A DNA stretch of 46,784 nucleotides, taken from NCBI GenBank assembly GCA_017464815.1, contig JAFTYI010000048.1:1-46784 (forward strand), read 5' to 3'. A program made the position numbers and the translations under genes. Source of the DNA: Bacteroidaceae bacterium. GTDB taxonomy: Bacteria > Bacteroidota > Bacteroidia > Bacteroidales > Bacteroidaceae. Of this stretch, positions 1 to 46,784 are shown in pieces; position 1 is the stretch's first letter, and every line of letters begins with the position of its first letter. The notes beneath the pieces are model-generated. The model worked only from the letters and a program-made list of their open reading frames with translations, did not search any database and was not told the origin of the DNA.

Positions 1-176
1 CCTCATAGGGGGACTCGCGTTCCTCTTGAAGGAAACGGAAGTTTCTTACTGGGGAAAAACTTTTCCCCTTTGAGAGAGAACTTTGTACCCCTTTACGGGA
101 AACACAGTTTCTCTTGCAGAGACCTGTTTTTCCCTTAAGGGAGCACCGTTTCCTCTTGGAAGAGATGCGGAAATGC
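1..176. repeat. Degenerate 22-bp tandem array, locus 1
   Basis: Writing bases 1-176 as eight rows of 22 gives C in the first column of all eight rows, a pyrimidine-rich start, a purine-rich GGRAA-like middle and a GTTT-like end in most rows. Several rows carry a short palindrome, for example CCCTTTACGGG at 89-99, CTCTTGCAGAG at 111-121, CCCTTAAGGG at 132-141 and CTCTTGGAAGAG at 153-164. The array may begin before the window. It lies upstream of the promoter at 295. No ORF fits it. Its function is unknown; the period of two helical turns with A-tracts could give curved DNA or a binding array, which is inference. Confidence 0.7.
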
Positions 177-294
177 TCCGTTTCTCCTTACAAAGTTATT
201 GAATTGACCAAATACAAACCGTTAAAACTTTGTTAAAACGTATTTTCAAGGTGAAAAATGTATGATTTTTAGACACTCGATTTTGGGAAATGTG

Positions 295-302
295 TATTTT
301 TG
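295..302 (+). promoter_or_regulatory. -7 box of thioesterase promoter
   Basis: TATTTTTG matches the Bacteroidetes -7 consensus TAnnTTTG and lies 27 bp before the ATG at 329. No good -33 TTTG box is seen at the usual 19-21 bp spacing; only a T-run at 266-270 is near. Confidence 0.55.
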
Positions 303-328
303 CACAAAAATAGCCTCATAAGAAGAAT

Positions 329-715
329 ATGACAGACATCAAAGAGTTCTTGAAAAACGACCGCTTTGCTGTGAACGCCGGCATCGAACTGCTGGAAGTG
401 GGTGAAGGACGGGCCACGGCCCGCATGGTGGTGACGAAGGAGCACCTGAACGCGGGCGGTGTGTGCCAAGGCGGGGCGCTGTTCACGCTGGCCGACCTGG
501 CTTGCGCAGCGGTGGCCAACAGCCATGGACAACTGACCTTCTCCATCACGGCCAACATCACCTTCATCCGCTCGGCCAAGGAGGGGGAGACCATCTATGC
601 CGAAGCAACGGAGGTGGTGAACCACCCGCGCGTACCTTATATTATAGTGGAGCTGAAAAACGAAAAAGGCGACCTGTTGGCCGCCTTCACGTCGTCGGGG
701 TATAGGAAGAATTAG
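329..715 (+). CDS. PaaI-type hotdog-fold thioesterase
   Basis: The 128-residue product is the size of single-domain hotdog thioesterases of the PaaI/YdiI (4HBT) group, which hydrolyse acyl-CoA or aryl-CoA thioesters in the cytoplasm. The stretch NAGGVCQGGALFTLADLACA at about residues 41-60 is the family's hallmark segment, where the G-G-x-x-F-x-L-A-D pattern on the central helix forms the active site and dimer interface; most relatives have H-G-G where this protein has C-Q-G-G. The ATG at 329 fits the family N-terminus and sits 27 bp after a TAnnTTTG box. The gene stands alone, so its substrate cannot be inferred from neighbours. Confidence 0.85.
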   Translation: MTDIKEFLKNDRFAVNAGIELLEVGEGRATARMVVTKEHLNAGGVCQGGALFTLADLACAAVANSHGQLTFSITANITFIRSAKEGETIYAEATEVVNHPRVPYIIVELKNEKGDLLAAFTSSGYRKN

Positions 716-754
716 GAGTTATCGCTTCTCACCAAAAGGTGTGCCATAATTAAC

Positions 755-884
755 TTTTTAGACGCAGATAACGCGGATGACGCGGATTTTTTTTATAATC
801 GATTACTGTTGACGATGACTATAGCCATAGTAGCGAAGCGAATCGCCACAGTTAATTCATCCGCGTCATCCGCGTCTAAAAAAT
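755..884. repeat. Inverted-repeat element A (gcggat type)
   Basis: The left arm, starting TTTTTAGACGC, carries three short units ending in GCGGAT; the right arm (about 858-882) is the reverse complement with two units and ends GCGTCTAAAAAA. It lies between the convergent thioesterase and kdtA genes, so it may act as a bidirectional terminator. The sequence left of the arm (TTAACTTTTTAGACGC) is repeated at element C near 24.35 kb, so these are copies of one dispersed family. Confidence 0.75.
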
Positions 885-909
885 GGAATGGAGTCATTTT
901 GATAAACCC

Positions 910-2133
910 TCATTTAAATACAATCGCCTTCAACACCGCATCGGCCGCACCGGCATTGTCGCTGACGTAGCGACCGGCACGGTTGCCACTCTGTGCAAGG
1001 AAGTCGGCATCGGTGAGCAGGCGGTCCATCGTGCGGTTGAAACTTTCGGCATCGGTAATCTCGAATCCGCCGCCTTCGGCCAACAGGGCACGGGCTTCGC
1101 GGAAACGCTGGTTATTGGGGCCAAACAGCACGGGGATGCCATAGACAGCCGCCTCGAGCACGTTGTGGATGCCCACGCCAAAGCCGCCACCCACGTAGGA
1201 GATTTCACCATAGCGGTAGATGGACGACAGGAGTCCGTAGCAATCGATGATGAGGCAATCGGCCTCGGCCACATTCGCCTCGGTGGCTTGGGTGTAGCGC
1301 ACGGCGGGGCGCTTCAGCTTGCCGATGATTTCCGACAGGTGATCGTCGCTCACCACATGGGGGGCGATGATGAGCTTCATCTCGGGATGGCGGTTGAAGT
1401 AGTCGATAAAGAGGTCCTCATCGGGTTGCCATGAACTGCCGGCCACAAGCACATTGGTGCACGTGCCCTTGAAGCGCTCGACCAAGGGGAGCTGCTTGGC
1501 AGCCTGGTTAATCTCCAGCACACGGTCGAAGCGGGTGTCGCCCACCACGGTCACATTGGTGACACCACGCGTGGCCAACAGGCGGCGCGACTCTTCGTTT
1601 TGCACAAAGAAGTGGGTGATGCGGGTGAGCACCTTGTAATACTGCCCGCCGTACCAACGGAAGAAGACCTGGTTGGGACGGAAGATGGAGGAGACACTGT
1701 AGGTGGGGATGCCCCGACGCTGGAGTCCCTTCATGTAGTTCTGCCAAAACTCATACTTGATGAAAAAGGCCATCGACGGACGGGCCAAGTCGAGAAAACG
1801 ACGCACATTGCGCGGTGTGTCGAAGGGAAGATAGCAGACGACGTCGGCTCCCTCGTAGTTCTTGCGCACCTCGTAGCCCGAAGGGGAGAAGAAGGTGAGC
1901 AGAATCTTATACTGAGGATGTTGCCGACGGATGCGCTCCATCAGGGGGCGTCCCTGCTCGAACTCGCCCAACGAGGCGGCATGAAACCACAGATACTGGC
2001 TCTCCTTGTCGATGCCTTGTCGCAGGATGTCGAACACCTGCTTGTGTCCCTTGCGCATCAGCTTGACCTTTTTGCTGAAAAGGCCTACGAACTTGACGGC
2101 CAGGAGGTAGAGGTAAATGGCTAAGTTATACAT
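910..2133 (-). CDS. waaA: 3-deoxy-D-manno-octulosonic acid (Kdo) transferase
   Basis: The 407-residue protein matches WaaA/KdtA, the GT30 inner-membrane-associated enzyme that transfers Kdo from CMP-Kdo to lipid A precursor. An N-terminal hydrophobic anchor (YNLAIYLYLLAVKF) is followed by the N-domain with the conserved FHAASLGEFEQGRPL segment, whose glutamate is the catalytic base in the family, and by the nucleotide-sugar domain with SYVGGGFGVGIHNVLE. An in-frame TTG at 2157 would overlap gltX; the ATG at 2133, 17 bp after the gltX stop, gives the usual N-terminus. It is the second gene of a gltX-waaA transcription unit. Its pathway links to the isomerase at 28256, which makes the first Kdo precursor. 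Confidence 0.93.
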   Translation of the reverse strand: MYNLAIYLYLLAVKFVGLFSKKVKLMRKGHKQVFDILRQGIDKESQYLWFHAASLGEFEQGRPLMERIRRQHPQYKILLTFFSPSGYEVRKNYEGADVVCYLPFDTPRNVRRFLDLARPSMAFFIKYEFWQNYMKGLQRRGIPTYSVSSIFRPNQVFFRWYGGQYYKVLTRITHFFVQNEESRRLLATRGVTNVTVVGDTRFDRVLEINQAAKQLPLVERFKGTCTNVLVAGSSWQPDEDLFIDYFNRHPEMKLIIAPHVVSDDHLSEIIGKLKRPAVRYTQATEANVAEADCLIIDCYGLLSSIYRYGEISYVGGGFGVGIHNVLEAAVYGIPVLFGPNNQRFREARALLAEGGGFEITDAESFNRTMDRLLTDADFLAQSGNRAGRYVSDNAGAADAVLKAIVFK

Positions 2134-2149
2134 CTTTGTTAATTCTAAA

Positions 2150-3712
2150 TTAAGCAAGCGCTTCTACGGCTTTGCGCATACGACGGACGGTCTCCTCTTT
2201 GCCGAGGAATGCGGCCAATTCGTACATATCGGGACCTTGACCGGTGCCAACGAGGCATACGCGCCAAGGGTTCCAAGGTTTCTTCTCTCCGGCTTCGGCC
2301 CAAGCATCTACGGTTTGCTTCAGCGAGTCGATGGAAAAGTCGGTCAAGCCTTCGAGCAGGTCGGCCAGTTCGGTCATCTCGGCGGCAGTGCCCTCCTTCC
2401 AGTTCTTGCGGATGAACTTGTCGCCCTCCTTGTCATACGCTTGAGGAGCGATGAAGAAGAAGTCGCAAAGCGGCCACAGGTCGCTGACGAAGCTGACGTT
2501 GCGTTTCTTCTTGTTGCCCAACTTGTCGGTGTATTCAACAACCTTTTGCTTCATCATGGCCACCACCTGTGCTTCGCGCTCGGGAGTCGATTCGATACCA
2601 TTGGCACGGAGAATCTTGTCGAACTCGGGTGCCCAATCGATGTCGGCCTGACGGAGCAGGTACTGGTGGTTGAACCAGATGCCTTTCACATAGTCGAAGC
2701 GTGCGCCGCTCTTGGAGCACTTGCTGAGGTCGAAGAGGTTGACCATCTCGTCGAGCGACATGATTTCCTGGTCGTTGCCGGGATTCCATCCGAGCAGCGC
2801 CAAGAAGTTGATGACGGCCTCGGGCAAGTAGCCAGCCTCGCGGTATCCCGAAGAGACTTCGCCCGTCTTGGGGTCGTGCCACTCAAGGGGGAAGACGGGG
2901 AAACCGAGTTTGTCACCATCGCGCTTGGAGAGCTTGCCGTTACCCTCGGGCTTGAGCAGGAGGGGCAGGTGGGCAAAGCGGGGCATGGTGTCCTCCCAAC
3001 CGAACGCACGGTAAAGCAACACATGCAGGGGAGCCGAGGGGAGCCACTCTTCGCCACGGATGACGTGAGAAACCTCCATCAGGTGGTCATCGACAATGTT
3101 GGCCAAGTGGTAGGTGGGAAGTTCGTCGGCCGACTTGTAGAGCACCTTATCGTCGAGGATGGACGAGTTGATGACTACGTCGCCACGGATGAGGTCGTCC
3201 ACGTGTACCTCCTCGCCCGGTTGGATAAGGAAACGGACTACGTACTGGTGACCTTCGGCCAACAGGCGCTCAACCTCCTCCTTGGTCAAAGCCAGGGAGT
3301 TGCGCATCGACATGCGGGTGGAGGCGTCGTACTGGAAGTTCTGCACTTCGGCACGCTTGGCGTCCAACTCCTCGGGAGTGTCGAAAGCCATATAAGCCTT
3401 GCCGGCATCCAGCAACACCTTGACATATTGCTTGTAGATGTCGCGGCGTTCGCTCTGGCGATAGGGACCATAGTTGCCACCGAAGCTGACTCCTTCGTCG
3501 AACTTGATGCCAAGCCACTTGAATGATTCGATGATGTACTCTTCGGCACCGGGTACGAAACGGTTGGAGTCGGTGTCCTCGATGCGGAAGATGAATTCTC
3601 CGCCATGCTGGCGGGCAAACAAATAGTTATATAACGCCGTGCGTACACCTCCAATGTGCAACGCACCAGTAGGGCTCGGGGCAAAACGCACCCGGACTTT
3701 TCTCTCTGTCAT
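2150..3712 (-). CDS. gltX: Glutamyl-tRNA synthetase
   Basis: The product of 520 residues is a class I synthetase that charges tRNA-Glu. The HIGH-type signature ALHIGG lies at residues 17-22 and the KMSKS counterpart is KLSKRDG in the middle third. The ORF stays open to 3802 upstream, but ATG 3712, giving [16 protein letters not shown], is the canonical start and follows a strong promoter by 26 bp. The C-terminal anticodon-binding domain ends just before waaA, with which it is probably cotranscribed. Length is normal for Bacteroidetes GltX, which is somewhat longer than the E. coli enzyme. Confidence 0.95.
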
Positions 3713-3737
3713 ATCCAAATAATGTATAATTTTTCGG

Positions 3738-3770
3738 CAAAAATACGTCTTTTTCCTGAAATACAGCAAA
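3738..3770 (-). promoter_or_regulatory. gltX-waaA promoter
   Basis: On the minus strand TTTG (3770-3767), a 21-bp spacer and TATTTTTG (3745-3738) reproduce the Bacteroidetes -33/-7 consensus. The -7 box is about 26 bp upstream of the gltX ATG. Confidence 0.75.
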
Positions 3771-3870
3771 AAAACAGGCAGAAGTAATCGTTTCGAAGGC
3801 AAAAAGAGGGGTCTCTATTGTTTTTTTTTGTACTTTAGCCCCGTTATTCACCTTTACACCCGTAAAAAGC

Positions 3871-5949
3871 ATGAGCAGATATAACAATCGTCACCCCCTG
3901 ACCCGCGCCGGCCTGTTGTACCGGATAGGACTCGCATCGGTCGCCATAGCGCTTATCGTCTACTTTCTCCCACGTGAGCAAAGCTACACCTACCAATTTG
4001 AGTTGGACCGTCCCTGGAAATACGGCCAACTGATAGCCTCGTTTGACTTCCCCATCTACAAGGACGAGGCGGTGGTGAAGCAGGAGCAGGACAGTGTGAT
4101 GAAGCAGTTTCACCCCTACTTTGTCAAGGACAACCAAGTGGGCAAGAGCCAGCAAAGAAAGCTGCGCGAGGTGTACACACAAGGTTCGTTGAAGGAGACG
4201 CTGGACAACCTGACGGGAGGAGGCGGTGAGAGGTACTACAACCACATCATGCGCACACTGGGGGAGATCTATGAACGGGGCATCATCGACACACACGACC
4301 TGTTGAAGCTGAAGGAAGACAGCACACAAGCCATCATGCTGACCGAAAACAACACGGCCCGCCCCGTGAAGACAAGCGCCCTGCTGACGGTGAAGGAGGC
4401 CTACAAGGAGCTGACCCACGCCGACACGGCACGATACAACCTGCACACGATGCAGCAGTGCAACCTGCAGGATTATCTGGTGGCAAACCTCACCTATGAC
4501 AAGGAGAAATCACAAGCTGCCGAGCTGGAGCTGCTCTCCACCGTGTCGTGGAGTAGCGGCATGGTCATCAACGGCACCAAGATTATCGACCGGGGAGAAA
4601 TCATCAACAAACAGACCTACGACATCCTGCAATCGCTGAGCAAAGAGCTGGACAAGCGTCGGGAGACCACGACACAGAAGCGGCTGACACTGGCCGGACA
4701 GGTGTTGTTCGTTGCCATCCTGATGGCCTGCTTCATCCTGTATCTCGACCTTTTCCGCCGCGACTACTACGAGCGCAAGCGCACCATCCTGTTGCTGATG
4801 GGGCTCATCGTGTTCTTCCCCATCGTCACGTCGCTGATGATGACACACAACGTCCTGAACGTCTACCTCATCCCCTTTGCCATGCTCCCCATCATCGTGA
4901 GGGTGTTCATGGATTCGCGCACGGCCTTTATGGCAAACGTCACCATGCTGCTGCTCTGCTCCATCGTACTCCGCTACCCCTATGAGTTTCTGCTCGTGCA
5001 ATTCATTGGCGGATTGGTGGGCATCTACAGCTTGCGCGAATTGTCGCAACGCTCGCAACTGGTGAGGGCTGCCCTGCAAGTGACACTCTCGATGATGCTC
5101 GTCTACTTTGCCTACGAACTCATCCACACCAATGACCTTACGAAGCTCGACACGAGCATGTACATTTCACTGGTAATCAATGGCATCCTGCTACTCTTCA
5201 CCTATCCGCTGTTGTTTGTGCTGGAGAAAGCGTTCGGATTCACCAGCAATGTGACGTTGGTGGAGCTGTCCAACATCAACACTCCGCTCTTGCGCAAAAT
5301 GTCGGAGGTGGCGCCGGGCACTTTCCAACACTCGTTGCAAGTGGCCAACCTGGCCGCTGAAGCTGCCCGCGAGATTGGGGCCAACAGCCAGCTGGTGCGT
5401 ACGGGAGCACTCTATCACGACATCGGCAAGATTGAGAACCCCGTTTTCTTCACCGAAAACCAGTCGGGCGTGAATCCGCATAAGACACTCGACTTCGCCG
5501 AGAGTGCGCACATCATCATCAACCACGTGACCGACGGACTGAAGCTGGCCGACAAGCACGACCTGCCCGCCGTGATACGCAACTTCATCCGCAGCCACCA
5601 CGGAGTGGGTATGACCAAATACTTCTACATCTCTGAACAGAATGCCCACCCCGACGAAGAGGTGGACAAGAGCCTGTTCACCTACCCCGGCCCGAACCCC
5701 GCCACACAAGAGGAGGCCATCCTGATGATGGCCGATGCCGTGGAGGCCGCCTCGCGCAGCCTTCCGGAGTACACCGAGGAGAGCATCAGCAACCTGGTTG
5801 ACAGACTCATCGACACCCAAGTGGCCGACGGTGCCTTCCGCCAATGTACCATCACCTTCCGCGACATCGAAACGGCAAAGAGCGTCTTCAAGGAGAAACT
5901 GAAAACCGTCTATCACACACGCATCAGTTATCCGGAGTTGAAGAAATAA
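3871..5949 (+). CDS. PgpH-like 7TM-HD (HDIG) phosphodiesterase
   Basis: The 692-residue protein has the architecture of 7TMR-HD proteins: an N-terminal membrane segment (about residues 12-31), an extracytoplasmic 7TMR-HDED region, a block of membrane helices from about 275 to 460, and a cytoplasmic HD domain with HDIG at 516-519 preceded by QHSLQVANLAAEA and followed by IRSHHGVG metal-binding histidines. PgpH of Firmicutes with this architecture hydrolyses cyclic di-AMP; applying that to this protein is inference from the family. The gene diverges from gltX with a near-consensus TACTTTAG just upstream, and priA follows 55 bp downstream on the same strand. Confidence 0.9.
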   Translation: MSRYNNRHPLTRAGLLYRIGLASVAIALIVYFLPREQSYTYQFELDRPWKYGQLIASFDFPIYKDEAVVKQEQDSVMKQFHPYFVKDNQVGKSQQRKLREVYTQGSLKETLDNLTGGGGERYYNHIMRTLGEIYERGIIDTHDLLKLKEDSTQAIMLTENNTARPVKTSALLTVKEAYKELTHADTARYNLHTMQQCNLQDYLVANLTYDKEKSQAAELELLSTVSWSSGMVINGTKIIDRGEIINKQTYDILQSLSKELDKRRETTTQKRLTLAGQVLFVAILMACFILYLDLFRRDYYERKRTILLLMGLIVFFPIVTSLMMTHNVLNVYLIPFAMLPIIVRVFMDSRTAFMANVTMLLLCSIVLRYPYEFLLVQFIGGLVGIYSLRELSQRSQLVRAALQVTLSMMLVYFAYELIHTNDLTKLDTSMYISLVINGILLLFTYPLLFVLEKAFGFTSNVTLVELSNINTPLLRKMSEVAPGTFQHSLQVANLAAEAAREIGANSQLVRTGALYHDIGKIENPVFFTENQSGVNPHKTLDFAESAHIIINHVTDGLKLADKHDLPAVIRNFIRSHHGVGMTKYFYISEQNAHPDEEVDKSLFTYPGPNPATQEEAILMMADAVEAASRSLPEYTEESISNLVDRLIDTQVADGAFRQCTITFRDIETAKSVFKEKLKTVYHTRISYPELKK

Positions 5950-5952
5950 AAG

Positions 5953-6058
5953 GACCCAACCCGACCCTCCCTCTAGGGAGGGAGAAAAGAGACACTCAAA
6001 ATCAATGAATAAATCAAGCATTTCGTCTCCCTCCCTAGAGGGAGGGTCGGGGTGGGTC
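5953..6058. repeat. Nested palindromic element spanning the priA start
   Basis: Two arms of about 32 bases (5953-5984 and 6027-6058) are inverted copies with one clear mismatch. Each arm also contains its own perfect palindrome CCCTCCCTCTAGGGAGGG. The right arm is in frame within priA and encodes [11 protein letters not shown]; the ATG of priA lies in the loop between the arms. The same CTCCCTC/GAGGGAG motif type recurs in the element at 30421-30695. Confidence 0.8.
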
Positions 6059-8482
6059 TACGCCGACGTCATTGTCCCCCTCCCCTTAGCCAACAGCTAC
6101 ACCTACCGCCTGCCCTCGGAAATGGCCAGCAGGGTGGAGGTGGGTAGTCGCGTGGTTGTGCCATTCGGACAAAAGCGATACTACACGGCCATCGTCATCC
6201 GCCTGCACGACACACCGCCCGAAGGGGGATACGAGATAAAGAGTGTCGCCGAGGTGCTGGACTCCCACCCCATCGTCCTGCACAACCAGTTGGACTTCTG
6301 GCAATGGATAGCCGACTACTACCTCTGCACCTTGGGCGACGTCTACAAGGCGGCGCTCCCCTCGGGCATGAAGCTGGAGAGCGAAACACGCGTCGAATTG
6401 AACCCCGATTTTTCCCCAACGGAGGAGAAATTTCTCCCCAACGAGGAAAAAATATTTTCCCTGTTGGCCGACAAAAAGGAGCGCACCGTTGCCCAAATCG
6501 AAAAGGAGACGGGGGTGAAAAATGCCCTGCCCGCCATCAACACCCTGCTTGGCAAAGAGGCCATCTTTGTGAAGGAGGAGGTGAAGCGCACTTACAAGCC
6601 GAAGACGGAGACACGCATCCGATTACGAATAAAGGAGTGGATGAGTAGAGGAGACACACTCAAGCGTGCTCCCAAGCAACAACAACTGCTGATGAGCTTC
6701 ATCGACATGAAAGCCGAGTCGGTGAGCAAACGGGAGCTGCTGGCCACGTCGGGTGCCTCGCCGGCTGTGCTTGCCCAACTGATTGACAAGGGCATTCTTG
6801 AGCAGTTCACCCACGAAATAGGCCGGTTGGAGAAGAACGACACGACGGCAACCGCCCCCCTGAATCCCCTGAACCCTCATCAGCAGGAGGCGTTCAACCG
6901 CATCAACGAATGCTTTGGGCAGAAGAACATCTGCCTGCTTCACGGTGTGACCTCCAGCGGAAAGACAGAGATTTACATCCACCTCATCCAACAGGCGCTA
7001 CAAGCTGGCAAGCAGGTGCTCTATCTGCTACCCGAAATTGCCCTGACGACACAGATAACCGAACGCCTGAAGCGCGTCTTCGGCGCACGCTTGGGCGTCT
7101 ACCATTCGAAATTCCCCGACGAGGAGCGGGTGGAGATTTGGCAAAAACAGCTCTCGGACGAAAGCTACGACATCATCTTGGGCGTGCGCTCATCGGTGTT
7201 TCTGCCGTTCAACAACTTAGGACTCATCATCGTGGACGAGGAGCACGAAAACACCTATAAGCAACAAGACCCCGCGCCGCGCTACCACGCCCGCAACGCC
7301 GCCATAGTGCTGGCCTCCAAGCTGAAGGCCAAGGTGCTGCTGGGCACAGCCACACCCAGCATTGAGAGCTACTACAACGCCCTGACGGGCAAATATGGCC
7401 TCGTCGCCCTCGCCCACCGCCACCAGGCCATCCGTCTGCCTCAGATTGAGGTGGTGGACATAGCCGAGCTGAACCGCAAACGGCGCATGAACGGCCCCTT
7501 CTCGCCCACCCTGCTCGGCTACATGCGCCAGGCACTCGAGCAAGGCGAACAGATTATCCTCTTCCAAAACCGACGCGGCTTTGCCCCCATGGTGGAGTGC
7601 AAGACGTGTGGATGGGTGCCGCGATGCAAGAATTGCGACGTCAGCCTGACCTACCACCGTGGCCTTGGGCAGCTGACCTGCCACTATTGCGGCTACACCT
7701 ACCAGATTCCCTCGCGTTGCCCCGCCTGCGAGAGTGAAGACATCCGCCACCGCGGCTTCGGCACCGAACGCATTGAGGAGAGCATCCAACAGATTTTCCC
7801 CGAAGCCCGCGTTGCCCGTATGGACCTCGACACCACGCGCACCCGGGCAGCCTACGAACGCATCATCCACGACTTCCAGCGCCACGAGACGGACATCCTC
7901 ATCGGCACACAGATGGTGTCGAAGGGGCTCGACTTCGAGCATGTCAGCGTGGTGGGCATACTGGACGCCGACACGATGATGAATTTCCCCGACTTCCGCT
8001 CACACGAACGGGCCTTCCAACTGATGGCACAGGTGGCCGGACGCGCCGGACGCAAACACAAGCAGGGACTGGTGGTGTTGCAGACACGCAGCAAGGATGC
8101 GCCCGTCATCCATCAGGTGGTGGCCAACGACTATGCCGCCCTCTACGACGACCAACTGGCCGAGCGCCTGCTCTTCCGCTATCCGCCCTACTACCGGCTG
8201 ATGTATATCTACATGAAGCACCGCCAGGCCGAGGTGGTGGACACGCTGGCCGAGGAGATGGCCACCCGCCTGCGCACGGTCTTCGGCGAACGCATCCTGG
8301 GTCCCGATGCACCACCCATCGCCCGTGTGCAGACACTCTTTATCCGCAAGGTCATCCTGAAGATTGAGACCTCTGCCTCGCTCGCCAAGGTGCGCCAACA
8401 ATTACTGCTCATCCGCCAACAGATGCTGGCCGACCCGCGCTTCCGCTCGTGCATCATCTACTTCGACGTGGACCCCTGCTAA
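6005..8482 (+). CDS. priA: Primosomal replication restart helicase PriA
   Basis: The 825-residue protein is the SF2 helicase that reloads the replisome at stalled forks. It shows the N-terminal DNA-binding domain beginning [19 protein letters not shown], Walker [10 protein letters not shown] at about 314-322, the DEEH box at 411-414, a two-zinc module with eight cysteines at about 532-575 (CKTCG, CKNC, CHYC, CPAC pairs) and helicase C motifs ending QVAGRAGR. Normal PriA starts almost at YADVI; here about 18 residues precede it and residues about 8-18 are translated from a palindromic repeat arm. No later ATG, GTG or TTG start precedes the conserved region, so the extension appears genuine. 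Confidence 0.95.
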
Positions 8483-8503
8483 GAAAGAGTTTGGTGAATA
8501 TTT

Positions 8504-8534
8504 TTTGTCAGCTCACAGATTTTACGTACTTTTG
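8504..8534 (+). promoter_or_regulatory. cysS promoter
   Basis: TTTG at 8504-8507, a 19-bp spacer and TACTTTTG at 8527-8534 match the Bacteroidetes consensus. The -7 box lies 30 bp before the cysS ATG and just after the priA stop. Confidence 0.75.
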
Positions 8535-8564
8535 CACCCATTATATATAAAACAAGGAAAGATT

Positions 8565-10043
8565 ATGGAACAGACACTTCTCATCTATAACACCCTGAAG
8601 CGCCAGAAAGAGGCCTTCAAACCCCTGCATGCACCGCATGTGGGCATGTATGTGTGCGGCCCCACGGTGTATGGCGACGCCCACCTCGGCCACGCCCGCC
8701 CGGCCATCACGTTCGACATCCTTTACCGCTACCTTACCCACCTGGGCTATAAGGTGCGCTACGTGCGCAACATCACCGACGTGGGCCACCTGGAGCACGA
8801 TGCCGACGAGGGCGAGGACAAGATTGCCAAGAAGGCGCGCCTGGAGCAACTGGAGCCGATGGAGGTGGTGCAGCACTATCTGAACCGCTACCACAAGGCG
8901 ATGGAGGCACTGAACGTGCTCCCGCCCAGCATTGAGCCGCATGCCTCGGGACACATCATGGAGCAGATTGCTCTGGTGCAGGAGATTCTGGACAACGGCT
9001 ACGCCTACGAAAGCCGCGGCTCGGTTTACTTCGACGTGGCAAAATATAACCAAGACCACCACTACGGCAAGCTCTCGGGACGCAACCTCGACGACGTGCT
9101 GAACACCACGCGAGAGCTGGACGGACAGGACGAAAAGCGCAACCCTGCCGACTTTGCCCTGTGGAAATGTGCGCAACCCGAGCACATCATGCGCTGGCCC
9201 AGCCCCTGGAGCGACGGTTTCCCCGGATGGCACTGTGAATGCACGGCCATGGGACGCAAGTACCTGGGCAACCACTTCGACATTCACGGTGGTGGCATGG
9301 ACCTCGTCTTCCCCCACCACGAATGTGAGATTGCACAGAGCGTGGCCAGCCAGGGCGACGACATGGTGCGCTACTGGATGCACAACAACATGATAACCAT
9401 CAACGGACAGAAGATGGGCAAGTCGTACAACAACTTCATCAACCTGAGCGAGTTCTTCGCCGGCTCACACCCGCTCTTGGAGCAGGCTTACAGCCCCATG
9501 ACCATCCGCTTCTTCATCCTGCAGGCCCACTATCGCAGCACGGTGGACTTCGGCAACGAGGCCCTGCAAGCCAGCGAGAAGGGACTGGCCCGACTGATGG
9601 AGGCCGTGGGAAACCTCGACCGCTTGCAACCTGCCACCACCAGCACCATCGATGTGAAGCAGTTGCGCCAAAAATGCTACGAGGCGATGAACGACGACCT
9701 GAACACGCCCATCGTCATCTCGCACCTGTTCGACGCCTGCCGCATCGTCAACACCGTGCTCGACAAGAAGGCAACTCTCACGGCCGAGGACTTGGACGAA
9801 CTGAAGAGCCTGTTCCACACCTTCCTCTTCGACATCCTCGGTTTGAAGGAAGAGAAGGGCGACGGCGACGGCCGACGCGAAGAGGCATTCGGCAAGGTGG
9901 TGGACATGCTGCTGGAGCAGCGCATGAAGGCCAAGGCCGCCAAAGACTGGGCGACAAGCGACCTCATCCGCGACCAACTTACCGCCCTTGGCTTTGAAAT
10001 CAAAGACACCAAAGACGGATTCAGCTGGAAACTGAACGTATAA
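8565..10043 (+). CDS. cysS: Cysteinyl-tRNA synthetase
   Basis: The 492-residue class I synthetase charges tRNA-Cys. Zinc ligands are present in [19 protein letters not shown] and PHHECEIAQ; the HIGH counterpart is AHLGHARP near residues 39-46 and the KMSKS counterpart is KMGKS at 283-287. The G in KMGKS replaces the usual S, which I regard as a tolerated lineage variant. The frame is open upstream to 8364, inside priA, but ATG 8565 has its own promoter and the standard N-terminus. A hairpin terminator follows immediately. Confidence 0.95.
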
Positions 10044-10049
10044 GAAAAT

Positions 10050-10080
10050 TACCAGTACCCGTTAAAACTGGTATTTCCTT
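10050..10080 (+). terminator. cysS terminator hairpin
   Basis: TACCAGT (10050-10056) pairs with ACTGGTA (10067-10073), followed by a T-rich tract, beginning 6 bases after the cysS stop. Confidence 0.65.
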
Positions 10081-10118
10081 TTGTTTTGTGAGCAAACCAT
10101 TTATAATCAACCTGTTAA

Positions 10119-10180
10119 ACCCCACGCGTGGGGTCCGATTGGCATCTACGAAAAGGGCCTGAAACGACTGTTTCAGGCCT
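10119..10180. other. Two strong intergenic hairpins between cysS and GH43
   Basis: CCCCACGCGTGGGG is a perfect 14-base palindrome at about 10121-10134. Further on GGCCTGAAAC (10156-10165) pairs perfectly with GTTTCAGGCC (10170-10179) around a GACT loop. They lie between convergent genes and may terminate transcription from either side; a small structured RNA is also possible but not supported by more than the folding. Confidence 0.5.
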
Positions 10181-10248
10181 TCAATCTGTAAGATATTATG
10201 ATTAATATTCTATAGATATTAAAAAGATAAAGCTGAATTAGCGGAGCT

Positions 10249-11274
10249 TTACTTCAACAACGTGTTTGCATCCCACGCCTCGTTCCAAGCAATGTCGATG
10301 GAATCGCCATTAAAGGTCATGGGTAACCAAATGTAGCGCGAGTTGATGAGGTCGGTCTTGTTCCAACGGTCGAACATGGCCATGTACTTGTCCTCGCCCA
10401 CCTTCAGCACGTGGGTGCTCTGTCCGTAGAAGGTGATATTGGCATCCTTGCCCGAGCAGGGGTTACCCATCACTGTCCATTCACCCAACATCGAGTCGGC
10501 CATGGCATACTGTGCCTGGTTGGGATCCCATGCGGTGCAACCCGATGAGAGGATGTAATACTTACCATGATGCTTGAACACGGCCGGAGCCTCGCGGTAA
10601 GCACCGGGGAAGTTACGGGTAAACTGTCCGGCAGGTTGCAGATAGTCATCGGTCAGCAGGCTGATGTAGAGCGTGCTGTTCTCCTCGGATGAATAGACGT
10701 GGTAAGCCTTGCCGTCGTCATCCTTGAAAAGGGTCATGTCGCGGGCCATAGCACCATTGGGACGCATCGAGCCAAGATACTGGAACTGGCCGGTGGGGCT
10801 GTCGCATACGGCTACACCCGAGGCTGCCTTGGCATAGTTGTGACTGTCCACATGGAGCCACATGACGAACTTCTTGGTAGCATCGTTGTAAATGACTTTC
10901 GGACGCTCCAACACATTGGAGAAGTGGAGCTCTGAGGTGGAATCGTTCTGCTCAGAAGGCAACACCACACCCTCGAACTTCCAATCAACCAGATTCTTTG
11001 ATGAGTAGCACGACACACCACCGGCCTCCGTGCGATAGCACTCCCAGCTGGGAACCTTGGGATTCCAATAGGTGGAGTCGCCCTTGTATTCGCCGTACCA
11101 ATAGTAGGTGCCGTCGTGATAGAGAATGCCGCCACCGTGGGCGTTAATCATGTTACTGTCAGTGTCCAGCCAGATTTCGCCAGACTTTATCAGCTTAGCC
11201 TCTTGCGGCTGTTGGCCACAACTCACTGCTAACAATGCAAGCAGAGAGAAAAGGAAAATTGTTTGTTTTTTCAT
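10249..11274 (-). CDS. Glycoside hydrolase family 43 lipoprotein
   Basis: The 341-residue product begins with a lipoprotein signal (LLALLAVSCGQQ, Cys 20), so it is probably anchored at the cell envelope. NAHGGGILYHDGTYYWYGEY, REAPAVFKHHGKYYILSSG and the later W-D-P and QST segments place it with five-bladed propeller GH43 enzymes, in the branch that includes exo-beta-1,3-galactanases (subfamily 24) and relatives such as subfamily 34; the subfamily cannot be settled by eye. It is the last gene of a GH51-GH97-GH43 run, which suggests arabinan or arabinogalactan side-chain hydrolysis. Confidence 0.8.
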   Translation of the reverse strand: MKKQTIFLFSLLALLAVSCGQQPQEAKLIKSGEIWLDTDSNMINAHGGGILYHDGTYYWYGEYKGDSTYWNPKVPSWECYRTEAGGVSCYSSKNLVDWKFEGVVLPSEQNDSTSELHFSNVLERPKVIYNDATKKFVMWLHVDSHNYAKAASGVAVCDSPTGQFQYLGSMRPNGAMARDMTLFKDDDGKAYHVYSSEENSTLYISLLTDDYLQPAGQFTRNFPGAYREAPAVFKHHGKYYILSSGCTAWDPNQAQYAMADSMLGEWTVMGNPCSGKDANITFYGQSTHVLKVGEDKYMAMFDRWNKTDLINSRYIWLPMTFNGDSIDIAWNEAWDANTLLK

Positions 11275-11301
11275 ACTTGTTTATCTAATGTTTCTTAGGA
11301 A

Positions 11302-11394
11302 TTAAAGGAGTTTTCGCAGGCTTTGGCTTTTTGTATTCACACTGGAATGTTGGCTTTAGCTCCTAACGAGCGAAGCGAGTGATAACTCCTTTAA
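11302..11394. repeat. Inverted repeat between GH97 and GH43
   Basis: TTAAAGGAGTT (11302-11312) and AACTCCTTTAA (11384-11394) are perfect inverted 11-mers in the 145-bp gap. The right half also holds the sequence AACGAGCGAAGCGAGTGATAA, related to GGAGTTATCGCTTCTC at 716-731. It may form a weak processing or attenuation structure between cotranscribed genes. Confidence 0.45.
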
Positions 11395-11419
11395 CGCCTT
11401 TTTACTCCTTAATAACTAA

Positions 11420-13363
11420 TCATTTCTGCACAATAATACCTCCCTGCGGAGCAATGGTGACGGTGAGCTGGTTTTTCTTCTTCATCTTCACCGTCTTCAT
11501 CTGCGGAGCTAGCGTCTTGGCATTATCATCGTAAAGAACGACCTCCTGTCCGGCGTCAAACATCGGCAATGTGAGCTTCAGTTTCAGAGGCTCCGCACCA
11601 GCGTTGATACCAGCAACATACCAAGTGTCACCATGGCGACGAGCAATGACACAGTACTTACCAGGGTAGCCATCAATGAAGCGGGTTTCGTCCCATGTAG
11701 TGGGAATCTGCTTCATAAAGTCGATGCAGAGAGCCGGCGCATCCGTCAGGTTGTTGGGCGCAAGGGCGAAGTTCTGGATAGGGTTCTGGAAAAGCACGCC
11801 TGTGGCCAACTGGAAGATGTCAGTGGTGCGGCGTGTGGTGCCACCGTCGTTGTTGCGGTTGTTACGTTTGTTGAGCAACACGCCACCGAACTCCATGCTG
11901 CCCACCGTGTTGCGGATAAAGGGGTGGAGGCAGGCATTGAAGGCTTCGTTGTCGCACGATTCCTGGGTGAAGATGAGATTCTCGCTGGCCAACACGGCTT
12001 CGCTACCTACGTAGTTGGGGTACATGCGTTCCCAACCGCGAGGCAGGGTGCAACCGTGGAAGATACACATCAGCCCGTGGTCGTCGGCATCGCTGAGGAT
12101 GGCTTCGTAGAGGCGCATGGTCTCCTGCTTGTCGCCACCAAAGAAGTCGACCTTGATGCCCTTCACACCGAGGCTTTCCATCCACTTCATCTCACGTTTG
12201 CGGATGATGGGGTTGTCCATGTGGTGAACAGGGCCTTGCTCGATGTCGTTCCAATAACCGCTTGAGCTGTACCAGAGGAAGACGTCGACCTTCTTGCTGT
12301 GGGCATACTTGATGAGGTCGGCCATACGGGTGCGGCCGATGTTGTTGTCCCACCAGTTGTCGATGAGTACATATTCGTAGCCCATGGCAGCTGCCAGGTC
12401 GATGTAACGCACTTGGTCGTCGTAGTTGATACTGCCATCCTGCCACATAATCCAACTCCAAGTGCCACGGCCGTACTGGTAATCGCGACTGGGTTCATAG
12501 AGCGGTTTCACCAAGTCCCAAGGGATGGTTGTCTCCACGATGGGTTTCAGTGTTTCGCCAACGGTGATGGTGCGCCAGGGGGTTGCACCGGGCAGGGAGA
12601 TGCCGGGAGCCGATGTGCCGTTGCCGTTGTTCTCCTCGGGCATGGGATATTCGATGCTGTAGAGTCCGCCATCGGCAGCATCACTCAGGCGTGATGCACA
12701 ATAGCGGCTGTCCACACCCGTCTCGCTGATGAGCACCCATCCGTCTTCACCCACGTGGAAAAGGCAGGGGAAGGTGTAGCCGTGGCCATATTGCGAGCGG
12801 TCGCTCATGGGAGCATCGGCCTTATAGACCTCTTCGTAGCTGGGTTTTGTGCGTTTCCATCCAATCATGGCGTCGCTCTGCGGCGTAAGGAATGTGGTCG
12901 AGTGGTCGGGCAGGTTGAAGCCGGTAGCCTCATCGGTCACCACACAGGCACGGGTGTCGCCCCACACGGGCAAAGTGTAGCGGAAAGCCACGTCGTTGTT
13001 GCTCACGCGGAACTGCACCCCGATGCTACGACGCCGGGCGCCAAGGGTGATATCCACCTCGTTGGCTGCATAGTGGGCATGGCTGGTCTTGATGTTTTTC
13101 AGCGAATAGCACTCCTCCACGGCTTTTGCGGGAGAGGCTTTCAAGGTGAGTCCCCTAGTGAAGTCGGCCACATTGGTCTTCAATCCGAGTGGCGAGCTTT
13201 CCAGCATCTGCTTACCTTTATATATAATAGAGTATACGGGGGTTCCGCCATTCTCGCTGACGGTCACTTGCAACAGACTGTCGGGACTGTAGATTTTCAC
13301 ATCCTCGGCTTGAGCAACATTCAGGCCCAAAATGAGGGAGAGGGGGAAAAGGAGTTTTTTCAT
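11420..13363 (-). CDS. Glycoside hydrolase family 97 enzyme, retaining type
   Basis: The 647-residue protein has a Sec signal peptide (to about AQA, residue 19), the GH97 N-terminal beta-sandwich (KIYSPDSLLQVTVSENGG), a TIM barrel and a C-terminal beta domain ending TIAPQGGIIVQK. GIKVDFFGGDK carries an aspartate at residue 406, placed like the nucleophile of retaining GH97 alpha-galactosidases; inverting SusB-type alpha-glucosidases lack it. Glu 455 or Glu 461 could be the acid/base. Retaining GH97 members include alpha-galactosidases and beta-L-arabinopyranosidases; with GH51 and GH43 neighbours the latter is attractive, but this is inference. Confidence 0.88.
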   Translation of the reverse strand: MKKLLFPLSLILGLNVAQAEDVKIYSPDSLLQVTVSENGGTPVYSIIYKGKQMLESSPLGLKTNVADFTRGLTLKASPAKAVEECYSLKNIKTSHAHYAANEVDITLGARRRSIGVQFRVSNNDVAFRYTLPVWGDTRACVVTDEATGFNLPDHSTTFLTPQSDAMIGWKRTKPSYEEVYKADAPMSDRSQYGHGYTFPCLFHVGEDGWVLISETGVDSRYCASRLSDAADGGLYSIEYPMPEENNGNGTSAPGISLPGATPWRTITVGETLKPIVETTIPWDLVKPLYEPSRDYQYGRGTWSWIMWQDGSINYDDQVRYIDLAAAMGYEYVLIDNWWDNNIGRTRMADLIKYAHSKKVDVFLWYSSSGYWNDIEQGPVHHMDNPIIRKREMKWMESLGVKGIKVDFFGGDKQETMRLYEAILSDADDHGLMCIFHGCTLPRGWERMYPNYVGSEAVLASENLIFTQESCDNEAFNACLHPFIRNTVGSMEFGGVLLNKRNNRNNDGGTTRRTTDIFQLATGVLFQNPIQNFALAPNNLTDAPALCIDFMKQIPTTWDETRFIDGYPGKYCVIARRHGDTWYVAGINAGAEPLKLKLTLPMFDAGQEVVLYDDNAKTLAPQMKTVKMKKKNQLTVTIAPQGGIIVQK

Positions 13364-13376
13364 ATATATCGGTTTT

Positions 13377-13448
13377 ATTTAGGCACGGATTACACGGATT
13401 ACGCGGTTATTAATTATCCGTGTCAATCCGTGTAATCCGTGCCTAAAA
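13377..13448. repeat. Inverted-repeat element B (acggat type) between GH51 and GH97
   Basis: The arm TTAGGCACGGATTACACGG is mirrored by CCGTGTAATCCGTGCCTAAA around a short centre that adds a second GCGG/CCGTG unit. It fills most of the 92-bp gap between two same-strand genes, so it sits inside a likely transcript and could act as an attenuator or mRNA-end stabiliser. Confidence 0.8.
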
Positions 13449-13455
13449 TAGATTC

Positions 13456-15450
13456 TTACTTGCCGTTCTTCACAAACTTATACACACAGAAGGTCTTGGG
13501 GCCAATCTGAGTGTTGAGCACGTTGCCCTCGATAGCAATGCTGCTCTCCACGGGGATGATGGTGTTGGGGGCATCCACGGTGTTGTCCTTCAAGAGGTCG
13601 TCGGTGTGGAAGGTGATTACCTTACCGTCGGTGAGGGTTGTCTTCTTCTTCAAACCAGTGAAGTTGAGGGTAATAGGCTGAGCCTTGTCGCCCACGTTGA
13701 TAACCTTCACGATGTAAGTCTTCGCATCGTTGTCCCAAACGGCACTAGCAAAGAGTCCGTCCTGACCTTCCTGACCGCTGACAGGCTGTCCGGCCATAGT
13801 GAGAGGAAGCACGTTAGTACCCTTGTTGTGAGCATAAAGCTGCTGTACATAGTAGCTGCAAGTCTTCACCGAACGGAGGTTGTCGAACCAAATCATGTCG
13901 GGACGCCACTGCCAACCCTCCACGTGAGCGAAGAGCGGAGCGTATGTGGCCATGTGCACGATGTCGGCATTACGCTCGAGGTTGGTCATGAAGGCAGCCT
14001 CCAGAAGGGCTGCATTGAAGTGGTTCCACTTCTTACCGTTGGCACCGTGGCAAGCATACTCGCCGGCGAACACCTTCGGACCCTTGCGGTCGTACTTGTC
14101 ATAGCGGTTACCGGCTGCCAAGAACCAACTTTCGGGGCGATAGAAATGCTCATCTACGAGGTCAACTTTCAGACGCTTCATCTCCGGCCACAGGTAGTCG
14201 AAGTCGCGACCTTCTGAGTTAGGACCAGATGAGCCTACCACCTTGATTTCGGGATGTTTCTCACGGAACACTTTCACAAACACTTCGAGGCGTTCGGGAT
14301 ACTCCTTGCCCCATTGTTCGTTACCGATACCGAGGAACTTCAGGTTGAACGGTTCGGGGTGTCCCATCTCGGCACGCAGCTTACCCCACTCAGTATCTAC
14401 TGAGCCGTTGGCAAACTCAACCAAGTCAAGAGCATCCTGCACGAACGGCTCCAAGTCGGCCACGGCACAGTGAGCACTCTCGTGGTTGTTCTGATATTGG
14501 CAAGCTAAACCAACATTGAGGATAGGCAGTGGCTCGGCACCAATCTCTTCGCTCATGAGGAAGTACTCATAGAAACCGAGTCCGTAGCTCTGATAGTAGT
14601 CGGGGAAGAAACGGTGACCGAAGGTGTATTGCCAACGGTTCTCATTGAGCGGACGGTTCTCGACGGCACCCACAGACTTTTTCCAGTCGTAGCGTGTCTC
14701 CAGGTCAGTTCCCTCTACGATACATCCACCGGGGAAACGGAACACACCGGGCTTCACGTCGGCCAATGCCTGCACGAGGTCTTTGCGAAGACCGTTCTTA
14801 TGACCGTTCCAAGTGTCAACGGGGAAGAGAGAAACATGTTCTACATCAGCACCGTTCTGTCCACGCAGGAAGACGCGCATCACAGCCTTCTCCTCTGTCT
14901 TGTTAGGAGTCAGTTCCACTTCATATTTTTTCCATTCGTGAGAATTTACAGTAATTTCAGCACCTGCCAATCCTTGGCTTTCACCCATTGACTTGGTGTC
15001 GGCAATCTCGGCATAAATCTTTGCAGTGCCATCAGCTTTGGCCGTACGTGCCCACACACTGAAGCGATACTTCTCGCCCTTCTTCACACCGATGCCGAAG
15101 AAGCCTTCATTCTCGATGCAAGTGTGCTTGTGTCCGTGACCCGAGCCATTCAGACGTACGTAGTGAGGATTGCGCTCAAAAGGACCGTCGTTCTTCAACT
15201 CAACTTTACCAGCCACTTTCCATCCTTGCAGATTGTTGCAGGGGAACTCAAATGAGCGGTTTTTCACCAATTCGGCATAAAGTCCGCCATCGGCCGCATA
15301 GTTAATGTCCTCAAAGAAGAGACCATACATGGTCGGTTGGATTTCAGCTCCCACCTTCTTCGTGTTAATCACCAACTCGTGTGTGTCGGTGCTCTGTGCA
15401 ACGGCCGTCAATCCGGCGGCCAGTGCCAGGGTTGTCAACAGTGTTTTCAT
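13456..15450 (-). CDS. Alpha-L-arabinofuranosidase, GH51
   Basis: The 664-residue protein has a signal peptide ending near AVAQ (residue 19), an N-terminal carbohydrate-binding-like region, the GH51 TIM barrel and a C-terminal beta sandwich. GIGNEQWG places the acid/base glutamate at residue 378 and KVFAGEYACHG places the nucleophile at residue 464, as in the extracellular or eukaryote-like branch of GH51. It removes terminal alpha-L-arabinofuranose from arabinan, arabinoxylan or arabinogalactan. It is first in a run with GH97 and GH43. No TAnnTTTG box was clear upstream. Confidence 0.92.
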   Translation of the reverse strand: MKTLLTTLALAAGLTAVAQSTDTHELVINTKKVGAEIQPTMYGLFFEDINYAADGGLYAELVKNRSFEFPCNNLQGWKVAGKVELKNDGPFERNPHYVRLNGSGHGHKHTCIENEGFFGIGVKKGEKYRFSVWARTAKADGTAKIYAEIADTKSMGESQGLAGAEITVNSHEWKKYEVELTPNKTEEKAVMRVFLRGQNGADVEHVSLFPVDTWNGHKNGLRKDLVQALADVKPGVFRFPGGCIVEGTDLETRYDWKKSVGAVENRPLNENRWQYTFGHRFFPDYYQSYGLGFYEYFLMSEEIGAEPLPILNVGLACQYQNNHESAHCAVADLEPFVQDALDLVEFANGSVDTEWGKLRAEMGHPEPFNLKFLGIGNEQWGKEYPERLEVFVKVFREKHPEIKVVGSSGPNSEGRDFDYLWPEMKRLKVDLVDEHFYRPESWFLAAGNRYDKYDRKGPKVFAGEYACHGANGKKWNHFNAALLEAAFMTNLERNADIVHMATYAPLFAHVEGWQWRPDMIWFDNLRSVKTCSYYVQQLYAHNKGTNVLPLTMAGQPVSGQEGQDGLFASAVWDNDAKTYIVKVINVGDKAQPITLNFTGLKKKTTLTDGKVITFHTDDLLKDNTVDAPNTIIPVESSIAIEGNVLNTQIGPKTFCVYKFVKNGK

Positions 15451-15531
15451 CTTGTTTCCTATTTTTGGGTTAATAATTAGTTTTCGAGGTTTTACTAAAT
15501 TTCTATTCTATACTTTCTAGAAGTCCTAGAT

Positions 15532-15568
15532 TATCTAGATTGTCTAGATTATCTGGATTGTCTAGATC
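15532..15568. repeat. Short 9-bp tandem repeat at the sufE 3' end
   Basis: About four copies of a 9-mer of the type TAGATTATC / TAGATTGTC run in tandem and overlap the last codon and the stop of the SufE-like gene. This looks like replication slippage and is a possible length-variable site. Confidence 0.7.
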
Positions 15569-15987
15569 GTCTTTGCCTTGAAGGCCAGGGCATACATGCG
15601 CATCTGCTTCACCATGGCCAACAGGCCGTTGCTGCGAGTGGGTGAAAGATGCTCCTTCAAGCCGATGCGCTCGATAAAGTAGAGGTCGCTCTCCAATATT
15701 TCGTCGGGGGTGTGGCCACTCACCACTTGGATGAGGAGACTGATGATGCCCTTCACGATGAGGGCATCGCTCTCGGCCTGAAAGTGTACGAGGCCGTCGG
15801 CGTAATCGGCCTGCAACCACACACGGCTCTGACATCCTTCAATAAGATTCTGCTCCGTCTTATACTGCTCATCCAACGGTGCCTGTTCATTACCAAGGTC
15901 GATGAGCAGTTGGTAACGGTCCATCCAATCGTCCAGTTCGCTGAACTCTTCGATGACTTCGTCCTGCAATTCATTAATGGTCTTCAT
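15562..15987 (-). CDS. sufE: SufE-family sulfur acceptor
   Basis: The 141-residue protein has the SufE fold signature, with the sulfur-accepting cysteine in EGCQSRVW (Cys 52) and the later SPTRSNGLLAMV segment. SufE stimulates the cysteine desulfurase SufS during Fe-S cluster assembly by taking persulfide from it. No other suf gene is in the window; the gene follows the M28 peptidase gene on the same strand at 54 bp. Its stop codon falls in a short tandem repeat. Confidence 0.9.
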   Translation of the reverse strand: MKTINELQDEVIEEFSELDDWMDRYQLLIDLGNEQAPLDEQYKTEQNLIEGCQSRVWLQADYADGLVHFQAESDALIVKGIISLLIQVVSGHTPDEILESDLYFIERIGLKEHLSPTRSNGLLAMVKQMRMYALAFKAKTI

Positions 15988-16041
15988 GTGCTTTTATCTG
16001 TCTTTTAATGGGATTATCTCACATTCCTATTCCCTTTTTTC

Positions 16042-17049
16042 TCACTCTTCATTATATATCACCTCCAGCAACGTCTGCCCCACGGCCTTTAAAGTGGACC
16101 GGTCGATGTGCTCCATATTGTCGTTCACCGTATGCCACGTGTCGCCGAAACTGGAGAGTTCGCTATCGGTCATCATGGGGATGATGTCGATGCAGGGGAT
16201 GCGTGCGATGCGGTTGATGGGCAAATGGTCGTCGGTGACGTAACCACCACGTTGCTTAGGGAAGTAGTTGCCGTATCCGGCGGCATGAGCCTTGCCCCAC
16301 ACCTTGTCGACGATGGCCGAGGCGTACTCCTCGGAGAATCCCTCCTTGTAGAAGGTTGCCCCCTTGCCTCCCACCATGTCGAGCAGGATGGCAAATCGGG
16401 CGTTGTAGTCGGTCACATGAGGAGTGCGTGCCCAATATTGGGAACCTAAGCACCAACTACCTTCGCTACTCAGTTCATTCATGAATTGAGGGACTCCATA
16501 GTCTTCCACATCAAAAAAGATGATGTCCACGCCCAATGCAGGTTGTTGCTGCTGTATCTGGCGGGCCACCTCCAGCAACACTCCCACCCCGCTGGCTCCG
16601 TCGTTGGCTCCGTTGACAGGAGTGTGGTGATTCTTCTCATCCGGGTCATTGTCCGCCCACGGGCGGCAATCCCAATGGGCACAGAGCAACAGGCGCTTGC
16701 GGTTTCCGAGTTGAAACGAGCCAATGATGTTGCGCATCTGCAACGGTGTGCCGTCGAAGGCGTCCACCACATCGCACTGCTCGTCCACCTGCGCGCCGAA
16801 GCGTTTCAACTGTTGCACCAAATAATCTCCACACTCACGGTGGGCTTCGCTATTGGGCACACGTGGGCCGAACGCCACTTGGCCGGCCACATAACTGTAG
16901 GCACTATCGGCATCGAACGCGGGCACATTCACAACGCGGGCGTTGCTCCCACCGGCCTGTCCGGCAGGTTTGCTACCCACTCCGACGCAACACGTCAACA
17001 GGATGGAAAAGGCCGCCCACACAAGGATTTGGATGGTATGTCTGTTCAT
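16042..17049 (-). CDS. M28-fold lipoprotein, probable glutaminyl-peptide cyclotransferase
   Basis: The product of about 335 residues starts with a lipoprotein signal (SILLTCCVG). The metal-binding pattern is that of type II (animal-like) glutaminyl cyclases: HWDCRPWADNDP, Asp in GANDGASGVG, Glu in FDVEDYG and His in WHTVNDNMEHID. These single-zinc enzymes convert N-terminal glutamine to pyroglutamate in the periplasm, where Bacteroidetes use them because Sec-exported proteins often start with Gln after signal cleavage. A second ATG at 17055 is two codons upstream; either may be used. An M28 aminopeptidase is the alternative. Confidence 0.85.
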   Translation of the reverse strand: MNRHTIQILVWAAFSILLTCCVGVGSKPAGQAGGSNARVVNVPAFDADSAYSYVAGQVAFGPRVPNSEAHRECGDYLVQQLKRFGAQVDEQCDVVDAFDGTPLQMRNIIGSFQLGNRKRLLLCAHWDCRPWADNDPDEKNHHTPVNGANDGASGVGVLLEVARQIQQQQPALGVDIIFFDVEDYGVPQFMNELSSEGSWCLGSQYWARTPHVTDYNARFAILLDMVGGKGATFYKEGFSEEYASAIVDKVWGKAHAAGYGNYFPKQRGGYVTDDHLPINRIARIPCIDIIPMMTDSELSSFGDTWHTVNDNMEHIDRSTLKAVGQTLLEVIYNEE

Positions 17050-17081
17050 AGTCATTCAGTCACTTATCAGAATAAGGTGCA

Positions 17082-17089
17082 AATATACA
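17082..17089 (-). promoter_or_regulatory. -7 box upstream of the M28 gene
   Basis: TATATTTG on the minus strand matches TAnnTTTG, about 33 bp before the ATG at 17049. Confidence 0.6.
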
Positions 17090-17262
17090 CTATTTTATCG
17101 AAAAAGCATCGATTGTTAACGATTGATAACTAAGTTTTTTTTCACAAATCACCCTTACGCAAGAGAAAAAGGTGAAATATCCATCGGAAAAGCAACGTTT
17201 TTTTTCCACACAAAAACAGGCGGCACTTCGCTCACCTCACAAACGCCTTGAGCCCCACTTAA

Positions 17263-17394
17263 GGATGAGGCGACCTTAATTCAAGGATAAGTAACCTCCA
17301 TTTAAAAATGAAGCGACCTTAGCCTTGGGATGAAGCGACCTTAGCCTTGGGTTAAGGCTACCTTAACCCTAAGATGGGTGAAGACGGGCAGAAA
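17263..17394. repeat. 22-bp tandem array, locus 2, upstream of argR
   Basis: Six rows of 22 bases start at 17263, 17285, 17307, 17329, 17351 and 17373. Rows 17307 and 17329 agree at 21 of 22 positions, with core ATGAAGCGACCTTAGCC. The rows contain AAGG...CCTT half-palindromes, and GGGTTAAGG...CCTTAACCC at 17350-17370 is a perfect one. The same register continues into the two ARG-box-like sites at 17395 and 17417. Confidence 0.8.
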
Positions 17395-17432
17395 TGAATA
17401 TTTATGCAACTCAAGATGTATATTTATGCATT
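17393..17432. promoter_or_regulatory. Two candidate ARG boxes upstream of the arginine operon
   Basis: TGAATATTTATGCA (17395-17408) and TGTATATTTATGCA (17417-17430) each differ from the classical TGAAT-wwww-ATTCA ARG box by one or two bases, and their centres are 22 bp apart, close to the 21-bp spacing bound by an ArgR hexamer. A weaker third copy, TGTATATTATTGCA, overlaps the promoter region at 17490-17503. The position 5' of argR itself suggests autoregulation of the operon by arginine; this is inference. Confidence 0.6.
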
Positions 17433-17513
17433 TTAAGGGACGATTTTTGCCTTTTTCTGCATAAAACCATAAAAATATAGGGTGATTTTTGTATATTATT
17501 GCATTTTTATTTG

Positions 17514-17521
17514 TACTTTTG
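17514..17521 (+). promoter_or_regulatory. -7 box of the arginine operon
   Basis: TACTTTTG matches TAnnTTTG and lies 26 bp before the argR ATG. A TTTG at 17488-17491 is 22 bp upstream, slightly long for the -33 spacing. Confidence 0.65.
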
Positions 17522-17547
17522 CGGCTCATTTGGAATAAACATACAAG

Positions 17548-18027
17548 ATGAAGAAGAAAACCAACCGACTCGACACCATCAAGATGCTGATTTCGAGCAG
17601 AGAAATATGCAGTCAGGACGAACTGCTGGAGTTGCTGAGACGAGAAGGCCTGGGAGTGACCCAAGCCACCCTTTCGCGCGACTTGAAACAACTGAAGGTG
17701 GCCAAGGCTTCAAGCATGACGGGAAAATACGTGTATGTGCTTCCCAACAGCACCGTCTATCGCCGCTTGCCAGAGAAGGACAGCCCTGTGCAGGAGATGA
17801 TGAAATATACGGGATTCGTCTCTATAAACTTCTCGCACAACATTGCCGTCATCCGCACACGCCCGGGATACGCCAGCAGTTTGGCATACGATATTGACAA
17901 TCAAGACCTGAGCGCAATCGTGGGAACCATCGCCGGAGACGACACCATCATGCTGGTCATCCGCGAAGGAGTGACGCATGACGAGGTGCGCCACGCCTTG
18001 CATCCCATCATTCACAATCAGATTTGA
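17548..18027 (+). CDS. argR: Arginine repressor ArgR
   Basis: The 159-residue protein has the N-terminal winged helix of ArgR (SQDELLELLRREGLGVTQAT, then LSRDLKQLKVAK) and the C-terminal hexamerisation and arginine-binding domain with GTIAGDDTIMLV. It senses arginine and represses biosynthesis genes. It heads the operon with GNAT, argG, pspC-like, argC and argD genes and has two ARG-box-like palindromes about 120 bp upstream, so it probably controls its own transcription. Confidence 0.95.
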   Translation: MKKKTNRLDTIKMLISSREICSQDELLELLRREGLGVTQATLSRDLKQLKVAKASSMTGKYVYVLPNSTVYRRLPEKDSPVQEMMKYTGFVSINFSHNIAVIRTRPGYASSLAYDIDNQDLSAIVGTIAGDDTIMLVIREGVTHDEVRHALHPIIHNQI

Positions 18028-18103
18028 CAATCTCGCGAGCAATCACTAATTGCCCAATGTGTATATATAATATATTAAGGTAAAAAAGGGAAAATCGAAG
18101 GAA

Positions 18104-18661
18104 ATGGAAAAGGAAAACAAACCTATCATAGACGTGATGGTGGCCGATGCCTCACACGAGGTGTATGTGGACACGATTCTGGACACGATTACCGCCGCCG
18201 CCAAGGTGCGTGGCACAGGCATTGCCAAGCGTACGCACGAATATGTGGCACAGAAGATGAAGGAGGGAAAGGCCATCATTGCCCTCTGTGGCGACGAGTT
18301 TGCCGGGTTCTGCTACATCGAGAGCTGGGGAAACAAGCAATATGTGGCCAATTCGGGACTTATCGTAGTGGAGAAATTCCGTGGACAGGGATTGGCCAAG
18401 CGCATCAAGCAGGCCGCCTTCACACTGAGCCGCTTGCGCTGGCCGCACGCCAAGTTGTTTGGCCTCACCAGCGGAGGGGCGGTGATGAAAATCAACACCG
18501 AACTTGGCTACGTGCCCGTGCCTTTTGCCGAACTGACGGACGACGAGGCCTTCTGGCGCGGATGCGAGGGATGCTGCAACCACGATGTGTTGGAGCGCAC
18601 CGGCCGCCGCTATTGCATCTGCACGGCGATGCTGTATGACCCGGAGAAAAAAGCAAAATAA
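18104..18661 (+). CDS. GNAT acyltransferase, candidate glutamate N-acyltransferase
   Basis: The 185-residue protein is a single GNAT domain: IVVEKFRGQGLAKRIKQAAF carries the acyl-CoA pyrophosphate loop (RGQGLAK). The C-terminal part has a cysteine cluster, CEGCCNHD then CICT. It sits between argR and argG, where the first step of ornithine synthesis is otherwise missing. No classical ArgA (kinase-like plus GNAT) or ArgJ is in the window, so a short-GNAT N-acetylglutamate synthase role is likely. Bacteroides use N-succinyl intermediates, so the acyl donor here might be succinyl-CoA; that is inference. The start ATG 18104 follows an AAGGAA ribosome-binding site. Confidence 0.75.
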   Translation: MEKENKPIIDVMVADASHEVYVDTILDTITAAAKVRGTGIAKRTHEYVAQKMKEGKAIIALCGDEFAGFCYIESWGNKQYVANSGLIVVEKFRGQGLAKRIKQAAFTLSRLRWPHAKLFGLTSGGAVMKINTELGYVPVPFAELTDDEAFWRGCEGCCNHDVLERTGRRYCICTAMLYDPEKKAK

Positions 18662-18672
18662 ATCAAAACGAT

Positions 18673-19878
18673 ATGGAAGCAAAGAAAAAAGTAGTAGTGG
18701 CCTTCAGCGGTGGACTCGACACCTCGTACACCGTGATGTATCTGGCCAAGGAGAAGGGTTACGAAGTGTATGCTGCCTGTGCCAACACAGGAGGTTTCAG
18801 CCCTGAACAATTGAAAGCAAACGAGGAAAACGCCTACAAGCTGGGCGCAGTGAAATATGTGACTCTGGACGTGACGAAGGAGTACTACGAGAAGTCATTG
18901 AAATACATGGTGTTCGGTAATGTGTTGCGTAACAATTGCTACCCCATTTCGGTAAGCTCGGAGCGCATCTTCCAGGCATTGGCCATTGCGCGCTATGCCA
19001 GAGAGATTGGCGCCGACGCCATCGCTCACGGCTCGACCGGCGCGGGTAACGACCAGATTCGTTTCGACATGACCTTCCTCGTGATGGCACCGGGCGTGGA
19101 GATCATCACCTTGACACGCGACGGCAACCTCACCCGTCAGGAGGAAGTTGACTACCTGAACAAGAACGGCTATTTTGCCGACTTCACCAAGCTGAAATAC
19201 TCCTACAACGTAGGCATCTGGGGCACCAGCATCTGCGGAGGCGAAATTCTCGACAGCACACAAGGATTGCCCGAAAGCGCTTACCTGAAACACCCCACCA
19301 AGGAAGGTACCGAACTGTTGAAGCTCGGTTTCGAGAAGGGCGAACTCGTCTCGGTCAACGGCATACGCTACGAAGATAAGATTGCCGCCATCCAAGCCGT
19401 AGAGGAGATAGGCGCATCGTACGCCATCGGTCGCGATTGCCACGTGGGCGACACCATCATCGGCATCAAGGGTCGCGTAGGCTTCGAAGCGGCAGCCCCC
19501 ATGCTCATCATCGGCGCACACCGATTCTTGGAGAAATACACCTTGAGCAAGTGGCAGCAGTATTGGAAGGAGCAGGTGGCCAACTGGTACGGCATGTTCC
19601 TCCACGAGAGCCAGTATCTGGAGCCCGTAATGCCCGACATTGAGGCTATGCTTACCAGCAGCCAGCGCAACGTCACAGGCGAGGTTACGTTGGAACTCCG
19701 TCCGTACAGTTTCCAGACGATGGGTGTGGATTCTCCCAACGACCTTGTGAAGAACAAGCTCGGCGAATATGGCGAAACCGCCAAAGCATGGAGCAGCGAC
19801 GATGCCAAGGGATTCATCAAGGTTAGTTCTACCGCTTTGCGTGCTTATTATTTGGCACATCCCGAAGAGGAGAGATAA
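18673..19878 (+). CDS. argG: Argininosuccinate synthase
   Basis: The 401-residue protein condenses citrulline and aspartate with ATP in the cytoplasm. AFSGGLDTSYTV near residues 10-21 is the ATP pyrophosphatase loop, and the conserved YAREIGADAIAHGSTGAGND and GRDCHVGDTIIGIKGRVGFE regions are intact. It begins 11 bp after the GNAT gene, consistent with translational coupling in the arginine operon. Confidence 0.96.
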   Translation: MEAKKKVVVAFSGGLDTSYTVMYLAKEKGYEVYAACANTGGFSPEQLKANEENAYKLGAVKYVTLDVTKEYYEKSLKYMVFGNVLRNNCYPISVSSERIFQALAIARYAREIGADAIAHGSTGAGNDQIRFDMTFLVMAPGVEIITLTRDGNLTRQEEVDYLNKNGYFADFTKLKYSYNVGIWGTSICGGEILDSTQGLPESAYLKHPTKEGTELLKLGFEKGELVSVNGIRYEDKIAAIQAVEEIGASYAIGRDCHVGDTIIGIKGRVGFEAAAPMLIIGAHRFLEKYTLSKWQQYWKEQVANWYGMFLHESQYLEPVMPDIEAMLTSSQRNVTGEVTLELRPYSFQTMGVDSPNDLVKNKLGEYGETAKAWSSDDAKGFIKVSSTALRAYYLAHPEEER

Positions 19879-19917
19879 AAGGAAAGCCCACCTCAATTAC
19901 AAGAAAACATTTGAATT

Positions 19918-20124
19918 ATGGAAAAAAGACTCAGACGTTCAACCAAGGATTGCAAGATTGCAGGCGTGTGTGGTGGATTGGCCGAATATCTCGACATCGA
20001 CTCTACCGTCGTACGCATCGTTTATCTCCTGTTGGCCTTCTTCTCAGCCGCTTTCCCTGGGATTCTGCTTTACATCATCATGATGTTGGTAATGCCGAAG
20101 GACAATTTGCTTGAGCAGAAGTAA
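19918..20124 (+). CDS. Small PspC-domain membrane protein
   Basis: The 68-residue product is a bare PspC domain: a basic N-terminus with CKIAGVCGGLAEYLDID, then a helix of hydrophobic residues (IVYLLLAFFSAAFPGILLYI) and a short tail. PspC domains occur in phage-shock and anti-sigma-like membrane proteins. It lies between argG and argC with gaps of 39 and 30 bp, so it is cotranscribed with arginine genes although no arginine role is known to me. An alternative upstream in-frame start was not needed. Confidence 0.85.
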   Translation: MEKRLRRSTKDCKIAGVCGGLAEYLDIDSTVVRIVYLLLAFFSAAFPGILLYIIMMLVMPKDNLLEQK

Positions 20125-20154
20125 TGTCCGCTAACTCTAAAAATAGGAAAAAGC

Positions 20155-21177
20155 ATGATAAAGATAGGAATACTCGGAGCTGCAGGTTACACTGGTGGTG
20201 AGCTCATCCGCCTGTTGGTGAATCATCCCGAAGCGGAAATAGTGTTTGCCAATAGTGAAAGTAATGCCGGAAACAAAGTGTACGATGTGCACGAAGGATT
20301 GTTGGGTGACACCGAACTGACGTTCACCGACGAAATGCCTTTCGACAAAGTGGATGTGGTGTTCTTCTGCTTCGGTCACGGCAAGAGCGAGCAGTTCTTG
20401 AAGGATCACACCATCCCTGCCCACGTGAAGATAATCGACTTGGCACAGGACTTCCGACTCAAAGGCGACCACGACTATGTCTATGGTCTTCCTGAGGTAA
20501 ACAGAGAGGCGATTGCCGGGTGTCAGCACTTAGCCAACCCCGGTTGCTTTGCCACCTGCATCCAACTCGGTCTGCTGCCCGCGGCAAAACATGGATTGAT
20601 AAAGAACGATGTGGCAGTCAACGCCATCACAGGCTCCACTGGTGCCGGACAGAAGCCGACCTCAACCACCCACTTCTCGTGGCGTAGCGACAACTTCTCG
20701 GTGTACAAGCTCTTCACCCATCAGCATCTGCACGAGATTTGCCAGACACTGAACATCCTTCGCCCGACAGATGCACCCGAAGTGGTGGACACGCTGAACG
20801 AAGGTTTCGATGTGGCCGATGGAAAAGTGACCATCGACTTCATCCCCTACCGTGGCGACTTCGCCCGCGGCATCTTCTGCACCGAGGTCATCACCCTCGA
20901 CAAGGCAGTTGACAAAGACGAGGTGGTGGCCCTCTACAAAGAGTTCTACCGCGATGCCGCCTTCACTCACTATTCGGACAAGGCTCCCGACCTGAAGCAA
21001 GTGGTGAACACCAACAAAGCCATTGTCCACGTGGATGTGTTCGGCCGCAAGATAGTGGTCATCTCCATGATTGACAACCTTCTGAAAGGTGCTGTCGGAC
21101 AGGCCGTACAGAATATGAACATCATGTTCGGATTGGATGAGAGAAGTGGACTCTGTTTAAAGCCTTCAGCATTCTAA
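20155..21177 (+). CDS. argC: N-acetyl (or N-succinyl) gamma-glutamyl-phosphate reductase
   Basis: The 340-residue protein starts with the NADP-binding motif GILGAAGYTGGELIRLL and has the catalytic cysteine in NPGCFATC (Cys 131), followed by GSTGAGQKPT and the FSWRSDN-type segment of the short ArgC class. It reduces the N-acylated glutamyl phosphate to the semialdehyde, the step before argD. It is fifth in the operon. Confidence 0.95.
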   Translation: MIKIGILGAAGYTGGELIRLLVNHPEAEIVFANSESNAGNKVYDVHEGLLGDTELTFTDEMPFDKVDVVFFCFGHGKSEQFLKDHTIPAHVKIIDLAQDFRLKGDHDYVYGLPEVNREAIAGCQHLANPGCFATCIQLGLLPAAKHGLIKNDVAVNAITGSTGAGQKPTSTTHFSWRSDNFSVYKLFTHQHLHEICQTLNILRPTDAPEVVDTLNEGFDVADGKVTIDFIPYRGDFARGIFCTEVITLDKAVDKDEVVALYKEFYRDAAFTHYSDKAPDLKQVVNTNKAIVHVDVFGRKIVVISMIDNLLKGAVGQAVQNMNIMFGLDERSGLCLKPSAF

Positions 21178-21233
21178 GTGAAGAATGAAGAGTGAAGCCC
21201 CCATAGTTTATAATTTATAATTCATAATTAAAA

Positions 21234-22358
21234 GTGAACCTTTTTGACGTTTACCCTCTCTTTGACATCAACATTGTCAAAGGAAAAGGATGCCACGTGT
21301 GGGACGAGCAGGGACAAGAGTACCTCGACCTGTATGGCGGACATGCCGTTATCAGCATCGGCCATGCCCATCCGCACTATGTGGAGATGATCAGCAACCA
21401 GGTGGCCACACTTGGATTCTACAGCAACTCAGTGATAAACAAGATACAGCAACAGGTGGCCGAGCGCATGGGAAAGATTTCCGGTTACGATGACTACAGC
21501 CTGTTCCTCATCAACAGCGGCGCCGAAGCCAATGAAAATGCCTTGAAGTTAGCTTCGTTTCACAACGGACGCACCCGTGTGCTCTCTGCCCAAAAGGCTT
21601 TCCACGGACGCACCTCGTTGGCTGTGGAGGTGACGGCCAATCCCAATATTATTGCCCCCATCAATGCCAACAACCACGCCACTTATCTGCCGCTGAACGA
21701 CCTTGAAGCATGGGTGACCGAGATTGAAAAGGGCGACGTCTGTGCCGTCATCGTCGAATGCATCCAAGGCGTGGGTGGCATCCGCATGGTGACTCCCGAG
21801 TTTCTGAAGGGATTACGCGAGGCTTGCGACCGCACCGATACCGTGCTCATCTGCGACGAAATCCAGTGTGGCTACGGTCGTAGCGGCAAGTTCTTTGCCC
21901 ATCAGCACCTTGGCGTGAAGCCCGACATGATAACCGTGGCCAAAGGCATTGCCAACGGATTCCCCATGGGCGGCGTACTCATTAGTCCTAAGTTCAAAGC
22001 CATCTACGGCCAACTGGGCACCACCTTTGGAGGTAACCATTTGGCCTGTGCGGCTGCCCTCGCCGTGATGGATGTGATGGAGCAGGAGGGGCTTGTTGAC
22101 AATGCAGCCCGCGTGGGCGACTTCCTGATGAAGGAGCTGAAAAGCATCCCCGGCATCAAGGAGGTGCGCGGACAAGGTTTGATGATTGGCATGGAGTTCG
22201 AGCAACCCATCAAGGAGTTGCGCCTGCGCCTTTTGAAGGAGCAGCACGTCTTCACCGGTGTGAGCGGCACAAATGTCATCCGCCTGCTGCCGCCCCTTTG
22301 CCTCAGTATGAAGGAGGCCAAGGAATTTATTGACAGATTGAAAGCCGCCATAGCCTGA
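21234..22358 (+). CDS. argD: Acetylornithine-type aminotransferase
   Basis: The 374-residue class III aminotransferase converts N-acylated glutamate semialdehyde to N-acylornithine with PLP. The cofactor lysine is Lys 237 in TVAKGIANGFPMGG, and the preceding CDEIQCGYGRSGK holds the PLP-contacting aspartate. The start is GTG, giving NLFDVYPLFDI; no ATG is in frame nearby. It follows argC by 56 AT-rich bases and is the last gene before a hairpin. Whether the substrate is N-acetyl or N-succinyl cannot be read from the sequence. Confidence 0.93.
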   Translation: MNLFDVYPLFDINIVKGKGCHVWDEQGQEYLDLYGGHAVISIGHAHPHYVEMISNQVATLGFYSNSVINKIQQQVAERMGKISGYDDYSLFLINSGAEANENALKLASFHNGRTRVLSAQKAFHGRTSLAVEVTANPNIIAPINANNHATYLPLNDLEAWVTEIEKGDVCAVIVECIQGVGGIRMVTPEFLKGLREACDRTDTVLICDEIQCGYGRSGKFFAHQHLGVKPDMITVAKGIANGFPMGGVLISPKFKAIYGQLGTTFGGNHLACAAALAVMDVMEQEGLVDNAARVGDFLMKELKSIPGIKEVRGQGLMIGMEFEQPIKELRLRLLKEQHVFTGVSGTNVIRLLPPLCLSMKEAKEFIDRLKAAIA

Positions 22359-22385
22359 TTTTGGCTAAAAGGTGTTAATTTTTAT

Positions 22386-22413
22386 AAGGTTCCTGCACGT
22401 CGGGAACCTTATT
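22386..22413 (+). terminator. Arginine operon terminator
   Basis: AAGGTTCC (22386-22393) pairs with GGAACCTT (22403-22410) around a TGCACGTCG-like loop, followed by ATTGTTAT, 28 bp after the argD stop. Confidence 0.7.
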
Positions 22414-22417
22414 GTTA

Positions 22418-22425
22418 TATATTTG
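22418..22425 (+). promoter_or_regulatory. -7 box of the secreted-protein gene
   Basis: TATATTTG matches TAnnTTTG and lies between the arginine operon hairpin and the ATG at 22478. Confidence 0.6.
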
Positions 22426-22477
22426 CACACTCATTGGTGTAAGAAAAAGAGTATAAACTATAAAAAAGCAGAAAAAC

Positions 22478-23932
22478 ATGAAGAAACAACTACTTACTAT
22501 TTTGGGGTGCATGGCTCTTGGTGCAGCTTTTGCACAAACGGATCTCCCGCGAGTGGAGGTGTTCACTCCCACGGGCGATGTCTTCGACTCCATCCCTGGC
22601 TCCAACGTTCAGGGTGTGTCGTACAACGGTGAATGGGCTGTCGGCTTTGGCACCGAGTATTCTCAGCACTCCTTCATTTGGAACAGAACTACGGGCGAAT
22701 ACAGCCTCATCACAGGCTCTTATCAGGATTTGGCCTACGCTTACGGCGTGAGCAACGACGGTACAGTGGTGGGCGCGTTCTACGAGGACACTGAAGGCGA
22801 TGGCGGACTTGGCTATATGCTTCCCGGTATCTGGAAAGATGGCGTATGGACAAAGTTGCTGATGGAAGGCACCTTTGTACCTACCGAAGGACTGGAGGCC
22901 AGCGTAAATGGCGAGGCTTGCTTCATCTCAGGCGACGGAGCCGTAATCACCGGCTACATCCAAAGCACCTCATTCAAGCGCAACTTCTACGACGAAGCCG
23001 GCAATTTGGTAGAGACACGAAACGTTTCCCTCATGCGCCCGGCCGTGTGGACAAAAAAGACTGACGGCACCTACAAACTGGAGCGCAAGTCATCTGCTAT
23101 GCCCACAGGCGATGAGTTGCAACAGGGCATCTGGTCACGCTACGGTTCTTCACAGGACGGCACAGTCATTTCCGTTGTAGCCGACCATCCGTCAGGCAGT
23201 CGTTCACCGGCAGTGATTATCAGCGGCGAACTGACCCGCATCTATGGCAAAGAAGATATTGATGTGAACTCTGAAGAGACACAATACTTCTACGACGGTG
23301 TAGCCGTAACCGTCAGCCCCAACGGCAAGTATGTGCCAGGCTACTGGTCGGCCACAGGTAGCGGTTTCGACCTGCAAGCATTTGTGTATGACACCGAGAC
23401 TGAGACTGTCGAAGAACTCGAAGGTTGGGGAGCCGCTACCGTAGCCCTCGATGATGGATCCATCTTTGGATTCGACGGATACATAGGAAATGCCTTGTAC
23501 CGCAATGCAGACAAGTCGTTCAACGGCCTTTTCAGTGAATACCTCAACTTGTATTATGGTGGCTACAGCGGTAATCTGCCCCAAACAATCCTCTCTGTAT
23601 CGGGCGACGGAAAGACCATCGGTGGTTGGTATGCCGAGGCCGACGCTATCGGCGCGGTATCATATCCTTCAATCGTAGTGCTCAACGGTGAGCCTAACGC
23701 CGAGCCCGACCACGTAGCCGAGGTGAACAACGACCGTCGCACCATCATCGTACTTGGCGACGAGGTGATTGCCCCCATGGCCGTGAAGGTGGAACTCTAC
23801 AGCGCACAGGGCACACTGCTCAGCAGCGTAGCAGCCGACCGCATTGCATTGGAAACTGCTCAAGGCGTAGTAGTGGCCAAGGCTACCTACGAAGATGGCA
23901 AGGTTGAAATCAAGAAGATTGCAGCCAAGTAA
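22478..23932 (+). CDS. Secreted repeat protein with T9SS-like C-terminal domain
   Basis: The 484-residue protein has a clear signal peptide (to AFAQ, residue 19). Its body carries recurring short motifs such as GVSNDGTVVGAF, ISGDGAVITGY, SSQDGTVISV, VSPNGKYVPGYW and SVSGDGKTIGGW, which resemble HAF-type or propeller repeats. The last 60 or so residues (VKVELYSAQGTLLSS, then GVVVAKATYEDGKVEIKKI) look like a type IX secretion sorting domain, so the protein is probably exported to the surface. No catalytic motif was recognised; its function is unknown. It has its own promoter and terminator. Confidence 0.75.
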   Translation: MKKQLLTILGCMALGAAFAQTDLPRVEVFTPTGDVFDSIPGSNVQGVSYNGEWAVGFGTEYSQHSFIWNRTTGEYSLITGSYQDLAYAYGVSNDGTVVGAFYEDTEGDGGLGYMLPGIWKDGVWTKLLMEGTFVPTEGLEASVNGEACFISGDGAVITGYIQSTSFKRNFYDEAGNLVETRNVSLMRPAVWTKKTDGTYKLERKSSAMPTGDELQQGIWSRYGSSQDGTVISVVADHPSGSRSPAVIISGELTRIYGKEDIDVNSEETQYFYDGVAVTVSPNGKYVPGYWSATGSGFDLQAFVYDTETETVEELEGWGAATVALDDGSIFGFDGYIGNALYRNADKSFNGLFSEYLNLYYGGYSGNLPQTILSVSGDGKTIGGWYAEADAIGAVSYPSIVVLNGEPNAEPDHVAEVNNDRRTIIVLGDEVIAPMAVKVELYSAQGTLLSSVAADRIALETAQGVVVAKATYEDGKVEIKKIAAK

Positions 23933-23959
23933 CGGACAAAGCCGAAACAAGAAACAGAG

Positions 23960-23990
23960 AAAAGCGGCTGAACAATCAGTCGCTTTTTTT
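23960..23990 (+). terminator. Rho-independent terminator
   Basis: AAAGCGGCTG (23961-23970) pairs with CAGTCGCTTT around AACAAT with one mismatch, then a run of T. It closes the secreted-protein gene. Confidence 0.8.
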
Positions 23991-24028
23991 GTTCTTTATC
24001 ATAGTTATCATAACAAAATTATCGGCGT

Positions 24029-24193
24029 ATGAAAAAGTATATCTGTACAATTTGTGATTGGGTGTACGACCCCGAAGTGGGCGATCCTAATAGTGGTATT
24101 GAACCCGGCACCGTCTTTGAAGACATTCCTGAAGACTGGGTATGCCCCGTGTGCGGTGTAGGCAAGGATTCCTTTGAGGAAACGGGCGGATAA
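24029..24193 (+). CDS. Rubredoxin
   Basis: The 54-residue protein is a complete rubredoxin: CTIC near the start and CPVC near residue 39-42 form the Fe(Cys)4 site, with the typical [10 protein letters not shown] and PEDWVCP segments between. Rubredoxin is a small cytoplasmic one-electron carrier, often serving oxygen and peroxide detoxification in anaerobes. No partner reductase is adjacent. No clear promoter box was seen in the short gap after the upstream terminator. Element C begins 31 bp after the stop. Confidence 0.96.
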
Positions 24194-24224
24194 TGATGAA
24201 AATGCGACTTGCATTTTCCAAAGT

Positions 24225-24375
24225 GAGGCTGTGTCAAAAAGCCCTCTTTTCATTTTTTAGACGCGGATGACGCGGATGACGCAGATAAATTATAACCTAT
24301 TGGAGTATAATAATCAAGAAAAATCCGCGTCATCCGCGTCATCTGCGTCTAAAAAGTTAATTTTGACACACCCTC
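24225..24375. repeat. Element C: MITE-like gcggat element with terminal inverted repeats
   Basis: GAGGCTGTGTCAAAA (24225-24239) and TTTTGACACACCCTC (24361-24375) are inverted with one mismatch and bracket a second, larger inverted repeat made of TTTTTTAGACGCGGATGACG-like arms, each with three GCGGAT-type units. GTGTCAAAA-type ends resemble ends of some Bacteroidales insertion sequences, so this may be a non-autonomous mobile element; no clear target duplication was seen. Confidence 0.65.
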
Positions 24376-24404
24376 ATTTTTTTGAGGCCGAAAGCGTACG
24401 TTTT

Positions 24405-24478
24405 TTAGGCACGTATTTCGCGGATTTTGCGGATAATTATTAAATTGAATCCGTGTAATCCGCGAAATACGTGCCTAC
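24405..24478. repeat. Inverted-repeat element D (acggat type)
   Basis: TTAGGCACGTATTTCGCGGA and its complement TCCGCGAAATACGTGCCTA face each other around a roughly 25-base AT-rich loop, just before the stop of the convergent Na/Pi symporter gene. It is directly next to element C, so the 290-bp gap between rubredoxin and symporter genes is almost all repeat. Confidence 0.8.
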
Positions 24479-24485
24479 ATTTTGA

Positions 24486-26177
24486 TTACTGTTTCTTTTC
24501 GCGTACGTCGGATTGTGCCTCTACCACGTTCACTACGTAGTCGCCCAGCTTTTCGCATTCGGCGATGATGTCCATGTAGTGTACACCCATCTGGTAGCCA
24601 TACTCCTTGTTGTTCACGTCGAGGATGTTCTGGTTCTTCAGCTGGTTGCGGTAGTTGTTGATTTCTGTTTCGATGTTGAATGTCTGGTTCACATCGGTGT
24701 GAGTGGGATTCTCCAACAGGCGAATCATCTGATTCAGAGCCTGGTCGGTCAGTTCCATCATCTGTCCGATGCGCTCGTACTGCTTCGGTGTGAAGTCCTC
24801 CTTGCCGCTGTGCTTGCGGTTGAGGGTGCGGGCCAGGTTGTAGCAACTGTCGCCGATGCTTTCAATCTCGGTCACTTCGCGCAGCATGGCACGGATTTGC
24901 AGCTTACTCTCGGAACTGAGCCGGCCCTCTGACACCTGATTGAGGTAGTTGGCAATCTCCAGCTCCATGTTGTCGCTGATGCTTTCGTACTTCTCGATGC
25001 GGCTGAAGGTCTTGTTGAAGTCACTCTCGCTCTGCACGGCCACGAGGCTACGCACCATGCCGAACATCTTGTGGGTGCGCTGTGCAAAGAGGTTGATTTC
25101 CTTGCGTGCCTGCAGGATGGAAAGCTCGGCCGTAGAGAGCATACCACCTGAGATGAAGCGCAGGCGGAACTCCTCTTCTTCCTCCTTGTTGGGGATGAGG
25201 AAGCAGACGGTCTTCTCGATGAACTTCACAAACCAGATGAGGAAGCACACGTTGCATACATTGAATGATGTGTGGAAGGCGGAGAGCATCAGGGGAACGG
25301 CCACCATCGTGTCGGTGCTTCCCATCACATCGTTCACAAACCAGCGGATGGCCGATGTTACCGGAGTGAACACCATCAGCACCCAGATGACACCGAAGAC
25401 ATTGAACATGAGGTGGGCCATGGCTGCGCGGCGCGACTGGGTGTTACCCGTGATGGCTGCCAGGTTGGCCGTGATGGTGGTTCCGATGTTTTCACCCAAC
25501 ACCAGTGCCGCACCCAATTCGAAGGATATCCAGCCGTTGGCACACATGATGAGCGTAATGGCCATGGTGGCCGCAGAGGCCTGTACAATCATGGTAAGCA
25601 CCGTACCGATAAGGACAAAGAGGATGACAGAGAAGAATCCCATGTCGGTATAGTTCTGCAGGAAGGCCAGCATTTCGGGGTTCTCCTTCAAGTCGGGCGC
25701 ATTGCTCTGCAGCATGGAGAGGCCCATGAAGAGGAACGAGAAGCCGAAGATGAACTCACCGATGGACTTCTTGTTGCTGCTCTGTGCAAAGAGCACGGGG
25801 ATGGCACCGACGGCCAGCAGCGGCAACGCATAGTCGGCCAGGCTCACCTTGAAACCAAGGATGGAGATAATCCATGCCGTGACGGTGGTACCGATGTTGG
25901 CACCCATAATCACTCCAATGGACTGGGTCAACGTCAAAAGGCCTGCATTCACAAAACTCACAACCATCACCGTGGTGGCTGATGACGACTGGACGAGCAT
26001 CGTGATGAGCATACCTGTCAACACACCGGTCACGCGGTTGGTTGTCATTGCCGTCAGGATGCTGCGCAAGCGGTCTCCGGCGAACTTTTGCAAAGCCTCA
26101 CTCATGATTTTCATTCCGTAAAGGAAGAGTGCCAACGAGCCTAACAGCTTCGCCAAATCATAGAATCCATATTCCAT
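24486..26177 (-). CDS. Na+/phosphate symporter with PhoU-like domain
   Basis: The 563-residue protein belongs to the NptA/Na-Pi cotransporter family. The N-terminal half (to about residue 330) is an inverted duplication of membrane helices with the QSSSATTVMVVSFVNAG and QASAATMAITLIMCANG repeats typical of the SLC34-like fold. The C-terminal 210 residues are helical and resemble PhoU. It likely imports inorganic phosphate with sodium at the inner membrane. It stands alone, with a -7 box TATTTTTG upstream. Confidence 0.92.
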   Translation of the reverse strand: MEYGFYDLAKLLGSLALFLYGMKIMSEALQKFAGDRLRSILTAMTTNRVTGVLTGMLITMLVQSSSATTVMVVSFVNAGLLTLTQSIGVIMGANIGTTVTAWIISILGFKVSLADYALPLLAVGAIPVLFAQSSNKKSIGEFIFGFSFLFMGLSMLQSNAPDLKENPEMLAFLQNYTDMGFFSVILFVLIGTVLTMIVQASAATMAITLIMCANGWISFELGAALVLGENIGTTITANLAAITGNTQSRRAAMAHLMFNVFGVIWVLMVFTPVTSAIRWFVNDVMGSTDTMVAVPLMLSAFHTSFNVCNVCFLIWFVKFIEKTVCFLIPNKEEEEEFRLRFISGGMLSTAELSILQARKEINLFAQRTHKMFGMVRSLVAVQSESDFNKTFSRIEKYESISDNMELEIANYLNQVSEGRLSSESKLQIRAMLREVTEIESIGDSCYNLARTLNRKHSGKEDFTPKQYERIGQMMELTDQALNQMIRLLENPTHTDVNQTFNIETEINNYRNQLKNQNILDVNNKEYGYQMGVHYMDIIAECEKLGDYVVNVVEAQSDVREKKQ

Positions 26178-26228
26178 ACTGTTTTTTCTGTTTTTTAGGG
26201 TTAATACAGCTTAATTACAAAATTGTTG

Positions 26229-26236
26229 CAAAAATA
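26229..26236 (-). promoter_or_regulatory. -7 box of the symporter gene
   Basis: TATTTTTG on the minus strand, about 52 bp upstream of the ATG at 26177. Confidence 0.55.
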
Positions 26237-26324
26237 CTAAAAAAATGTTTCGTCCACTATATTTGGCGCTGTTTTTTTGGATGAAGCCATTTTTTTAGGA
26301 GCCAGAGGAGTTTCTTCAAGGAGG

Positions 26325-27557
26325 TCACCTATATGTTAAGGTGGAGATGCGCTCAGGGGCAAACATGTCGTTGGCCACCTCCTGCAGTTGGTCGGCGGTG
26401 AGGGACTGGATGCGGGCAAAGAGCCGTTCGGCCGGCTCGAGGCGGTTGTAGTGGAGGAACGACTTGGCCATGTCGAGGGCGCGGTTCTCGAAGTTGTCGC
26501 ACGCCACGCCTATCTGCCCGATAATCTGTTTCTTGGCAGCGGCCAGCTTGGCCGGGGTGAGCGGTTGGGTGCAGAGCGACTTCAGCTCGCGGTGTACCAG
26601 TTGGAGGCAACGGTCGACATCGTCGTGGTCGCATCCGAAGTAGATGCACCAGGCGCCCGTGTCGGTGTAGCTGGTGAGGTTGCTTTCCACGGTGTAGACA
26701 AGGCCGCGCTTCTCGCGGAGCGAGACGTTGAGGCGGCTGTTCATGCCCGGCCCTCCCAACAGGTTGTTCAGCAGGTAGAGGGTGGTGCGTCGCTCGTCGC
26801 TGGCGTCATAGGCGCGTCCGCCAACGAGGACGTGGGCCTGATGGGTATCCTTCCGCAGGGTCAACGTGCGTGCTTCATAGGGGGGTAAGGGTAAGGCCAG
26901 GGCTGAAGGCACCTCAGCCTTGGGCTGGGGCAAGGTGATGTCTGAGGTGTACTTCTCGGCCAGGCCGACGATGCGGCGGAAGTCGACGTTGCCCTTGACG
27001 AAGAGCACCATGTTGTCCGGCCGATAGTGCTGTCGGGTGAAGGCCAACGCATCCTCCGTGCGGTAGGTGCGTAGCTGTTCGGGACGGCCCAGGATGTTGC
27101 GCCCGAGCGGATGGTTGGGAAAGATGAGTTCCTCGAAGTCGTCGTAGATAAGCTCCTGCGGCGTGTCCTCGTAGCTGAGGATTTCGTCCACCACCACCTC
27201 CACCTCCTTGTCCATCTCGTGTTGGGGGAAGGTGCTGTGGAAGACGATGTCGGTCAACAGCTCCACGGCCCGCTCCAGATGCTCGTTCATGAAGGCGGCG
27301 TACACCACCATCTCCTCCTTGTTGGTGTAGGCGTTCAGGTCGCCTCCCACGTTCTCCATGCGGTTGAGTATGTGCCACGCTCGCCGATGGGTGGTCCCCT
27401 TGAAAATCATGTGCTCCACCAAGTGGGCCATCCCCTGCTGATGGGGCAGTTCGTGGCGTGTGCCGGCCTTGATGGCATAGCCGCAGTAGGCCACCCGCGT
27501 GGGCGAGGGGGTGTGTACGATGCGCAAGCCGTTGGGCAATGTGTGGGTGTTCAACAT
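26325..27557 (-). CDS. M16 family zinc metallopeptidase (insulinase-like)
   Basis: The 410-residue single-unit protein has the inverted zinc motif HLVEH at 45-49 (HxxEH) and the third ligand region EVVVDEILSYEDTP about 75 residues later. The C-terminal half is the second, inactive M16 domain with the R/Y pair in REKRGLVYTVES. It resembles the processing-peptidase/PqqL-like bacterial group of about 410 residues. No signal peptide is apparent, so it is probably cytoplasmic. It diverges from the LOG gene. Confidence 0.93.
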   Translation of the reverse strand: MLNTHTLPNGLRIVHTPSPTRVAYCGYAIKAGTRHELPHQQGMAHLVEHMIFKGTTHRRAWHILNRMENVGGDLNAYTNKEEMVVYAAFMNEHLERAVELLTDIVFHSTFPQHEMDKEVEVVVDEILSYEDTPQELIYDDFEELIFPNHPLGRNILGRPEQLRTYRTEDALAFTRQHYRPDNMVLFVKGNVDFRRIVGLAEKYTSDITLPQPKAEVPSALALPLPPYEARTLTLRKDTHQAHVLVGGRAYDASDERRTTLYLLNNLLGGPGMNSRLNVSLREKRGLVYTVESNLTSYTDTGAWCIYFGCDHDDVDRCLQLVHRELKSLCTQPLTPAKLAAAKKQIIGQIGVACDNFENRALDMAKSFLHYNRLEPAERLFARIQSLTADQLQEVANDMFAPERISTLTYR

Positions 27558-27603
27558 CTCTTCTTTTGTCTCTTCTTTACCGTTCCGATAGTCTAATTGT
27601 CCG

Positions 27604-27611
27604 CAAAATTA
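27604..27611 (-). promoter_or_regulatory. -7 box of the M16 gene
   Basis: TAATTTTG on the minus strand matches TAnnTTTG, 46 bp before the ATG at 27557. Confidence 0.6.
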
Positions 27612-27676
27612 GTGCTTTTTTCCTTGCCAATGGGCTTTTTTCTTGCTTTTGTTGCCAAAATAGCAAAGATAGGCAG

Positions 27677-27684
27677 TATCTTTG
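27677..27684 (+). promoter_or_regulatory. -7 box of the LOG-kdsD-pfkB operon
   Basis: TATCTTTG matches TAnnTTTG and is followed by AGAAGGAG and the ATG at 27705. With the M16 box this forms a divergent promoter region of under 100 bp. Confidence 0.65.
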
Positions 27685-27704
27685 CAACAAAATCAGAAGG
27701 AGAT

Positions 27705-28238
27705 ATGGAAAAGATAGGAATCTTCTGTTCGGCATGTGAGCAGATATCGCCGCGATACTTTGAATGCACACGCGAGCTGGGCGCCTGGATGGCTGCCGAG
27801 GGAAAGACCCTGGTATATGGCGGTGCCGACATGGGCCTGATGGAGTGTATCTGCCGCGCCGTGAAAGAGGGAGGCGGACAGGTGATGGGCGTGGTGCCCA
27901 CCAAACTGGAGGAGAAGGGACGGGTGAGCGACCGGCTGGACGTGACCTTCCACACCGTGAACCTGAGCGACCGCAAGGACGTTATCCTGCGCGAGAGCGA
28001 CATCCTGGTGGCCTTGCCGGGTGGCGTGGGCACGCTGGACGAGGTCTTCCACGTGGTGGCTGCGGCCACCATCGGCTATCACTCGAAGCGCGTGGTGCTC
28101 TTCAACATCGACGGATTCTGGAATCCATTGCTGACCATGCTCCGCCAGATGGAGGCACAGGGCTTCATCCGCCGCCCGTTGGACAACTTCCTCAGCGTGG
28201 CCGCCACACTGGACGAGCTGAAGGAAATGCTGAAATAA
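27705..28238 (+). CDS. LOG family protein (nucleoside monophosphate phosphoribohydrolase-like)
   Basis: The 177-residue protein is a Rossmann-like LOG/YvdD protein, with YGGADMGLMECI at 38-49 and the nucleotide-binding PGGVGTLDE at 105-113. Relatives cleave the N-glycosidic bond of (cytokinin) nucleoside 5'-monophosphates, releasing ribose 5-phosphate. The frame is open further upstream but ATG 27705 has a good ribosome-binding site (AGAAGGAG) and the standard IGIFCSA N-terminus. It is first in an operon with a sugar-phosphate isomerase and a PfkB kinase. Confidence 0.92.
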   Translation: MEKIGIFCSACEQISPRYFECTRELGAWMAAEGKTLVYGGADMGLMECICRAVKEGGGQVMGVVPTKLEEKGRVSDRLDVTFHTVNLSDRKDVILRESDILVALPGGVGTLDEVFHVVAAATIGYHSKRVVLFNIDGFWNPLLTMLRQMEAQGFIRRPLDNFLSVAATLDELKEMLK

Positions 28239-28255
28239 AAATCAAATAATAAGAT

Positions 28256-28858
28256 ATGAAAGAAACCATCCAAGCACTGCTCCGCAAGGAGGCGGAGGCG
28301 GTGTTGAACATACCCGTGACGGATGCCTACGAACAGGCCATCGCCCTGATTGTGGAACAGGTTCACCACAAGAAAGGGAAGCTCATCACCAGCGGCATGG
28401 GCAAGGCCGGACAGATTGCCATGAACATGGCCACCACCTTCTGTTCGACGGGAACCCCCTCGGTGTTCCTCCATCCCAGCGAAGCGCAACATGGCGACTT
28501 GGGCATCATTCAAGAAAACGACCTGCTGCTGCTCATCAGCAACTCGGGAAAGACGCGCGAAATTGTGGAGCTGACCATCCTGAGCCGTCGCCTGAATCCC
28601 GACCTGAAGTTCATCGTCATCACCGGAAACGGCGACAGCCCCCTGGCACAAGAGGCCGACATCTGCCTCTGCACCGGCCACCCCGACGAGGTGTGCGCCC
28701 TTGGGATGGCACCTACCACCAGCACCACGGTGATGACCGTCATCGGCGACATCCTGGTGGTGGAGACAATGAAACGCACCGGCTTCACCATCGAAGAGTA
28801 CAGCAAGCGCCACCACGGCGGCTACTTGGGACAACGGTCGAGGGAAATGAGTAAATAA
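28256..28858 (+). CDS. kdsD: SIS-domain arabinose-5-phosphate isomerase
   Basis: The 200-residue protein is a single SIS domain: GKLITSGMGKAGQIAMNMAT, then SNSGKTREIVELT, and HPDEVCALGMAPTTSTTV, all hallmarks of the KdsD/KpsF/GutQ isomerases. It lacks the two C-terminal CBS domains of the E. coli enzymes. Such short forms are known in Bacteroides. The reaction turns ribulose 5-phosphate into arabinose 5-phosphate, the entry to Kdo, and waaA in this window uses the end product. It follows the LOG gene by 17 bp. Confidence 0.88.
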   Translation: MKETIQALLRKEAEAVLNIPVTDAYEQAIALIVEQVHHKKGKLITSGMGKAGQIAMNMATTFCSTGTPSVFLHPSEAQHGDLGIIQENDLLLLISNSGKTREIVELTILSRRLNPDLKFIVITGNGDSPLAQEADICLCTGHPDEVCALGMAPTTSTTVMTVIGDILVVETMKRTGFTIEEYSKRHHGGYLGQRSREMSK

Positions 28859-28872
28859 ATGAACTTGATACT

Positions 28873-29802
28873 ATGCGCAAAGTAATAGGCATCGGAGAAA
28901 CCATCTTCGACATCATCTTCCAAGGCGGACAACCCACGGCCAGCGTGCCGGGCGGCTCCACCTTCAACAGCATCATCTCGCTCGGACGCACGGGCACACC
29001 CGTCACCTTCATCAGCGAGACAGGAAACGACCACGTGGGCAACATCATCCTCGATTTCATGCGCGAGAATGGTGTCTCCACCGACTACGTGCAGGTCTAC
29101 CCCGACGGCAAGTCGGCCATTTCGCTGGCCTTCCTCAACGAGCAGAGCGATGCACAATACCAGTTCTACAAGGACTATCCCGCCTGCCGCCTGGAGGTGG
29201 ACTTCCCTACCATCGAGAAGGACGACATCGTCATCTTCGGCTCCTACTTCGCCCTCAACCCCGTGCTTCGCGCCAAGGTGAGCGAATTTCTCGACTATGC
29301 CCGCCGGCAGGAGGCACTCATCTACTACGACGTGAACTTCCGCTCGACCCACGCCGGCGAGGTGGTGAAGCTGACGCCCACCATCATCGAAAACCTCGAG
29401 TATGCCGACATCGTGCGCGGCTCAGAGGACGACTTCCACTACATGTACGGCCTGACCGATGCCGACGCCATCTATCGCCAGAAGGTCTCCTTCTACTGCC
29501 CGCAATTCATCTGCACCCACGGCAGCAAGGGCATCAGCCTCCGCACACGCGAACTCAGCAAGGAGTACGCCGTGCCCGCCATCACCCCCGTGAGCACCAT
29601 CGGCGCGGGCGACAACTTCAATGCCGGCATCCTCTTCGGCCTCCTGCGCTACCGCATCCGTCGCGACGACCTCCCCACCCTCACCGAGCGCGATTGGGAC
29701 GACATCATCCGTTGTGGCACCGACTTCTCCACCCATGCCTGCATGAGCATCAACAACTACGTCTCCCGCGAATTCGCCGAGGAGTATGCAAGGAGGCGCT
29801 GA
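28873..29802 (+). CDS. PfkB-family carbohydrate kinase
   Basis: The 309-residue protein is a ribokinase-fold kinase. The N-terminal VPGGSTFNSIISLGRTG segment contacts the substrate, and TIGAGDNFNAGILFG near residue 247 carries the anion hole GAGD with the catalytic aspartate. The sugar is not predictable by eye (fructose, ribose or nucleoside are possible). It lies 14 bp after kdsD and is the last gene before a terminator, so it probably acts in the same phosphosugar economy. Confidence 0.88.
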   Translation: MRKVIGIGETIFDIIFQGGQPTASVPGGSTFNSIISLGRTGTPVTFISETGNDHVGNIILDFMRENGVSTDYVQVYPDGKSAISLAFLNEQSDAQYQFYKDYPACRLEVDFPTIEKDDIVIFGSYFALNPVLRAKVSEFLDYARRQEALIYYDVNFRSTHAGEVVKLTPTIIENLEYADIVRGSEDDFHYMYGLTDADAIYRQKVSFYCPQFICTHGSKGISLRTRELSKEYAVPAITPVSTIGAGDNFNAGILFGLLRYRIRRDDLPTLTERDWDDIIRCGTDFSTHACMSINNYVSREFAEEYARRR

Positions 29803-29859
29803 GAAGACGGCACCTCTTCCCTTTGTAAACATTCCGTCACACACGGTGTAAAGAAACAG

Positions 29860-29910
29860 AAAAAGCCCGCTCCCCATTCCCCTTACTCTTGGGATGAGGC
29901 GGGCTTTTCT
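29860..29910 (+). terminator. Terminator of the LOG-kdsD-pfkB operon
   Basis: AAAAGCCCGC (29861-29870) pairs with GCGGGCTTTT (29899-29908); the loop has a further partly paired CCC...GGG segment. It is followed by a T-rich stretch. Confidence 0.8.
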
Positions 29911-30034
29911 TCTGAACAGCACCTTCTCGCTTTGGCATTAAGAATCAACCACTTACACACCAAATGAAATTCTTCCCATTTTTCGTGCGACGAGAAATCT
30001 GCGTGCATACGGGCGATTCTCGCGCGACCAGTTT

Positions 30035-30069
30035 TGCATATTTATGCAGTGCGAGCGTATAATTATGCA
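30035..30069. promoter_or_regulatory. Two ARG-box-like palindromes in a gene-free region
   Basis: TGCATATTTATGCA (30035-30048, a perfect palindrome except its centre) and CGTATAATTATGCA (30056-30069) have centres 21 bp apart, the spacing of ArgR double operators, and resemble the pair upstream of argR. A single copy, TGCATATTTATGCC, lies at 30306-30319. CACTTTTG at 30068-30075 could be an imperfect -7 box. No gene starts within 800 bp on the plus strand, so a role is unclear. Confidence 0.45.
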
Positions 30070-30129
30070 CTTTTGCATCTTCCCAAAGGCTTTCACGCTC
30101 CCCTTTTTAGGGCACTTATCGAGGTACCG

Positions 30130-30261
30130 CTCCTAAACGTCCGATGAAGAACTCCTAAACGTCCGCCGGAATTCTCCTGCACACGCCACGATTCTCAGGT
30201 GCACACGGGCGGAAGTTCTCCTACGCTTCCGCGGATGCTTAGGAGCGGGCGGGCGGAAACG
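30130..30261. repeat. 22-bp tandem array, locus 3
   Basis: Six rows of 22 bases start at 30130, 30152, 30174, 30196, 30218 and 30240. The first two share their first 14 bases (CTCCTAAACGTCCG), and four of six begin CTCCT. The rest are G+C-rich and diverged. The sequence on both sides (29980-30129 and 30262-30420) looks related in composition but the register is less clear. No ORF with recognisable homology is present. Confidence 0.75.
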
Positions 30262-30420
30262 CCCTTTTCAACCAAAATCTCAGTCTCCCCCGCCTCCTTC
30301 CCTCATGCATATTTATGCCCAAAAAACACCCGCCGCCCCGCCTTCCATCCCGATGAAATGGGGGAAAATAGCCATGCAGGATTCTTTACCGCATGATGTA
30401 AAGGATTAGATATTTTTAAT

Positions 30421-30695
30421 GTAAGTTCGATATAAGGAGCGGGGTAACCTTAACTCCTCCCCTAAGTTAGGGGAGGTGGCCGATAGGCCGGAGGAGTGTG
30501 TGAAAAATAGGACTTTTATGACAGACTCCCTCCCCCTTTCGGGGTAGCCTACGGCCTCCGTCGCACAGGGCACTGTGCTCCCCTCGCAAGGCGCGAATTG
30601 ACATCGAGTCAATTCTCTATCGGCCTTGCTACGCCCTCTAACTTAGAGGGAGAGTTTTAGTTACTTCTATACATCATTCCTTATATCGGACTCAC
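30421..30695. repeat. 275-bp palindromic element with 18-bp terminal inverted repeats
   Basis: GTAAGTTCGATATAAGGA (30421-30438) and TCCTTATATCGGACTCAC (30678-30695) are inverted and match at 16 of 18 positions. Inside are arms of the type CTCCCCTAAGTTAGGGGAG and CTCTAACTTAGAG, plus hairpins GCACAGGGCACTGTGC and AATTGACATCGAGTCAATT. It carries no ORF and looks like a MITE or a structured intergenic repeat related to the one at priA. Confidence 0.7.
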
Positions 30696-30818
30696 GATAT
30701 TCTATTGAGCACTTCACGATTGCTTGGGAGTTGCAACGAGCTTAATTTCTAAGAATTTGCATCTCTTACCAAGAAGAAGACTCATGGAAACAACGCAAAT
30801 ACAACCGACCAATGGGTG

Positions 30819-30849
30819 TTGAGCAAATCGGAATAGCGACTTAATTTTG
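30819..30849 (+). promoter_or_regulatory. Promoter of the fucosyltransferase-like gene
   Basis: TTG (30819-30821), a 20-bp spacer and TAATTTTG (30842-30849) match the Bacteroidetes pattern. The ATG is at 30882. Confidence 0.65.
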
Positions 30850-30881
30850 CACAAAAACAACACTAAATTTTCATTTCAGTC

Positions 30882-31778
30882 ATGCAAAACAAGGCGCACA
30901 TAACACTAGTACCTGTCGGAGGATTAGCAAACAGAATGAAAGGAATCAATGCTGCCATAACCTTCGCCGACAAAATTGGCGCAACCTTGGAAATTATTTG
31001 GTTCACAGGATGGGAACTGAACTGCCCCTTTCACAAACTGTTTGCCCCTATCAACAGGGACGGAATTACACTAAGGGAAGCAACTTTCTTGGATTATATC
31101 CTCTATGACAGACCCCGAAGAAAGAATCTCCACATCCCTAAACTTTTCCAAAAGATAATGTTTGATAAAACAATGTACGAATCAGAAGCAGGCGAACGGA
31201 CATCGGGAAAATTCGACTTCACTGTCTGGTGCGACAAAAAGAAGCACTACATCGCAACATTCTCGGAGTTTTGTGCAGATGAAAAGCGCCACGTGTTTGA
31301 AATGTTCAAACCTGCCAAAGAATTAGAAGAAAGAATCAGGCAGAATGTCAATCGTTTCAGTGCACACACCATCGGGGTACACATCAGAAGGACTGACAAT
31401 GTCATAGCCATAGAAAAAAGTCCGACAGAACTGTTTATAAGACGGATGCAAGAGGAAATCAGGCAAAATCAAGATGCACAATTCTACCTGGCCACCGATT
31501 CTGAACAGGAGAAGAAGACACTGGGCGAAATGTTCAAAGGACGCATTACCACATCACCCTTTCGAGCCGACCGGAATTCGGTAGAGGGTATGCAAGAAGC
31601 CGTCGTCGAGCTATATACCCTTGCCGCAACCACCCACATCATCGGCAGCACGGGGAGCACCTATGCGAGGACGGCTGCCAGAATAGGCAAAATAGAATAT
31701 GAATATGTGAGCAAAGAGGCATCATATACTCATACCTGCCCCACCTCCTCCATCACCTGCAAGCACTCTTTGCGGTAG
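30882..31778 (+). CDS. Fucosyltransferase-like GT-B glycosyltransferase
   Basis: The 298-residue protein has the GDP-fucose-type signatures GGLANRMKGI at 13-22, GVHIRRTDN at 165-173 and the later YLATDSE and IIGSTGSTYAR, typical of the GT11/GT23/NodZ superfamily. It probably adds a deoxyhexose or related sugar to surface glycan. Its base composition is visibly richer in A and T than the neighbours, suggesting recent transfer. The final 16 codons overlap the 3' end of the convergent TPR gene by 49 bp, so the C-terminal tail may be non-conserved. It is single and flanked by repeats. Confidence 0.75.
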   Translation: MQNKAHITLVPVGGLANRMKGINAAITFADKIGATLEIIWFTGWELNCPFHKLFAPINRDGITLREATFLDYILYDRPRRKNLHIPKLFQKIMFDKTMYESEAGERTSGKFDFTVWCDKKKHYIATFSEFCADEKRHVFEMFKPAKELEERIRQNVNRFSAHTIGVHIRRTDNVIAIEKSPTELFIRRMQEEIRQNQDAQFYLATDSEQEKKTLGEMFKGRITTSPFRADRNSVEGMQEAVVELYTLAATTHIIGSTGSTYARTAARIGKIEYEYVSKEASYTHTCPTSSITCKHSLR

Positions 31779-33592
31779 GCTTTGACGGAGTTGGGGGCCA
31801 AGCAGGCGGCACGTGCCATCATCTCCACATCGTCCAGGCCAAGGGCTATCAGGTAGCAGATGGTGAGCTTCTTCCACTCGAGGCCACACCCGTCCAAGAG
31901 GGCATGTTTCTGGGGCGCCTCGTGCGCCAACAGGGTTTTCAGCAGCGGCAGGTACTCCGAGGTGCGGATGTCATACTTTGCCCGCTCCTCGCCGTAGCGG
32001 AGTTGCAGCAGCAGGTCGATGGCTACGGCATCCTGCCCCGTCATGACAAAGTGGTTGAGGCGCTGGTCAATCTCCCACTGATGCTCCACCACGGCCAAGC
32101 GGTCGGTTTGCGACCTCAGTGTCCGCCGCAGCTCCTTCAGGTCTTGCTTCTGTTCGCTCTCAGTCCGCTTCTGTGTGCGGTCCTCCTCCTTCATCTTCCG
32201 GATGTCGGCTTCCAGCAGGCGGATGCTCTCTTTCAGGCGCTTGATTTCCTCCTTGTGCTCCTCCTTGGCCTGCTGGTGCTCCTCCTTCAGGCGGTTTAGG
32301 GCATTGCTCTGGTTGGTGACCACCCCTTTCAGCCCTCCCAGGTTGGCGGCCGTCTCGCCCAGTTGCTGCTCGGTTTCGGCCAAGGTCTGCTCCATGTGGC
32401 GCAGCTGGTCGATGCTGTGTTGCCGCTCACGGTTGTGTCGCCGGCGAATGAAGCGCAGGCCCATCCATGCCACGGCCAACAGGACGAGCAACGAGGTCAC
32501 CCACACCCATTGGCGCAGTTTCCACAGGGAGTTTTCGGCCTTCAGCAAACGGTTCTCCACCCTGTAGGGGATGGCGGCCACTTGCGCCGTCTTCCGTCGC
32601 TGAGTCAGGTCGTTGTCGTATTGGCGGTAGAGGTCGTGATAACGGACGGCCATCTCCAGATCGCCCATGTCGCGGTAAATTTTGTAGAGGCGCAGATAGC
32701 CGCCGCACACCGTCAGGCTGTCGGCGCTCTCCAACACCTTTTCGGCATATTCAAGAGCCGCGTCGTAGTTCCCTTGTTCATAGTAGAGGGTCGTCAAAGC
32801 GGAGTACAACGTGTGGACGTAAGGCGAAGTGCCCATCCGGCCGGCACACTGCTGCAACAGGCGTTCGGCCTCGATGAAATCACCATTTTCTGTCAGGAAG
32901 GAGGCATAATTCTGCAACAACAGGTAGTAGTTGCGCGAGCGGACGCCCCGTTCGTCGGCATAAGCCAGCCCCTCGGTGTAACAGGCACGGGCGCTGTCCT
33001 TCTGCCCAAGCACATCGTGCATCATGGCCATGCGCCGACAGGTGGCGACCACGTAGTGGGCCGAGTCGCCCCTCAGCTCATGCTCCTTTGTCAGCCGGAA
33101 GTAGTGCAACGCCTCGGCGTACATTGCCTGACCGGCCAACAACATGCCGTAGTGGTCGAAGAGCAGGGCTTTATACCGGTCGTCGTCCACCCCCTCGAAG
33201 CTGCGTTCGCTGGCGGCAAATGCCTCGGCAGCCTTCTCCACCTCGTCGCGCTGCTTGTGTACAAGCCCCTTGTAGAGCCACGCTTTTGCCAAATGGCGAT
33301 GGTCGCCCTTGGCGCGATAGTAGTCTACGGCCTTGTTTATCAGCGAGTCACTGTCCAAAGGTCTCCCGCACTTGTGCATGGCTTGCACCTGCAAGAGGGC
33401 ACGCTTGGCTTGCTGTTCGTCGGTCAGTCGGCCGTCACCATCCACCTGTTGCAGGCATCTGTAGGCAAAGTCGGGGTCGCTCTCCATGCAGGCCTCCGCA
33501 CGCTCGAGCCACTGTTCCCCCTCGCTCGTGCAACCGGCGGCGGTGAAGAGAAGCAGCAGCATGAGGGTTCCTATCCATCCGTTTGTCTTCAT
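31730..33592 (-). CDS. TPR lipoprotein-like membrane protein with coiled coil and degenerate LuxR-type HTH
   Basis: From ATG 33592 the 620-residue protein starts with a lipoprotein-like signal (LLLLFTAAGCTSEG). Residues about 25-340 are TPR units (for example AKAWLYKGLVHKQRDEVEKA), a membrane helix follows near 358-380 (WVWVTSLLVLLAVAWMGL), then a long charged coiled coil to about 500. The C-terminus, with LTICYLIALGLDDVEMMARA and APNSVKAYRKECLQVM, looks like the LuxR-like HTH found in similar Bacteroidetes TPR regulators, though diverged. It may be a membrane-tethered regulator; this is inference. The ORF is open upstream to 33673. Confidence 0.7.
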   Translation of the reverse strand: MKTNGWIGTLMLLLLFTAAGCTSEGEQWLERAEACMESDPDFAYRCLQQVDGDGRLTDEQQAKRALLQVQAMHKCGRPLDSDSLINKAVDYYRAKGDHRHLAKAWLYKGLVHKQRDEVEKAAEAFAASERSFEGVDDDRYKALLFDHYGMLLAGQAMYAEALHYFRLTKEHELRGDSAHYVVATCRRMAMMHDVLGQKDSARACYTEGLAYADERGVRSRNYYLLLQNYASFLTENGDFIEAERLLQQCAGRMGTSPYVHTLYSALTTLYYEQGNYDAALEYAEKVLESADSLTVCGGYLRLYKIYRDMGDLEMAVRYHDLYRQYDNDLTQRRKTAQVAAIPYRVENRLLKAENSLWKLRQWVWVTSLLVLLAVAWMGLRFIRRRHNRERQHSIDQLRHMEQTLAETEQQLGETAANLGGLKGVVTNQSNALNRLKEEHQQAKEEHKEEIKRLKESIRLLEADIRKMKEEDRTQKRTESEQKQDLKELRRTLRSQTDRLAVVEHQWEIDQRLNHFVMTGQDAVAIDLLLQLRYGEERAKYDIRTSEYLPLLKTLLAHEAPQKHALLDGCGLEWKKLTICYLIALGLDDVEMMARAACLAPNSVKAYRKECLQVMEEVGQV

Positions 33593-33850
33593 CTGTTGAT
33601 ATGGTTTCTGAAATTTTGTCCTTGCAAAGTAACACATAAATCTACACATACGCAAAAACCACGCCTCATCCATCCCCTAAAACAGGGGGATTTTGTACAA
33701 AAAACAGGGGCGGGAAGGAGAAAAACAGCATATTATATCGCGGGTGAACAGAACGGAGAAAAGCATCATCCAGCTTGATAACCAACGGTTTGCAAACGCC
33801 GTCATTCAGGCTCGTCCGTTGCACGCTCCGTATATTACTGCAAAAAATAC

Positions 33851-33881
33851 TTGACCGCTATTGCTATTCTCCTTATCTTTG
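33851..33881 (+). promoter_or_regulatory. Promoter of the lipoprotein/secreted protein pair
   Basis: TTG at 33851-33853, a 20-bp spacer and TATCTTTG at 33874-33881 fit the Bacteroidetes consensus; the ATG is at 33937. The rest of the 344-bp gap from the TPR gene holds only a CCCCTAAAACAGGGG hairpin near 33675. Confidence 0.65.
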
Positions 33882-33936
33882 CATCATCAATTGGTTCCAA
33901 CCACACACTTGTAAATAAAAGAAAGGAAAAAAGGAT

Positions 33937-34719
33937 ATGAAGACAAAGCACATGCTCGGATGGCTGGTGGCAGCCACACTGTTATCGGGTTGTTCATCCA
34001 TCAGCCGCGACAAGGAGGACGACTTGATTATCATCACCGACAAAGGACTGGACATCGACGACGACAAAAAGTTTGAACGGCCTGACGACAAACCCAGCAA
34101 ACCCGTTCAGCCCGGCGACTCGCAACTGGGCGGAATCGGGGACACGGTTATCATCGGGGACACGGTTGTCCCAGGGGGCACGATTATCCCTGGGGACACA
34201 ATTGTCACAGGGGGCGAAGCGGGTTCTATGGGCCAGCACCTCCTGGCGACGCGCTACATTGACGACAATCAGACGGACACCACGCTGTTCGAAGGCAACT
34301 ATGGAACCATCGAGTCGCACATCGTGATACGCTCGGGCGGAATCTTGCAGATTTTCGACAGGCACATCATGCACCAGCATGCCACCATCACCATCGACCA
34401 AGGTGGAAAACTGTGGGTAAGCGGATGCCTCCAACATGTGGAGCTCACCATCAAGGAAGGAGGCACACTGGAGCTTAATGGCGAAGGCTGCATCGTTTTA
34501 GCAAGTCGGGGAAGTCTGCATCTGGAGCCTAACTCCATCATCAGATGCACAGGCATACTCACCCCCGACAACGACGGAAACGGCAACATCGGAAGCACCG
34601 GCAACGACGGAATCACCGGCAACGACGGATGGAACATCTATGCACCGTCAGCCGACCCCATATCATCGGAAATTGAGAAATTGGATTCTCTAGAGATACA
34701 ACAAATGATAGTTCATTAA
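33937..34719 (+). CDS. Lipoprotein of unknown function with short tandem repeats
   Basis: The 260-residue product has a lipobox LLSGC (Cys 19). Residues about 67-92 are tandem copies of a G-D-T-V/I-I/V pattern encoded by repeated GGGGACACGGTT-like units. The following 130 residues (for example IVIRSGGILQIFDRH and TIDQGGKLWVSGC) have the alternating hydrophobic and Gly pattern of a right-handed beta helix. No known family was recognised. It shares an operon with the gene 20 bp downstream. Confidence 0.7.
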   Translation: MKTKHMLGWLVAATLLSGCSSISRDKEDDLIIITDKGLDIDDDKKFERPDDKPSKPVQPGDSQLGGIGDTVIIGDTVVPGGTIIPGDTIVTGGEAGSMGQHLLATRYIDDNQTDTTLFEGNYGTIESHIVIRSGGILQIFDRHIMHQHATITIDQGGKLWVSGCLQHVELTIKEGGTLELNGEGCIVLASRGSLHLEPNSIIRCTGILTPDNDGNGNIGSTGNDGITGNDGWNIYAPSADPISSEIEKLDSLEIQQMIVH

Positions 34720-34739
34720 CTTAAAAAACACACTGCATT

Positions 34740-35843
34740 ATGAAAAAGAAAATATTTACCTTGTTTGCCTGCCTTGCGGGCATGTGTGCAACAACTGCTG
34801 CCAGTCCCAATCCGATGGCCGAAGCCGATACGATTGGGCACAAACCCACTGAACCTGTTCTCATTAACTGGTTCAGCATAAGCCCCCAATGCCCCACGAA
34901 GGACGAAGAAATCACGCTGACAGCCAGTGTGTCCGTAAACTGCACCTATCAGCAACAGATTGAAACCGTTGGGAACAACATCTATGTGAACGGGAACTTC
35001 AGCACCCAGTCCAACTGCCCGATAGTAAACAAGCTGATAGAACAACCATTGGGCAAACTCCCCGTTGGGACATATACACTGGAACACCACATCGAAATGA
35101 CAGGTGACAACAATGAGGTGACACAGTCAGCCACCTGCCGCCTGCAATTTGAAGTACTGGAATTCCGCGTAGATACGGGCGCAGTGGTGCCACCGCTCCC
35201 CGGGAAACCCTCCATCTATGTGCCTGTTATCCGCGAAGATGCCAACGTGACGGAATATCCGCACAATCCGGCTATAGACAAAATGCTCTCGTCGGTTGAA
35301 CCGGCCAAGCAGGAGTTTACCATGACCATTGAAGGGGAATACCTGCGCATCAAAGGCACCTTGATGGCACGCGGATACGACAAGCACTACATCAATTGCG
35401 AGATTATCGGCGACTCGGTGCATCTGCAACGATTCGACATGGATCCTGAGAGCACTGACATGCTGTTGCACGATGTGGACATCCTCATCCCTGGCTTCAC
35501 CGAAGACTATTACCATGTGACTTTGGCCGAGCAGAACGACGTGCCTCTATACAGGGAGCACATGGTGATGTCGAAGGTGGTGGCGAGAGCAAGCCACGTG
35601 CAGGAGGTGCAACAGGCACGGGGAATAATCGTCCGCTCCATCGGAGAAACAATTTGCTGCACCGCTCCCAATGCAACAAAGGTGGAAGTCTACACCATGG
35701 ACGCTGTGAAGGTGAGCGAAGCTGCGTTTGCCAACGGCGAAGCCACGGTGGCGACGGGCAAAACTCCTGCCACATACCTCTATATCATCACCTTCCCTGA
35801 CGGACGGCGCGAAAGCGGGAAAATAGCGACAAACAGCAAATAG
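34740..35843 (+). CDS. Secreted protein of unknown function with T9SS-like tail
   Basis: The 367-residue protein has a signal peptide (FTLFACLAGMCATTAA). The middle part is beta-rich with cysteines and no motif I recognise. The last 60 residues (KVEVYTMDAVKVSEA then TYLYIITFPDGRRESGKI) resemble the type IX secretion sorting domain. It follows the lipoprotein gene by 20 bp and is followed by inverted-repeat element E about 100 bp downstream. Possibly both products make a surface structure; this is inference. Confidence 0.7.
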   Translation: MKKKIFTLFACLAGMCATTAASPNPMAEADTIGHKPTEPVLINWFSISPQCPTKDEEITLTASVSVNCTYQQQIETVGNNIYVNGNFSTQSNCPIVNKLIEQPLGKLPVGTYTLEHHIEMTGDNNEVTQSATCRLQFEVLEFRVDTGAVVPPLPGKPSIYVPVIREDANVTEYPHNPAIDKMLSSVEPAKQEFTMTIEGEYLRIKGTLMARGYDKHYINCEIIGDSVHLQRFDMDPESTDMLLHDVDILIPGFTEDYYHVTLAEQNDVPLYREHMVMSKVVARASHVQEVQQARGIIVRSIGETICCTAPNATKVEVYTMDAVKVSEAAFANGEATVATGKTPATYLYIITFPDGRRESGKIATNSK

Positions 35844-35943
35844 AGGCAATACCGAATTGAAAAATCGGATTCAATCATTATTAGTGTCCGCTAAACAGTA
35901 ATAGATTCAATAGAGAAACAGCTGTTTGTAAAAGAAAAAAGAA

Positions 35944-35995
35944 AGGCGCGGATTACGCGATTCACTCATCCGTGAAATCCGCGTAATCCGCGCCT
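35944..35995. repeat. Inverted-repeat element E (gcggat type)
   Basis: AGGCGCGGATTACGCG (35944-35959) and CGCGTAATCCGCGCCT (35980-35995) are perfect inverted 16-mers around a 20-base loop, between the convergent secreted-protein and valS genes. A bidirectional terminator role is likely. Confidence 0.85.
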
Positions 35996-36018
35996 GAATC
36001 TATTTATTGCCAGCCTTT

Positions 36019-38658
36019 TTACTTCTTCAGCGCGGCAATGCTCTCTTTCAATGCGGCAATCTTGCTTTCGGCATCGGCTTGCTTCTTGCGCTCCATCTCG
36101 ATGACGGCGGCGGGAGCCTTGCTGACAAACTTCTCGTTGCTGAGCTTCTTCATCACGCTTTGCAGGAAGCCTTCGTTGTAGGCAAGGTCGGCTTCGAGCT
36201 TCTTCAACTCCTCTTCCACATTGATGAGGTTACCGAGGGGCACGGCGTACTCAGTGGTGCCTACCATGAACGAGGCAGAACCCTCGGCCTTGCTTTCCAC
36301 AGCCGATACGGCGGTGAGGTTGCATAGCTTGGCAATCACGGCATTGAAAGCGGCTACGGGATTTTCGCCCACCACCTGAAGTTCCAATGTCTCCTTCTGT
36401 GCGATGTTCTTCTGCAAACGGATGGTACGGATGCCACCAATGACCTCCTTCACGGCTTCGAAACTCTTCACAATGGCTTCGTCGCAAGTGGTGGGGATGT
36501 CCACCTCCTGCACCATCAGGCTTTCGCCCTCCTTGCGGTCGTAGAGGTGTTGCCAGAGTTCTTCGGTGATGAAGGGCATGAAGGGGTGGAGAAGTTTCAG
36601 GAGACTGTCGAAGAAGCTGAGTGTCTTCTCGTAGGTCACGCGGTCGATGGGTTGCGGCTCGCCGTTGATGTAGGCGGGTTTCACCATCTCGAGGTACCAG
36701 CTTGAGAACTCGTCCCAGAAGAGTTTGTAAACGGCCATCAACGCCTCGCTCAGGCGGTATTTGCCAAAGAGGTCGTCCACCTCGGCGGCCGTCTTGGCCA
36801 GCATAGACTCGAACCACTGGGTAGCCAGTGCTGAATGTTCGGGCTGTGCGATGTCGGCCACCTGCCAACCCTTCACAAGGCGGAAGGCATTCCATATCTT
36901 GTTGTTGAAGTTACGTCCCTGCTCGCAGAGTGCATCGTCGAAGAGAATGTCGTTTCCAGCGGGTGCTGAGAGCATCATACCCATGCGCACACCATCGGCA
37001 CCGAAGCGCTCGATAAGCTCCAAGGGGTCGGGCGAGTTGCCGAGCGACTTCGACATCTTGCGTCCGAGCTTGTCGCGCACGATACCGGTGAAATAGACGT
37101 TCTTGAACGGCATGTCGCCCAAGTATTCGTAGCCGGCCATAATCATACGGGCCACCCAGAAGAAGATGATGTCCGGGCCTGTCACCAGGTCGCTGGTGGG
37201 ATAGTAGTACTTAATCTCCTCGTTGCCGGGGTTGTTGATGCCGTCGAAAAGGGAAATGGGCCAGAGCCATGATGAGAACCAGGTGTCGAGGCAATCGTCG
37301 TCCTGACGGAGGTCATCCAGTGTGAGGTCGCGTTCGCCGGTCTTCTCGCGAGCCAACTCGAGCGCCTTCTTCGGAGTTTCGGCCACCACGTATCCGCCCT
37401 CGGGCAGGTAATAGGCCGGTATGCGGTGTCCCCACCAGAGCTGACGGCTGATGCACCAGTCTTTGATGTTTTCAAGCCAGTTGCGATAGGTGGTCTTGTA
37501 CTTGGCGGGATAGAACTTCAGCTCGTCGTTTATCACGGGAGGCAGGGCCATGTCGGCAAAGTGCTGCATCTTGAGGAACCATTGCATGGAGAGCTTCGGC
37601 TCGATGGCCACACCCGTACGCTCGGAGCAACCTACCTTATTAGTATAGGCTTCCACCTTCTCAAGGAGGCCGGCTTCGGCAAGGTCTTTCTCAATCTGCT
37701 TGCGCACGTCGAAGCGATCCATGCCCACGTAGAGGCCGGCGGCTTCGGAGAGTGTACCGTTGTCGTTGAAAATGTCGATAGAGGGGAGGTTGTACTTCTC
37801 GCCCAACATGTAGTCGTTCACGTCGTGAGCGGGAGTCACCTTCAAACAACCCGTACCGAACTCGATGTCCACGTAATCGTCCTCGATAACGGGGATAACG
37901 CGGTTCACCAAGGGGACGATGACCTTCTTGCCCTTCAACCACTCGTTCTTCGGGTCATTGGGGTTGATACACATGGCCGTGTCGCCCATGATGGTCTCAG
38001 GACGGGTGGTAGCCACGATGGCGTAACGGCCCTCGGCGTCGCCTTCTACCTTATAGCGCAGGTAGTAGAGCTTGCTGTTCTCTTCCTTATAGATAACCTC
38101 TTCGTCGCTGAGGGCGGTCAATGCCTTGGGGTCCCAGTTCACCATGCGCACACCGCGGTAGATGAGGCCCTTGTTGTAGAGGTCGACAAACACCTTGATG
38201 ACACTCTCGCTACGTGCCTCGTCCATGGTGAAGGCCGTGCGATCCCAGTCACACGATGCACCCAGCTTGCGGAGCTGCTTCAGGATGATGCCTCCGTGCT
38301 CGTCTGTCCACTCCCATGCGTGCTTCAAGAACTCACTGCGGGTGAGGTCGGTCTTCTTGATGCCCTGTTGAGCCAAGCGGTTCACCACCTTGGCCTCGGT
38401 AGCGATGGAAGCGTGGTCGGTACCCGGTACCCAGCAGGCGTTGTAGCCTTTCATGCGGGCACGGCGCACAAGGATGTCCTGGATGGTATTGTTGAGCATG
38501 TGTCCCATGTGGAGCACGCCCGTCACGTTGGGCGGCGGGATGACGACGGTATACGGCTTGCGTCCGTCGGGTTTTGAACTGAAAAGTTTGTTGTCCAGCC
38601 AATACTGATACCATTTGGCTTCCACATCTGCGGGATTGTACTTACTTGCTAATTCCAT
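36019..38658 (-). CDS. valS: Valyl-tRNA synthetase
   Basis: The 879-residue class I synthetase charges tRNA-Val. The signature [14 protein letters not shown] has HMGH at residues 50-53, KMSKS is in [14 protein letters not shown] at about 530, and the editing domain lies between. The C-terminal about 65 residues form a coiled-coil arm ([14 protein letters not shown] and [16 protein letters not shown]). The ATG 38658 fits the family. Unusually the probable promoter is about 340 bp upstream, so the mRNA would carry a long leader with a MITE-like element and a 22-bp array. Confidence 0.96.
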
Positions 38659-38678
38659 GTCTCTATGTCTGTTTTTTC

Positions 38679-38883
38679 AGGTGGGTTCTATAAATTCGCC
38701 TTGTCGAAAATTCGGTCTTTAGCCGAGATATTTTTGTCAGTTGTAGAGGAAGTGTAGCGGGCTACACGACCGATACAAATGGCAAAAAGAGCCGGATAAA
38801 GTCAAATTGGCGACAAAAAGATTAAAGTCCTCACCATCGTTAATAATCTGTTCATAATCTGTGGGAATTTATAGAACCCACCT
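38679..38883. repeat. MITE-like element in the valS leader
   Basis: AGGTGGGTTCTATAAATTC (38679-38697) and GAATTTATAGAACCCACCT (38865-38883) are perfect inverted 19-mers enclosing 167 bp with no ORF. Inside is the perfect hairpin GTGTAGC-GG-GCTACAC (38752-38767) and paired TTTTTGTC/GACAAAAA. It ends 21 bp upstream of the valS ATG. No clear target-site duplication was found. Confidence 0.75.
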
Positions 38884-38908
38884 TTAATTTGCCTTTACTT
38901 TTTTTCTG

Positions 38909-38996
38909 CCCTACGGGGAAAAACTTTTTTCCCTACGGGGGAGAAAAAATCTCCTTACCGAGAAGGGCTTTCGCGCCACTCGCGGAAATTTTGTGC
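38909..38996. repeat. 22-bp tandem array, locus 4
   Basis: Four rows of 22 bases start at 38909, 38931, 38953 and 38975. The first two begin with identical CCCTACGGGG. Positions 7-20 of the first row (GGGGAAAAACTTTT) are identical to the row at 45 in locus 1. On the minus strand the array begins at the candidate valS promoter. Confidence 0.75.
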
Positions 38997-39003
38997 AAAA
39001 GTA
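38996..39003 (-). promoter_or_regulatory. Candidate valS promoter -7 box
   Basis: TACTTTTG on the minus strand matches TAnnTTTG. It lies directly at the 5' end of the 22-bp array and about 340 bp from the valS ATG. A nearer box was not seen in the leader. Confidence 0.5.
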
Positions 39004-39082
39004 CAAATAATCATTGGATTACACGATTCGTTGGGTAAACTTTTTCCCCTTTCCCCGTATTTTCGACTTGGCGCAAGGCCAA

Positions 39083-39904
39083 TCAATGCCTTTGCTTGAT
39101 GCCATTCGGAGTTTCGATGATGCCTGATTTGCGCGTGTTTTTGCGGATGGCTTTGTTCTTGTCCATCGACTCCTTGGTCTTGTAAGGCCGCTTGTGGTCG
39201 AGGTGGAGCACGATGGCCGAGTAGCAAATCTGCTTCGACTTGATGCCGAGGTTGAAAAGGCGCTCGCCAAACTCGCGATCCTGTCCGCCATAGTGCATCT
39301 CCTCGTTGTAGCCGTTGATGCGCATCATGTCGGCTCGCCAACCAGAGGCGTTGCACCCATTCCAGGTGGCACCACGCGGAGTGATGTGGTTCATCAGGCG
39401 GGTGAACGTGCGGTTCTTCACCAGCTTCGTGCATTTGAAGTTCATCTTCAGCCCTTGGCTCTTGAGCCAGTCAAGGACAAAGGCTCGTTCAGTGGCGACA
39501 TCTTCCTGTGTCAGTGCCCGACTGATGTCCATCGGCAACTTGAAGTAGCCACCAGAGAGGAAATAACCCTCCTCGGCATACGCCTCATGCGTGGCGATGA
39601 AGTCCTTGCGGGGCACACAATCCTGGTCGGTAAAGATAAGATATTCACTTTCAGCGGCCAACAGGGCCTTGTTCAATATGCGCGACTTCTCGAATCCTTT
39701 ATCCTCGTGCCACACGTGTTTGATGGGCAATCTGTCGCGAAAACTGTCGATTAACTGGCGGGTGTCGTCACGCGAGCCATCGTCGGCAATCACTATTTCA
39801 TCGGCCGGACGAGTTTGGTACAGATATCCCCACAAGGTCTTTTCCAACCAAGCGGGATTGTTGTACGTCGAAATGACGATGCCGATAGTCTTTGGTTTAT
39901 TCAT
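39083..39904 (-). CDS. GT2 family glycosyltransferase
   Basis: The 273-residue protein is a GT-A fold transferase: GIVISTYNNPAWLEKTLWG at the start, ADDGSRDDT for nucleotide sugar binding, the metal-binding TDQDCVPR, and a C-terminal galactosyltransferase-like segment with EEMHYGGQDREFGERL. Relatives add hexoses to LPS core or capsule on the cytoplasmic side. It lies 7 bp after the M20 dipeptidase stop and is likely cotranscribed with it. Confidence 0.9.
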   Translation of the reverse strand: MNKPKTIGIVISTYNNPAWLEKTLWGYLYQTRPADEIVIADDGSRDDTRQLIDSFRDRLPIKHVWHEDKGFEKSRILNKALLAAESEYLIFTDQDCVPRKDFIATHEAYAEEGYFLSGGYFKLPMDISRALTQEDVATERAFVLDWLKSQGLKMNFKCTKLVKNRTFTRLMNHITPRGATWNGCNASGWRADMMRINGYNEEMHYGGQDREFGERLFNLGIKSKQICYSAIVLHLDHKRPYKTKESMDKNKAIRKNTRKSGIIETPNGIKQRH

Positions 39905-39911
39905 ACGTTGT

Positions 39912-41264
39912 CTAAAGATTCTTATGAAATTCTACCACGGCCTCGATGCCCTTGCGGAAGATGTCGAGGCGGAAATTCTCGTTGGGCGAATGGATGGCGT
40001 CGCTCTCCAAGCCGAATCCCATCAGGATGGTCTTCGTGCCGAGGATGCGCTCGAAATCGGCAATGATGGGGATGCTTCCACCGCGACGTACGGCCAACGG
40101 TTGCTTGCCGAAGGCTTTGGCAAAGCCCTTTTCAGCGGCTTGATAGGCCGGCAGGCTGATGGGGCATACGTATCCCTGGCCACCATGCATGGGAGTGACC
40201 TTCACCTTCACGCTCTTCGGAGCTATCTGTTGCAGATAGTCGGCCATCAGTTGGCTGATTTTCTCGTGGTCTTGGTTGGCCACCAGGCGGCAACTGATTT
40301 TGGCAAATGCCTTGGAGGGGAGCACCGTTTTACTGCCTTCGCCCGTGTAGCCTCCCCAAATGCCGCAGATGTCGAAGGCGGGGCGGCAACTGTTTCGCTC
40401 CAACGTACTGTAGCCGGCTTCGCCTTGCAATTCGTCCACTCCGATAGCCGCCTTGTAAGCTGCTTCGTCAAAGGGGATGTGGGCAATCATGTCGCGCTCG
40501 GCTTCGGGCACGGGCAACACGTCGTCGTAGAAGTGAGGCACGGTGATGCGTCCCTCTTCGTCCACCACTTGAGCCAACATTTTGCATAAGGTGTTGATGG
40601 GGTTTGCCACGGCTCCACCAAAGTGGCCGGAGTGGAGGTCGCGATTAGGCCCTGTCACCTCCACCTCCCAATAGGCCAAACCACGCAAACCGGTGGTGAG
40701 CGAAGGCAGGTCGGCACCCAGCATCGAAGTGTCTGACACCAGGATGATGTCGGCCTTCAACAACTCGCGGTGCTTTTCGAGGAAGGCTCCCAAACTGGGT
40801 GAACCTATCTCCTCCTCGCCTTCGAAGATGAATTTCACGTTGTGCTTCATCTCACCCTGCTTCACCAGGTATTCAAAGGCTTTCACCTGAATGAAGCCCT
40901 GTCCCTTGTCATCGTCGGCACCACGCGCCCAAATGCGTCCATCGCGCACCTCGGGCTCAAACGGAGCACTATTCCAAAGCTCCAACGGCTCGGCAGGCAT
41001 CACGTCGTAGTGGGCATACACCAACACCGTGGGAGCTTCGCCATCCACCATATACTCGGCATAAACCAACGGATTGCCATCGGAAGGCATCAACTCCGCC
41101 TTTTGTGCGCCTGCTTGCAAAAGCAGTTCACACCAGCGGTGCGCACAACGCTCCATATCCTCCTTGTGTTGGGGAAGGGCGCTGATACTGGGGATACGAA
41201 TCAAGCTGAACAATTCGTCCAACATTCGCCCCTCGTTCTCTTGAATATATTGCTTAATTTCCAT
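39912..41264 (-). CDS. M20 family dipeptidase
   Basis: The 450-residue protein has the co-catalytic di-zinc ligands of M20: His in VLVYAHYDVMP, Asp in RGADDDKGQ, Glu pair in EGEEEIGSPS, and the inserted dimerisation domain. It matches the dipeptidase group of about 450 residues related to carnosinase-like CNDP. It lacks a signal peptide and should be cytoplasmic. The frame is open to 41453 but ATG 41264 has a promoter at the right distance and the normal N-terminus. Confidence 0.93.
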   Translation of the reverse strand: MEIKQYIQENEGRMLDELFSLIRIPSISALPQHKEDMERCAHRWCELLLQAGAQKAELMPSDGNPLVYAEYMVDGEAPTVLVYAHYDVMPAEPLELWNSAPFEPEVRDGRIWARGADDDKGQGFIQVKAFEYLVKQGEMKHNVKFIFEGEEEIGSPSLGAFLEKHRELLKADIILVSDTSMLGADLPSLTTGLRGLAYWEVEVTGPNRDLHSGHFGGAVANPINTLCKMLAQVVDEEGRITVPHFYDDVLPVPEAERDMIAHIPFDEAAYKAAIGVDELQGEAGYSTLERNSCRPAFDICGIWGGYTGEGSKTVLPSKAFAKISCRLVANQDHEKISQLMADYLQQIAPKSVKVKVTPMHGGQGYVCPISLPAYQAAEKGFAKAFGKQPLAVRRGGSIPIIADFERILGTKTILMGFGLESDAIHSPNENFRLDIFRKGIEAVVEFHKNL

Positions 41265-41284
41265 ACTTGATTTATTTCTTGGGG

Positions 41285-41315
41285 CGAAGATAATGCAAGC
41301 TGAGGGAAGAACAAA
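41285..41315 (-). promoter_or_regulatory. M20-GT2 promoter
   Basis: On the minus strand TTTG (41315-41312), 19 bp and TATCTTCG (41292-41285, one mismatch to TAnnTTTG), 21 bp before the ATG. Confidence 0.6.
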
Positions 41316-41463
41316 ATAATTCGGCCTCTTTTTTCTCACAAAAGCGGGATTTTGTTCAAGCCGAGCACTCCTTTTCCAGCAAGCGCAATGCGTCCGCATG
41401 TACTTTTTACACCATTTTTGTTCGTTTTTAGGTATAAAATGTTCGGAAATCAAGGAAAAACAC

Positions 41464-41471
41464 TACCTTTG
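41464..41471 (+). promoter_or_regulatory. -7 box of the HTCS-like regulator
   Basis: TACCTTTG matches TAnnTTTG and lies 23 bp before the ATG at 41494. It is divergent to the M20 promoter. Confidence 0.6.
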
Positions 41472-41493
41472 CGCCCATAGAGAAGAAAAAGCA

Positions 41494-43698
41494 ATGAACA
41501 GAGTCCTTATCACCTTCCTGTTTTCGGCATTTGCCTTGTTGGGCATGTCGGAAGAGCAACGTGCCTCCATCAGACACTTGACAAGACAAAACGGCCTCAC
41601 AAACGACCGGGTCACGGTGTTGGAGCAAGACCATCATGGCTACATCTGGGCAGGCACGGAAAACGGATTGAACCGCATCAGCGGACACGAAGTCTACACG
41701 TGGGAATACCCCGGCCATCCGTTGCACAACATCCACGTGAGCGACATCGAAACCGACGAGAAGGAAAACTGCCTGTGGATTTTCACCCCCCAAGGATTGG
41801 CCGGATGCATCGACTTGGCACAAAACCGGCTGATTGAGCATGCGCCCGATGAAGCCGACTCGCTTCTCTATTTTCATCACAAAGGGCAACTCTACATGTG
41901 GCAATACGGCCCCACCCGACGGTGTGTCCGGACACGAATAAACAAAGGCCGGCTGGACACCCAAGTTTTCGACAAGGAGGTCTCCGACATCCACACCGAT
42001 GAAGAAGGCGGCGACTGGCTATTGACCGGGCGGGGATTGTACCTGAACGGACTTGAAGAAAAACTGCGAGGGTCGGACAGTGTGACCCACATCACCACCT
42101 ATCGAAACATCTGCCTGGCCGTGACACCAAACGGAGTGCTTGCCTACAACCACTCACGGCGCGTCGTGCGTCGCACACCTTTTCCAAAGACCTATCGCAA
42201 CGCCAACCAATGCACCGACTTGGCCACATGGGGCGACCAGCTGCTCATCTTCACTCCTGAAAAGACAATCGCCTACCACATTCTGGAAGGCACCTTCTCT
42301 GCTCCGACGAACTGGCAATTGAAGAATGGCCAAACCCTCCCCCAAAACGGCAAACATGTCTACGCTTACGACGGACAAGGGAAACTTATGCGGTTCGGAG
42401 AGGGAGGCGCCGTGCATTCGTTGCAACTGATGCCGACAGAGGTCGCCCGCCAGTCAAGCGGGAGGATGCCACAGGTCTCAGTCATGAACGCCACCACCGA
42501 AGCCATTGCCACCTACGGCAACGGTCTATACCTCCTCAATGTGGAGACGGGGAAAAGCACCCATTTCCGCCAAGAGGAGCCACACGGTTTTGTTCGCGAC
42601 AATCGCATACACTCCCTGCTGACCGACCACACCGGTTGCCTGTGGATAGCCACCGAACAAGCCGGAGTCACCTGTCTGCCTCCTATTGAAAAGAGCGAAA
42701 CACAGGCAATCCTGTCCGCCAAAAACGCTCCTCACCCACGCATCAACCTCGTGGTTGTCGACGGCGAAGAGCGTCTCATGAGCACCGATGAAATGGAACT
42801 TTCTTACACTCACAACAATGTAGAGTGGCACTTCTCCTGCATGGCATACGACCAGCTTGATGCAACACAATACCAATACTACCTGACAGGAGTGGACAGC
42901 ACCTGGCAATCTCCCACCCACAACCACAAAGCCATCTACAAGGACTTGCCACCCGGGCGATACCAATTTCACGTGAGAGCCAGCCTCGATGGTCTACATT
43001 GGGGAAGCGAAGCCACCCACACCATCGTGATAGACGAACCATGGTGGAGCCAATGGCCGGCCTATCTGGTCACGCTGGCTATCTTTGCGGCAATGGGGCT
43101 GTTCCTCTACTTCATCGTACACCAATTCATCCACCCCGAAAGAGCGACAAGCGACAAAGGGCAAGCGTCAAGCAATGAACAACAGACCTCAAGCAACAAA
43201 GGGCAAGCGCCAAACAACGAACAAAAAGAGCCAAGTAACGAGCAGCAAGCGTTAAGTAACGAGCAGCAAGCGTTAAGTAACGAGCCACAACCCATCAGTC
43301 ACAATCCGCAAACCATGCGTAGCGTAACGACCGATGAAATCGAAAAAAGCACCGTCCCCACCCTTACGGCCAAGGAGGTCCGTTTCAAGCAACAACTGGA
43401 AGCCACACTGGCCGAACACATCGAGGACACCGACTTCACCACCGAGCAATTTGCCACACTGATGGGGTTGAAGCGCACCCAATTCTACAACAGGGTGAAA
43501 CACATCACAGGTCTGTCGCCCATAGAGCTGACACGCAAAGCACGTCTGGAGCACGCCGCCCATTTGCTGATAGAGTCCGACTTGAACATCGACGAAGTGC
43601 GCGAACGTTGCGGATTCACCAACTCCACCAATTTCTACAACTACTTCAAGCAACATTTTGGCATGACTCCTCGCCAATATCGGCAAAGTGCCCGATAA
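41494..43698 (+). CDS. Membrane one-component regulator: sensor propeller, Y_Y_Y, TM, AraC HTH
   Basis: The 734-residue protein begins with a signal or anchor (ITFLFSAFALLG), then Reg_prop-type propeller repeats (NDRVTVLEQDHHGYIWAGTE, VRDNRIHSLLTDHTGCLWIA) and a Y_Y_Y domain. A membrane helix lies at about 522-545. After a linker of 7-residue SNEQQAL-type repeats comes an AraC-type HTH (about 640-734). HTCS proteins of Bacteroidetes have histidine kinase and receiver modules between the helix and HTH; these are absent here. It may couple a periplasmic ligand directly to DNA. The start ATG 41494 is supported by the -7 box. Confidence 0.85.
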   Translation: MNRVLITFLFSAFALLGMSEEQRASIRHLTRQNGLTNDRVTVLEQDHHGYIWAGTENGLNRISGHEVYTWEYPGHPLHNIHVSDIETDEKENCLWIFTPQGLAGCIDLAQNRLIEHAPDEADSLLYFHHKGQLYMWQYGPTRRCVRTRINKGRLDTQVFDKEVSDIHTDEEGGDWLLTGRGLYLNGLEEKLRGSDSVTHITTYRNICLAVTPNGVLAYNHSRRVVRRTPFPKTYRNANQCTDLATWGDQLLIFTPEKTIAYHILEGTFSAPTNWQLKNGQTLPQNGKHVYAYDGQGKLMRFGEGGAVHSLQLMPTEVARQSSGRMPQVSVMNATTEAIATYGNGLYLLNVETGKSTHFRQEEPHGFVRDNRIHSLLTDHTGCLWIATEQAGVTCLPPIEKSETQAILSAKNAPHPRINLVVVDGEERLMSTDEMELSYTHNNVEWHFSCMAYDQLDATQYQYYLTGVDSTWQSPTHNHKAIYKDLPPGRYQFHVRASLDGLHWGSEATHTIVIDEPWWSQWPAYLVTLAIFAAMGLFLYFIVHQFIHPERATSDKGQASSNEQQTSSNKGQAPNNEQKEPSNEQQALSNEQQALSNEPQPISHNPQTMRSVTTDEIEKSTVPTLTAKEVRFKQQLEATLAEHIEDTDFTTEQFATLMGLKRTQFYNRVKHITGLSPIELTRKARLEHAAHLLIESDLNIDEVRERCGFTNSTNFYNYFKQHFGMTPRQYRQSAR

Positions 43699-43745
43699 TG
43701 TTATAAAAAGGGAGAGCGCACCATCATTCAAGCACCTAATATTTT

Positions 43746-43827
43746 AGGCACGGATTACACGGATTAACGCGGATTTATATTTACCTGAAGGTTATAATAT
43801 CCGCGTTAACCCGTGTAATCCGTGCCT
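43746..43827. repeat. Inverted-repeat element F (acggat type)
   Basis: Arms of 29 bases (43746-43774 and 43799-43827), starting AGGCACGGATTACACGG, match with one mismatch around a 24-base AT-rich loop. It lies between the convergent regulator and TonB-receptor genes, fitting a bidirectional terminator. Confidence 0.85.
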
Positions 43828-43843
43828 GAAATCATATTTGACG

Positions 43844-46153
43844 TTAGAAATCCACCTTCACACCAGCGAAAAACGAGCGGGGAAGGCCGGGACCATACAT
43901 GTAGCCGGCGTCGCGCAGTTCGCCCTTGTCGAAGTCGTCCTGATAGGCATTGAAGATGTTCTGCACGCCTGCATTCACTTGGAGAGCCGAGCCACCGCCA
44001 AGGTCGAAATCGTAGCTGAGCTTGAAGTTCAGGTCGAAGAAGTCGGGTGTCTCCACCGCAATGTCTTCGGGGACATATCCGGCCACGTGCTGCATCAGCA
44101 TGCTACCCGTGTAGGTGCCCGAGAAGGCGGCGGTCAGGGGCTTGATGGGGGTGTAGCTCAAGGTAAAATATCCGTAAGCTTCGGGGGTACGGGCAATGCG
44201 TTTTTCAGCCTTGGCCGTCTCGCTCCATTGCTCGGGTTCCTTGTATTCGCTCTTCTGGAAGGTGGCACCGGCCTGCAGCTGCACTTTGTTCTGATAAGCC
44301 AACTTTCCCTCCAGTGTCACACCATAGACGTCGGCTCCCGATGCATTGTGGCGCTCCAGCGTGAGGATGCCGTTTTCGTGGTTCTTCTCGCGCAGGGCAA
44401 ACACATCGTTCAGCGTTGTATAGAATCCCTCGACGAGGAGGTTTCCTTGGAAATCGCCCCAGCGTTGGTACAGGTCGGCCGAGAGGCTGAAGCTGTGCGA
44501 CTTTTCCTCCTGCAGGTCGTTGGCCAGTTCAATCATGGACACACCACCGCCTACGGCTTCGATGTGGAGGTCCTCGTCAAAGGCTTGTGGAGCGCGGAAT
44601 CCGGCCGAGTAGCTGGCGCGGAAGTTGATGTTCTCCGAAGGGTTGAAGCGCACGTTGGCACGAGGGCTGAAGATGAGTCCGTCGATGAGGTTATGCTTGT
44701 CGAAACGGCCACCGATGAGGAAACTCCACTGGTCATTCTTCCACTCGTTCTGCAGGAACATGCTGCTGATGTGCACCGTCTGCTCCAGTTCGCGGCCATA
44801 GCCCCACATGTTGTCCTCCAGCGCATCGCGGTTATACTCCACGCCTCCCGTGAAGGTGGCGGGCATGAAGAGAAAACGGTCGAAGTTGTAGACATACTGT
44901 CCGCCCACCACGGTCGTAAGGTCGGTGGTGGCACCGTAGGCATTGGGGTCGCGTCCGGCACCGTAGTAGCTCTGACGGTCGATGTGTTGGGCCGATGCAT
45001 AGAGGCTCAAGTGGTGCTTCTCGTTGGGGCTGAAGTAATCGAACTTCATGCCTCCGCCGTTGATGCTGTGCTCGGTCTGCTCGGCAATGTTGGCCTGGTG
45101 AGGAGGCAAATCCAACGAGTCGCCACCCCGGCGATACTCCTCAATGTGGTGATATTCAAAAGAGAGTTTGCTGTACATACTTGTCTTCACGTATGAGCGG
45201 AATCCCACCGTCTGCTGGTGCAGTTCGCACAGTTCGCTGTAGCTGTCGCCGTTGGCATCGTAGGCCTGTCGCTGGCGGTTTTGGCCGAAAATGAAGAGTC
45301 CCGCCTTGCGGTTGTCGGTCACCAGTGAAGCGTTCAGCGTGGTGCTGTGGTCCATCGAACCGTCGATAGACATGGTCGTGTGGGCCAGTTGTCCGCTGTT
45401 GCGCAACGGTTCTTTGGTAATGATGTTGATGGTTCCGGCAATGGCAGACGAGCCGAACAGGGCCGAACCGCCACCGCGCATCACCTCCACACGCTCTACC
45501 ATGTTGGCCGGAATCTGCTCCAGTCCGTACACACCCGACAGGGCACTGAAGATGGGGCGCGAGTCAATCAGTATCTGTGTGTAAGGGCCTTCCAGGCCAT
45601 TGATGCGTACCTGCTGGAAACCACAGTTCTGGCAATTGTTCTCCACACGCACACCCGGTTGGAAATTCAGTCCCTCGGCCAGCGTGGGCGACGTGGTGGT
45701 CTCGAACAGACGGGTATCTATCACATTAATTAAGGTAGGAGCCATGCGGCGCGATGTCTCGTTACGGTTGGCCGACACCACCACACCATCCAATGCAATC
45801 AGGTCCTCCGTTATGGTGAAGTTCTCTTCCAAGGTTTTCCCCTTCTTGGTCTTCACTTCACGTGCCTCGGTCTTGTACCCCAATGTGGCCACCTCCATGG
45901 TGAAGGTCCCCTCGGGCAGGTTCTTCAGGAAGTAGTGACCGCTCTCATCGGTGGTCGTACCAATGGTGGTACCTTTCAGGGTTACATTCACAAAAGGCAC
46001 GTGTTGTCCGCTCGCGGCATCAATCACGTGTCCCACAATATTCGCATCGCTGCGATTCACCTTGGCGTGGCTATGTCCCTGATGACTCTGAGCCACTACC
46101 GACACGGTGGACATCATGCACATCATGGTCCACCATACGAATAATTTTCTCAT
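43844..46153 (-). CDS. TonB-dependent outer-membrane receptor
   Basis: The 769-residue protein has a signal peptide (to VVAQ, about residue 22), then a histidine-rich HQGHSHAK stretch, a carboxypeptidase-regulatory-like beta sandwich (about 38-115), a plug with NNCQNCGFQQVRINGLEGPY and VERVEVMRGGGSALFG, and a 22-strand barrel ending in LPRSFFAGVKVDF. TonB receptors import chelated metals, haem, vitamins or glycans. The two-cysteine plug and His-rich N-terminus hint at a metal or haem ligand, but this is inference; no SusD partner is present. Confidence 0.92.
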   Translation of the reverse strand: MRKLFVWWTMMCMMSTVSVVAQSHQGHSHAKVNRSDANIVGHVIDAASGQHVPFVNVTLKGTTIGTTTDESGHYFLKNLPEGTFTMEVATLGYKTEAREVKTKKGKTLEENFTITEDLIALDGVVVSANRNETSRRMAPTLINVIDTRLFETTTSPTLAEGLNFQPGVRVENNCQNCGFQQVRINGLEGPYTQILIDSRPIFSALSGVYGLEQIPANMVERVEVMRGGGSALFGSSAIAGTINIITKEPLRNSGQLAHTTMSIDGSMDHSTTLNASLVTDNRKAGLFIFGQNRQRQAYDANGDSYSELCELHQQTVGFRSYVKTSMYSKLSFEYHHIEEYRRGGDSLDLPPHQANIAEQTEHSINGGGMKFDYFSPNEKHHLSLYASAQHIDRQSYYGAGRDPNAYGATTDLTTVVGGQYVYNFDRFLFMPATFTGGVEYNRDALEDNMWGYGRELEQTVHISSMFLQNEWKNDQWSFLIGGRFDKHNLIDGLIFSPRANVRFNPSENINFRASYSAGFRAPQAFDEDLHIEAVGGGVSMIELANDLQEEKSHSFSLSADLYQRWGDFQGNLLVEGFYTTLNDVFALREKNHENGILTLERHNASGADVYGVTLEGKLAYQNKVQLQAGATFQKSEYKEPEQWSETAKAEKRIARTPEAYGYFTLSYTPIKPLTAAFSGTYTGSMLMQHVAGYVPEDIAVETPDFFDLNFKLSYDFDLGGGSALQVNAGVQNIFNAYQDDFDKGELRDAGYMYGPGLPRSFFAGVKVDF

Positions 46154-46206
46154 GCTTTATACGTTGTTTTAGTTCTCTTTTTACCCATTATTTAGTATTT
46201 CGGCTG

Positions 46207-46214
46207 CAAAATTA
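46207..46214 (-). promoter_or_regulatory. -7 box of the TonB-receptor gene
   Basis: TAATTTTG on the minus strand matches TAnnTTTG, 54 bp before the ATG at 46153. Confidence 0.55.
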
Positions 46215-46472
46215 CTGCTAATCCTCTAAACGGGAAATACCCAAAATTAGTTATAATTAAGTGAAGAGTACCTAAAAAGCATTAAGCAAAAGGGGGAATA
46301 TAGCAAAACACAGCGCCTAATTCATGTACCTCCGTCGAGAGTACTATTTATAAAACAGAATAAAATTACACAATAATGTAAAGAATACATAATCAACACA
46401 ATACAATTAGGCAAGAATTTCATAAAATCATATTTGGTTGCATGAAATTACAAATATGTTGCATAAGTTTTG

Positions 46473-46480
46473 TATATTTG
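46473..46480 (+). promoter_or_regulatory. -7 box of the partial downstream gene
   Basis: TATATTTG matches TAnnTTTG, 35 bp before the ATG at 46515. Two GTTGCAT motifs (46438 and 46459) are just upstream and could be part of an operator; the rest of the 361-bp gap is AT-rich and shows no gene. Confidence 0.55.
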
Positions 46481-46514
46481 CAGCCAAATAACAAAAATAT
46501 GAATAATTCGGACA

Positions 46515-46784
46515 ATGAAATACATAGCTACCCTATTTTTAGTACTGATGACCCTAGCGTTTGTGGTCTGCGGCTTTCTGTTGTGGAGACGCCGGCATGA
46601 ACCGCAGGATTACTCACGTACCATTCAGGCACTCTTCTGCTGGGTGTCTGCCTTTTTTACTTTGACATTCATCTTCCGTACCTGGTTGGGTACTACTACG
46701 GCCGATAGCGCTTTCTTCGAGCCGGAGCACACGTTTGTGCCTTTTCTGATGCAGATGACATTTTTCCTCTATCCGCTGGAGGTC
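46515..46784 (+). CDS. Partial membrane protein, start only
   Basis: The 90 visible codons begin MKYIATLFLVLMTLAFVVC and continue with basic WRRRHEP and further hydrophobic helices (LFCWVSAFFTLTFIFRTWLG, FLMQMTFFLYPLE). The open frame runs off the window. The helix-loop layout with a short cytoplasmic basic segment resembles the N-terminus of Bacteroidetes membrane AraC-type regulators that neighbour TonB receptors, but the diagnostic part is missing. Another ATG at 46499 opens a 33-codon overlapping frame and is less likely. Confidence 0.6.
   Translation, partial: MKYIATLFLVLMTLAFVVCGFLLWRRRHEPQDYSRTIQALFCWVSAFFTLTFIFRTWLGTTTADSAFFEPEHTFVPFLMQMTFFLYPLEV

Follow-up and report, generated by a model that had tools for sequence, protein, structure and literature searches.

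A 22-bp tandem array upstream of argR in a Bacteroidaceae genome is probably a copy of a dispersed intergenic repeat adjoining the operator

Upstream of the arginine repressor gene argR, a row of 22-bp units is followed by two ARG-box-like palindromes that also lie 22 bp apart, which raises the question whether the array is part of the argR operator or a repeat of another origin. In the window, the whole stretch of 46,784 nt (46.8 kb) analysed here, we favour the second answer with a probability of about 0.85: the array is one copy of a repeat that is non-coding, scattered between genes, made up of 22-bp quasi-palindromic bricks and found in one genus so far, and it adjoins the argR operator without belonging to it. 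This reading is carried by the recurrence of the array, its intergenic location, its presence or absence at orthologous sites, and the conservation of the operator independently of it. The features of the locus are as follows.

16042-17055, minus strand: M28 peptidase gene, divergent from argR, with the array in between
17197..17291, plus strand: possible decayed element remnant (weak match, 17.8 bits, to the element segment before and into the array)
17265..17286, plus strand: decayed array unit, 15/22 to the unit
17287..17307, plus strand: degenerate 21-base row that interrupts the 22-bp register (spacing 43 = 22+21)
17308..17329, plus strand: array unit ATGAAGCGACCTTAGCCTTGGG
17330..17351, plus strand: array unit with the same letters as the 17308 unit
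17352..17373, plus strand: diverged array unit, 14/22 to the unit
17395..17408, no strand: ARG-box-like palindrome TGAATATTTATGCA, 18.0 bits, only in the window genome among the four argR leaders compared
17417..17430, no strand: ARG box TGTATATTTATGCA, 17.7 bits, kept in three relatives
17417..17547, plus strand: conserved argR operator/promoter block, 83-88% identity over 117-132 aligned columns (L054, L190, L191)
17532..17545, no strand: leader ARG-like box directly before the argR start codon, 11.3 bits
17548..18027, plus strand: argR, arginine repressor (Pfam PF02863 and PF01316)

Downstream of argR follow a GNAT-family gene and the genes for argininosuccinate synthase, a semialdehyde dehydrogenase (argC-like) and a class III aminotransferase (argD-like). 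Judged by ArgR, Bacteroidaceae MAGs from the ruminant hindgut are the closest named relatives (L054 95%, L058 92%, L056 91%, L055 86% and L057 80%).

For the array itself, the unit occurs twice without mismatch, at 17308 and 17330, and Tandem Repeats Finder returned 17308-17365 with a score of 88 and a period of 22. The strongest self-match of 17263-17394 is at lag 22 (0.564), followed by lag 44 (0.386). At lags 15-40 in 17056-17547, the best 66-base self-match was 45; 1000 dinucleotide shuffles averaged 30.3 and reached 37 at most, so that none (0/1000) equalled the array. The 22-base rows that the first-pass annotation had placed at 17263-17373 are therefore real, though not in strict register, which the 21-base row interrupts. 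On folding, the unit at 17352..17373 forms a 9-pair hairpin together with the bases before it. The annotation also had the array running on to the operator in phase with the palindromes, and neither part held. The row starting at 17373 is not a unit, and the array ends near 17377; the palindromes share with it only the 22-bp spacing, and their rows match the unit in best rotation at 9/22 (17395) and 8/22 (17417), no better than shuffled letters (mean 9.27 for the letter-shuffled 17417 row).

ARG boxes were scored with a symmetrised matrix. Its training set was the box that immediately precedes the argR start codon in 73 of 75 relatives from outside the genus (L059-L133). The two palindromes described earlier at 17395 and 17417 are present, 22 bp apart, and are the top two matches in the window, and a third similar stretch at 17490 reached 3.3 bits versus their 18.0 and 17.7. 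An ArgR hexamer would fit two boxes spaced by about 21 bp, and for this reason the two palindromes are, judged by their sequence, most likely an ArgR operator pair. The box at 17532..17545 corresponds to the one found in argR leaders of Bacteroides and Prevotella.

Operator and array behave differently in the relatives. The block 17417-17547 is 86% identical over 131 columns in L054, 83% over 132 in L190 (genome G009) and 88% over 117 in L191 (sister genome G008). Box 17417 lies at -131, -131 and -128 in these leaders, respectively, with one base differing in L190. Box 17395 has no counterpart in any of the three, the best sites 10-40 bp upstream of the conserved box scoring -7.5, -13.5 and 4.7 bits. 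Box 17417 is thus most likely ancestral and box 17395 probably a local gain; L190 holds further strong ARG-like sites farther upstream, e.g. at -214 (19.4 bits). As for the array, L054 gave nothing longer than 8 bases in the 401 bp examined upstream of argR. L190 has one-unit matches of 29 and 31 bases (77-79%), and L191 has matches of 17-27 bases (81-94%) on the opposite strand, which are the array module of a complete element there. With both strands searched, no same-strand full counterpart of the array was found upstream of argR in L054, L190 or L191. Lack of array conservation in close relatives, named beforehand as evidence against a link with the operator, was hence seen in part: the array as such is conserved in none of the three, and two of them hold another member of its family.

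The array recurs elsewhere in the genome. BLAST of 17255-17385 against the own genome gave 59 matches at E<=10 and 35 at E<=1e-4, counts that include the query itself, overlaps and both strands of some places (40 of 50 candidates were scored). The cluster, matrix and element counts given below refer to the window and 63 stretches picked for an array or element match, 39 around array matches and 24 around element copies or ARG-like sites. A simple ORF caller based on codon usage placed all 41 clusters with at least two units between genes, with one extending 5 bp into a called gene; the orientations of their neighbours are mixed. One consensus is common to 59 units outside anchored elements (26 loci, window included) and 28 units inside them, and four of the 26 outside loci start with GTTAACAAACCTTAG. 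Array matches at E<=1e-4 occur in 5 of 15 genus genomes (own included) and in 5 of 251 family genomes, all of this genus, with the best 2-3 candidates per genome scored in the family-wide searches. A different array (L035) occupies an orthologous site in G000, G007 and G008, where, read by eye, the 22-bp period is kept and the bases are changed; at the orthologous site in G002, G006 and G009 it is absent. This pattern indicates that arrays are inherited and lost without any operator. The comparison suggested by the first-pass annotation, whether the period persists while bases change, accordingly came out positive at the L035 array and not for the array at argR.

A larger element came to light when 11 array stretches proved alike beyond the array. 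A 531-bp stretch of L043 gave 78 matches in the own genome, internal repeats included; anchoring on the conserved core gave 35 matches, one of them false (L009), and hence 34 copies, to which two unanchored copies (L143 and L144) are added. Fourteen of the 34 measure 528-530 bp, fourteen 579-583 bp, two 513 bp and one 569 bp, and the lengths of three were misjudged by the script. The left end reads TTTACAn7GTAATAAATC and the right end TTTCTTTACA...GAAATGTTTACA, and conservation falls steeply some 210 bases to the right of the anchor. Three brick types occur as alternative middles. The right end is preceded by the 22-bp array, a module whose recognisable units are lost in some copies, among them the one in the window. 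The element is thus a dispersed, multi-copy, non-coding, intergenic sequence of <1000 bp with internal tandem bricks, a leader and a tail. Of 15 genus genomes (own included), 7 were found to carry it, and a family-wide search of 251 genomes, with two candidates per genome scored, likewise found it in 7, all of the same genus.

The element resembles a MITE in its dispersal. Read by eye, the left ends (TTTACAn7GTAAT) and right ends (GAAATGTTTACA) are not inverted repeats. The longest flank match, taken as a sign of target-site duplication, averaged 5.00 bp in 31 own pairs versus 4.81 bp in mismatched pairs, L138, L139 and L150 being left out because the script had misplaced their right end. Because neither terminal inverted repeats nor a target-site duplication was seen, the element is not filed as a MITE; no longer copy, such as a related autonomous transposon would be, came up among the stretches examined. 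In an empty-site comparison at L136, the gene before the element is followed by a different element type in G008 and by none in G007 and G002, and the downstream flanks differ. In this pair, L136:2002-2529 and L202 (G008) show the same gene followed by a 528-type element and by a 513-type middle, respectively. Brick modules seem to be exchanged at this fixed site.

A plasmid or phage vehicle was sought by similarity, with no match at E<=1e-5. One IMG/VR contig carries the element. On this contig, which is classed as viral, the whole element lies at L222:10625-11195, and its array slot, read by eye in the direction of the adjoining gene, holds a hairpin followed by a T run next to that gene's end, as though the array had given way to a terminator.

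The window itself contains a second member of the family, with three ARG-like boxes.

29824..30402, minus strand: 579-bp element, 22 bp after the stop of a pfkB-family gene, with no clear 22-bp units in its array slot
30035..30048, no strand: ARG-like box of the window element, 16.0 bits
30056..30069, no strand: ARG-like box of the window element, 15.6 bits, 21 bp from the 30035 box
30306..30319, no strand: third ARG-like box of the window element, 13.6 bits

The five best ARG-matrix matches in the 46.8-kb window are the palindromes at 17395 and 17417 followed by these three boxes, and after mononucleotide shuffling of the window (20 replicates) at most one match of at least 13 bits was left. 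All 34 anchored copies have two or three matches of at least 9 bits at fixed positions, the pair in 34 and the third box, at +83, in 32; the pair is spaced 19 bp in the 528 class and 21-22 bp in the other copies. Elements, which make up 19.4 kb of the 448 kb of own stretches examined, hold 89 of 99 matches of at least 13 bits, a count in stretches picked for matches, with overlaps kept and hand-set bounds for L143 and L144. With up to one mismatch, the pattern TGYATAWWTATRCA occurs at 119 places in the own genome versus 2 for the reversed control, at least 50 of the places being exact. Of the sites of this type in the examined stretches, anchored elements account for 98 and the two unanchored copies for 6, which leaves 5 at other places. 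Three genus genomes that lack the element have either no exact copy of the pattern or a single one, a number not exceeding that of the controls; these exact counts are not comparable with the 119, for which one mismatch was allowed. Strong ARG-like boxes outside recognised elements were seen at L155:2001-2055 and L156:1557-1570, possibly in decayed elements; the L155 boxes have a DUF4143/AAA gene on one side and an HNH endonuclease gene on the other.

The last of the earlier readings, that the ARG-like sites belong to the array family and are not ArgR sites, is right in one respect, as the array and ARG-like boxes are modules of one element. For box 17417 it falls, since this box is kept in leaders that lack the array there; both boxes at argR match a matrix built from other genera.

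ArgR is accordingly predicted to bind at many places outside its own operator, in the element. In a Pfam scan, none of 17 element-neighbour proteins belongs to an arginine-biosynthesis family, nor does any of 3 proteins beside isolated ARG-like sites, 3 of the 20 in total matching no family; the element boxes are therefore not an ordinary arginine regulon. In an ARG-box scan of carA loci, the best sites reached 9.9 bits (G010) and 5.7 bits (G012), the 9.9-bit site lying within an open reading frame, so the matrix evidence is not extended by the carA loci. The carbamoyl-phosphate synthase small chain (PF00988) was not found in the element-bearing genomes G000, G002, G007, G008 and G009 (79-91% complete) and was found in G010 and G012. 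Tentatively, and at somewhat less than even odds, we propose that each copy of the element, of which one ruminant-gut Bacteroidaceae genome has at least 34, holds two or three genuine ArgR operators. The element would thereby distribute predicted repressor sites across the chromosome, one copy even lying upstream of argR in a sister genome; ArgR would act as a host architectural factor in its movement or upkeep, as at cer, or be titrated and redeployed by it. If ArgR does bind the element boxes, most of the predicted strong sites of a metabolic repressor would lie within a selfish-looking repeat, which would bear on how repeats recruit host DNA-binding proteins and how far titration of a regulator by repeats is tolerated. 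The array question itself probably has an ordinary answer, a dispersed repeat beside a normal operator; the surprise is the near-consensus predicted ArgR sites in dozens of copies.

Could the element have been put to use at argR? An ancestral insertion upstream of argR may have decayed, leaving an array, and possibly box 17395, that now modulates argR transcription. The 17.8-bit match of 17197-17291 to the element segment before the array speaks for such an origin, but it is weak and partly consists of array bases. A complete 513-type element with its own ARG-like pair stands upstream of the argR operator in the sister genome G008 (L191:815-1328), but its array module is on the strand opposite to the window's array; G009 adds the one-unit array match. 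Moreover, the order of modules in the element puts the ARG pair before a forward array, not after it, and box 17417 is present in L054, which has no element in its 401 bp. Box 17395 has TGAATA like the argR leader boxes, whereas element boxes mostly have TGC or TGT. We consider this history possible but unlikely. Since a family member lies upstream of argR in three of the four leaders compared (window, L190 and L191), the array may still contribute to argR regulation.

Among the 30 copies of the element with a called neighbour on the array side, 19 turn that end towards a gene 3' end, nine of them within 33 bp, and 11 towards a 5' end, always at 123 bp or more. On the left side, with 31 copies counted, 23 face a gene 5' end, at 133 bp or more in every case, and 8 face a 3' end. 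This orientation suggests either targeting to gene ends or removal of promoter-damaging copies. Folding of seven arrays, the window's on both strands, gave z below -2 in 6 of 8 sequences, and the other two (z -1.18 and +0.50) had no strong structure. The bricks would thus be inverted-repeat DNA able to fold on transcription. Because of these foldable bricks and the leaning of the parent element to gene 3' ends, the likeliest effect of an array would be one on transcript ends, REP/BIME- or BrickBuilt-like, or else none, as in a tolerated repeat; the brick module may be a tolerated or mildly useful 3'-end structure. The array at argR would then be a surviving or separate copy that lies beside the operator by chance.

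That the array instead gives rise to a structured transcript, or terminates transcription of a gene beside it, is improbable: the window array folds well on both strands (z -2.91 and -3.92), but Rfam gave no match in 17000-17560 up to E=1, no intrinsic terminator pattern was found in 17050-17560 (array region) or in 29780-30440 (the window's element), and both flanking genes are transcribed away from the array, with no called gene ending at it. Least probable is the extended or decayed operator row of the first-pass annotation, with the 22-bp rows as weak ARG boxes onto which ArgR spreads from the strong pair; the row spacing equals that of the two boxes and helically repeated sites would suit a multimeric regulator, but the rows are absent from the 25 best ARG-matrix matches of the window, the palindromes resemble the unit no more than shuffled letters do, dozens of other gaps between genes contain these units too, and relatives keep the operator without the array, of which none of the three has a same-strand full counterpart.

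Other repeats occur in the window. Rows of 9 bp (such as GACGCGGAT, ATCCGCGTC and CACGGATTA) form a second recurring short repeat, and 21-bp and 18/36-bp tandem repeats lie inside long ORFs at 43143-43285 and 34138-34215.

761-787, 857-876, 13384-13441, 24260-24473, 35968-35992 and 43749-43775: 9-bp-row repeat

Our preferred reading, a dispersed brick repeat beside a normal operator, can be set against known systems; among the open-access papers listed, none besides those on the systems below describes anything like the element, and a description elsewhere is quite possible. REP/BIME sequences of enterobacteria are short quasi-palindromic extragenic units leaning to gene 3' ends. Compared by description, the bricks here are likewise short, quasi-palindromic and extragenic with a tendency towards gene 3' ends, and differ in the strict 22-bp head-to-tail period of their array. 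In cer-type accessory sequences, ArgR and PepA serve Xer recombination; the element is similar in having an ARG box distant from the end of a non-coding sequence and different in having two or three boxes and chromosomal dispersal. Compared with ArgR operators, the element boxes share the 14-bp palindrome core, which fits the matrix from 73 relatives, and mostly a paired spacing of 21-22 bp outside the 528 class, whereas these predicted boxes lie beside unrelated genes and the 528 class keeps its 19-bp spacing.

BrickBuilt is the nearest described kind of repeat and PINSR is another, both set beside the element by description. PINSR of the Prevotella intermedia/nigrescens group is a 188-bp, intergenic, clade-restricted repeat with 177 and 184 copies and without described function in the portions consulted (Naito et al. 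2015, PMC4755523). By that account, the element here is likewise intergenic, clade-restricted and amplified, and PINSR differs in its length of 188 bp and in that these portions make no mention of bricks or ARG boxes. BrickBuilt of Porphyromonas gingivalis consists of tandem 23-nt bricks with a leader and a tail in 19 intergenic copies, some of which are arrays without leader or tail, and has a narrow host range and terminal inverted repeats (Klein et al. 2015, PMC4596501). Both share tandem bricks within a longer intergenic element that has a leader and a tail. The element here differs from BrickBuilt in its 22-bp bricks, in the other brick types in its middle, in ends that are not inverted repeats, in its genus, and in carrying two or three ARG-like boxes.
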